Shown piece after piece: positions 1-39,376 of a stretch of DNA of 39,376 nucleotides. Position 1 is the stretch's first letter; each line of letters opens with the position of its first letter. The stretch is from positions 1-39,376 of the forward strand of contig CAMWMS010000004.1 in assembly GCA_947175435.1 (NCBI GenBank), given 5' to 3'. This DNA comes from an uncultured Lachnospiraceae bacterium. GTDB taxonomy: Bacteria > Bacillota > Clostridia > Lachnospirales > Lachnospiraceae. The translations under genes and the position numbers were made by a program. Under the pieces are notes generated by a model. The model made no database searches. It was not told where the DNA came from and saw only the letters and a program-made list of their open reading frames with translations.

Positions 1-16
1 ATATAGGGAGATTTCC

Positions 17-1396
17 ATGTATCAGATTAACTTTAAAGACCCAATTCATATATATTTTATCGGGATCGGCGGCATCAGCATGAGCGGACTCGCCGAAATC
101 CTTCTTTCTGAAGGATTCCGTATATCCGGCTCCGACAGGACCCCGTCTCCGCTCACCCACCGGCTGGAAGAGCAGGGTGCCGCCATATATTATGGCCAGC
201 GCGCGGAGAATCTTACACAGGATATCGATGTGGCAGTCTATACCAGCGCCATCAAACCGGATAATCCGGAAATGGTCGCCGCAGACAGCCTGCACATTCC
301 TCTGCTTACCAGAGCGCAGCTTCTGGGGCAAATGATGCAAAATTATAAGATTCCCATCGCCGTAAGCGGCACACACGGTAAGACCACCACTACCTCCATG
401 ATCTCTCAGATCCTTCTGGAAAACGATGATGATCCCACCCTGTCCATCGGCGGTATCTACAAACCGATCGGCGGCAACATCCGCGTCGGTTCCTCTGACC
501 TTTTTGTCACGGAAGCCTGTGAGTATACTAACAGTTTCTTAAGCTTCTATCCCAAAATCAGCATTATACTTAATATAGAAGAAGACCATCTGGACTTCTT
601 TAAGGACATTGACGATATCCGTAGATCTTTTCACAAATTTGCCCGTCTTCTACCGGCCGACGGCACGCTGATTATAAGCGGCGATATTGCACACTGTGAA
701 GAGCTCACATCCGATCTTGCCTGCAGGGTTATCACCTACGGTTCAAGCACCGATTACGACTATTACCCGAAAGACATCACATATGACTCATCGGGTTGTC
801 CTTCTTTTCATCTTATGCGCCGAAACGGCAAAGAAGAAGTGTTTTCTTTAAAAGTTCCCGGAGAGCACAACGTCTATAATGCCATAGCGGCTATCGCTCT
901 TGCAGATCTTCTCGGAATATCCGATGAGGTGACCGCGAAGGCGCTGCTCCATTACGGCGGCACGGACAGACGCTTCGAATACAAGGGTAAGGTAAACGGC
1001 GTTACCATTATCGACGACTACGCCCACCATCCGACAGAGATCCGTGCAACTCTTCTTGCCGCTAAGAATTATCCTCACCGCACTACCTGGTGCGTCTTTC
1101 AGCCTCATACTTACACGAGGACTAAAACATTTTTAAGCGACTTCGCCGCTGCCCTGTCACTGTCCGATGAGATCATACTCGCCGACATCTATGCAGCCAG
1201 AGAGAAAGATACTCTGGGAATCAGTTCCCAGACACTGCAGCAGGAAATCGAGAAGTCGGGCCATCGGTGTTATTACTTTCCTTCTTTTGAAGAGATTGAA
1301 AATTTTCTTCTGAAAAATTGCACAAAGGATGATTTGTTGATAACTATGGGGGCAGGTGATGTCGTAAAAATCGGCGAAAACCTGCTACGAAAATAA
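17..1396 (+). CDS. murC: UDP-N-acetylmuramate--L-alanine ligase
   Basis: Cytoplasmic ATP-dependent ligase that adds L-alanine to UDP-MurNAc, the first step of peptide-stem synthesis in peptidoglycan. The 459-aa protein has the normal MurC length. Visible landmarks are the N-terminal nucleotide fold with GIGGISMSGLA at about residues 16-26, the Mur-ligase P-loop GTHGKTTTTSM at about 118-128, the central-domain EACEY and NIEEDHLD motifs, and the C-terminal DDYAHHPTEI motif near 331. A Shine-Dalgarno sequence (GGGAG) sits just before the ATG, so the gene is complete at the left edge. It is followed by a strong terminator-like stem, so it appears to end its transcription unit. Confidence 0.97.
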   Translation: MYQINFKDPIHIYFIGIGGISMSGLAEILLSEGFRISGSDRTPSPLTHRLEEQGAAIYYGQRAENLTQDIDVAVYTSAIKPDNPEMVAADSLHIPLLTRAQLLGQMMQNYKIPIAVSGTHGKTTTTSMISQILLENDDDPTLSIGGIYKPIGGNIRVGSSDLFVTEACEYTNSFLSFYPKISIILNIEEDHLDFFKDIDDIRRSFHKFARLLPADGTLIISGDIAHCEELTSDLACRVITYGSSTDYDYYPKDITYDSSGCPSFHLMRRNGKEEVFSLKVPGEHNVYNAIAAIALADLLGISDEVTAKALLHYGGTDRRFEYKGKVNGVTIIDDYAHHPTEIRATLLAAKNYPHRTTWCVFQPHTYTRTKTFLSDFAAALSLSDEIILADIYAAREKDTLGISSQTLQQEIEKSGHRCYYFPSFEEIENFLLKNCTKDDLLITMGAGDVVKIGENLLRK

Positions 1397-1404
1397 TTAT
1401 TCAC

Positions 1405-1456
1405 AATATCCACAGAAAACAGTCGAAATATCCATCGCTTTTCTGTGGATATTTTT
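1405..1456 (+). terminator. Rho-independent terminator after murC
   Basis: A 15-bp perfect inverted repeat (1405-1419 with 1439-1453) is followed by a short T-rich run. Both arms contain an ATATCCACA nonamer, so the same stem doubles as two DnaA-box-like sites. Confidence 0.75.
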
Positions 1457-1513
1457 ATGTATAACTTTCCTTGTATTTAACAGTACTTCCATATACTATC
1501 CACATTATCCACA
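1406..1513 (+). promoter_or_regulatory. DnaA-box cluster upstream of dnaD
   Basis: Four DnaA-box-like nonamers lie within 108 bp. ATATCCACA is at 1406-1414, its reverse complement at 1444-1452, CTATCCACA at 1496-1504, and the perfect consensus box TTATCCACA at 1505-1513 directly abutting the previous one. They precede two replication-initiation genes, so DnaA control of the dnaD operon is a reasonable inference. No AT-rich unwinding element or dnaA gene is seen, so there is no case for an origin here. Confidence 0.5.
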
Positions 1514-1558
1514 TTTGATGAACCCTTGTTCTTGGTTTTGATTATGGCAGTTTGCCTA

Positions 1559-1587
1559 TTTCATTTTAAAAACCGCTATGCTATAAT
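1559..1587 (+). promoter_or_regulatory. Putative promoter of the dnaD operon
   Basis: A perfect -10 TATAAT (1582-1587) has a weak -35 TTTCAT (1559-1564) 17 bp upstream. The leader that follows contains two small hairpins before the ribosome binding site. Confidence 0.45.
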
Positions 1588-1646
1588 TCAGCATGTGCTA
1601 TATAGGGGCACAATGAGTTCCCTTGTGGAACAGAGGTGGTGTTAAA

Positions 1647-2720
1647 ATGAGTCATGTAACAATATATCAGGATAATTATACCGATTCTACGGTTATTTCC
1701 AACCGTTTTATCGACGAATACATGGAGGACGCGAACGATGCGCAGCTTAAGATCTATCTGTATCTGATTCGCATGATGAGTGCCAGACGCTCTACCAGTA
1801 TATCCGATATTGCGGACATGTTTAATTACACTGAAAAAGATGTTATGCGCGCTCTGAGATATTGGGAGAAGAAACGACTTCTGACATTGGAATATGACGA
1901 CAATAAGACCGTTACCGGTATCCATCTGATGGATTTCGCTCAGCCCGCTTCCGCTCCGGCCATTGCACCTGTTCCGTCGGTATCCGCCGCATCGACGGCT
2001 CCGCTTGCCTCCGTCGTACCGATCTCTTCCAAATTAAATACGGAAGAGGAACCAGACGAAGACGCTTACGTAAAGCCTAATTATACTCTGGATGAACTGA
2101 AAGCTTTTAAATCTGACGAGGCAACTTCCAGACTCCTCTTTGTCACGGAACAGTATTTGAAGAAGACACTCAGCCCTGCAGAAGTCCGCACGATCCTTTT
2201 TATCTCGGACAAGCTGGGATTCTCCGAAGATCTGATCGACTATCTGATCCAGTATTGTGTGGATCGTGACAAGAAAGATCTCAGATACATAGAGAAAGTA
2301 GCAATCAGTTGGGCACAGCAGGGCATAACGACCCCCAAACAGGCTGCCCGGTTAGCAGGCAAATACGACAAAATTGTCTATGATATCATGAAAGCGCTCG
2401 GTAAGAACGGTACACCGACTCACACGGAGGCTTCCTATATCACGCGCTGGATCAAGGAGTACGGTTTCACGGCCGATGTCATCTATGCCGCCTGTGAGCG
2501 TACCGTACTCGCCACGGACAAGCATCGCTTGGAATATGCCGACAGTATATTGACCAGTTGGTATCAGGCCGGCGTACATCACAAGAACGATATTCAGCTA
2601 CTGGATGATCACTATCGCAAGACGAAACCGTCCAGAACCGCTTCCACTAATAAATTTAATCAATTTAAACAGAACAACTATGATTTCGACGCTTTAGAGC
2701 AGGAACTGTTAAGCAATTAA
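1647..2720 (+). CDS. DnaD-domain primosomal protein
   Basis: Replication-initiation or restart protein of the Firmicute primosome, expected to act with the helicase loader encoded just downstream. The 357-aa protein has an N-terminal winged-helix-like segment (about residues 10-95), a low-complexity Ala/Pro/Ser linker (about 100-125), and two helical DnaD/DnaB_2-type modules: one around 140-225 containing the ISWAQQGITT motif, and one around 240-330 with a YADSILTSWYQAG motif. An in-frame upstream start at 1623 is possible, but GAGGTGG lies immediately before the ATG at 1647. The stop codon is directly followed by a hairpin repeat separating it from the next gene. Confidence 0.9.
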   Translation: MSHVTIYQDNYTDSTVISNRFIDEYMEDANDAQLKIYLYLIRMMSARRSTSISDIADMFNYTEKDVMRALRYWEKKRLLTLEYDDNKTVTGIHLMDFAQPASAPAIAPVPSVSAASTAPLASVVPISSKLNTEEEPDEDAYVKPNYTLDELKAFKSDEATSRLLFVTEQYLKKTLSPAEVRTILFISDKLGFSEDLIDYLIQYCVDRDKKDLRYIEKVAISWAQQGITTPKQAARLAGKYDKIVYDIMKALGKNGTPTHTEASYITRWIKEYGFTADVIYAACERTVLATDKHRLEYADSILTSWYQAGVHHKNDIQLLDDHYRKTKPSRTASTNKFNQFKQNNYDFDALEQELLSN

Positions 2721-2776
2721 AAAATCGAGTTGCGCTCGATTGTGAGATTTGTTCGCTTACGCTTCACAAACTCGTG
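2721..2776 (+). repeat. Hairpin repeat, family B copy 1
   Basis: This element begins at the dnaD stop codon. A first stem, ATCGAG/CTCGAT, is followed by a second formed by GAGATTTG and CACAAACTC. It is the shorter, diverged form of an element repeated at 19366, 25515, 27144 and 39168. An in-frame GTG inside it (2774) could extend the next gene artificially. Confidence 0.7.
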
Positions 2777-2851
2777 GCTATCGGAGTAATTTCTTATAGA
2801 ACAGATATATTATCTGCCGATAATTTCCTGCCGGCCGGAAGGAGTACCATT

Positions 2852-3823
2852 GTGTCACTGACGAATGCCCAATATGATATGATTCTTCATCAATATGAGA
2901 TGAAACAATTTAGAAGCCGCCGCGATGCGGAACAAAGACTGGCATATGTCTATGATCATATTCCCGCTTATCGCGAGCTGGAAGAGGCCGTGGCCAGCGT
3001 CTCTGTCTCACAAGGTAAAAAGTTGCTTAACGGCGATCCCGACGCCATGGAAGATCTGCGCGATTCTCTTGCAGAATTGTCCGGGCGTAAAGTGCAGCTC
3101 TTGGAAGATGCCGGACTGGCTCCCGATTATCTGGAACCGGTGTATGAATGTCCGGACTGTAAAGATACCGGATATGCGGACGGGCAAAAATGCCACTGTT
3201 TTAAGCAGGCTATGATTACTCTTCTCTACGAGCAGTCCAATATCCGTGAGATGCTCCGGACGGAGAACTTTGATTCACTTTCTTATGAATACTACGGCGG
3301 CGAGGATCTGTCACGTTTCAGAAACGCAGTAAACACCTGCCGTAATTTTATAAAAAATTTCAATTCTGACTACCATAATCTGTTTTTTTATGGTACAGTG
3401 GGTACTGGAAAATCATTTCTTTCCGGCTGTGTTGCAAAAGAACTGATTGAGAGCGGGCATTCCGTCATCTATTTCAGTGCGACCGGTCTTTTTGATTTAC
3501 TATCGAAGAATTCCTTTGATTATAAGAATAGAGATGAACTGCGGGAAACTTATGCGGACTTATATCAATGTGATCTGCTTATCGTTGATGATTTAGGCAC
3601 CGAGCTGACTAATCAGTTCGTAACTTCCCAGCTTTTTTCGCTTTTAAACGAACGGCATATGGGAAAAAAAGCGACCGTGATCTCCACAAATCTGTCTTTA
3701 GAGGAATTGAGGAACCGGTACTCCGACCGTATCTTCTCCCGAATAACCAGTCACTATGAAATCTGTAAACTGACCGGGCAGGATATCCGAATGTACAAGA
3801 AACGATTGATGAACAGAAAGTGA
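2852..3823 (+). CDS. DnaC/DnaI-like AAA+ helicase loader
   Basis: ATP-dependent loader expected to place the replicative helicase on DNA together with the DnaD-type protein encoded upstream. The 323-aa protein has an N-terminal helical part, a four-cysteine cluster (CPDC then CHC, about residues 97-114) like the zinc module of DnaI, a Walker A GTVGTGKSF at about 180, a Walker B LLIVDDLGTE at about 240, and a C-terminal sensor region ending in basic residues. The reading frame is open from a GTG at 2774 inside a repeat. A GTG at 2852 is chosen because GGAAGGAG precedes it at good spacing. The next gene starts 9 bp after the stop. Confidence 0.9.
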   Translation: MSLTNAQYDMILHQYEMKQFRSRRDAEQRLAYVYDHIPAYRELEEAVASVSVSQGKKLLNGDPDAMEDLRDSLAELSGRKVQLLEDAGLAPDYLEPVYECPDCKDTGYADGQKCHCFKQAMITLLYEQSNIREMLRTENFDSLSYEYYGGEDLSRFRNAVNTCRNFIKNFNSDYHNLFFYGTVGTGKSFLSGCVAKELIESGHSVIYFSATGLFDLLSKNSFDYKNRDELRETYADLYQCDLLIVDDLGTELTNQFVTSQLFSLLNERHMGKKATVISTNLSLEELRNRYSDRIFSRITSHYEICKLTGQDIRMYKKRLMNRK

Positions 3824-3832
3824 GGATTTTTC

Positions 3833-5020
3833 ATGACCAGACGTGAGGAAAAAAGAAATCTGGAAACCATTCCCGTAGGCTCCCTCGGAATCATTCCATT
3901 AGAGGGCTGCAGACCTTTAGGAGAGATGGTTGACTACTATCTCGTAAAGTGGAGAACAGAGCGCGAAAGCGAGCATAAAGATTCTCTTGCCTTCTCCGGT
4001 TACCAGAGAGATTCCTATATTCTCAAAGCCGATGTACCGCGATTCGGCTCGGGTGAGGCCAAAGGCGTGATCAAACAGTCCGTGCGAGGCTCCGACCTCT
4101 ATCTCTTAGTGGATGTAGCCAACTACAGCTTAACCTACTCGCTCTGCGGTCATGAAAATCATATGTCACCCGATGACCATTATCAGGATCTGAAGCGTAT
4201 TATTGCTGCCGTAGGCGGTAAGGCGCGACGTATTACGGTCATTATGCCTTTCCTTTACGAAAGCAGACAGCATAAGAGAACCGCCAGAGAATCTCTGGAC
4301 TGTGCGCTTGCACTGCAGGAAATGGTAAATATGGGTGTGGATAACATCATAACTTTCGACGCCCACGATCCCCGCGTGCAGAACGCCATTCCGCTGCACG
4401 GCTTCGAGACCGTACAGCCCGCTTATCAGTTTGTCAAAGGTCTGTTAACCCATGTGAAAGATTTAACGATAGACAGCGATCATATGATGGTAATCAGTCC
4501 GGATGAGGGTGGTATGAGCCGGGCAATCTACATCGCCAATGTGCTTGGTCTGGACATGGGTATGTTCTACAAGAGAAGAGATTACACCAGGATCGTAGGC
4601 GGCAGAAATCCCATTGTGGCGCATGAATTCTTAGGTTCCAGCGTAGAGGGTAAAGACATGATCATTATCGATGACATGATTTCCTCCGGAGAGAGTGTTC
4701 TGGAAGTCGCATCCGCCTTAAAAGAACGCAAGGCGAACAGAATCTTCGTGTTCTCCACCTTCGGCCTCTTCACAGCAGGATTGGATCGCTTCGATGCGGC
4801 ATATGCCGATGGCACGATCTGCCGCGTTCTGACCACAAACCTGATCTACCAGACACCGGAGCTGCTTTCCAGAGAATGGTATATCGACTGTGATATGAGC
4901 AAATATATCGCCTATATCATTGACACCTTAAACCACGACACCTCCATCAGCGACCTGCTGAACCCCGTGGAGCGTATTCAGTCGATCGTGGCAAGATATA
5001 ATGCGGGGGAATTGGAATAA
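3833..5020 (+). CDS. Ribose-phosphate pyrophosphokinase family protein
   Basis: A phosphoribosyltransferase-fold protein of the PRPP-synthetase family, which converts ribose 5-phosphate and ATP to PRPP. At 395 aa it is about 75 aa longer than classical Prs. The ATP-loop region reads ESRQHKRTARES where Prs has RQDRK, FDAHDPRVQNA matches the Prs TVDLH segment, and the PRPP-binding loop is IIIDDMISSGES at about residue 280. The extra length lies mostly in the N-terminal half. It is cotranscribed with the helicase loader (9-bp gap) and ends at a clear terminator. The family is confident. Whether it is the cell's main Prs or a divergent paralogue cannot be decided here. Confidence 0.85.
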   Translation: MTRREEKRNLETIPVGSLGIIPLEGCRPLGEMVDYYLVKWRTERESEHKDSLAFSGYQRDSYILKADVPRFGSGEAKGVIKQSVRGSDLYLLVDVANYSLTYSLCGHENHMSPDDHYQDLKRIIAAVGGKARRITVIMPFLYESRQHKRTARESLDCALALQEMVNMGVDNIITFDAHDPRVQNAIPLHGFETVQPAYQFVKGLLTHVKDLTIDSDHMMVISPDEGGMSRAIYIANVLGLDMGMFYKRRDYTRIVGGRNPIVAHEFLGSSVEGKDMIIIDDMISSGESVLEVASALKERKANRIFVFSTFGLFTAGLDRFDAAYADGTICRVLTTNLIYQTPELLSREWYIDCDMSKYIAYIIDTLNHDTSISDLLNPVERIQSIVARYNAGELE

Positions 5021-5027
5021 TATGAAG

Positions 5028-5049
5028 AAGGCTCCCACGGGAGCCTTTT
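5028..5049 (+). terminator. Terminator of the dnaD-prs operon
   Basis: An 8-bp GC-rich perfect stem, AAGGCTCC/GGAGCCTT, with a 4-nt CACG loop is followed by TTTTG. It lies between convergent genes. Confidence 0.85.
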
Positions 5050-5056
5050 GTTTGTA

Positions 5057-6604
5057 TTAAAATTGAAAATATATAAACTGTTGTATATCGTACAGTTGTC
5101 CATAACAACCATACAACAAAATCGCAAACAACAATATCATAATTCCAGTCACCCGAAACCACCATCCCTGCCGCAGAAACGCATCTGCAACATCCCTACC
5201 ATGGTACTTGAAATAATCAATCACGAATAGAAACAGAATGGATCCCAGCAAAACATTCATATAATTTTTTGCTACTCCCAGTTCATATAATGAACCGTCG
5301 AAAAGAATTGTCCAGTTGTTCGTACGGAACATATTAACCAGCACCTCTTTAGCCTGATCGAGTTCACCAGCACGAAAAAATAACCACGCGAAAGACACCA
5401 ACAAAAACGTGATTACCGTTTGGAATATTTTCCGACTAAACCGCCTTCCCGTTTTTTCTTCCTCTTTTCCTAAAACGTTCAACCACTTCTGCCGATACCG
5501 CATCGTTCGTTCCGCTACTTCCTCACTCACATCTTCTATTACCTGATATATTCCGTTTAAAATTCCCCAGAAAATAAATGCAAACGATGCACCATGCCAT
5601 AACCCGCTGACTGCAAATACAGTCAGTAGATTCCCTCGTTTCCGTATTGTACCCTTCCGATTACCGCCAAGAGGAATATATAAATAATCGCGGAACCAGC
5701 CTGAAAGAGAAATATGCCATCTGCGCCAGAATTCCTTTACACTTCTCGCATAATACGGCGCATTGAAATTATCCATCAAGTGGATCCCCATAATCAACGC
5801 TGATCCTCTCGCAATCGTAGAATACCCATAGAAATCACAATAAATCTGAATCGAAAAGAAAAGTGTTGCCACAACAACATAGAATCCCGGATACGCTGCA
5901 CTATCCCCGTAAACAGTATCTACAAGAATTGCTGCTCTGTCAGCGATCACCATCTTTAGAAATAACCCATATAGAACCAGAAGTGATCCCCTTCGTATAT
6001 TTTCATAAGAAAGCGACTGCGGCGTATGGAGTTGCACCAGAAGGTTCTTGGACCGCTCGATCGGTCCTGCCACAAGCTGCGGAAAAAAGGATACAAACAG
6101 CGCATAGCGAAGGAAATTTTTCTCTGCGTAAATATCTCCACGGTACACATCAATCAAATATCCAAGGGCTTGTAAAATATAGAAAGAAATACCAACCGGC
6201 AGCAAAATATTGCCTCCCCAGCTAATCTCATCTATATGAATATATGATAACAGACGATTTAGGACTGAAATTCCGAATTGAAAATATTTAAAGAACCCTA
6301 GAATAGCCAGATTTAGTAAAATACAGATAGCAAAGCATAATTTCTGCTTTACGCATAATTTCTTCCGTTCGGAATCCTCTGTACTATCTGCCTCACGGCT
6401 TCTCATTTTTTCAATGATTATTCCACATAAATAAGTAAGTAACGTACAGAAAAAAAGCAGTGTGACATATAACGGATTCCACTGCATATAGAAGTAATAA
6501 CTTGTAATCAATAACCAGATATATCGAATCTTGCGGGGCAGACAATAATAAACAATCACAACAAGAGGTAAAAAGAGTATATATTGTGGTGTATTAAACA
6601 GCAT
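5057..6604 (-). CDS. MBOAT-family O-acyltransferase (AlgI/DltB-like)
   Basis: Multi-pass membrane acyltransferase expected to move acyl (usually acetyl) groups across the membrane for transfer to an extracellular glycan. The 515-aa protein has many hydrophobic segments, the conserved VKEFWRRWHISLSGWFRDY stretch at about residues 295-315 with YIPLGG after it, and the catalytic-histidine motif GLWHGASF at about 338. This is the normal AlgI-family length. It lies 26 bp downstream of the SGNH-type gene, and the pair resembles known MBOAT-plus-SGNH acetylation partners. The glycan substrate is not evident. Confidence 0.9.
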   Translation of the reverse strand: MLFNTPQYILFLPLVVIVYYCLPRKIRYIWLLITSYYFYMQWNPLYVTLLFFCTLLTYLCGIIIEKMRSREADSTEDSERKKLCVKQKLCFAICILLNLAILGFFKYFQFGISVLNRLLSYIHIDEISWGGNILLPVGISFYILQALGYLIDVYRGDIYAEKNFLRYALFVSFFPQLVAGPIERSKNLLVQLHTPQSLSYENIRRGSLLVLYGLFLKMVIADRAAILVDTVYGDSAAYPGFYVVVATLFFSIQIYCDFYGYSTIARGSALIMGIHLMDNFNAPYYARSVKEFWRRWHISLSGWFRDYLYIPLGGNRKGTIRKRGNLLTVFAVSGLWHGASFAFIFWGILNGIYQVIEDVSEEVAERTMRYRQKWLNVLGKEEEKTGRRFSRKIFQTVITFLLVSFAWLFFRAGELDQAKEVLVNMFRTNNWTILFDGSLYELGVAKNYMNVLLGSILFLFVIDYFKYHGRDVADAFLRQGWWFRVTGIMILLFAILLYGCYGQLYDIQQFIYFQF

Positions 6605-6630
6605 GTATTGATTCCATCCTTATTCGTATT

Positions 6631-7989
6631 TTAATAATCAATCTCCATTGTCTGTACCACGTCATTCGGAGCGTCTGTCATCCGCGCAACGATGGTACAG
6701 ATTCCTGTCTCTCCTTCAGGCACCGTAAATTCTTTGTTTTGTTCGAAATCCTGAATCATATATTGTTCTCCTTCCGATGGCGTCAATATGATTCTGTATT
6801 CCATCCCCTCTTCCCGGTTAGATGCAACCCAGACGGTTTTGTATGCTTCGGATGGCTCAGCACCATCTTCAGAATTTCTGAAGTATATCCCATATATGGC
6901 CGGGGCGGATTCACGGAGTTTCTCTGCATAAGACTCGTGAAAATACTCCGCATTCTCAGATTCTTCCTGTGATACTACCTGATAAAAAAAGCGTGTAAAT
7001 ATTTCAGCGCCTGCATCGTTTAAATGGTGCAAGTCACGAAAGTACTTATTATAATGGATCGGCAGATACTCTTCCTTTACAAGATTAAAATCATAGAATG
7101 GAATCCCATACTTGTCCGCAATTTCTCTAACCTCATCTACATAATTATCATAATTTAACGTACTGATTAGTCTGAGATCATCCATAGGAGTCACATAGAG
7201 TGTAATCGGAATTTCTCTTTCCTGACAATACTGTATCGTCATTTGTAAATATTGTTTACTTTTATCACTCAACGGATTTTTTTTCATAATTCGATTTGGC
7301 CCATAATGTCTTCTTTCATCTGAAAGCTCCTTTGCAGAAGCAGAACGACCTTGCTTCATGTACGTGACATTTTCATCATGAAATTGGTAGCTATGATAAT
7401 CTTCTGTGCCCTTGTGATCTATTGTATCCTTTACGTAATCCCAATCCCCTAATTTTGAACGATATCTGGCAAAAGGTAAGCAAAGCTCCACACAATTACC
7501 CCATTTTGCGACTGACAGCATATATTCCCATTTATTTATCGAAGGCTTCATATAATCTGTGTTGCACCATGCAAGATGAGCATCATCAACCGGATCTGCA
7601 TCATAACTATCATCATATATACTACACATATAAAACATCTCTACAAATACATGTGACAACTCATTGTCCCGATCCGCTTCCCGTAACAAATAGAATGTGC
7701 TATTCATCCGCTGTGATCCGGAAGCTAAATTAAAATTATATTCTCCATTCAATTCATCCAATATCTGAGGATTAATATCGCAGAACACATGTGACGAACC
7801 CAGATAAAGATTGTCAATTTTGCCTCTATCTTCATAATAATCGTGCCAAAGAATACGCCCCCAATCACTCTCTGTTACATATATATAATTCAACCAAAAG
7901 ATAATCCCCGTAAAAACAGCCACCGCTGCCATAATTCCGATAAATTTCCCTATAGGATCTATTGCCTTAAAACATTTCTGTCTCTGCAT
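6631..7989 (-). CDS. Membrane-anchored SGNH-fold protein, MBOAT partner
   Basis: Probable partner acetyltransferase or esterase of the adjacent MBOAT protein. It has one N-terminal membrane segment (about residues 16-38), an SGNH-type block with LGSSHVFCDINP (nucleophile Ser region, about residue 80), and a C-terminal DLHHLNDAGAEIF motif (about 320) supplying the Asp-His pair. An approximately 70-aa beta-rich tail follows. A longer frame starts at 8061, but a near-consensus promoter overlaps that codon so transcription would begin inside it. The ATG at 7989, preceded by AAAGGG, is therefore preferred (452 aa). The family assignment rests on motifs only. Confidence 0.75.
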   Translation of the reverse strand: MQRQKCFKAIDPIGKFIGIMAAVAVFTGIIFWLNYIYVTESDWGRILWHDYYEDRGKIDNLYLGSSHVFCDINPQILDELNGEYNFNLASGSQRMNSTFYLLREADRDNELSHVFVEMFYMCSIYDDSYDADPVDDAHLAWCNTDYMKPSINKWEYMLSVAKWGNCVELCLPFARYRSKLGDWDYVKDTIDHKGTEDYHSYQFHDENVTYMKQGRSASAKELSDERRHYGPNRIMKKNPLSDKSKQYLQMTIQYCQEREIPITLYVTPMDDLRLISTLNYDNYVDEVREIADKYGIPFYDFNLVKEEYLPIHYNKYFRDLHHLNDAGAEIFTRFFYQVVSQEESENAEYFHESYAEKLRESAPAIYGIYFRNSEDGAEPSEAYKTVWVASNREEGMEYRIILTPSEGEQYMIQDFEQNKEFTVPEGETGICTIVARMTDAPNDVVQTMEIDY

Positions 7990-8050
7990 ACCATTCCCTT
8001 TATTATCAAAGCTTAAACCATATCTATTTGCATTTTCTTTTTTATTATTT

Positions 8051-8079
8051 ATAGTATACATTTTTTAATTTATTGTCAA
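8051..8079 (-). promoter_or_regulatory. Promoter of the SGNH-MBOAT pair
   Basis: On the minus strand a perfect -35 TTGACA (8074-8079) is separated by 17 bp from TACTAT (8051-8056). Its position rules out the upstream ATG at 8061 as translation start of the SGNH gene. Confidence 0.8.
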
Positions 8080-8174
8080 TAATCCGCCAAACTCGCTTAT
8101 GATTCGCTTTTTTGTTTTTATTAAACATTATGCACTCAGGACTTTCACCCGTTAGATCTCTATCCATGGTAGAC

Positions 8175-8212
8175 AAACAAAATAGGAATGCCAAAAAGGA
8201 GACATTCCTATT
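8175..8212 (-). terminator. Terminator of the giant surface-protein gene
   Basis: A 10-bp perfect stem, AATAGGAATG/CATTCCTATT, is followed on the minus strand by TTTTGTTTG. It separates the surface-protein gene from the SGNH-MBOAT transcription unit. Confidence 0.8.
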
Positions 8213-8266
8213 TCACGTATCTTCACACTCGCAGCCACAAATGCAAGCGTCTGTTTGAAAAGATTA

Positions 8267-11200
8267 CTATTCGCGTTTTATACCACCTGTCGCATCAACA
8301 ATTTCTCCCTTAATTGTCGTGTTTTTAAGCACTACATTTGTCCCGGCCATATTATAGAACGCGCCGTCCAGCGTACAGTTCTCAAGCCTGATATCATCTG
8401 CCGACTTTATAATTCCCATGCTGGCTTTTGCATTTCCCTTAAAGGTTGAATTGGTTATTTTAACATGCTTCGTGGTGCGATAGTTGTGCTCAATATCAAT
8501 GCCATACTGCGGATCGGTTCCGCTTGCATAATTGAACTGACAGTTGTCTATCATAACATTATTCGCATCTGTAATGGAAAGATTGCTTCTTCTGTTATGA
8601 TGAAGATTGCAATTCTCAATCGTTACGCCATCGCAGGATGGTTTCGCACTGCTGGAATACGCCCCCAGGTAAATACCGTCGCCCCAACATTTGGAAACCT
8701 CCACATCACTGATATAGACATTTTTGCAGCCGTCGATCTGTATTCCATGACCTGCCTCGCCGCCTTTACCGGTATGAATATCTCGATCCCCTATGATCTG
8801 ACCGCCGGAAATGGTAACATTATCACGGTCAAACGCATATATGATGCGATAATGACTGCTGTTATTCCCGATCGCCACAAGCAACGCGCTGGGAGACATG
8901 ATCAATTTCTGATTATCTGTCAGAACGATACCCCCGAAACCATTGTCGTCGCTTATTGTAGCGCCAATCCGATAAACCCCTGCCGGAATATACAGATAAT
9001 CACACAACCCGGGATTCCATTCCCAATTCCGCAAAAGCTCATTGATGGCTATCGCATCATCAACCGTATCGGGCTTCTGTTCATATATGAGAGCTCTTCC
9101 TTCCGGCAGAACCTCTTCCTCTTCTCCTTTCACAATCACATTACATTGTTGAACATATCTGCTGCTGCCCACACGGAGCGTTATTGTAGCCGCACCTATT
9201 TTTTTCATAGTGACCAAACCGTTTTTATCTACAGCTACCCTGTCTTCATTGTTACTTTCCCACTTGAGTTTATTGGGATCTGCCGCCTGAGATTCTTCCC
9301 ATTCCACCGTCAACTGATACGTATCGCCCACTTTTCCTTCGATCTTCTGCCCTGCCTCTTTCAGAATCGGCACATCGACTATGGTGATCTTACACTGGGC
9401 CTTTTTGTTGCCATCCTGCGCAGTCGCTGTTATCGTTACTGTCCCTTCGTTCTTAAACTTGACAGTTCTGGTGACCGCCCTGTCTCCGTCCACGCCGGAA
9501 CTCTCAACAGGAATCTCGACTGTCGCAATATTGCCGTTGGATGTAGACCAGATTACAGTCGGATTCGCTATTTTTTCCCAACTGTCCTCCGGTGTGATCG
9601 TAGCAGTAAGCTGCACTTCTTTTTCTGCAAGACGCAGCGAAAGGCTGGTCTTGTCTAACGTTATGCTCTTAACATGATTGATCCGGTACGCTTTCCTTTG
9701 AATCTTAAAGGAATAAGTTTTGGTTCCACCGTAATCCCCTCTTCCGCGCAATGTTACTTTTGCAGTGCCTGCCTTGATATTATTCTTGTATTCCACTATT
9801 TCATAACACCCGTTCCCTAATTCATTTCTCTTATTTTTGGCATCGGTACTGTTAGTGTATACATGAATATCGCTTGATGACAATGTTATTTCCTCTCCGG
9901 TATATTCCTGCGGGTCAATGACAATCTTCAATTTACTGATATTATTTTCAAATATCCGATAACTGCCCTCACCGAAGGAACCTTCATAACACCCCATTCC
10001 CTGTACAGTCACTTTGACGGTAGTGTTCTTCTGAGGAGGCTGTCCACTTTCCATGTCTTCATATTTAAAGGTAAACTCTTTGACATAGTCCGTTCCCGCA
10101 ACCAGCTTCTTACCATTCACATCCTTGATTGCGACGATTGACTTCCATGCGTCCCTCTTCGTACTGTACGGTTTATCCGGAATTGATATGATTGCCTTAC
10201 TAATATCACCGGCCGTAACCTGTAGCTGCACGTTTTTTGTATATCCCTTATAATTCCCATTACCGGTAATCTCGCAACTCATGATTGTGCCAGGATTTTT
10301 ATTGTCTTTTACTTTTACCGTATAATCGGTTTTGTTTTTCAAAACATTTCTATCTTGATCTTTGATGACAAAATCCGGCACGGCGCCGCCTTTTTGATAA
10401 GTGACCTCCGGTATCCCACCCTTATCTGTTACATTCTTTCCCCAGACAATCGTCAGATTCTTCTCATCATTATTGGGCGTAATCTCATATTTCTGCTTAA
10501 GCGTCCCTTTATATCTGCCTTTACCGGTAAAAGTAACCGTTACCTTTCCGACTTTCTTGGCATTGCTGTACTTTATGGTATAATCTTTCCCTTCCGTAAG
10601 GGTTTCTTTCATTTCTCCTGCTCCATACGTCAGCAGTCCTGCTTTTTCCTGAAAGATTCCGCCATACTTATTCACTATTTTCTGAGAAAAAGGAATACTT
10701 CCTTTCCACTGCTCTCCTAACGCAGCATCCCCGATATTCCGGTCGCCTACCAGCTTTAAATTCACATTTTTACTGCCACGGTAACCGGCAGCTCTTCCGG
10801 CTTCCGAAGGATATATCGTAACATAGGCGCCCTCTATCCCATTCGCAGAGACTTCATATTCATACAGAGTTTCGCCCAGAATCTGCCCGCCTAATTTGAG
10901 CTCATCAATCGTTATGTCCGATTTGGATAACGCCGTTCCATGATATTCGTACTGTTTTTGTCCAAGCTTCACCGATGCGGAACTGAAATTGAGGTTTTTA
11001 TCTTTCAGAATAACAAGCTGCATTTGGAAAGATCCTGCAAAGTTACCGATGCCGTTTACAATATAATTGTATATTTGTCCCGGTTTATAAGAATCTCCTT
11101 TTCTATAGTCCATCGACTGCCCGGACTCCTCCGCCAGCTTTTCGGACAGAAGCGTATAATCACAAATAAAATCTTTATTCACAGCCAGTTTTTTCTTACC

Positions 11201-12928
11201 AAATGTCAGAACAGGACTGGGAATCTTCAAAATCTTGCTGTAATTAACCGTCTGTTCATACCCCGGGGAGTGGTCGACCTCAGTACCGGTTTCGTCAGCA
11301 GCTTCTTTGTCAGTATTATAGATATCAATATCATTTATATTTAAAGGCCTAATCGTATAATATAAGGTCACACTGCCGCTGTACTGCCCCTTCAGATTAA
11401 TGGTAACGCTTGGCGCTTTGGCAGTATTATAAACAGCGGCGTCAATGTTATTCTTGTAACTCAAGGTATAATCTGTCTTTTCTGTTAATAGGATATCCTT
11501 ATAATAAACGCGGATGTCCTGCGTGATTTTCTGCCCCGAATAAACAAAATCTTCACTTTCTCTCTTGAAACCGGCTACCCAGATATCCCCGGATAGGTCA
11601 AGAAGCTTATCATTGGTATCCGAAGGCGCAACTTCCACCTTACCAACAGCCGTCAGACCGTCACACTCCGCAGTAATATATGTAATTCCCTCCGCCCTTG
11701 CCTTAATCTCACCGGTTTCATTTACGGCAGCAACGGCTTCATTGCTGCTTTCCCACGAAATCTTTGCCTGAATATTTTCCGGCGCAGTCGTTGCTGTCAA
11801 TTGCTCCGTGTCTCCCGGCTGCATGGTTATATCGGTTTTATCTAATATGATCTCACTGATGTGCTCTTCCGCCTCTGGTTGTACCATATCGCTGTCGGAA
11901 AGCACAAAGTCTTCAACCGCAATATCATTTTCGGAAACCGAAATAATATTATCTGTTATTTTATCTAATTCCGAATTCTCATGATCAATACCTTCCGGCG
12001 TTTCCGCTGCATCGCTGTCTTCCGTCAACGTATCGTCTCCGTTCTCCTCCTGATCTATGTCTTTTGTGTCCGTCATATCATCCGTTATTTTATCTATATC
12101 GTTCTCTTCTATATCTATCGTATCCTCCTGTGCTTGATCTATATCGGCAATATCATTTTGAAACAGAAACGGAACTGTTGCTGCCGCATAAAAATCTTCG
12201 TCCTTATCTTCTCCTGTTCCCAGATAATATGCCACCCGAATATAGTAGTCATAATCATCCTGCTCTGCATCTTCTTCGGAAGCAAGCTCTATCATTTTAT
12301 AGTAATCGCTCTCTTTGTCCTCGTTCTCTGTCATTATAAAATACGGCGAATCTGACACAACCTCATAGTTCGTCCAATCATCTTCTTCATTCATAAGACT
12401 GGCACTGCCTGCTGCCATTCCCTTTTCTCCGCGGAGAATATTCCAGCGCAGCGTACCGTTTTCTTTTTGATCAGGTATCGTATTAATGTCGTAATTGGCA
12501 AATAAAACCAGACAGTCCACAGCAGCAAAAGAAATCGGCAAATCGTATACGAAATTGGAATCATTCGGATCAGGAAGTTTTTCGCCTTTTTTGATCTGTC
12601 CGATATGTAAAGCCGGTAACTTCGTTTCCGTATCTAGCTCAGAATCTGTAACCTCTGCAATTTCATCCTGCATGGAACCCGTTGCATCCTTGTTCTGCTC
12701 TTCATTCGATTTTTCGTATAGACCTTCTTCCTTTTCATTTTCTTTTATTTCACTTTCCGAAAAATACTCACTATCAGCTGACATCTCGCCGGAAAAAGCA
12801 TTATTTTCCGCAACCGCATTTTCCACTGCCACGGCATCCTCCGCTGCAAATGCAGGAATAACCCCACAGTCACTAACCGTCATTACTATCGTAAGCATAG
12901 CTGCAATCCATCTTTTCATATTTCGCAT
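8267..12928 (-). CDS. Giant secreted protein: Ig-like repeats plus C-terminal beta-helix
   Basis: A 1553-aa exported protein. Residues 1-29 form a Sec signal peptide ending in AFAA. Residues about 30-350 are very acidic and disordered-looking. A BIG2-type Ig-like domain follows at about 355-435 (ILDKTDITMQPGDTEQL). Several repeats of 80-100 aa then carry a DYTVxYKNN...GxGNYxG pattern to about 1090. Two more Ig-like modules lead into a right-handed beta-helix of pectate-lyase/epimerase type at about 1276-1553, with rungs such as NVTISGGQIIGD and GVTIENCNLHHN. There is no LPXTG anchor or visible choline-binding repeat. SD AAGGAG supports the first ATG. Likely role: binding or modifying a polysaccharide. 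The enzymatic activity is unproven. Confidence 0.88.
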   Translation of the reverse strand: MRNMKRWIAAMLTIVMTVSDCGVIPAFAAEDAVAVENAVAENNAFSGEMSADSEYFSESEIKENEKEEGLYEKSNEEQNKDATGSMQDEIAEVTDSELDTETKLPALHIGQIKKGEKLPDPNDSNFVYDLPISFAAVDCLVLFANYDINTIPDQKENGTLRWNILRGEKGMAAGSASLMNEEDDWTNYEVVSDSPYFIMTENEDKESDYYKMIELASEEDAEQDDYDYYIRVAYYLGTGEDKDEDFYAAATVPFLFQNDIADIDQAQEDTIDIEENDIDKITDDMTDTKDIDQEENGDDTLTEDSDAAETPEGIDHENSELDKITDNIISVSENDIAVEDFVLSDSDMVQPEAEEHISEIILDKTDITMQPGDTEQLTATTAPENIQAKISWESSNEAVAAVNETGEIKARAEGITYITAECDGLTAVGKVEVAPSDTNDKLLDLSGDIWVAGFKRESEDFVYSGQKITQDIRVYYKDILLTEKTDYTLSYKNNIDAAVYNTAKAPSVTINLKGQYSGSVTLYYTIRPLNINDIDIYNTDKEAADETGTEVDHSPGYEQTVNYSKILKIPSPVLTFGKKKLAVNKDFICDYTLLSEKLAEESGQSMDYRKGDSYKPGQIYNYIVNGIGNFAGSFQMQLVILKDKNLNFSSASVKLGQKQYEYHGTALSKSDITIDELKLGGQILGETLYEYEVSANGIEGAYVTIYPSEAGRAAGYRGSKNVNLKLVGDRNIGDAALGEQWKGSIPFSQKIVNKYGGIFQEKAGLLTYGAGEMKETLTEGKDYTIKYSNAKKVGKVTVTFTGKGRYKGTLKQKYEITPNNDEKNLTIVWGKNVTDKGGIPEVTYQKGGAVPDFVIKDQDRNVLKNKTDYTVKVKDNKNPGTIMSCEITGNGNYKGYTKNVQLQVTAGDISKAIISIPDKPYSTKRDAWKSIVAIKDVNGKKLVAGTDYVKEFTFKYEDMESGQPPQKNTTVKVTVQGMGCYEGSFGEGSYRIFENNISKLKIVIDPQEYTGEEITLSSSDIHVYTNSTDAKNKRNELGNGCYEIVEYKNNIKAGTAKVTLRGRGDYGGTKTYSFKIQRKAYRINHVKSITLDKTSLSLRLAEKEVQLTATITPEDSWEKIANPTVIWSTSNGNIATVEIPVESSGVDGDRAVTRTVKFKNEGTVTITATAQDGNKKAQCKITIVDVPILKEAGQKIEGKVGDTYQLTVEWEESQAADPNKLKWESNNEDRVAVDKNGLVTMKKIGAATITLRVGSSRYVQQCNVIVKGEEEEVLPEGRALIYEQKPDTVDDAIAINELLRNWEWNPGLCDYLYIPAGVYRIGATISDDNGFGGIVLTDNQKLIMSPSALLVAIGNNSSHYRIIYAFDRDNVTISGGQIIGDRDIHTGKGGEAGHGIQIDGCKNVYISDVEVSKCWGDGIYLGAYSSSAKPSCDGVTIENCNLHHNRRSNLSITDANNVMIDNCQFNYASGTDPQYGIDIEHNYRTTKHVKITNSTFKGNAKASMGIIKSADDIRLENCTLDGAFYNMAGTNVVLKNTTIKGEIVDATGGIKRE

Positions 12929-12992
12929 AATTTATCCTCTCCTTAGCGTTCTCACACATTTTGTATCACCGGGAATAACTCTCACAGTCCAC

Positions 12993-13078
12993 GGAGAATG
13001 CATGCTCTTCGCGCTCTCCAAAACATGAAGTTATACTTAGGCGGCGTTCTTTTACGCCTTAGTATAACTTCTCGTTCT
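12993..13078 (-). repeat. Two-hairpin repeat, family A copy 1
   Basis: On the minus strand a long stem is formed by GAAGTTATACTAAGGC and its partner GCCTAAGTATAACTTC. It is followed by a second stem bounded by GGAGAG and ATTCTCC. The same layout recurs at 21466 and 25154, in the same orientation. Confidence 0.75.
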
Positions 13079-13150
13079 ATTATAGCACAAAATAGTATTT
13101 GCTGATAGGGCTTTACACATTTACAAAATCGCGCATATTTTGTTCTAAAC

Positions 13151-13178
13151 TTGACTTTTCCCGATTCAATGCTATACT
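13151..13178 (+). promoter_or_regulatory. Promoter of queT
   Basis: TTGACT (13151-13156), a 16-bp spacer and TATACT (13173-13178). The expected start site lies at the base of the leader hairpin described next. Confidence 0.75.
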
Positions 13179-13181
13179 TAG

Positions 13182-13220
13182 ATTTTGGAAAAGGCCGTTA
13201 ATTCAAGGTTTTTCCAAAAT
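13182..13220 (+). promoter_or_regulatory. 5' leader hairpin before the queT riboswitch
   Basis: An 11-bp perfect inverted repeat (ATTTTGGAAAA at 13182-13192, TTTTCCAAAAT at 13210-13220) would sit at the extreme 5' end of the queT transcript. It is not part of the known preQ1-I aptamer. RNA stabilisation is a possible role. Confidence 0.5.
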
Positions 13221-13224
13221 ATAC

Positions 13225-13268
13225 ACGTCAGTTCGAGACCTTCCTGACGTAAAACAAAACTAAAGGAG
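13225..13268 (+). ncRNA. preQ1-I riboswitch
   Basis: Compact preQ1 aptamer: a 7-bp stem (13225-13231 with 13244-13250), a loop starting GTTC and ending CTTC, then an A-rich tail ending ACTAA (13259-13263) that runs straight into AAGGAG. The tail-loop pseudoknot of the class would cover the ribosome binding site, which suggests translational control. The downstream gene is a queuosine-precursor transporter, which is what this class is known to regulate. Confidence 0.85.
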
Positions 13269-13272
13269 ACAA

Positions 13273-13833
13273 ATGCATATGAAAAAACAATCTTACAGTG
13301 AGACGATTCCCGTAAGAATCGCCCCGCCCATGTCACTGACACTCTTGGTTCAGGCGGCCATGATCGCCGCAATCTACGTTGTGCTGACTTTTATCGCCAA
13401 CGCTTTTGGGCTTGCCAATTACGCCGTGCAGGTTCGATTCTCTGAAGCACTCACGATTCTGCCTTATTTCACACCCGCTGCGATACCCGGTCTGTCCATC
13501 GGCTGTCTGCTCAGCAATATCCTGACGGGCTGTGCCCTACCCGACATCATCTTCGGCAGTCTTGCAACATTGATCGGCGCACTCGGTACTTACGCACTGC
13601 GCAAATGGAAATGGTGTGCTCCCGCATGTCCGATTATCGCCAATACGATCATCGTACCGCTCGTACTGATCTACGGATACGGATTGACGATCGAAGGATT
13701 ATCCGTGTTGCAGTGTTTTGGGTACTACTGTCTGACCGTAGGTGCAGGCGAGATCATTTCGTGCGGTGTACTTGGTATGATCCTATTATTTGCCTTACAA
13801 AAATACAGACATATTCTTTTCAAGGAAAACTAA
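13273..13833 (+). CDS. queT: Queuosine precursor ECF transporter S component
   Basis: Membrane substrate-binding (S) component of an energy-coupling-factor transporter, predicted to import queuosine precursors for tRNA modification. The 186-aa protein is mostly hydrophobic with about six membrane segments. The QVRFSEALTILPYFTPAAIPGL block (shown here only as the region around residues 54-75) and the GCLLSNILTGCALPDIIFGS segment are typical of the QueT family. ATG codons at 13273 and 13279 are both possible: the first is 4 nt and the second 10 nt after GGAG. It stands alone between its riboswitch and a strong terminator, so the ATPase module must be elsewhere. Confidence 0.92.
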   Translation: MHMKKQSYSETIPVRIAPPMSLTLLVQAAMIAAIYVVLTFIANAFGLANYAVQVRFSEALTILPYFTPAAIPGLSIGCLLSNILTGCALPDIIFGSLATLIGALGTYALRKWKWCAPACPIIANTIIVPLVLIYGYGLTIEGLSVLQCFGYYCLTVGAGEIISCGVLGMILLFALQKYRHILFKEN

Positions 13834-13841
13834 CATCCAAA

Positions 13842-13888
13842 AGACCGCGCGGGCGAAGAGATAACCCTCCGCCCGCGCGGTCTCCTTT
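13842..13888 (+). terminator. Bidirectional terminator, queT / XRE regulator
   Basis: A 14-bp almost entirely G/C stem (13842-13855 with 13870-13883) has T-rich flanks on both strands, between convergent genes. Confidence 0.85.
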
Positions 13889-13908
13889 ATTCTCTCTTAT
13901 AATCCACT

Positions 13909-14775
13909 TTAAAGTATATCTCTATCGTCCTGTTCTTCCTCTACATCTTTCGTATATGCCCGCCTGATATATCCGGTAATGGAATAGTACACCGGAATTG
14001 TTAAGAACACCGCCCATGCCGGATGCCACAGTGAATACATAATGCCGGCATACAGAAACACAAGCAAGGCCAACACCGGATAAGCGAACAGATCCGGATT
14101 ATGCTGCCGCACCGCATGGATCAGTGTGCTGATAATCGGCACCATAAAGAAAATCAGCCAACCCGGATGCCACAGATCAAAAAAGATTCCTGTCAGAATA
14201 TAAACTACAATCGCAATGATACCGAGCGGAAGCTCCGCCTCCTTCCCTCGTGTAAAAATGTGATCTCTCGCCTCATCTCCGTTGACACGTATGCCGTTCT
14301 TATCGATATGTACTTCATTGTCGTTTTTCATATCATGCACGTGGATTCCGCGCCAACTCACATGAACCTCTCCGTCCTTGTCCTTCACATGGATACCGTC
14401 AAATCCTACATGTACGTCCTCTTCCACTTCATCAGCACCGCTCTGCTCGTATTTTCCGCTTTCCTTCTCCTCTCCTTGATTCTCTGTATCTGCCCCGAAT
14501 TCAACGCCTGTCTGAAGCTCCATTAGCAATGCTTTCTTTTCCGAATCATGCGGTTCTTCGTCCCCTTCCTCCTCATGTATCTTCAGCAGTTCATCCAAGG
14601 AGACATGATATAACTTCGCCAGTGCAATCAGGTTGTCCGTATCGGGAGAGGCTTCCGCCCTTTCCCATTTACTGACCGCCTGCCTGCTGATCCCCAGCTT
14701 CTCCGCCAGAGCCTCCTGTGACAGATTATTCTCCTTACGCAGCGCTACCAGTCTGCTTGCGATTTCAAGATTCAT
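13909..14775 (-). CDS. XRE-family regulator with membrane C-terminus
   Basis: Residues 1-65 form a helix-turn-helix domain of Cro/C1 type (LSQEALAEKLGISRQAVSKWE). An acidic linker to about 120 is followed by three short tandem repeats with the pattern VHVxxxGIHVxD (about 121-170), then four hydrophobic segments at the C-terminus, giving 288 aa in all. The layout suggests a DNA-binding protein tethered to the membrane that senses an envelope signal; this is inference. SD CGGAGG precedes the ATG, and two adjacent palindromes upstream are candidate autoregulatory operators. It is monocistronic. Confidence 0.85.
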   Translation of the reverse strand: MNLEIASRLVALRKENNLSQEALAEKLGISRQAVSKWERAEASPDTDNLIALAKLYHVSLDELLKIHEEEGDEEPHDSEKKALLMELQTGVEFGADTENQGEEKESGKYEQSGADEVEEDVHVGFDGIHVKDKDGEVHVSWRGIHVHDMKNDNEVHIDKNGIRVNGDEARDHIFTRGKEAELPLGIIAIVVYILTGIFFDLWHPGWLIFFMVPIISTLIHAVRQHNPDLFAYPVLALLVFLYAGIMYSLWHPAWAVFLTIPVYYSITGYIRRAYTKDVEEEQDDRDIL

Positions 14776-14803
14776 ATGTTCCTCCGTTCCGAAGCGTTGT
14801 CCC

Positions 14804-14833
14804 CGCGATATAATATCTCGTGTTATAATAACA
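14804..14833. promoter_or_regulatory. Adjacent palindromes, candidate operators of the XRE regulator
   Basis: A 17-bp near-perfect palindrome (14804-14820, core GATATAATATC) directly abuts a perfect 13-bp palindrome, TGTTATAATAACA (14821-14833). Both lie 29-58 bp before the regulator's start codon, where its promoter should be. Confidence 0.5.
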
Positions 14834-15047
14834 ATTGGTATTGTATTCGGTGCATAGCGCTTCTCCGTAAATTTCTATGAGGCAATCATATAGAAAAAAG
14901 ACTCCCTGCGCTACAACTTCTGCTTTCCAAAGCAGGAAATATCGGTTGCTTACACCAAATGTGCCCGCAACTTTTGGTTTCCTGTGCCCTAAATATGCTG
15001 TTTTGCGAAAGCTTCAAGCTTTCCCTATTGTTCTCTTCTCCCTATAT
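14834..15047. other. Intergenic stretch without a recognisable gene
   Basis: The stretch from the XRE operator to the end of the leftward 847-aa gene holds only small hairpins, including a palindrome GAAAGCTTCAAGCTTTC near 15007. I see no convincing ORF, terminator with T-run, or promoter. Confidence 0.4.
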
Positions 15048-17591
15048 TTACTGTTCCTTCCGTACATAAGTGATAAACTGATTTCCGTTTTCTTTCAGCC
15101 ATTCCGTAGAATCATTCATACCCTTTTTATATAATGTTCCCGTGACGGGGTCCATCACAACAATATTTAATTCATTAAATCCAACAATCAGCACCGCATT
15201 CCCGTCGTCTAACAATGTCAGCACCGGCAGATCCAGATTCACATAATAGAGTACGGCATCCAGACTGCACCCCGACAGATCGAGTACCGTGCAATCCTGC
15301 AGATCAGATTCCAGAATCGAGAACACAGAACTTCCCCGGTTTAGCAGTCTCTCTGTATTTCTGGATAGTCCCTCATACTTCAGGATTGTGTCCAGACAAA
15401 CCGCCAGTGAACTTCTCGTCTCCGACATCTCATCCTCGGTGATTGCCATGATCTGATTCCTGGTGCTTCTCGTCACCCTTCTCCATATGTATTTCCCGTC
15501 ATCATCCACTACCGATCCCGCGAGACGATACGCCTGCTCCACCGCTCTTCCGGGATTTTCATAGATTCCCTCGACACCGTTCTTGGCATATACATAATAG
15601 AGCGGTTGACGATTCTGTGCTTCAGGCATCTCGATGGCACGATTTCCCTCAAACAGCACTTCCTTCGGCGACAAATGCTGCAAACCACGGCCATCTATCT
15701 CATTCTTAACTTCAATCTGGCAGATCGTCTCATAATTCTCGGTAACCACATATCCGATCGTATTGCTTCCTGTTTTAACCTGCTCCGTGCTCATGATCTG
15801 ATCATCCGTCGTGGGCACATAGCTTTCACTTTCTTCGTCCCACATCACTCTGGTAAGGGTGATCTGATTCTCCTCCACAGAACTTTCCACTACGTATATG
15901 TCATCTTTACGGTAGCTCTTGAGCACTTTGCCGTCATCTCCCTGAATCCGCACACAATACATGGGATAAGTCTCGATTCCGGCATTGCTTACCGCAATAT
16001 CCCGCTGCCTCGCCAGACCGTAAATCAGATCCTCTTCCATAAATCCGAGCACCGATATATATTCACCTTGTCCTGCACTGATGGCAGTCTGCTCCTGCGT
16101 ATTCAAGTTCATAAGCATAAGCTCGTTGCAGGCATGCGGATCCGTGCCCGCCTGCCATACAAGCATCTTATTAGACCCAGACACATGATAGCCATCCTCC
16201 CGCAAACCGGAAACAATCACCTGATATTCCTGAGATTTCAAATCCACCGCATAAACACTCCCGGACAGAATAAAGTAGTATATTCCCGACTTATTCACGT
16301 AGGACAATTGTCTGATATCTGTTTTTAACAATTCATAAGATCTGTCGTATGGAATATAGACTAACTCCTCCACTGTGTTGGTCATGCTGTTGTAATAATA
16401 TACAGCCACGCCCACATTGCCCTCATGGCGTCCCCTGTTCATATAGCCATATACCAGAAAAGTCACGTTACCCGTCTCATCCACCGCTAAGATCTGTATA
16501 TCGTGCTGATTGTAAATATTTCTGGCATCATCCATTCCCTCTGTATTTCCATAGAAACTGAACAGCCTGATAAGTTTATTATCCGTTACATTATAACTGT
16601 AGAGCTTGTCCGCCACCGTAAAAGCAAACACATTCCCACCGTCGCTCTCGTTCATCTGCACTTCATCCCCGGCAATTCCGAGTACAATCTTATTATTGAT
16701 GTAGATGTCAGCTTCCTCATCGAAAATCTGATCCATCTCCCTCTCATAATCCAGCAGATACATTCGATCCGGAGTATAGCGGATACGATAATACTCGCCG
16801 ATCCGATAATATTTAGTCTCCCTGCCCTCTCTGATGGTCGCAAGATATTCCATGCTAAAGGAACCCGTCTGCTCTGTCAGCTCACGAATCATAATATCTG
16901 GTTCCGTTATCTTATGAACCGGCAGCTCCCCCCATGTCACCTGATTAAAGCTGCTGTGTATCGTCACTTTATGAAAAGTGCTGTTGTCTCCTTCCGAATT
17001 AGATTCGAGATATTTGGTCAGTTCCGCTGCGGCCTCTTTATCAAAAGTCCTCTCGTGAAAATCCTTGATATAATCCAGTTTCTCCTGCACATGCAGAGAA
17101 TCGCCCAGTACAATCCTTGTATAATAACGTATCGGCGTATTCTCTGCCGGCGTAACCAGAAATACCAGCATATATTCCGTATTATACTCGATCAAATCTT
17201 TCAGCGTAATATTGAAATCGATCCGTTTGTCACTCTGTTCATATTCTTCTACATCGGTACTCTCCACCAGCCGTTCTCCGTTCAGGCTGCGTACTTCAAA
17301 AGCAATCCCGGCAATATCTATTCCATAAGTATCCAGGTGCACATCGATCTTCCTGTCGCTTCCTACCGGCTGCAGCGTTCCCCGCAGATAGGCGCTGTCC
17401 ATACTTTCCGCATAACCGTGCAGGCTATTGACGTCATATCCGTCTACAGACATAGATATAATCGGATAGACAGCCTCTCCCATTTCAGTTGTCATATCGG
17501 TGTTGCCCTGATTCATCACCATGCTGATCAGCATAAGCGCTGCCGCGAAGATGATTCCCAGCAAACTTCCCTTTATGATCGCTTTTTTCAT
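15048..17591 (-). CDS. Large anchored protein with degenerate C39-like domain
   Basis: An 847-aa protein with an N-terminal membrane anchor (KKAIIKGSLLGIIFAAALML). A long beta-rich body of about 690 aa follows, resembling WD/beta-propeller-like extracellular sensors. The last 120 aa resemble a C39 papain-like peptidase: a helix SLAVCLDTILKYEG where C39 enzymes have CGPxxLxMxLxYYG, and GNAVLIVGF...VVMDP where they have GHxVxVxGY...DP. Both catalytic positions appear replaced (Cys to Ser, His to Asn), so it is probably a binding domain. An upstream ATG at 17615 is in frame, but GAGG precedes the ATG at 17591. It is the last gene of an operon with the methyltransferase. Confidence 0.7.
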   Translation of the reverse strand: MKKAIIKGSLLGIIFAAALMLISMVMNQGNTDMTTEMGEAVYPIISMSVDGYDVNSLHGYAESMDSAYLRGTLQPVGSDRKIDVHLDTYGIDIAGIAFEVRSLNGERLVESTDVEEYEQSDKRIDFNITLKDLIEYNTEYMLVFLVTPAENTPIRYYTRIVLGDSLHVQEKLDYIKDFHERTFDKEAAAELTKYLESNSEGDNSTFHKVTIHSSFNQVTWGELPVHKITEPDIMIRELTEQTGSFSMEYLATIREGRETKYYRIGEYYRIRYTPDRMYLLDYEREMDQIFDEEADIYINNKIVLGIAGDEVQMNESDGGNVFAFTVADKLYSYNVTDNKLIRLFSFYGNTEGMDDARNIYNQHDIQILAVDETGNVTFLVYGYMNRGRHEGNVGVAVYYYNSMTNTVEELVYIPYDRSYELLKTDIRQLSYVNKSGIYYFILSGSVYAVDLKSQEYQVIVSGLREDGYHVSGSNKMLVWQAGTDPHACNELMLMNLNTQEQTAISAGQGEYISVLGFMEEDLIYGLARQRDIAVSNAGIETYPMYCVRIQGDDGKVLKSYRKDDIYVVESSVEENQITLTRVMWDEESESYVPTTDDQIMSTEQVKTGSNTIGYVVTENYETICQIEVKNEIDGRGLQHLSPKEVLFEGNRAIEMPEAQNRQPLYYVYAKNGVEGIYENPGRAVEQAYRLAGSVVDDDGKYIWRRVTRSTRNQIMAITEDEMSETRSSLAVCLDTILKYEGLSRNTERLLNRGSSVFSILESDLQDCTVLDLSGCSLDAVLYYVNLDLPVLTLLDDGNAVLIVGFNELNIVVMDPVTGTLYKKGMNDSTEWLKENGNQFITYVRKEQ

Positions 17592-17613
17592 ATAAGTCCT
17601 CATTTCTGTACGC

Positions 17614-17648
17614 ATTTGAGACTACTTACATATATACCCGTCTCAAAT
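17614..17648 (-). other. Intercistronic hairpin at the methyltransferase stop codon
   Basis: A 9-bp perfect inverted repeat, ATTTGAGAC/GTCTCAAAT, spans the methyltransferase stop codon and the upstream alternative ATG of the next gene. It has no T-run, so it is more likely an RNA-stability or translation-coupling element than a terminator. Confidence 0.45.
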
Positions 17649-18815
17649 CAGCCTGTTCAGAGTCGGATCAACATGCAGAAGCCGCATCACCTCATCGGCC
17701 TCCTGTCTGACTCTCTGCTGTTTATTCCCACCACCGCAGGATTTCCTGACTGCCCGTATCAGCAGATTTTTCGGCGTATGCTCCATATCAATGAATTCGA
17801 GAATACTTGTCTCATAACCGGCCGCCTCCAGCAGATTGGCACGCAGTGCATCCGTGACAAGCGCCGAAAGCCGCTCCTTGATTATACCGTACTTAAGGAG
17901 CGGAGACAATGCTTCATTATGAATCTGTCTGTTTATCTCATGCTGACAGCAAGGTACGGACAAGATCACCTGCGCGCCCCATTCGACAGCCTTCGCGAGA
18001 GCATAGTCGGTGGCGGTGTCACAGGCATGCAGTGTCACCACCATATCAACCGTACTCTCCTCTTCATATTCGGCAATATCACCCTTGATAAAATGTAGCT
18101 TATCATATCCGTATTTTTGGCTTAGGGCATTACAGTTTGTAATTACGTCTTCTTTCAGATCCAGTCCCGTAATCTCCACATCATAGCCCCGCAGATCATG
18201 CAGATAATAGTACATGGCAAAAGTAAGATAAGATTTACCGCAGCCGAAATCTATGATATGCACGGTATTCTCTTTTGAGAGTGTTGGCAAAATATCTTCA
18301 ATAAATTCCAGAAAACGGTTAATCTGCTTAAATTTATCATAGCGGGCATGGACAATCTTTCCTTCCTTTGTCTGTACACCCAGATCAACCAAAAACGGAA
18401 CCGGAATGCCCTCCTGCAAAATATACTGTTTCTTCCTGTTATGCGCCAGTTTTACAGTCCTACCCGCCTCTGCCTCTTTTTCCGTGCTCTCGATCTTCTT
18501 CTTACTGATCGTCATCTTACCTTTCTTACTGACCAGAACGACCGCCCTACAGCCTTGATGCGACACTTCGCACTGCTTAAAATCTCTTTCCAGCACTGCT
18601 GCTATGTGCCAGATCACCGCATCCTGATCCAGATTTTCATGAAAAACCTGCTTGCCTTCATAAGTGGTCTGCTGGAAAAGCAGTCTGCCTTTTACCATAA
18701 CAGGCCTTATTTTAATTTTAAACGCCCCGTTTTTATCTCTTGGATTGCTGAGAATAATCTGATAGAGCCCCTCATCCACTGTTTCCTGTAAAAGTTCTTC
18801 AAGCTGTTCTTCCAT
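17643..18815 (-). CDS. SAM-dependent methyltransferase (Methyltransf_32-like)
   Basis: A class I SAM-dependent methyltransferase of 390 aa. The C-terminal catalytic part has the SAM-binding motif IIDFGCGKSYLTF at about residues 185-197, the acidic motif ITGLDLKED, a VTLHACDTATDYALA block, and SVPCCQHE at about 280, as in the family whose members include eukaryotic METTL25/RRNAD1-type proteins. The N-terminal 150 aa are a separate domain of unknown role. The RNA substrate is unknown; a tRNA or rRNA target is inference. It is cotranscribed with the 129-aa gene upstream and the C39-like gene downstream. Confidence 0.85.
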   Translation of the reverse strand: MEEQLEELLQETVDEGLYQIILSNPRDKNGAFKIKIRPVMVKGRLLFQQTTYEGKQVFHENLDQDAVIWHIAAVLERDFKQCEVSHQGCRAVVLVSKKGKMTISKKKIESTEKEAEAGRTVKLAHNRKKQYILQEGIPVPFLVDLGVQTKEGKIVHARYDKFKQINRFLEFIEDILPTLSKENTVHIIDFGCGKSYLTFAMYYYLHDLRGYDVEITGLDLKEDVITNCNALSQKYGYDKLHFIKGDIAEYEEESTVDMVVTLHACDTATDYALAKAVEWGAQVILSVPCCQHEINRQIHNEALSPLLKYGIIKERLSALVTDALRANLLEAAGYETSILEFIDMEHTPKNLLIRAVRKSCGGGNKQQRVRQEADEVMRLLHVDPTLNRLI

Positions 18816-18888
18816 CTTTTCTCCGTTTCAAAGCATCTACGCCAACGCATTATGCTTCTATTTTAATCAGATTACCATAAAACCACAA

Positions 18889-19278
18889 CTAAAATTTTAA
18901 AATCCCATTTCGATTGGAATGGCGTTTCCTGTAGATCTCATAGGAAAGAAGCACTTGGACAAATTCCGTGACTCTGTCCCAGTCCATATCTTTGTCCTCT
19001 CCCTCCTCCGGCTGCTCTTCCTTTGTCTTTCTAATCTTATCCACGATAATCTGGGTCAATCTGTATATCTGCCATTTATCCGGATATTCATCGTAGATCA
19101 TACTGCCCTCATAATCGATACGATCCAATGTTTCTGCTATGATCTTCTGATATTTCTTCGCTTCCGTCGGATACATCTGCTGTAAATATTCCAAATCCCG
19201 CGTCACGCTGTCTTCCTGCTGATAATAAAGCGGAAGCGGATAGGCCATATAGAACGGCAATATTCTGGATTGATTCAT
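18889..19278 (-). CDS. Conserved-looking hypothetical protein, 129 aa
   Basis: I do not recognise a family. The protein is soluble and mostly helical, with an aromatic, proline-rich start (LPFYMAYPLPLYYQQED), a central helical segment, an acidic stretch EEQPEEGEDKDMDWD, and a basic C-terminus. It has a good promoter 25-50 bp upstream and is the first gene of the operon with the methyltransferase and the anchored C39-like protein. The ribosome binding site is weak. Codon use and the operon position support a real gene. Confidence 0.75.
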   Translation of the reverse strand: MNQSRILPFYMAYPLPLYYQQEDSVTRDLEYLQQMYPTEAKKYQKIIAETLDRIDYEGSMIYDEYPDKWQIYRLTQIIVDKIRKTKEEQPEEGEDKDMDWDRVTEFVQVLLSYEIYRKRHSNRNGILKF

Positions 19279-19302
19279 ACTGCACCAACTCTATGTCTTT
19301 TT

Positions 19303-19330
19303 ATTCTATCATATGCAGTTTCATGTGTAA
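19303..19330 (-). promoter_or_regulatory. Promoter of the 129-aa/methyltransferase operon
   Basis: On the minus strand TTACAC (19325-19330), a 16-bp spacer and TAGAAT (19303-19308). Confidence 0.6.
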
Positions 19331-19365
19331 CGCGAATCGCGAAGTTTTCCGGTCAATTTCCGACA

Positions 19366-19430
19366 AAAATTAAGCTTCGCGAGGTTGCGAGATATTGCTT
19401 ATGAGATGCTACGCTTCTCCGCAAACTCGA
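19366..19430 (+). repeat. Hairpin repeat, family B copy 2 (long form)
   Basis: The long form of the element: GCGAGATATTGC and GCAAACTCG frame the shared insert TTATGAGATGCTACG, preceded by an AGCTTCGC hairpin. It lies between the ATP synthase terminator and the 129-aa gene promoter. Confidence 0.75.
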
Positions 19431-19452
19431 AGTCTAACACACAATTTACTAC

Positions 19453-19500
19453 AAAAAGAGCGAGAGACGGATATTATATACATCCGCCCCTCACTCTTTT
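19453..19500 (-). terminator. Terminator of the ATP synthase operon
   Basis: A long stem of about 19 bp with a few mismatches (AAAAGAGTGAGGGG arm against the CTCTCGCTCTTTT arm) is followed on the minus strand by TTTTTG, 16 bp after the atpC stop codon. Confidence 0.85.
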
Positions 19501-19515
19501 AATTACATGTGCTAT

Positions 19516-19926
19516 TTATTGTCGCACGGTCTCTATTCTTGCCACTGCCCGCTTTAAGGCCAGCTCTGCTCTGTTCATATCCGTACCCGGATCGTGCTCT
19601 TTGAGCCTCTCCTCAGCACGCGACTTCGCCTCCTCGGCACGATTTACGTCAATTTCCGACGGCCATTCTATGATTTCGGCAAGAATTGTAACCTTATCCG
19701 GCAGAACCTCGGTAAATCCCGCATGCAGTGCGGCCTCCTTCACTTCCTCTCCCCGTGTAATCGTCAGGATCCCCGGAGCAACGATCATCGTCATCGGAAT
19801 GTGATCTTTGTAAATACCGACTTCTCCCTCTACCGTATTAAATTCCACCATAGACACTTCGTCCTCATAGAAAACTCTGTCCGGTGTAATAATTTTTAAG
19901 GTAAAATTTCTATTATCATCAGCCAT
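19516..19926 (-). CDS. atpC: F1 ATP synthase epsilon subunit
   Basis: Central-stalk subunit of F1 that couples rotation and inhibits ATP hydrolysis. The 136-aa protein starts with NFTLKIITPDRVFYEDEV, has the GEVGIYKDHIPM motif of the N-terminal beta-sandwich, and ends with the two-helix C-terminal domain rich in Arg, Ala and Glu. It is the last gene of the operon and is followed by the terminator. Confidence 0.96.
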   Translation of the reverse strand: MADDNRNFTLKIITPDRVFYEDEVSMVEFNTVEGEVGIYKDHIPMTMIVAPGILTITRGEEVKEAALHAGFTEVLPDKVTILAEIIEWPSEIDVNRAEEAKSRAEERLKEHDPGTDMNRAELALKRAVARIETVRQ

Positions 19927-19966
19927 ACGCTACCTCATATACTCTTTGTCTGGAAGAATGCGATCC

Positions 19967-21382
<1,416 letters not shown>

Positions 21383-21465
21383 TCACTCATGTTATTTCGT
21401 GTTTATTTTCTGATGCGCAACGCCTATCCGTCGTTGTAAAATGCAACTTTCTTCTTTCACAACCT

Positions 21466-21555
21466 GGAAGAATGCATGCTTTTCGCATTCTTCCGAACAT
21501 GATTTAGTTACTCTTAGGCTGTGTCCTTTACAGCCTTAGTGTAACTTCATGTTCT
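21466..21555 (-). repeat. Two-hairpin repeat, family A copy 2
   Basis: On the minus strand the element begins at the atpG stop codon. Its long stem is formed by AACATGA-GTTAC-CTAAGGCTGT and its partner ACAGCCTAAG-GTAAC-TCATGTT. A second stem GGAAGAATGC/GCATTCTTCC follows, then the atpD leader. The outer arms co-vary with copies 1 and 3. Confidence 0.85.
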
Positions 21556-22417
21556 AGGATATTGCGTTTGCACCTGCAATAATTTCTGTTAATTCCTGCG
21601 TAATAGATCCCTGACGTGCTCTGTTGTACATCAGTGACAAGTGATCTATCATTTCCTCAGCATTGCTTGTCGCGGAATCCATAGCCTGCATTCTTGCACC
21701 GTTCTCACTGGCAACAGCTTCCACCAAACCACCGTAGATCAGGCTTGTAACATATTTCGGAATGATCATGTCAAGCGCCTCATCATCTTCGGGCTCGAAG
21801 TTCATCATTGCCTTACTGCCAGTCTCCTTGCCCGCTTCACCGCTTTCCGGTGCCTCTACGGGAAGAAGCTTTAACAGCGTCGGCACATGCACCACGGTAT
21901 TCTTAAATCCCGTGTAAGCAAGATAGATCTCATTGATCTCACCTGCGGCATAAGCGTCCAGCAGCTTTTTGCTGATACCCATGGCATCCACATAAGACGG
22001 TTCCTCGATGATATCCGAGTTTTCCTCCATGATATGATAGCCATTGCGCTGCAATGCATCCTTGCCTTTCTTGCCGATCGCATAAATCTCCAGATCTTCT
22101 TTCTTAAAATCGCCCTTGGTAATCAGCTTGGTAATATTAGAATTATAGCCGCCCGCAAGACCTCTGTTGGAAGTGATCACAATAACCGCCTTCTTCCCGG
22201 ATTCTCCTGCCTTCAAGTAAGGGTGATTCAAGCTGCCTGTCTTCGCCAGCATGGAAGACACTGTCTCATACATACAGTTAAAATATGCTTTCGACTGTTC
22301 CGCACGTTGTTTCGCTCTCTGCAGTTTCACGGTAGAAACGAGTTTCATGGCTTTGGTAATCTGCTGAGTACTCTGTATACTGCCTTTACGCCTTTTAATG
22401 TCTCTCATTGAGGCCAT
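21554..22417 (-). CDS. atpG: F1 ATP synthase gamma subunit
   Basis: Rotor shaft subunit of F1, 287 aa. The N-terminal helix reads MRDIKRRKGSIQSTQQITKAM and the C-terminal helix contains MDSATSNAEEMIDHLSLMYNRARQ-type residues that pair with it as a coiled coil; the ITSNRGLAGGYN motif is at about 82. The TAG stop codon is the first base triplet of the family A repeat that follows. Confidence 0.97.
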   Translation of the reverse strand: MASMRDIKRRKGSIQSTQQITKAMKLVSTVKLQRAKQRAEQSKAYFNCMYETVSSMLAKTGSLNHPYLKAGESGKKAVIVITSNRGLAGGYNSNITKLITKGDFKKEDLEIYAIGKKGKDALQRNGYHIMEENSDIIEEPSYVDAMGISKKLLDAYAAGEINEIYLAYTGFKNTVVHVPTLLKLLPVEAPESGEAGKETGSKAMMNFEPEDDEALDMIIPKYVTSLIYGGLVEAVASENGARMQAMDSATSNAEEMIDHLSLMYNRARQGSITQELTEIIAGANAIS

Positions 22418-22446
22418 AGCGTCACCTTCCTCTTTCTCTATTTCTA

Positions 22447-23955
<1,509 letters not shown>

Positions 23956-24020
23956 TCATACGCACCTTTCTTCTTAATTTGAATATAAGCTCATAGCTTT
24001 TCCTGCCGAATCCGGCTTGA

Positions 24021-24566
24021 TCAGATATGAACTTTTAACAATTCTTTTTGCAGCTCATTTAACTTTGTCCTGATACTGCTGTCCACCACTCTGTCACCGA
24101 TACGGACAACCATACCGCCGATCAGGGCTTCGTCTACCTGAAAATGCATTTCCATCTTCGCATACTGAGTTGTTCCAAGCAGCTTCTGTTCTATTTTGCT
24201 GCACTGTTCTTCCTTAAGCGGAACAGCCGTCGTCACCGTTGCAACGCCGATCCCCTTATACCGCTTTACTTCTGCAATAAAATAGTCCAGAATCTCGTCG
24301 ATATCTCTGTAACGGTCTTTGGAAATGATGATTGTAAGAAATCCAAGCAGTTCATCAGACACCCTGCCTTCAAATACGTTCTTCGCAACCTGAATCTTCT
24401 CTTCGACAATGATCTTGGGATGATTCATCAGTCTGCCGAAATCCTCGTTGTCCGCAAGCACTTTTTGAAGCTGTAGGATTTCTTCTGACAATACATCTAT
24501 TTTGCCTTCCTCTACCGCAAGCTCAAATAATGCATCTCCATATGTTTTTGAAATTAGCTTAGCCAT
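24021..24566 (-). CDS. atpH: F1 ATP synthase delta subunit
   Basis: Peripheral-stalk subunit joining F1 to the b subunit, 181 aa. The helical N-terminal domain begins with KTYGDALFELAVEEGKID, and the C-terminal part has the VTTAVPLKEEQ and IGGMVVRIGDRVVDSSIRTKL signature. It overlaps the end of atpF by 13 bp, which suggests translational coupling. Confidence 0.96.
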   Translation of the reverse strand: MAKLISKTYGDALFELAVEEGKIDVLSEEILQLQKVLADNEDFGRLMNHPKIIVEEKIQVAKNVFEGRVSDELLGFLTIIISKDRYRDIDEILDYFIAEVKRYKGIGVATVTTAVPLKEEQCSKIEQKLLGTTQYAKMEMHFQVDEALIGGMVVRIGDRVVDSSIRTKLNELQKELLKVHI

Positions 24567-25117
24567 GTGCCCTCACCTATTTCTTTCAACGTTTCTTCAA
24601 TCAAACTGTCCTGAACGGTCGTGTCTATCTTAGCACTCACAACTTTACCCGCCATCAGGGATGCCAGAACCACCATTTCGCGCTTCACTTCATCGGCGGC
24701 TTTCTTCTTCTCCAGCTCTGCTTCCACGCCGGCTCTCTCGATGATCCTCGACGCTTCCTCTTTGGCTTCCGATACGATCTTGTTCTCATTGGCGAGCGCC
24801 TTTTTCCTGGCCTCGCTTAAGATTTCTTCGGCTTCCTTGTCGATCTCTTTCAGCTTGGCTTCGTACTGTTCTTTCAGTGCCCTCGCATTTTCCATATCGG
24901 CTGCAGCGCTGTCAAGCTCGTTTTTGATCCGATCCTGTCTGTTCTGCATCATATCCCTCACAGGATTGAAGAGAAAATGAGAAGCAACCAAAAACAATGT
25001 AAATACCGCAATGATCATCAAAACCGAATCCGCAATCAACTGCAGATCCAGATCAAAAAGTCTTGGTTCCATTTCTGCTGCGGCTGCCATTACCATCTGT
25101 GTAGCTAATGTACTCAA
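24554..25117 (-). CDS. atpF: F0 ATP synthase b subunit
   Basis: Peripheral-stalk subunit with one membrane helix (about residues 28-50, ADSVLMIIAVFTLFLVASHF) followed by a long charged coiled coil. The start codon is TTG at 25117: GGAGG lies 8 nt before it, whereas the next in-frame ATG (25096) has no comparable site. The resulting length is 187 aa, slightly longer at the N-terminus than typical b subunits. It overlaps atpH by 13 bp. Confidence 0.93.
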   Translation of the reverse strand: MSTLATQMVMAAAAEMEPRLFDLDLQLIADSVLMIIAVFTLFLVASHFLFNPVRDMMQNRQDRIKNELDSAAADMENARALKEQYEAKLKEIDKEAEEILSEARKKALANENKIVSEAKEEASRIIERAGVEAELEKKKAADEVKREMVVLASLMAGKVVSAKIDTTVQDSLIEETLKEIGEGTWLS

Positions 25118-25153
25118 GCTCTTATCCTCCTTTCTTCACAATTCTCAAGCCCC

Positions 25154-25240
25154 GGAGAATGCACGTTCTTTGCATTCTCCAAGAGATGACTATAGTTGCA
25201 CTTAGGCTGTGTTCTATACAGCCTTAGTGTAACTTCATCT

Positions 25241-25243
<3 letters not shown>
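25154..25243 (-). repeat. Two-hairpin repeat, family A copy 3
   Basis: On the minus strand it starts at the atpE stop codon. The long stem runs AGATGA-GTT-CACT-AGGCTGT against ACAGCCT-AGTG-AAC-TCATCT, then a second stem GGAGAATGC/GCATTCTCC. It separates the c-subunit gene from atpF. Confidence 0.85.
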
Positions 25244-25612
<369 letters not shown>

Positions 25613-25621
25613 TCATACCGG

Positions 25622-26341
25622 TTATTCAGTCGTACAGGCATCTGTAATGTATGTCATGGTCAACATACAGAATACATAAGTCTGGATCGCTCCCGAGAAC
25701 AGATCAAAATACACATGTAACGCTGCCGGCCAGACAAGCGCGATCTTAGAAAGCAGTCCGTATACCAGCGCCGTCATAACCGTGCCGGATAAGACATTTG
25801 CAAACAGACGCAGTGACAATGAAACCGGAACTGCAATATCACCGATTACATTGATCGGTGCCCAGATCGGCCATGGATCACACAGTCCTGCGATGACACC
25901 CTTCACTTTCTGATATTTAAATTTGTTAAAGTGAATCAGCGTGAATGTCATAAGTCCCATCGCGAATGTCACACCATAATCCGCTGTCGGCGGTCTTAAA
26001 CCGAACAGACCCGAGATATTGCTGAGCAGAATGAAGATAAAGATAGTTCCTATATAATTGCGGAATTTCGGGCTGAACTTACCCATAACGCCGCCGATCA
26101 TATTATCTAACATCTCCACCACAAGTTCCGCAATGTTCTGGAAAGTACCCGGAACATCCGACGCATGCTTGACGGCACGGTTTGCGGCAATACAGAAACC
26201 GATGATCACAAGCATAACGATCAGCACACACACATGCGTAGTCGTAATCCATACAGTCTGTCCAAACAATTCATAGGAAAACACTCCATGAATCATAAAA
26301 TCAATATCAGCGCCTGCGGATAACAGAACTCCCTGTCCCAT
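25622..26341 (-). CDS. atpB: F0 ATP synthase a subunit
   Basis: Stator membrane subunit forming the ion half-channels, 239 aa with five to six membrane helices. The essential arginine lies in SLSLRLFANVLSG at about residue 186. Typical MLDNMIGG and FSPKFRNYIGTIFIFIL segments are present. It is 34 bp after the subunit I gene. Confidence 0.96.
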   Translation of the reverse strand: MGQGVLLSAGADIDFMIHGVFSYELFGQTVWITTTHVCVLIVMLVIIGFCIAANRAVKHASDVPGTFQNIAELVVEMLDNMIGGVMGKFSPKFRNYIGTIFIFILLSNISGLFGLRPPTADYGVTFAMGLMTFTLIHFNKFKYQKVKGVIAGLCDPWPIWAPINVIGDIAVPVSLSLRLFANVLSGTVMTALVYGLLSKIALVWPAALHVYFDLFSGAIQTYVFCMLTMTYITDACTTE

Positions 26342-26375
26342 ACTTTCACCCCCTTATTTTATGACTTTATGTATT

Positions 26376-26765
26376 TTAAATTTTAAATACTTTCGCACTT
26401 ATCTTACGCAGCCAAGGGTTCAGATAAGCCGATATCTTCATCCCCATATAACCGCAGAACATAAAAATCGGATTGGCAAAGTCCGTATAGATCAGTACAA
26501 ACATGACCACCACCAGTACCAAATACCGGATCAGATTGTTCGTCCCGATCGTCTTCGCCGCCTGTTTGGCTGCCTGATCCATCCCCCGGTTTAACGACCA
26601 CCACATATGGACGGAACCTGCGATAGCGAGCACAACGCCGATCCAAAGCCCCAGACTGTAAGACGCCCTCCTTGAAAAAAAAAGCAGTACCGCTTGAAAT
26701 ATCAAGCCATATAAAAAAATTCCCAGACACAGATCAAACAAAGTCGGATCGATTTTCTTCTTCAT
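26376..26765 (-). CDS. atpI: ATP synthase subunit I
   Basis: A small membrane protein, 129 aa, with four hydrophobic segments (about residues 10-28, 33-50, 75-95, 98-115). Its position directly before atpB and its length identify it as the poorly conserved AtpI chaperone, thought to help assemble the c-ring. It starts 3 bp after the end of the AtpZ-like gene. Confidence 0.8.
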   Translation of the reverse strand: MKKKIDPTLFDLCLGIFLYGLIFQAVLLFFSRRASYSLGLWIGVVLAIAGSVHMWWSLNRGMDQAAKQAAKTIGTNNLIRYLVLVVVMFVLIYTDFANPIFMFCGYMGMKISAYLNPWLRKISAKVFKI

Positions 26766-26768
26766 AAT

Positions 26769-27038
26769 TCACTCTTCTTCCTTCTTGTCATCCTGTCTCT
26801 TCGTGCTGCGTCTGCGTGTTACTGCCGGCGTCTCATATATTTTCTTAGCAAATCTGAATACATTCGTAAACCCTGCCAGCGCACCGACAAAAAACAACAC
26901 TACCGTCCAGAAAGAGGTTTCGAATTTCCAATCAAGGAACATTCCCGCAAAAGAACAAATAAAAATAGGAACCAGCATGTTAATACCGAACTGACTTATC
27001 ATCATAAGTGCCTGATAGACATTTCTATTATATTTCAC
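26769..27038 (-). CDS. atpZ: AtpZ/AtpI family protein
   Basis: First gene of the ATP synthase operon, 89 aa with two membrane helices (about residues 15-35 and 42-62) and a strongly charged C-terminus (RRRSTKRQDDKKEEE). The MISQFGINMLVPIFICSFAG start and LDWKF...FFVGALAGFTNVFRF pattern match the AtpZ family known beside atpI. Role in ATP synthase assembly or ion supply is inferred from the family. Confidence 0.85.
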   Translation of the reverse strand: MKYNRNVYQALMMISQFGINMLVPIFICSFAGMFLDWKFETSFWTVVLFFVGALAGFTNVFRFAKKIYETPAVTRRRSTKRQDDKKEEE

Positions 27039-27093
27039 AGCCTTTCCCTTCTTTTATTTTGTCTATTAATGGAAATTACAGCCTCCGTGTAAA

Positions 27094-27122
27094 ATTATAC
27101 TCATTTTTACCACTTATGTCCA
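27094..27122 (-). promoter_or_regulatory. Promoter of the ATP synthase operon
   Basis: On the minus strand TGGACA (27117-27122), a 17-bp spacer and a perfect TATAAT (27094-27099). It leaves a leader of about 50 nt before atpZ. Confidence 0.75.
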
Positions 27123-27143
27123 GACAAATTGTGAAAAATAGAT

Positions 27144-27190
27144 AAAAAATTGAGCTTCGCTCAATTGCGAGATTTGCTTCGCAAACTCGA
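27144..27190 (+). repeat. Hairpin repeat, family B copy 4 (short form)
   Basis: The clearest short form: AATTGAGC-TTC-GCTCAATT, then GCGAGATTTGC-TT-CGCAAACTCG. It lies between the divergent atp and DUF402 genes, just upstream of the atp promoter. Confidence 0.8.
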
Positions 27191-27286
27191 AATATATAAC
27201 ACAGCTGCTTGACTTTTTAATCTTGTCAATGTAACGTAGTGTTTAAGGAAACTGATTCATCACCATCGCTGTTCACAGGAGGTACT

Positions 27287-27769
27287 ATGGCAAATCCGAC
27301 TCTATATCGCAAGAGATTGATTCCTGAAGAGTGTATTCTGTTGAAAGATGACCGTGTCCTATATCGCGACAAGCAGATCATCGTAACAGGCTGGAACTCC
27401 TTAAAGCCACGCAAAGACCTGCACCACGGCTTCTCCTGCTACTATCTTAACGAAGGCATTAAAGTAAGCCGGTTCTATCGGGAAGACGAGACTCTTCTCT
27501 TCTGGTACTGTGATATCGTTGATTATGACTACACCGAAGAGACCGATACATACATTGTCACGGATCTCTTGGCTGATGTGATCGTCTATCCTGACGGTTT
27601 TGTGAAAGTAGTGGATCTGGATGAGCTCGTCACCGCCAGAGAATCCGGCATCCTGTCCGAAGATATGCTGAGCAGGTCCCTGCTTTGTTTAGACCGGCTG
27701 CTAAAGACTATCTATGCCGGTGATTTTCCCAAACTTCAAAAACCTACCGAAGATTATATAAATATTTAA
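27287..27769 (+). CDS. DUF402 protein, nucleoside phosphatase-like
   Basis: A 160-aa cytoplasmic protein of the DUF402/FomD-like barrel family. Characterised relatives are nucleoside tri/diphosphatases. FWYCDIVDYDY and YIVTDLLADVIVYPDGFVKVVDLDEL match the metal-binding Asp/Glu pattern. The frame opens at 27239, but AGGAGG immediately before the ATG at 27287 fixes the start. It is monocistronic with a terminator downstream. The family is confident and the substrate unknown. Confidence 0.87.
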   Translation: MANPTLYRKRLIPEECILLKDDRVLYRDKQIIVTGWNSLKPRKDLHHGFSCYYLNEGIKVSRFYREDETLLFWYCDIVDYDYTEETDTYIVTDLLADVIVYPDGFVKVVDLDELVTARESGILSEDMLSRSLLCLDRLLKTIYAGDFPKLQKPTEDYINI

Positions 27770-27783
27770 TAACAGGCGATATA

Positions 27784-27822
27784 CGGCATGGACGGCACAG
27801 ACCGAAATCCATGCCGTCCTTA
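27784..27822 (+). terminator. Terminator after the DUF402 gene
   Basis: A 9-bp perfect stem, CGGCATGGA/TCCATGCCG, is followed by TCCTTATTTATTT. It lies between convergent genes. Confidence 0.7.
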
Positions 27823-27830
27823 TTTATTTG

Positions 27831-29030
27831 TTAATAGAAAATATGTCCCCCAATCGTATACCGCGGATTGATACCGGCTACCGGTGTTCTGAAATAGACG
27901 CAGTTTCCCACATTGGTCGTACCGCGCATAACCTCATCTGCTGCCTGATAGCAAGATGCAGTCGCTCTCCCGTCTGCCAATGCTAATGCCAAGCGCCCGC
28001 TGGCTACAGGGGAAAATTGTCCGGACTGATATATAACACCAGTTACTGTATCGGGGTATACAGAGCTCAGTACTCTGTTTATCACAACCGACCCTACCGC
28101 CACCTGACCGGCGTAGGATTCTCCCCCTGCTTCACAATAGATCAGATTCGCCAGCAGATACCTGTCACCTTCCGCGAAACTCACTTCTGAAATGTCCCGC
28201 CAGCTTGACTGTGCCGCCAGTTCCGCCATGCGGATCTCTTCCGCCAGCTTCGCTTTTAAAGCCGTAAGATTCTCTTCCTCTTCTTTGATCTTCTGCTCAT
28301 AGGCAAGCGCCTGTGCCTCCGCTTCCGAAATTTGACCGGAAGTTGCATGTAAAGAATTCGTCGTCTGGCTGACCAGCCCGGATACGCGGCTCTGTTCCGC
28401 CACAACCTGCACCTTATACTCTCCTAATTCCTCTTTATCTTGCTCTAACTGCGCCAGGTCAAGCTCCAGTTCTTCCTGCTTCGCTTCTATCGCCGCCTGC
28501 GCATCTTTATAATCCTGCAGTACCTTCTGCTGATAAGCCGACAACTGTTCAATATAATTATTCTTATTCAGAAAATCCGAAAAGCTGGTCGCAGAGAAAA
28601 ACAATTCCATATAAAGGAAGTCGCTCTTTTCATAGATAAACCGAATCTGCTGCTTCATCGTCTCGTACTGCGTGTCCTTAAGGGTGATCGCCTCTTCCAG
28701 ATCCTTTTTAACTTCCTCAATCTTGCCGTTTAATGTCTCGATCTGCGCTTCCTTGTCCGCAATCTTATCTTCTAAGTCACTCAGGTTATTGCTCACCTGT
28801 GTAAGCTCAGTATTCAAGGTTGACAGTGCACCCTGTAGAGAATCCTTCTGTTCATTCAGATTTTTCAGATTTTCTTCCGTCTCGTCCAGTTTGTTTTCTG
28901 CGTCCTTTTTCTCCTGCTCGGCTTTATTGATCTTCTGACGAGTCTCCTCCGTCGCCTGTACAGTGACAGTCGTAAGTCCGAGCAGCAAGACCATAACCAT
29001 CCAGACCGCCGTTCTACGCGTGCCTCTCAT
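27831..29030 (-). CDS. Coiled-coil, SleB/CwlJ-type cell wall hydrolase
   Basis: A secreted peptidoglycan hydrolase, 399 aa. A signal peptide (about residues 1-27) is followed by about 220 aa of strongly predicted coiled coil (KINKAEQEKKDAENKLDETE-type heptads), like the regulatory coiled coils of PcsB/EnvC proteins. The C-terminal 115 aa form a Hydrolase_2 domain with LIYCEAGGESYAGQVAVGSV (catalytic Glu) and VASGR. GGAGG touches an upstream ATG (29036), so the second ATG at 29030, 6 nt after it, is chosen. It is probably involved in cell separation or spore-cortex lysis. Confidence 0.88.
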   Translation of the reverse strand: MRGTRRTAVWMVMVLLLGLTTVTVQATEETRQKINKAEQEKKDAENKLDETEENLKNLNEQKDSLQGALSTLNTELTQVSNNLSDLEDKIADKEAQIETLNGKIEEVKKDLEEAITLKDTQYETMKQQIRFIYEKSDFLYMELFFSATSFSDFLNKNNYIEQLSAYQQKVLQDYKDAQAAIEAKQEELELDLAQLEQDKEELGEYKVQVVAEQSRVSGLVSQTTNSLHATSGQISEAEAQALAYEQKIKEEEENLTALKAKLAEEIRMAELAAQSSWRDISEVSFAEGDRYLLANLIYCEAGGESYAGQVAVGSVVINRVLSSVYPDTVTGVIYQSGQFSPVASGRLALALADGRATASCYQAADEVMRGTTNVGNCVYFRTPVAGINPRYTIGGHIFY

Positions 29031-29072
29031 AAACATCCTCCATAATGCGTTTAATCATAACACGTGCTATCA

Positions 29073-29498
29073 TTATTCAATCAGTCCCACTCTCCTGCAG
29101 TGCTTCTCTTCCCCGGAAAACTCTGTATTCAGGAAAGTATCCACAATACTGAATGCCAGATTCGGTCCCACAATACCACCGCCCATGGCAAGCACATTCG
29201 CATCGTTATGCAGTCTGGTCATTTTCGCCGTCAAAGTATCCGCACACAACGCACAACGGACTCCCTTGACTTTGTTCGCTGTAATGGAGATTCCGATACC
29301 CGTCGTGCAGATCACAATACCTTTCTCACATTCTCCCTTAGCAACCGCCTCGGCGACTGCACGTCCGTAAATCGGATAATCACAGGAAGCCTTATCCGCA
29401 CACCCATAGTCTTTACAATCCACACCCTGTTCTTTCAGATGAGCGATAACCGCCTCTTTCAAATCATATCCGCCATGGTCACTTCCGATTGCTATCAT
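29073..29498 (-). CDS. rpiB: Ribose 5-phosphate isomerase B
   Basis: Interconverts ribose 5-phosphate and ribulose 5-phosphate in the pentose phosphate pathway. The 141-aa protein starts with IAIGSDHGGYDLKE, contains the catalytic-cysteine segment VICTTGIGISITANK at about residues 63-77, and LHNDANVLAMGG at about 99-110. The open frame extends upstream into the tsaC-like gene, but GGAG lies before the ATG at 29498. The gene belongs to the RpiB/LacAB family; RpiB is preferred because it stands alone. Confidence 0.93.
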   Translation of the reverse strand: MIAIGSDHGGYDLKEAVIAHLKEQGVDCKDYGCADKASCDYPIYGRAVAEAVAKGECEKGIVICTTGIGISITANKVKGVRCALCADTLTAKMTRLHNDANVLAMGGGIVGPNLAFSIVDTFLNTEFSGEEKHCRRVGLIE

Positions 29499-29526
29499 AT
29501 CCGTTTCTCCTCCATTTCCTGTTCCA

Positions 29527-30576
29527 TTATACATGCACAACTCTATGTCCTGCCGCCTTCAAAAGTCTGTTCATGATCGCCTGTCCGAGACCGTCCGCCC
29601 CGAAAGACTCCGCATAGATGATCTCCACATTCTCATCATCCATTTCCCGCAGAACGCGGTACAGCTCTCTGGCAATCTCCGCCTCATCGTTCCTGTTCCC
29701 AACGCTCCTGCAAACATCCGCCTGATATTGTGCAATGCTCGTATTTGTTCCTATAACACCCGTTTTTTTATTATCTTTTTTCTTTTGCAACACATGTGTA
29801 TTAATATATTTTACCACACAACCTTCCTCACCGTCCACGATGGTGAGTTCCCCTTTCGGGGCATAATGCTTGTATTTCATGCCCGGCGCCTTAGGAGCCT
29901 GTCCGGAATCGGCGCGCATCATCGTGCAGTCCTGTGCCACTTCGCCGAGTACCTGTGCAAGCTTCTGCTCAGTAATATATCCGGGGCGTAATATAGTCGG
30001 TTTCTCCAATGTCAGATCTATGATCGTGGATTCTAATCCGATCTCTACATCTCCGCCGTCTATGACCATCTCTATTCTTTCGTCCATATCTTCAATCACA
30101 TACTTCGCCACCGTAGGGCTGGGTCTGCCGGAACGATTCGCACTGGGCGCCGCCACATAGCCGCCTGCTGCCCGTATCAGCGCTCTCGCCACGGGATGTA
30201 CAGGCATACGCACCGCAACCGTATCAAGTCCGCCCGTCGTCTCACGGGGAACCAGTTCTGACTTGTAGAAGATCATGGTAAGCGGTCCCGGCCAGAACCG
30301 CTCCGCCAGTTTCCATGCATTTTCCGGCACTTCCCGTACAATCGCGTTAAGCTTCCCCATATCTGCGATATGCACGATCAGCGGATTATCGGAAGGTCTT
30401 CCTTTTGCGCTGTATATTTTCTCGGAAGACTGCGGATTCAGTGCGTCCCCTCCAAGACCGTACACCGTCTCCGTAGGAAAAGCCACCAGTCCGCCCGCCT
30501 TAATGATATCGCCCGCCTCCTCAATAAGAGCCGTATCCATATGCTGTTCATCTATCCGAATCACTTTTGTATTCAC
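29527..30576 (-). CDS. L-threonylcarbamoyladenylate synthase, Sua5 type
   Basis: Makes threonylcarbamoyl-AMP from threonine, bicarbonate and ATP for the universal t6A37 tRNA modification. The 349-aa protein is the long Sua5 form: an N-terminal YrdC domain (KAGGLVAFPTETVYGLGGDA at about residues 28-47, SAKGRPSDNPLIVHI at about 56-70, SANRSGRPSPT near 144) and a C-terminal Sua5 domain from about 240. The start codon is GTG with AAGGG 7 nt upstream. It is followed closely by rpiB. Confidence 0.94.
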   Translation of the reverse strand: MNTKVIRIDEQHMDTALIEEAGDIIKAGGLVAFPTETVYGLGGDALNPQSSEKIYSAKGRPSDNPLIVHIADMGKLNAIVREVPENAWKLAERFWPGPLTMIFYKSELVPRETTGGLDTVAVRMPVHPVARALIRAAGGYVAAPSANRSGRPSPTVAKYVIEDMDERIEMVIDGGDVEIGLESTIIDLTLEKPTILRPGYITEQKLAQVLGEVAQDCTMMRADSGQAPKAPGMKYKHYAPKGELTIVDGEEGCVVKYINTHVLQKKKDNKKTGVIGTNTSIAQYQADVCRSVGNRNDEAEIARELYRVLREMDDENVEIIYAESFGADGLGQAIMNRLLKAAGHRVVHV

Positions 30577-30607
30577 ATAAATACCCTTCTTTTATATCGG
30601 CAGCCAC

Positions 30608-31339
30608 TTATTTTTCTTCCGCGGTAATAGTCTGCATGATTGCAAGATGGATCGCCCATGCTACCTTTTCCTGATACAGCTCCGAGGCAAGCTTCTGCGC
30701 TTCCTCATAATTAGACAGGAACCCGCACTCTACGATCACAATAGGCGTGGAAGTCTTTTTTAACAAATAATAACTATCGTTAGCTTTCGCCTGCCTGGCA
30801 TTATCCTTATCGAGCTCCAGTGCCATGACCTGCTGGATTCTCTCCGCCAGTTCCTTACTCTTCTCGCTGCCGGCATAGTAGAACGCCTGTGCACCGTGCA
30901 CGTATTCCTCATGATAACTGTTCTGGTGTATGCTGACTGTCAGCACAGGCTGTTTCTCTTCTATGATTCCCACGCGGTTCTTCATATCCTGTACTTTCTT
31001 ATTAGAGGCATTCTCATCGTACAGACCCGCATCGGAATCTCTTGTCAATACTACATCTACATCCTGCATCTGCAGAAATTTCTGTAGTTTTAATGCAATC
31101 TGCAGATTAATGTCTTTTTCCAGACTGCCATCGACACTGACCTTACCCGGATCAGCTCCGCCGTGTCCTGCATCGACTACCACACAGGGCCTACTTTCAG
31201 GCACCTCCACTTTCTCTGAAGATACCGACTCAGACATCCTGCGTCCCCCGCGTACAATGAAGTAAGCCGCCACGAACATCAGTATAAGCAGTACGATCCT
31301 AACCAGTCTTTCCTTATTCTCCGGTTTCTTTCCCTTCAT
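30608..31339 (-). CDS. N-acetylmuramoyl-L-alanine amidase, CwlD-like
   Basis: Zinc amidase of the Amidase_3 family that cleaves the MurNAc-L-Ala bond, 243 aa. It has an N-terminal membrane or signal segment (about residues 11-26), then VVDAGHGGADPGK (first zinc His) at about 53, SIHQNSYHE (second His) at about 134, and VIVECGFLSN (catalytic Glu) at about 195. Length and single-domain layout match CwlD, which prepares the spore cortex by muramic-lactam formation. Assignment to that role is by resemblance. Confidence 0.87.
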   Translation of the reverse strand: MKGKKPENKERLVRIVLLILMFVAAYFIVRGGRRMSESVSSEKVEVPESRPCVVVDAGHGGADPGKVSVDGSLEKDINLQIALKLQKFLQMQDVDVVLTRDSDAGLYDENASNKKVQDMKNRVGIIEEKQPVLTVSIHQNSYHEEYVHGAQAFYYAGSEKSKELAERIQQVMALELDKDNARQAKANDSYYLLKKTSTPIVIVECGFLSNYEEAQKLASELYQEKVAWAIHLAIMQTITAEEK

Positions 31340-31416
31340 ATCCCATTCCTAACGTCACTCCCTTTATAAATGCATATGAAGAAATCTTCCGAAAAATGCT
31401 GTCTTAGCGCGGACTG

Positions 31417-33111
31417 CTACGGCTGATTCATATATTCTTCGATCACATCCCAGATAGAATCTACTTCAAAACCGAGTTTCCATTCCGCCACGCCTCCGAT
31501 ACCATATTTATTCATGATGTTCAATTTCACACGAATCGAATCCTCATCCTCCAGCCACACCTGATAATGGCTGTCGCCCGACTGGTATTCTCCGTAATTC
31601 TGGCAGGTCTTCTCATCCCATGCGGTAGTGATATTGTGATCCTTAATATACTGCTGCGCCATCTCCATGCCCACAGCCTGACTGTCCACCGTCGTGCCCT
31701 TCGTCTCCCATATCCTTGTATAAAAAGGAATCGCATTAATTACCTTATTCGCAGGCACCTGTGCCACCGTATTGGAGATTCCGTTCTCCACAAAGTCAAT
31801 AGACGCCACCGATCCGGCCGTATCGCTTCCCTTGTAATGTTCGTCGTAGCCCATGACAATTACATAGTCCGCCACGATTCCCTGCTCTTTCCTATTATAA
31901 TGATCGTTATATCCCATCGGCACATAATTGTCGATGGACAGCACGATTCCGTGTTCTCTGCACGGAATAGACAATTCTCTGATAAACTCGACAAAAGGTT
32001 CCCCGGCATCCAGACTGATATTCTCGAAATCAATGTTGATCCCGTCCAGATCATATGCCACCGCAGTATCGATCAGGCCGCTGATCAGATGGGATCTGGT
32101 GCTCAGTCCCGCCAAAACTTCATAAGTGTCCACCCCTTCATTCGTGAAATTATCTATGAGCCCCCAGACTTCCAATCCCATATCGTGCGCCCGCTCCACA
32201 TAATCCACCGAAGCCAGATTCGTAAAGTTACCGTCATTGTCATATAAGGCAAACCACGTGGGCGATATCACATTGATCCCCTTAGTGCCCGCCATCATCT
32301 CCGACAATGTGTCATTGCCCCCGATGCTCGCCACGGAATGCCATGCCAGATTGATCTTATGGTCTCGGGTATTAGACGTGTAGACCGGCTCCGTATAATC
32401 AGTCACCGGTGTGGGTGTCTCCGTCTCTTTTTCACTCAGTCTCTTATTTTCCACATATCCGATGAAGGCATCCTCCGTCTTCACCTTCGTCCACGTCTCC
32501 ATTTCCTCCAGTACGACCACTTTGTCACCCTCGGAAACATCCGTCAGAATATCGCTCTTGATCCCGCCCTGATAGCGCACCTGCGTATCGTCGGTAATCG
32601 TTGCCACCTGACGCACATTCCATTCCGTATAGACCTGCATATGATTCGGCTCCGTATACAGCGCGTAGGAGAAATTCGTATACTCTTTGACGAAATCCAC
32701 CGCCACATACAGCATGTCCCCCTCATATCTGGCGATCACATATTCCCTGCTGCTCTCGCTGCCGTCCACCGCAACTGTCTGCGAACCGATCACCGACGTA
32801 ACTATGGCATTAGGTAATGTATATATCAGCACATTTTCCCTCGTGTCTTCAAAAAATCTGTCGTTAAAATATTTATGCACCGTGGCAAAGTCAAAGTAAC
32901 ACACACCGTCCCACAATCTGGCGTGTTCCTCAACCCGCTCATCCTGTAAAATAATCGGCACATCGTCGCTGCCCTCGATGCCGAAATACTCCGCCAGATC
33001 CGCACGTTCCTTGGAATACGAATATTTTTCTATTAATTTGGCTCCAAACCCTACCCCCGCAACCACGATAATAAGGACGATCGCGATTAGTACCGGAATT
33101 ATTTTTTTCAT
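31417..33111 (-). CDS. Secreted SH3-domain, GH18 glycosidase-like protein
   Basis: A 564-aa exported protein with an N-terminal hydrophobic anchor (about residues 4-24). An N-terminal beta-rich region (30-165) is followed by a bacterial SH3-like module (170-230) and a GH18 barrel (about 255-564). The GH18 catalytic signature appears as DLDGINIDFENI at about 355-366, with the catalytic Glu conserved, and VIVMGYDEHY and WKLGFE later in the barrel. Relatives are spore-cortex or peptidoglycan glycosidases such as YaaH/SleL. It stands alone with two upstream promoters. Confidence 0.87.
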   Translation of the reverse strand: MKKIIPVLIAIVLIIVVAGVGFGAKLIEKYSYSKERADLAEYFGIEGSDDVPIILQDERVEEHARLWDGVCYFDFATVHKYFNDRFFEDTRENVLIYTLPNAIVTSVIGSQTVAVDGSESSREYVIARYEGDMLYVAVDFVKEYTNFSYALYTEPNHMQVYTEWNVRQVATITDDTQVRYQGGIKSDILTDVSEGDKVVVLEEMETWTKVKTEDAFIGYVENKRLSEKETETPTPVTDYTEPVYTSNTRDHKINLAWHSVASIGGNDTLSEMMAGTKGINVISPTWFALYDNDGNFTNLASVDYVERAHDMGLEVWGLIDNFTNEGVDTYEVLAGLSTRSHLISGLIDTAVAYDLDGINIDFENISLDAGEPFVEFIRELSIPCREHGIVLSIDNYVPMGYNDHYNRKEQGIVADYVIVMGYDEHYKGSDTAGSVASIDFVENGISNTVAQVPANKVINAIPFYTRIWETKGTTVDSQAVGMEMAQQYIKDHNITTAWDEKTCQNYGEYQSGDSHYQVWLEDEDSIRVKLNIMNKYGIGGVAEWKLGFEVDSIWDVIEEYMNQP

Positions 33112-33138
33112 AGATCCAGCTCCTTTCTGACCGTCCTC

Positions 33139-33194
33139 ATTATAACAAACTATTTCCTTTCAGTCATTATAATTTTGACATTTTTCGGCACAAA
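33139..33194 (-). promoter_or_regulatory. Tandem promoters of the GH18 gene
   Basis: On the minus strand, a distal promoter TTTGTG-17-TATAAT (33166-33194) and a proximal one with a perfect TATAAT (33139-33144) and a weaker ATGACT -35. Confidence 0.5.
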
Positions 33195-33249
33195 CGTGTT
33201 TTTGCCAAAATCGTTTCCAAAAGTTACATCCTGTATAATCCGGCCACGG

Positions 33250-33302
33250 CTGCCACCTGCTACAGTCTCATGAAGCGGGAGCTTCTTAGAGAAACCTCAG
33301 CG
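33250..33302 (-). mobile_element. Possible IS200/IS605-type right-end relic
   Basis: The minus strand reads GAAGCTCCCGCTTCA, a short stem, then GTAGCAGGTGG. This resembles the 3' end of Clostridial IS605/IS1341 elements (tnpB tail and guide-RNA scaffold), where GAAGCTCCCGCCTCA is followed by a hairpin and AGGTGG. No transposase frame remains. Confidence 0.25.
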
Positions 33303-33545
33303 TTCTATAATATAATTCATTCACATATGCTTTTTCATACGCCCGCAGGTTTTCACCGATCTCATCCTAAAATTTAGTCTGCCAAAAAGAGCATTGTGAT
33401 ATACTAACGGCATAAGATACTATTAGGATGTGAAATAGTTTCAAGGCATCGCCGACATGCAAAAATAAAAAATAACTGTATAACCTACTCATTCCTTGTG
33501 AATTATAATTGTGAAATATAGAAAGAAATAAGATATGGTCTATGA

Positions 33546-33629
33546 TCAGGCACATCGCCTATAAGACTCTCTCCGAACTGTGTTGCCGACCGCAACGGAG
33601 AGAAAGATGTTATTTATGAAGTTGCACAC
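33546..33629 (-). CDS. Candidate 27-aa peptide in a structured transcript
   Basis: A GTG-initiated ORF of 27 codons (MCNFINNIFLSVAVGNTVRR followed by ESYRRCA) lies 4 nt after AAAGGAGG, downstream of a strong promoter. The SD can pair with an upstream CTCC, and the ORF itself contains a stable hairpin (CTCTCC...GGAGAG enclosing GTTGC/GCAAC). It may be a real small peptide, a leader peptide or an RNA element in which translation is incidental. No family is recognised. Confidence 0.4.
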   Translation of the reverse strand: MCNFINNIFLSVAVGNTVRRESYRRCA

Positions 33630-33674
33630 GCTGCCTCCTTTCGTTGCCGACTATCGGAGACACCTTGTAGATCG

Positions 33675-33703
33675 ATTATAGCCATAATATGACAAAAAAG
33701 CAA
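33675..33703 (-). promoter_or_regulatory. Strong promoter of the 27-codon transcript
   Basis: On the minus strand TTGCTT (33698-33703), a 17-bp spacer and a perfect TATAAT (33675-33680). The start site would lie near 33668, giving a leader of about 40 nt. Confidence 0.7.
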
Positions 33704-33750
33704 GTAAATTCTAAAATTATTAAAATTTTTTAAACACTTTATGCACACTA

Positions 33751-33779
33751 TTGACTAAAATTGGCGCAAAGTATAAGAT
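33751..33779 (+). promoter_or_regulatory. Promoter of mecA
   Basis: TTGACT (33751-33756), a 17-bp spacer and TAAGAT (33774-33779). The leader of about 105 nt contains an imperfect GAGTTTG/CAGACTC hairpin that may be a worn relative of the family B repeat. Confidence 0.55.
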
Positions 33780-33893
33780 GCAGGTATCAAAAAAAAGAGT
33801 TTGACTTTACAGACTCGAAGTATGCCAAAGAATTTCATAATAAATACTCTGTGTGAACAAAATATATATGACTTAAAAGGATGTGACTATCGT

Positions 33894-34670
33894 ATGAAAA
33901 TAGAAAAAGTAAACGAGCAGCAGATCCGCTGCACTCTCACAAGAGAAGATCTTGCCAACAGAGAACTGAAGATCAGTGAACTCGCCTATGGCACCGAGAA
34001 AGCCAAAACCCTGTTCCGCGATATGATGCGTCAGGCATCTTTCGAGTGCGGTTTCGAGGCCGAGGATATCCCGCTGATGATCGAGGCGATCCCGTTAAAT
34101 TCCGAGTGTATCGTACTGATTATCACGAAGGTGGAGGATCCTGAAGAACTGGACACACGTTTTTCCAAATTTGCCCCGTCAGTCCATGAGGATGACGATT
34201 ACGACGAAGACAACGAGGACTTAGTCGATGTCTTTTCTGACGGAGCCGATGAGGTATTGAATATGCTGCGTAAGATGAGCGGCGCCGATATCCCGGATGA
34301 TTCCGCTAAGGCAAAGCCTTCCTCCCCGGAGAGTGCTTCCGACCGCAGCACTGCGAAGGAGTCTGCTCCGGTGCAGTCATCCAGCCGACTTTTCTGTTTC
34401 CCGACACTGCATGATGTAACGAGACTGGCTCATGTGGCGGCTGCCTCTTACAATGGGAACAGCACATTATATAAAGATGAAAATGGCGGTGCCTATCTGC
34501 TGTTAATCAATTCCGATAACCAGACTGCTTCCGATTTTAACCGCATCTGCAATCTGATCTCAGAATACGGCAAGCCGCAAAAAGCGGCGCTTTCCGCTAA
34601 AGCTTATCTGGAAGAACATTATGAGCCGTTGATTAAAGAGCATGCGATTGAGGCTTTGGCACAGATATAG
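33894..34670 (+). CDS. mecA: ClpC adaptor protein MecA
   Basis: Adaptor that delivers substrates to the ClpCP protease. The 258-aa protein begins MKIEKVNEQQIRCTLTREDL, a typical MecA start, and has an acidic linker EDDDYDEDNEDLVD followed by a C-terminal domain (about residues 160-258) with FPTLHDVTRLAHVA and YLLLINSDN. The open frame runs upstream to 33801, but family start and AAAGGAT before it favour the ATG at 33894. It is slightly longer than B. subtilis MecA. Confidence 0.9.
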   Translation: MKIEKVNEQQIRCTLTREDLANRELKISELAYGTEKAKTLFRDMMRQASFECGFEAEDIPLMIEAIPLNSECIVLIITKVEDPEELDTRFSKFAPSVHEDDDYDEDNEDLVDVFSDGADEVLNMLRKMSGADIPDDSAKAKPSSPESASDRSTAKESAPVQSSSRLFCFPTLHDVTRLAHVAAASYNGNSTLYKDENGGAYLLLINSDNQTASDFNRICNLISEYGKPQKAALSAKAYLEEHYEPLIKEHAIEALAQI

Positions 34671-34714
34671 GGTTATATAGAATTAAAGAACGCATGTTAT
34701 TGCAATCAACATTA

Positions 34715-34803
34715 TACAAACCATTAAAGTATCAAAAAGCAACCGTGACTCGACTAAAAGTCAGGGTTGCTTTTTTAATATATAACCTATAACTAAGGCT
34801 TCA
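34715..34803 (+). repeat. Decayed copy of the small membrane-peptide cassette
   Basis: The segment matches the 3' half of the cassette at 35307-35615: CCATTAAAG, then AAAAAGCAACCG..ACTCGAC.AAAAGT..GGTTGCTTTTTTAAT and AAGGC. Translated in the same frame it still encodes IIQTIK and KSNRDSTKS, the C-terminus of the peptide, but has lost the start and has stops upstream. Confidence 0.65.
34735..34779. terminator. Bidirectional terminator, mecA / 50-aa gene
   Basis: AGCAACC-TGACT pairs with AGTCA-GGTTGCT; T-runs are present on both strands (TTTTTT rightward, TTTTT leftward). It is derived from the cassette copy described at 34715. Confidence 0.8.
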
Positions 34804-34945
34804 GCTCTTCATCCAGAATCTCGTCTGAATACCTTCTGATTTCTGCATTCAGTTCTCTTACCTCTTCGATTGTCCGGCATTTATCCGTTGCTGTTGTTAT
34901 AAGCCATGTGATAAAATGTAATTCTTCATTTGTTATGCTATCCAT
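34793..34945 (-). CDS. Small acidic hypothetical protein, 50 aa
   Basis: An unlisted short gene. The product begins MDSITNEELHFITWLITTAT and continues with a predicted helix KCRTIEEVRELNAEIRRYSD and ends DEILDEELKP. It is soluble, acidic and helical, with no recognised family. AAAGGA lies upstream, a TTGACA promoter with an operator-like palindrome is about 75 bp further up, and the mecA terminator closes it on the other side. Confidence 0.6.
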   Translation of the reverse strand: MDSITNEELHFITWLITTATDKCRTIEEVRELNAEIRRYSDEILDEELKP

Positions 34946-35020
34946 TTCATCCCATTCCTTTCAAGAAATATTATAGGCTTCCATTGTAAACTCTTTCTTT
35001 TAAATTCATCTTCTCTTTTT

Positions 35021-35049
35021 ACTCTATGGGACGTACCCCATATTGTCAA
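35021..35049 (-). promoter_or_regulatory. Promoter with operator palindrome before the 50-aa gene
   Basis: On the minus strand a perfect TTGACA (35044-35049), a 17-bp spacer and TAGAGT (35021-35026). The spacer is filled by the inverted repeat TATGGGACGTACCCCATA (35025-35042), a classical repressor-site position. A 12-codon frame (MNLKERVYNGSL) with weak SD lies just after it. Confidence 0.6.
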
Positions 35050-35389
35050 GTCAATAAACTTGTCACATAAAACATACATCAATTTTGCAGCAGTCAAAAA
35101 CTCCTTTATACCTCTATGCCTTCTCAATATTTCAATAGGGTTTTGAGATCATTTACATGAAAATGCAATGATTTATGAAAAACAATCTAAGAAACAATTA
35201 CACCTTTAAAATCAACGCGGCAACGTCAGTTGTATTGCATTAAATATAGTTAATTATTTATTGTTAAACTGTTGCAATATGCTTATTTATATGCTACCGT
35301 ATTTTTGGGTGTTACTAAAACGGTAAGCGGTTCGCCTTTTGCCAAATGATTACATTTGAGAACTTCCCGTATTTCGGAGGTGGTACATA

Positions 35390-35509
35390 ATGGAAAATAA
35401 AGTGAAAGGCACAATATATGATGTTGGAAACAATAGTGAATATCGTGGGTATTACGGTAACAGTGGTCAGTATAATAGTTACCGGTATCAGTATCATACA
35501 GTCCATTAA
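35390..35509 (+). CDS. Candidate 39-aa Gly/Tyr/Asn-rich peptide
   Basis: ATG 9 nt after a strong GGAGG. The product begins MENKVKGTIYDVGNNSEYRG and ends in tyrosine- and serine-rich sequence. Its 3' four-fifths overlaps the hydrophobic 46-aa ORF in another frame. It may be a translated leader that opens or coordinates translation of the overlapping ORF, or the real product; both remain possible. Confidence 0.35.
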   Translation: MENKVKGTIYDVGNNSEYRGYYGNSGQYNSYRYQYHTVH

Positions 35510-35558
35510 AGCAAACAGGAAGCATCAAAAAAGCAACCGCCACTCGACCAAAAGTTAG
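35418..35558 (+). CDS. Candidate 46-aa single-span membrane peptide, toxin-like
   Basis: Begins ATGATG with GAAAGG upstream. The product has a hydrophobic segment, VNIVGITVTVVSIIVTGISI, followed by a basic, polar tail (KANRKHQKSNRHSTKS). This is the layout of type I toxin or holin-like peptides. The stop codon lies within the terminator stem, so the transcript would end directly at the ORF end. A decayed homologous C-terminus in the same frame at 34715 supports that this frame is coding. No antisense RNA was proven. Confidence 0.5.
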   Translation: MMLETIVNIVGITVTVVSIIVTGISIIQSIKANRKHQKSNRHSTKS

Positions 35559-35573
35559 GTTGCTTTTTTAATT
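35528..35573. terminator. Terminator of the small-peptide cassette
   Basis: AAGCAACC pairs with GGTTGCTT, with T-runs on both strands. It is nearly identical to the terminator after mecA. Confidence 0.75.
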
Positions 35574-35676
35574 AGTAACTGGTAACCAAGGCGAACCGTT
35601 ACTAACGGTAACACCCTATTTATGCTCTTATTCTAACGCAATACTGATTATAATTCAATACTTTTCTTGAAAATCC

Positions 35677-35868
35677 CTACACCGCCGCAATCTTAGCCAT
35701 CAGATCATCCACTGCGATCCCGTGCACCATAGCTGCCTCTTCCAGCGTCTCTCCCTGTGCGGACGGACATCCGAGACAGTGCATGCCGATCTCCATGAGC
35801 ACCGGTGCGATATCAGGGTTCGTTCTTAAAGCTTCGCCTATTGTTGTGTCCTTTGTAATATCTGCCAT
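35677..35868 (-). CDS. DUF1858 domain protein
   Basis: A 63-aa protein made up of one DUF1858 domain, the small redox-disulfide family often found beside or fused to hybrid-cluster and respiratory-type proteins. It shows [20 protein letters not shown] and the signature cysteine pair [17 protein letters not shown] at about residues 29-45. An ATG at 35874 is only 3 nt from GGAGG, so the ATG at 35868, 9 nt away, is preferred. It is divergent from the PFL operon. Its electron partner is unknown. Confidence 0.88.
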
Positions 35869-35957
35869 GATCATTTACCTCCGTGCATCCCGCGCAGGCG
35901 TAAACTTTTATTTTCTGGTTATCAAAATGTATTATTTCCCATGTCTTTATGTTTCAT

Positions 35958-35986
35958 TAGTATAATAGGAAAAAAAGATTCCTGCA
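35958..35986 (-). promoter_or_regulatory. Promoter of the DUF1858 gene
   Basis: On the minus strand TTGCAG (35981-35986), a 17-bp spacer and TATACT (35958-35963). Confidence 0.65.
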
Positions 35987-36093
35987 AGCCCCTCAATTTT
36001 CCCATTTTTTAAACAATATGTTTTTTACATACAATTTTCACAAATTTTTCATAAAAAACTGCCATTTGTATGAGAAAAAGTACAAAGCCCGAC

Positions 36094-36123
36094 TTGACTC
36101 TTCCGCTTGCTATAACATATAAT
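36094..36123 (+). promoter_or_regulatory. Promoter of the split pfl operon
   Basis: TTGACT (36094-36099), an 18-bp spacer and TATAAT (36118-36123). Confidence 0.7.
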
Positions 36124-36209
36124 ATGTGTACTGGATAAGCATTTTTCGGCATTTTATTAAAAATGTCAAAAATTTAACAAAATATTAATTGATAGGAGGC
36201 TATTTCAAA

Positions 36210-38249
36210 ATGAGACCAGAATGGAAAGATTTTGTAGGCGGCAAATGGGACAAAGAAGTCAATGTTCGTGACTTCATCCAGAGAAACTATCATCCGTATG
36301 ACGGTGATGAGTCCTTCTTGGCAGAGCCTACACAGAACACCAAAGACTTATGGGCACAGGTTCTTGATTTGCAGAAGCAGGAGCGTGAGGCAGGCGGCGT
36401 ACTTGATATGGATACTAAGGTTGTATCTACGATCACATCCCACGGCCCGGGCTACTTAGACAAGAGCAAGGAGACAATCGTAGGTTTCCAGACAGATAAG
36501 CCCTTCAAACGTTCTTTACAGCCTTACGGCGGTATCAGAATGGCAGAGAAAGCTTGTACCGATAACGGTTACGAAGTTGATCCCGAGATCAGCGAGTTCT
36601 TCTCCACACATAGGAAAACACACAATGCCGGCTGTTTCGATGCATATAATGCAGAGATGAGAGCTTGCCGTTCTTCTCATATTATCACAGGTCTTCCGGA
36701 TGCTTACGGACGCGGACGTATCATCGGCGACTACAGACGTGTTGCTCTGTACGGTATCGACAGACTGATCGAGGATAAGCAGGCACAGAAAGATTCTACA
36801 GGTCGTGTTATGACAGACGATGTGATCCGTCTTCGCGAAGAGCTTTCCGAGCAGATGGTAGCACTTAAGCTGATGAAAGAAATGGCTGCTTCCTATGGTT
36901 GCGATATTTCCAAACCTGCTTCTAATGTAAAAGAAGCTATCCAGTGGACATATTTCGGATATCTGTGCTCCGTTAAAGAGCAAAACGGTGCTGCAATGTC
37001 TCTCGGACGTACTTCTACATTCCTTGATGTATATGCAGAGCGTGACCTTGCTAACGGTACATTTACCGAGAAAGAAATTCAGGAGTTCGTTGACCACTTC
37101 ATTATGAAGTTAAGACTGATCAAATTTGCACGTACACCTGAGTATAACCAGATTTTCGCAGGCGATCCGGTATGGGTAACAGAGTCCCTCGGCGGTGTTG
37201 GTGTTGACGGTCGTCCGATGGTAACAAAGATGAGCTTCCGTTACCTGCACACATTAACTAACTTAGGACCTTCTCCGGAGCCGAACTTAACAGTACTCTG
37301 GTCCACAAGACTTCCTGAAGCTTGGAAGAAATACTGTGCTAAGATGTCCATCCAGACTTCTTCCATCCAGTATGAGAACGATGATCTGATGAGAGTAACT
37401 CATGGTGATGACTACGGTATCGCATGTTGTGTATCCTCCATGGTTATCGGTAAGGAAATGCAGTTCTTCGGCGCACGTGCTAACGTTGCTAAGTGTCTGT
37501 TATACGCATTAAACGGTGGTATCGATGAAGTTACTAAGAAACAGGTTGGACCTAAATATCGTCCCGTTACCGGTGATGTACTGGATTACGATGATGTTAT
37601 GGATAAATTCATCGACATGTTAGAGTGGCAGGCAGATGTGTATGTAAATACACTGAACATTATCCACTACATGCATGACAAATACTGCTATGAGAGAGCA
37701 GAGATGGCTCTTCATGACAGAGATGTTAAGCGTTACTTCGCAACAGGTGTTGCAGGTCTCTCCATCGTAGCTGACTCCTTATCTGCTATCAAGTATGCTA
37801 AGGTTGAGCCGATCAGAGACGAAGACGGTATCATCGTTGACTTCAAGACAACAGGTGAGTTCCCGAAATATGGTAACGACGACGACCGCGTAGATGAGAT
37901 CGCTCAGGAAATCGTTCACAAGTTCATGACAGCGATCAGAAGACATCACACCTACAGAAATGGTGTTCCTACAACCTCTATCCTTACAATTACGTCTAAC
38001 GTAACTTATGGTAAGGCTACAGGTAATACACCTGACGGACGTAAGAAAGGTCAGCCTTTCGCTCCGGGTGCTAACCCGATGCACGGACGTGATACTCACG
38101 GTGCAGTAGCTTCCTTATCTTCCGTATCTAAGCTTCCGTTCAACGATGCACAGGATGGTATCTCCAATACCTTCACCATCATTCCGGGTGCTCTTGGTAA
38201 AGAAGATCAGGTATTCGCAGGCGATATCGAATTAGATCTGAATAAATAA
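36210..38249 (+). CDS. Pyruvate formate-lyase catalytic core, lacking the glycyl-radical domain
   Basis: Catalytic barrel of PFL, which converts pyruvate and CoA to acetyl-CoA and formate. The 679-aa protein retains the active-site cysteine pair (Cys406-Cys407 in [10 protein letters not shown]), [31 protein letters not shown] and [20 protein letters not shown], all closely matching E. coli PflB. It stops after [20 protein letters not shown], exactly where full-length PFLs continue into the C-terminal glycyl-radical domain. AGGAGG precedes the ATG at 36210; an upstream TTG frame is ignored. Together with the separate 80-aa domain the total is 759 aa, the length of an intact PFL. On its own it should be inactive. 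Confidence 0.93.
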
Positions 38250-38251
38250 GA

Positions 38252-38308
38252 TGATTTCAGCAAAAGCTGAAATCGGAAAAAAATCCATATATGACAGATT
38301 TTTTTCCA
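38252..38308 (+). other. Two hairpins between PFL core and the small genes
   Basis: First a 9-bp perfect stem, GATTTCAGC-AAAA-GCTGAAATC. Immediately after comes an 11-bp perfect stem, GGAAAAAAATC/GATTTTTTTCC, with an 11-nt loop. Neither is a standard terminator for read-through to be blocked completely. They could be processing or stability elements that set different mRNA levels for the core and the small subunits. Confidence 0.65.
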
Positions 38309-38332
38309 AAGATATCTAAGGAGGAAAAATAT

Positions 38333-38536
38333 ATGGATAATAATCAGATGATTGAAGACTTTGTCAAGATGATGGATTCCGGTATGGCACAGGGTGTCGG
38401 ACATGTGAATGTAGACGTTGATGACAAAGCTGACAATTCTAAAAATGTGCAGACAATGGGGTGCACGGATTGCTCCCGTACCCCGTTGGCTTGCAGTGTT
38501 CCGACTCTCCATGAGGGTTTAGACGACTACAAATAA
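38333..38536 (+). CDS. 67-aa cysteine-containing protein of the split PFL operon
   Basis: AAGGAGG precedes the ATG. Residues 7-34 (IEDFVKMMDSGMAQGVGHVN then VDVDDKAD) align without gaps with residues 8-35 of the glycyl-radical protein encoded next ([20 protein letters not shown] then VNVLNRDT). V, D, G, H and the NVxV core are identical. The radical loop is absent. In its place is a tail with Cys44, Cys47 and Cys54 (MGCTDCSRTPLACSVPTLHE). It looks like a duplicated and remodelled glycyl-radical domain. Possible roles are assembly, protection of the radical, or metal/redox sensing; all are inference. Confidence 0.8.
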   Translation: MDNNQMIEDFVKMMDSGMAQGVGHVNVDVDDKADNSKNVQTMGCTDCSRTPLACSVPTLHEGLDDYK

Positions 38537-38551
38537 TAGGAGGACAAAACA

Positions 38552-38794
38552 ATGGCAGCAGCAAATGCTCAGGTAGATAACTTAGTTTCTTTATTAGATG
38601 GTTATGCAACAAAAGGTGGCCATCACCTTAACGTAAACGTACTCAACAGAGATACTTTATTAGATGCTCAGAAGCATCCTGAGAACTATCCTCAGTTGAC
38701 GATTCGTGTATCCGGTTATGCAGTAAACTTCATCAAATTGACACCGGAACAGCAGGCAGACGTTATCTCTCGTACATTCCACGAGTCAGTATAA
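38552..38794 (+). CDS. Stand-alone glycyl-radical domain of PFL (GrcA-like)
   Basis: An 80-aa protein equivalent to the C-terminal domain of PFL and to the autonomous cofactor YfiD/GrcA. It carries [18 protein letters not shown] and the radical motif RVSGYAVNF, with the radical glycine at residue 55, and ends in [11 protein letters not shown] like intact PFLs. It should dock on the core protein encoded upstream to supply the glycyl radical after activation by PflA. AGGAGG lies before the ATG, 15 bp after the 67-aa gene. Unlike E. coli GrcA it is the only such domain for the truncated core in this operon. Confidence 0.92.
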
Positions 38795-38814
38795 TTCTAA
38801 ACGTCAAGTATACA

Positions 38815-38842
38815 GGAGTCTCGCAACAGCGAGGCTCCTTTT
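38815..38842 (+). terminator. Terminator of the split pfl operon
   Basis: A 10-bp stem, GGAGTCTCGC-AACA-GCGAGGCTCC with one G-T pair, followed by TTTT. Confidence 0.88.
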
Positions 38843-38901
38843 ATGTTTCCAAGATCAAACCAATTTGGATACTTTCACTGTTACACACCTCCTCGTTAGT
38901 C

Positions 38902-38930
38902 TTTACACCCCATAAACCCTTTGTTATAAT
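38902..38930 (+). promoter_or_regulatory. Promoter of the 62-aa gene and perhaps pflA
   Basis: TTTACA (38902-38907), a 17-bp spacer and a perfect TATAAT (38925-38930). No other promoter as good is seen before pflA. Confidence 0.75.
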
Positions 38931-38979
38931 ATAATCATCGATAAACGGTAATGATAATGCAAAGAAAGTATGTGATCAT

Positions 38980-39168
38980 ATGTCAGATGCAGCAAATATC
39001 ATCAGGGATTCCATTACAGAATTTTCAAGATTACAAAATTGGATGCTATCCGTCAGGGATAAAGATCCGGTAACATACAATTCAATGTATGAACGATATA
39101 TTGAATTAAAAGTGACATTAACAACTTTAGGAGTTAAGCTTACCGGACTGGATAGAATAAAAGAGTAA
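38980..39168 (+). CDS. Hypothetical 62-aa protein before pflA
   Basis: A small helical protein (MSDAANIIRDSITEFSRLQN start, charged TGLDRIKE end). No family is recognised. It is transcribed from its own promoter between the split PFL genes and pflA. A weak AAAGAAAG ribosome site precedes it, and a family B repeat separates it from pflA. Its position suggests a link with PFL activation, but this is inference. Confidence 0.6.
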   Translation: MSDAANIIRDSITEFSRLQNWMLSVRDKDPVTYNSMYERYIELKVTLTTLGVKLTGLDRIKE

Positions 39169-39250
39169 ATCGCTTCGCAAAGTTAACAAAGCGAGCAAGT
39201 TCGCTTGCGAGAAATTGCTTATGAGATGCTACGCACCTCCGCAAACTCGT
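39168..39250 (+). repeat. Hairpin repeat, family B copy 5 (long form)
   Basis: Begins at the stop of the 62-aa gene. It has an extended 5' arm with an AGCAAG-TTC-GCTTGC hairpin, then GCGAGAAATTGC, the shared TTATGAGATGCTACG insert and GCAAACTCG. Confidence 0.75.
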
Positions 39251-39299
39251 GCATGAACGCAGAAATATCCTAATAATACAAGAAAGAAGGTTATGATAT

Positions 39300-39376
39300 A
39301 TGCAGGGAAGAATCCACTCTTTAGAAAGTTTCGGTACGGTAGACGGGCCGGGAACACGTTTTGTAGTTTTTGTGCA
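39300..39376 (+). CDS. pflA: Pyruvate formate-lyase-activating enzyme, 5' part only
   Basis: Radical-SAM enzyme that installs the glycyl radical. Only the first 25 codons are in the window: MQGRIHSLESFGTVDGPGTR followed by FVVFV. This matches the conserved PflA start (ESFGTVDGPGIR). The CxxxCxxC cluster motif lies beyond the edge. AAAGAAGG precedes the ATG. Its presence confirms the neighbourhood as a complete PFL system. Confidence 0.9.
   Translation, partial: MQGRIHSLESFGTVDGPGTRFVVFV

Follow-up and report, generated by a model that had tools for sequence, protein, structure and literature searches.

Pyruvate formate-lyase (PFL) is an oxygen-sensitive enzyme at the centre of fermentation. 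In Escherichia coli the small protein YfiD (GrcA) works in trans on the PFL core (PMC8683613). That source gives cPFL:YfiD, the oxygen-cut enzyme with its spare part, a kcat close to that of PFL, reports that YfiD is not activated without a PFL, and shows that a core cut to residue 695 has undetectable YfiD binding and 32-fold less activation; residues 696-733 are proposed there as the recognition element for YfiD (PMC8683613). PflB G734A together with GrcA gave intermediate formate in cells (PMC12338860). The E. coli precedents show that a two-chain PFL works (PMC8683613; PMC12338860), and what a bare PFL core needs before it takes up a radical domain is a question that the spare-part work leaves open (PMC8683613).

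We analysed a stretch of 39,376 nucleotides (the window) from an uncultured bacterium of the gut-associated family Lachnospiraceae. Judged from its sequence, the locus at the end of the window very probably encodes a multi-chain PFL, in which a third element stands beside the catalytic core and the glycyl-radical (GR) subunit.

A catalytic core and a glycyl-radical subunit in separate genes

The plus strand of the window carries an ORF for a PFL catalytic core of 679 aa (ATG at 36210, stop at 38249), one for a middle small protein of 67 aa from a conserved family (38333..38536, from an ATG) and one for a GR subunit of 80 aa (38552..38794). AGGAGG can be read 8-10 nt 5' of all three starts. A putative sigma-70-like promoter (36094..36123, plus strand; TTGACT, 18 nt, TATAAT), called from a match to 11 of 12 consensus positions, lies 5' of the core gene, and a pattern match suggests an intrinsic-terminator-like hairpin 3' of the unit (38814..38839, plus strand), with an 11-pair stem followed by TTTATG. 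Beyond it, also on the plus strand, the start of pflA, for the radical SAM activating enzyme, is read directly as MQGRIHSLESFGTVDGPGTRFVVFV (39300..39376) before the contig end cuts the gene. Among the 99 core-linked loci that extend 2 kb or more downstream, 72 have a pflA-like frame after the GR gene on the same strand, a count made by a strict motif that misses some frames. Two other features were dropped: as part of the PFL unit, a 62-aa ORF between the terminator and pflA (38980..39168, plus strand), which has its own promoter-like site, is followed by inverted repeats (39170-39208) and has a relative in 1 of 89 loci; and as a conserved processing site, a hairpin in the gap between the core and middle genes (38253-38274), a hairpin being present in 19 of 84 loci with differing sequences and places.

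The core scores 1099.4 bits against TIGR01255, the NCBIfam PFL equivalog (cut-off 994.2), and covers model positions 2-665 of 744; it also matches PF02901, and it matches the Pfam Gly_radical domain, PF01228, over positions 1-51 of 106 only. It has the active-site Cys pair, in IACCVSS, and no glycyl-radical loop. Its residues C406/C407, W322, R170 and R423 align with C418/C419, W333, R176 and R435 of the E. coli enzyme (numbered without the Met), which we take to have catalytic and substrate-binding roles. The GR subunit covers TIGR01255 positions 664-743 and PF01228 positions 50-106, so that the two proteins tile a single 744-position PFL model. By this coverage the radical glycine is absent from the core and sits on the separate 80-aa chain, as G55 in RVSGYAV. 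An earlier note on this DNA had read the core as stopping before the GR domain, with that domain as a gene of its own and with key residues and ribosome sites kept, and the complementary coverage, the aligned residues and the AGGAGG motifs bear it out on each point. It had also added 679 and 80 to obtain an intact PFL of 759 residues. The sum does equal the length of E. coli PFL, but partly by coincidence, since the core runs on for 15 aa after the conserved ALGK, and the GR subunit opens with about eight residues that are its own and has a loop 5 aa shorter.

The split is confirmed as a real arrangement that has been kept. A core match was found in 74 of 77 genomes of the genus, that of G008 being to another enzyme only. 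The 57 full-length cores, in frames of 683-714 aa, all stop at the same place; the remaining PFL rows are fragments and the others belong to other enzymes. There was no intact PFL in the 77 genomes, nor any longer frame matching at PFL level. GrcA3 matches were present in 35 of 37 genus genomes (frames of 78-167 aa; none in G011 and G026), the weaker matches in these 37 being to other, longer enzymes. In the window's own genome, an 82% complete draft of 293 contigs, the core is the single PFL-like match, and the other two Gly_radical matches are NrdD-type ribonucleotide reductases. All three ORFs occur in one locus in named relatives, among them the isolates Eisenbergiella tayi DSM 26961 (L181), Lachnospiraceae bacterium 28-4 (L141), Lachnospiraceae bacterium P6A3 (L182) and bacterium 1xD42-87 (L127). 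Against 16 relatives the median dN/dS was 0.029 for the core and 0.040 for the GR subunit (16 pairs each); for the middle ORF, where 12 of the 16 pairs gave a finite value, it was 0.041; by this measure of their sequences all three are under purifying selection. A frameshift, an assembly error or a pseudogene of an ordinary PFL might be suspected where the parts sum to one PFL and the window comes from a fragmented draft genome, but that explanation is virtually impossible and is refuted by the recurrence in isolates and the purifying selection (medians of 0.029-0.041 on all three ORFs), and by a core-to-GR spacing of 302 nt that holds another conserved ORF, the middle gene, itself found beside 77 of the 95 split cores (a set with many close relatives), isolates included. 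The earlier note was right to call this an arrangement and not a frameshift.

Spread and history of the split enzyme

The GrcA3 cut-off was exceeded in 129 of 397 genomes of the family Lachnospiraceae, in short frames except in G312, G156 and G134 among the matches listed. Intact PFLs are common in other genera of the family, and the one-contig genomes G145, G356 and G325 hold intact and split PFLs side by side. A GrcA3 scan of the phylum found 2 of 398 genomes over the cut-off, both in Lachnospiraceae, and was read as confining the split to one family; a core query of 260 genomes of the class overturned this reading, with at least 13 cores in frames of 677-724 aa, at least 10 of them outside the family. 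Among ten class loci fetched, seven were split, six of these outside the family, and the GR gene adjoined the core in all seven; loci were inspected for 7 of the 13 listed class cores. One of these cores, that of L285, has an in-frame stop. Conservation in relatives, which the earlier note had proposed to check, thus extends from the genus, where the full-length cores end alike, to other families of Clostridia.

GR genes also occur on their own. At 29 of the loci L066-L205 there is a GR gene without a core or middle gene; those of Lachnospiraceae bacterium A4 (L158) and Parablautia intestinalis (L190) are examples. Five genomes (G028, G035, G307, G390 and G281) have one GR gene in a core locus and another in a core-less locus. 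Among free-standing GR genes with at least 900 nt upstream, some of them at loci that are close relatives of each other, 12 of 26 have a CRP/FNR-family gene upstream on the same strand (ten of the 12 within 170 nt of the GR gene or overlapping it) and 14 of 26 have none; the figure for operon-type loci is 2 of 111, both on the other strand. The CRP/FNR assignment was checked by Pfam for two genes (PF00027, PF13545). The GR gene comes right after a CRP/FNR-family gene or overlaps it at L149, L152, L157, L158, L175, L178, L185, L187, L190 and L198. Thioredoxin-like or GroEL-like frames, named by eye from their first residues, lie near some free-standing GR genes (L122, L202; L149, L158). The free-standing genes fit a separately controlled supply of radical subunits.

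The 80-aa protein scores 161.2 bits against NF038360 (cut-off 158) and is already catalogued by NCBI as GrcA3, an 'autonomous cofactor', a family that the earlier note had missed. It might be a mere spare part for a full-length PFL encoded elsewhere, with the core as a paralogue in some other role, and the family name, the existence of free-standing extra GR genes and the presence of intact beside split PFLs in several genomes of the family (G145, G356, G325) would agree with this. We consider it very improbable. The core retains its catalytic residues and scores above the cut-off of the PFL equivalog, and the GR gene follows closely within one unit. A search for an intact PFL elsewhere in the genome, as suggested in the earlier note, found no full-length enzyme for GrcA3 to repair in the window's own draft genome or in the 77 genomes of the genus, so the GR chain carries the only PFL radical glycine seen there. 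The genomic evidence in this genus points to a GrcA3 protein that is a regular PFL subunit, against the repair role that its name implies, and suggests that the annotation 'autonomous glycyl radical cofactor' is better read here as 'PFL subunit'.

In a tree of cores built without the GR region, all 52 split cores fall into one 60-row clade (SH-aLRT 99), and eight fused PFLs are nested inside it as two groups. With six split cores, three fused PFLs and two PDB chains added, the split clade grows to 67 rows (58 split, 8 fused and PDB 38lb) with a support of 99, and the fewest changes that account for it are three. Rows left out of the trees were L219, L222 and L237 (repeats of L078, L080 and L079), L285 (for its core stop) and most of L126-L205, with L127, L141, L181 and L182 kept in; L190, which has no core, was let in. 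The tree labels split_mid and split_tail stand for 'no C' and 'a C' in the core tail, the middle gene being checked separately. A clade of split cores set apart from the nested fused ones was rejected at p-AU 0.006, on a quick tree and for a group named afterwards. Most simply, these sequences would reflect one gene fission and two re-fusions; there may instead have been several splits, or gene transfer. The nested fused pair L079 and L081 have cysteines in the linker, which look as if they were a relic, and the other six nested fused PFLs have a short linker without Cys.

The eight nested fused enzymes and the genomes with both forms indicate that the split is not indispensable, and the apparent re-fusion in two lineages indicates that one chain also works. 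The fission could then have been neutral, fixed by drift, with no exchange of radical subunits in life. That two lineages apparently re-fused the gene, that some genomes keep both forms and that an upstream CRP/FNR-type gene is missing for 14 of the 26 free-standing GR genes would all suit a neutral origin. We think it unlikely, however: the split has persisted across many genera and several families together with a co-occurring third element, and the separately placed extra GR genes, 12 of 26 behind a CRP/FNR-type gene, also suggest that it is put to use.

The middle protein and the cysteine tail

The second half of the window's middle protein contains the motif C-x6-C-x-V-P-T-L-H-E-G-L-D-D. 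In an alignment of 25 hand-chosen middle proteins, the window's included and the truncated L090 and partial L099 left out, G23, H24, N26, C47, C54, P57, T58 and G62 are invariant, and the radical glycine loop is absent, with the Cys motif in its place. A second alignment, of 42 rows, was not counted as evidence because its rows, the window's own apart, had been picked by the Cys motif. The first half resembles that of the GR subunit (hhalign E 4.9e-5 over 29 columns, with a modest probability of 68), and the first 34 positions of the middle profile match GR subunits at E 1.8e-7 to 1e-3. Among known families, Pfam gave no match to the middle protein at E 0.1 and in NCBIfam GrcA3 was the single match at E 0.05, with a score well short of its cut-off; a PHROGs match (E 0.021) and a PDB match (E 2) were taken as chance.

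Where the middle gene is missing from a split locus, another form often takes its place. At 14 of the 95 split loci the core itself has a Cys-bearing tail, for example GSGCEAGSCAIPNLEEGLDRE; this count excludes L105 from 15 loci initially classed as 'tail', its lone tail C not being the motif. A middle gene and a Cys tail never occur together in the 95 loci, and neither form is present in four (L105, L107, L090 and L108). The genomes of L105 and L107 hold a middle-like gene at another place, at L090 (genome G072) the middle gene is cut short by an early stop, and for L108 (G348) no third element was found in locus or genome. With one genome lacking it and another holding a truncated copy, the third element cannot be needed everywhere. 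Each of the 14 tail genomes yielded one weak genome-wide match to the middle profile, as expected from the GR subunit itself. The seven split loci from the class have one form each, four with middle genes and three with tails. At L286 the middle gene (frame from 4021) lies 3' of the GR gene and not upstream of it. By eye, the sequences of tails and middle genes appear related, and for L289 alone the middle profile matches the tail directly (positions 45-67, 18.3 bits).

A middle match at E 2.2e-15 or better was found in 96 genomes (with an internal stop in G393 and G230), and in 95 of these there was a GrcA3 match at E 1.2e-44 or better, as judged by eye among the matches listed; the exception, G066, is 67% complete. 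The middle gene thus belongs to the split PFL system as a conserved third component. The earlier note had seen an extra gene in between, and the ORF is indeed there, but its status as a component had been overlooked. Middle relatives also occur away from PFL, at L279 (G342), L281 (G357), L280 (G066), L282 (G062) and L283 (G190); judged by eye, two of these lie close to a glutamate 5-kinase-like frame. Such placement suggests action in trans, or some second function, for the middle protein.

We propose that the third element is a docking aid for the radical subunit. The main rival is that it is a thiol device, whose two cysteines sense oxidation or quench the radical against oxygen cleavage, and this account is plausible, if short of probable. 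Both cysteines are invariant in the 25 chosen middle proteins, the tail form is without the GR-like half, and cysteines are found in the linker of the nested fused L079 and L081. A small CxxC protein with matches to the DUF1858 and TIGR03980 profiles is moreover encoded divergently from the core in the window (35677..35874, minus strand) as a possible partner; TIGR03980 is a 'hybrid cluster protein-associated redox disulfide' family. Such genes are often beside split cores: for 57 of 89 split cores the 1.5 kb upstream contains a relative, and for 21 of 46 in one subset of the split loci, whereas the figure for fused PFLs is 2 of 30; related rows in these counts are not independent. Against a pure thiol device stands the first half of the middle protein, whose resemblance to the GR subunit would be superfluous.

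Proposed working of the enzyme and comparison with known systems

In the multi-chain enzyme that we favour, chain 1 (679 aa) would bear the site for pyruvate and CoA and the Cys pair, and chain 2 (80 aa) would dock as the core's missing C-terminal domain, placing G55 beside that pair. By analogy with E. coli, PflA would install the radical on G55 within the complex. With no radical glycine of its own, chain 1 is predicted to be active only together with chain 2. The small chain would be cleaved at G55 by oxygen and could then give way to a newly made one of 80 aa. As the earlier note suggested, such exchange of the oxygen-damaged subunit may be the normal mode of this enzyme, an idea that the E. 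coli precedents and the free-standing GR genes support indirectly.

The E. coli data also carry a warning. The poor binding of the spare part by a bare truncated core (PMC8683613) would by analogy count against a multi-chain model. A core that matches E. coli PflB only to residue 681, with a GR subunit that carries the region from 683, leaves the split enzyme with a recognition problem that it must solve. The third element, whether middle protein or Cys tail, probably helps the bare core to hold, recognise or release chain 2, a proposal that follows from the need of the truncated E. coli core for residues 696-733 (PMC8683613) and from the likeness between the middle protein and the beginning of that domain. 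A fuller but tentative and rather doubtful version is a three-part PFL, in which a radical-domain decoy with a Cys pair, as a free protein, a core tail or a copy in trans, would keep the core loadable while the radical carrier is a consumable, the whole having arisen by one fission in Clostridia with two reversals. Were it true, oxygen would cost the cell 80 residues and not a whole enzyme. A separate 80-aa radical part makes subunit exchange directly testable without oxygen cutting, and nature offers a comparison (split with middle gene, split with tail, and re-fused) of what a bare core needs in order to accept a radical domain.

Benzylsuccinate synthase has accessory subunits that are not known to derive from the radical domain or to carry the glycine. 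What they share with the present system is that small additional proteins act on a glycyl radical enzyme (PMC12590467). PDB entries 38la (687 residues) and 38lb (739 residues), known here from their sequences, are PFL chains named 'Formate acetyltransferase'. In the tree 38lb lies within the split clade, its branch being long and weakly placed, and 38la lies next to that clade, so others may be working on a split PFL. The GR subunit has no match to either at E up to 0.001. We found neither a split PFL nor the middle protein described in openly licensed PMC literature, in the passages covered (including PMC8683613, PMC12338860, PMC11528403 and PMC7478625).

The core is 62.7% identical to E. coli PflB over 656 residues, the GR part is 63% identical, and the catalytic residues are the same. 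PflB, however, is one chain, whereas the window's core matches it no further than residue 681 and the remainder is encoded apart, behind an additional gene. GrcA/YfiD is likewise a small free glycyl-radical protein, 77% identical to the GR subunit over 60 residues, but it acts on an intact PFL once this has been damaged, and its N-terminal 60 residues are disordered. The GR subunit instead includes the helix region that precedes the strand (E. coli 683-695), and no intact PFL was found in its genus. With its score above the NF038360 cut-off, the 80-aa protein falls in a family whose name implies repair. What seems new here is the division of the labour of PFL among chains that draw on known chemistry and known parts, together with a middle part that is apparently undescribed.
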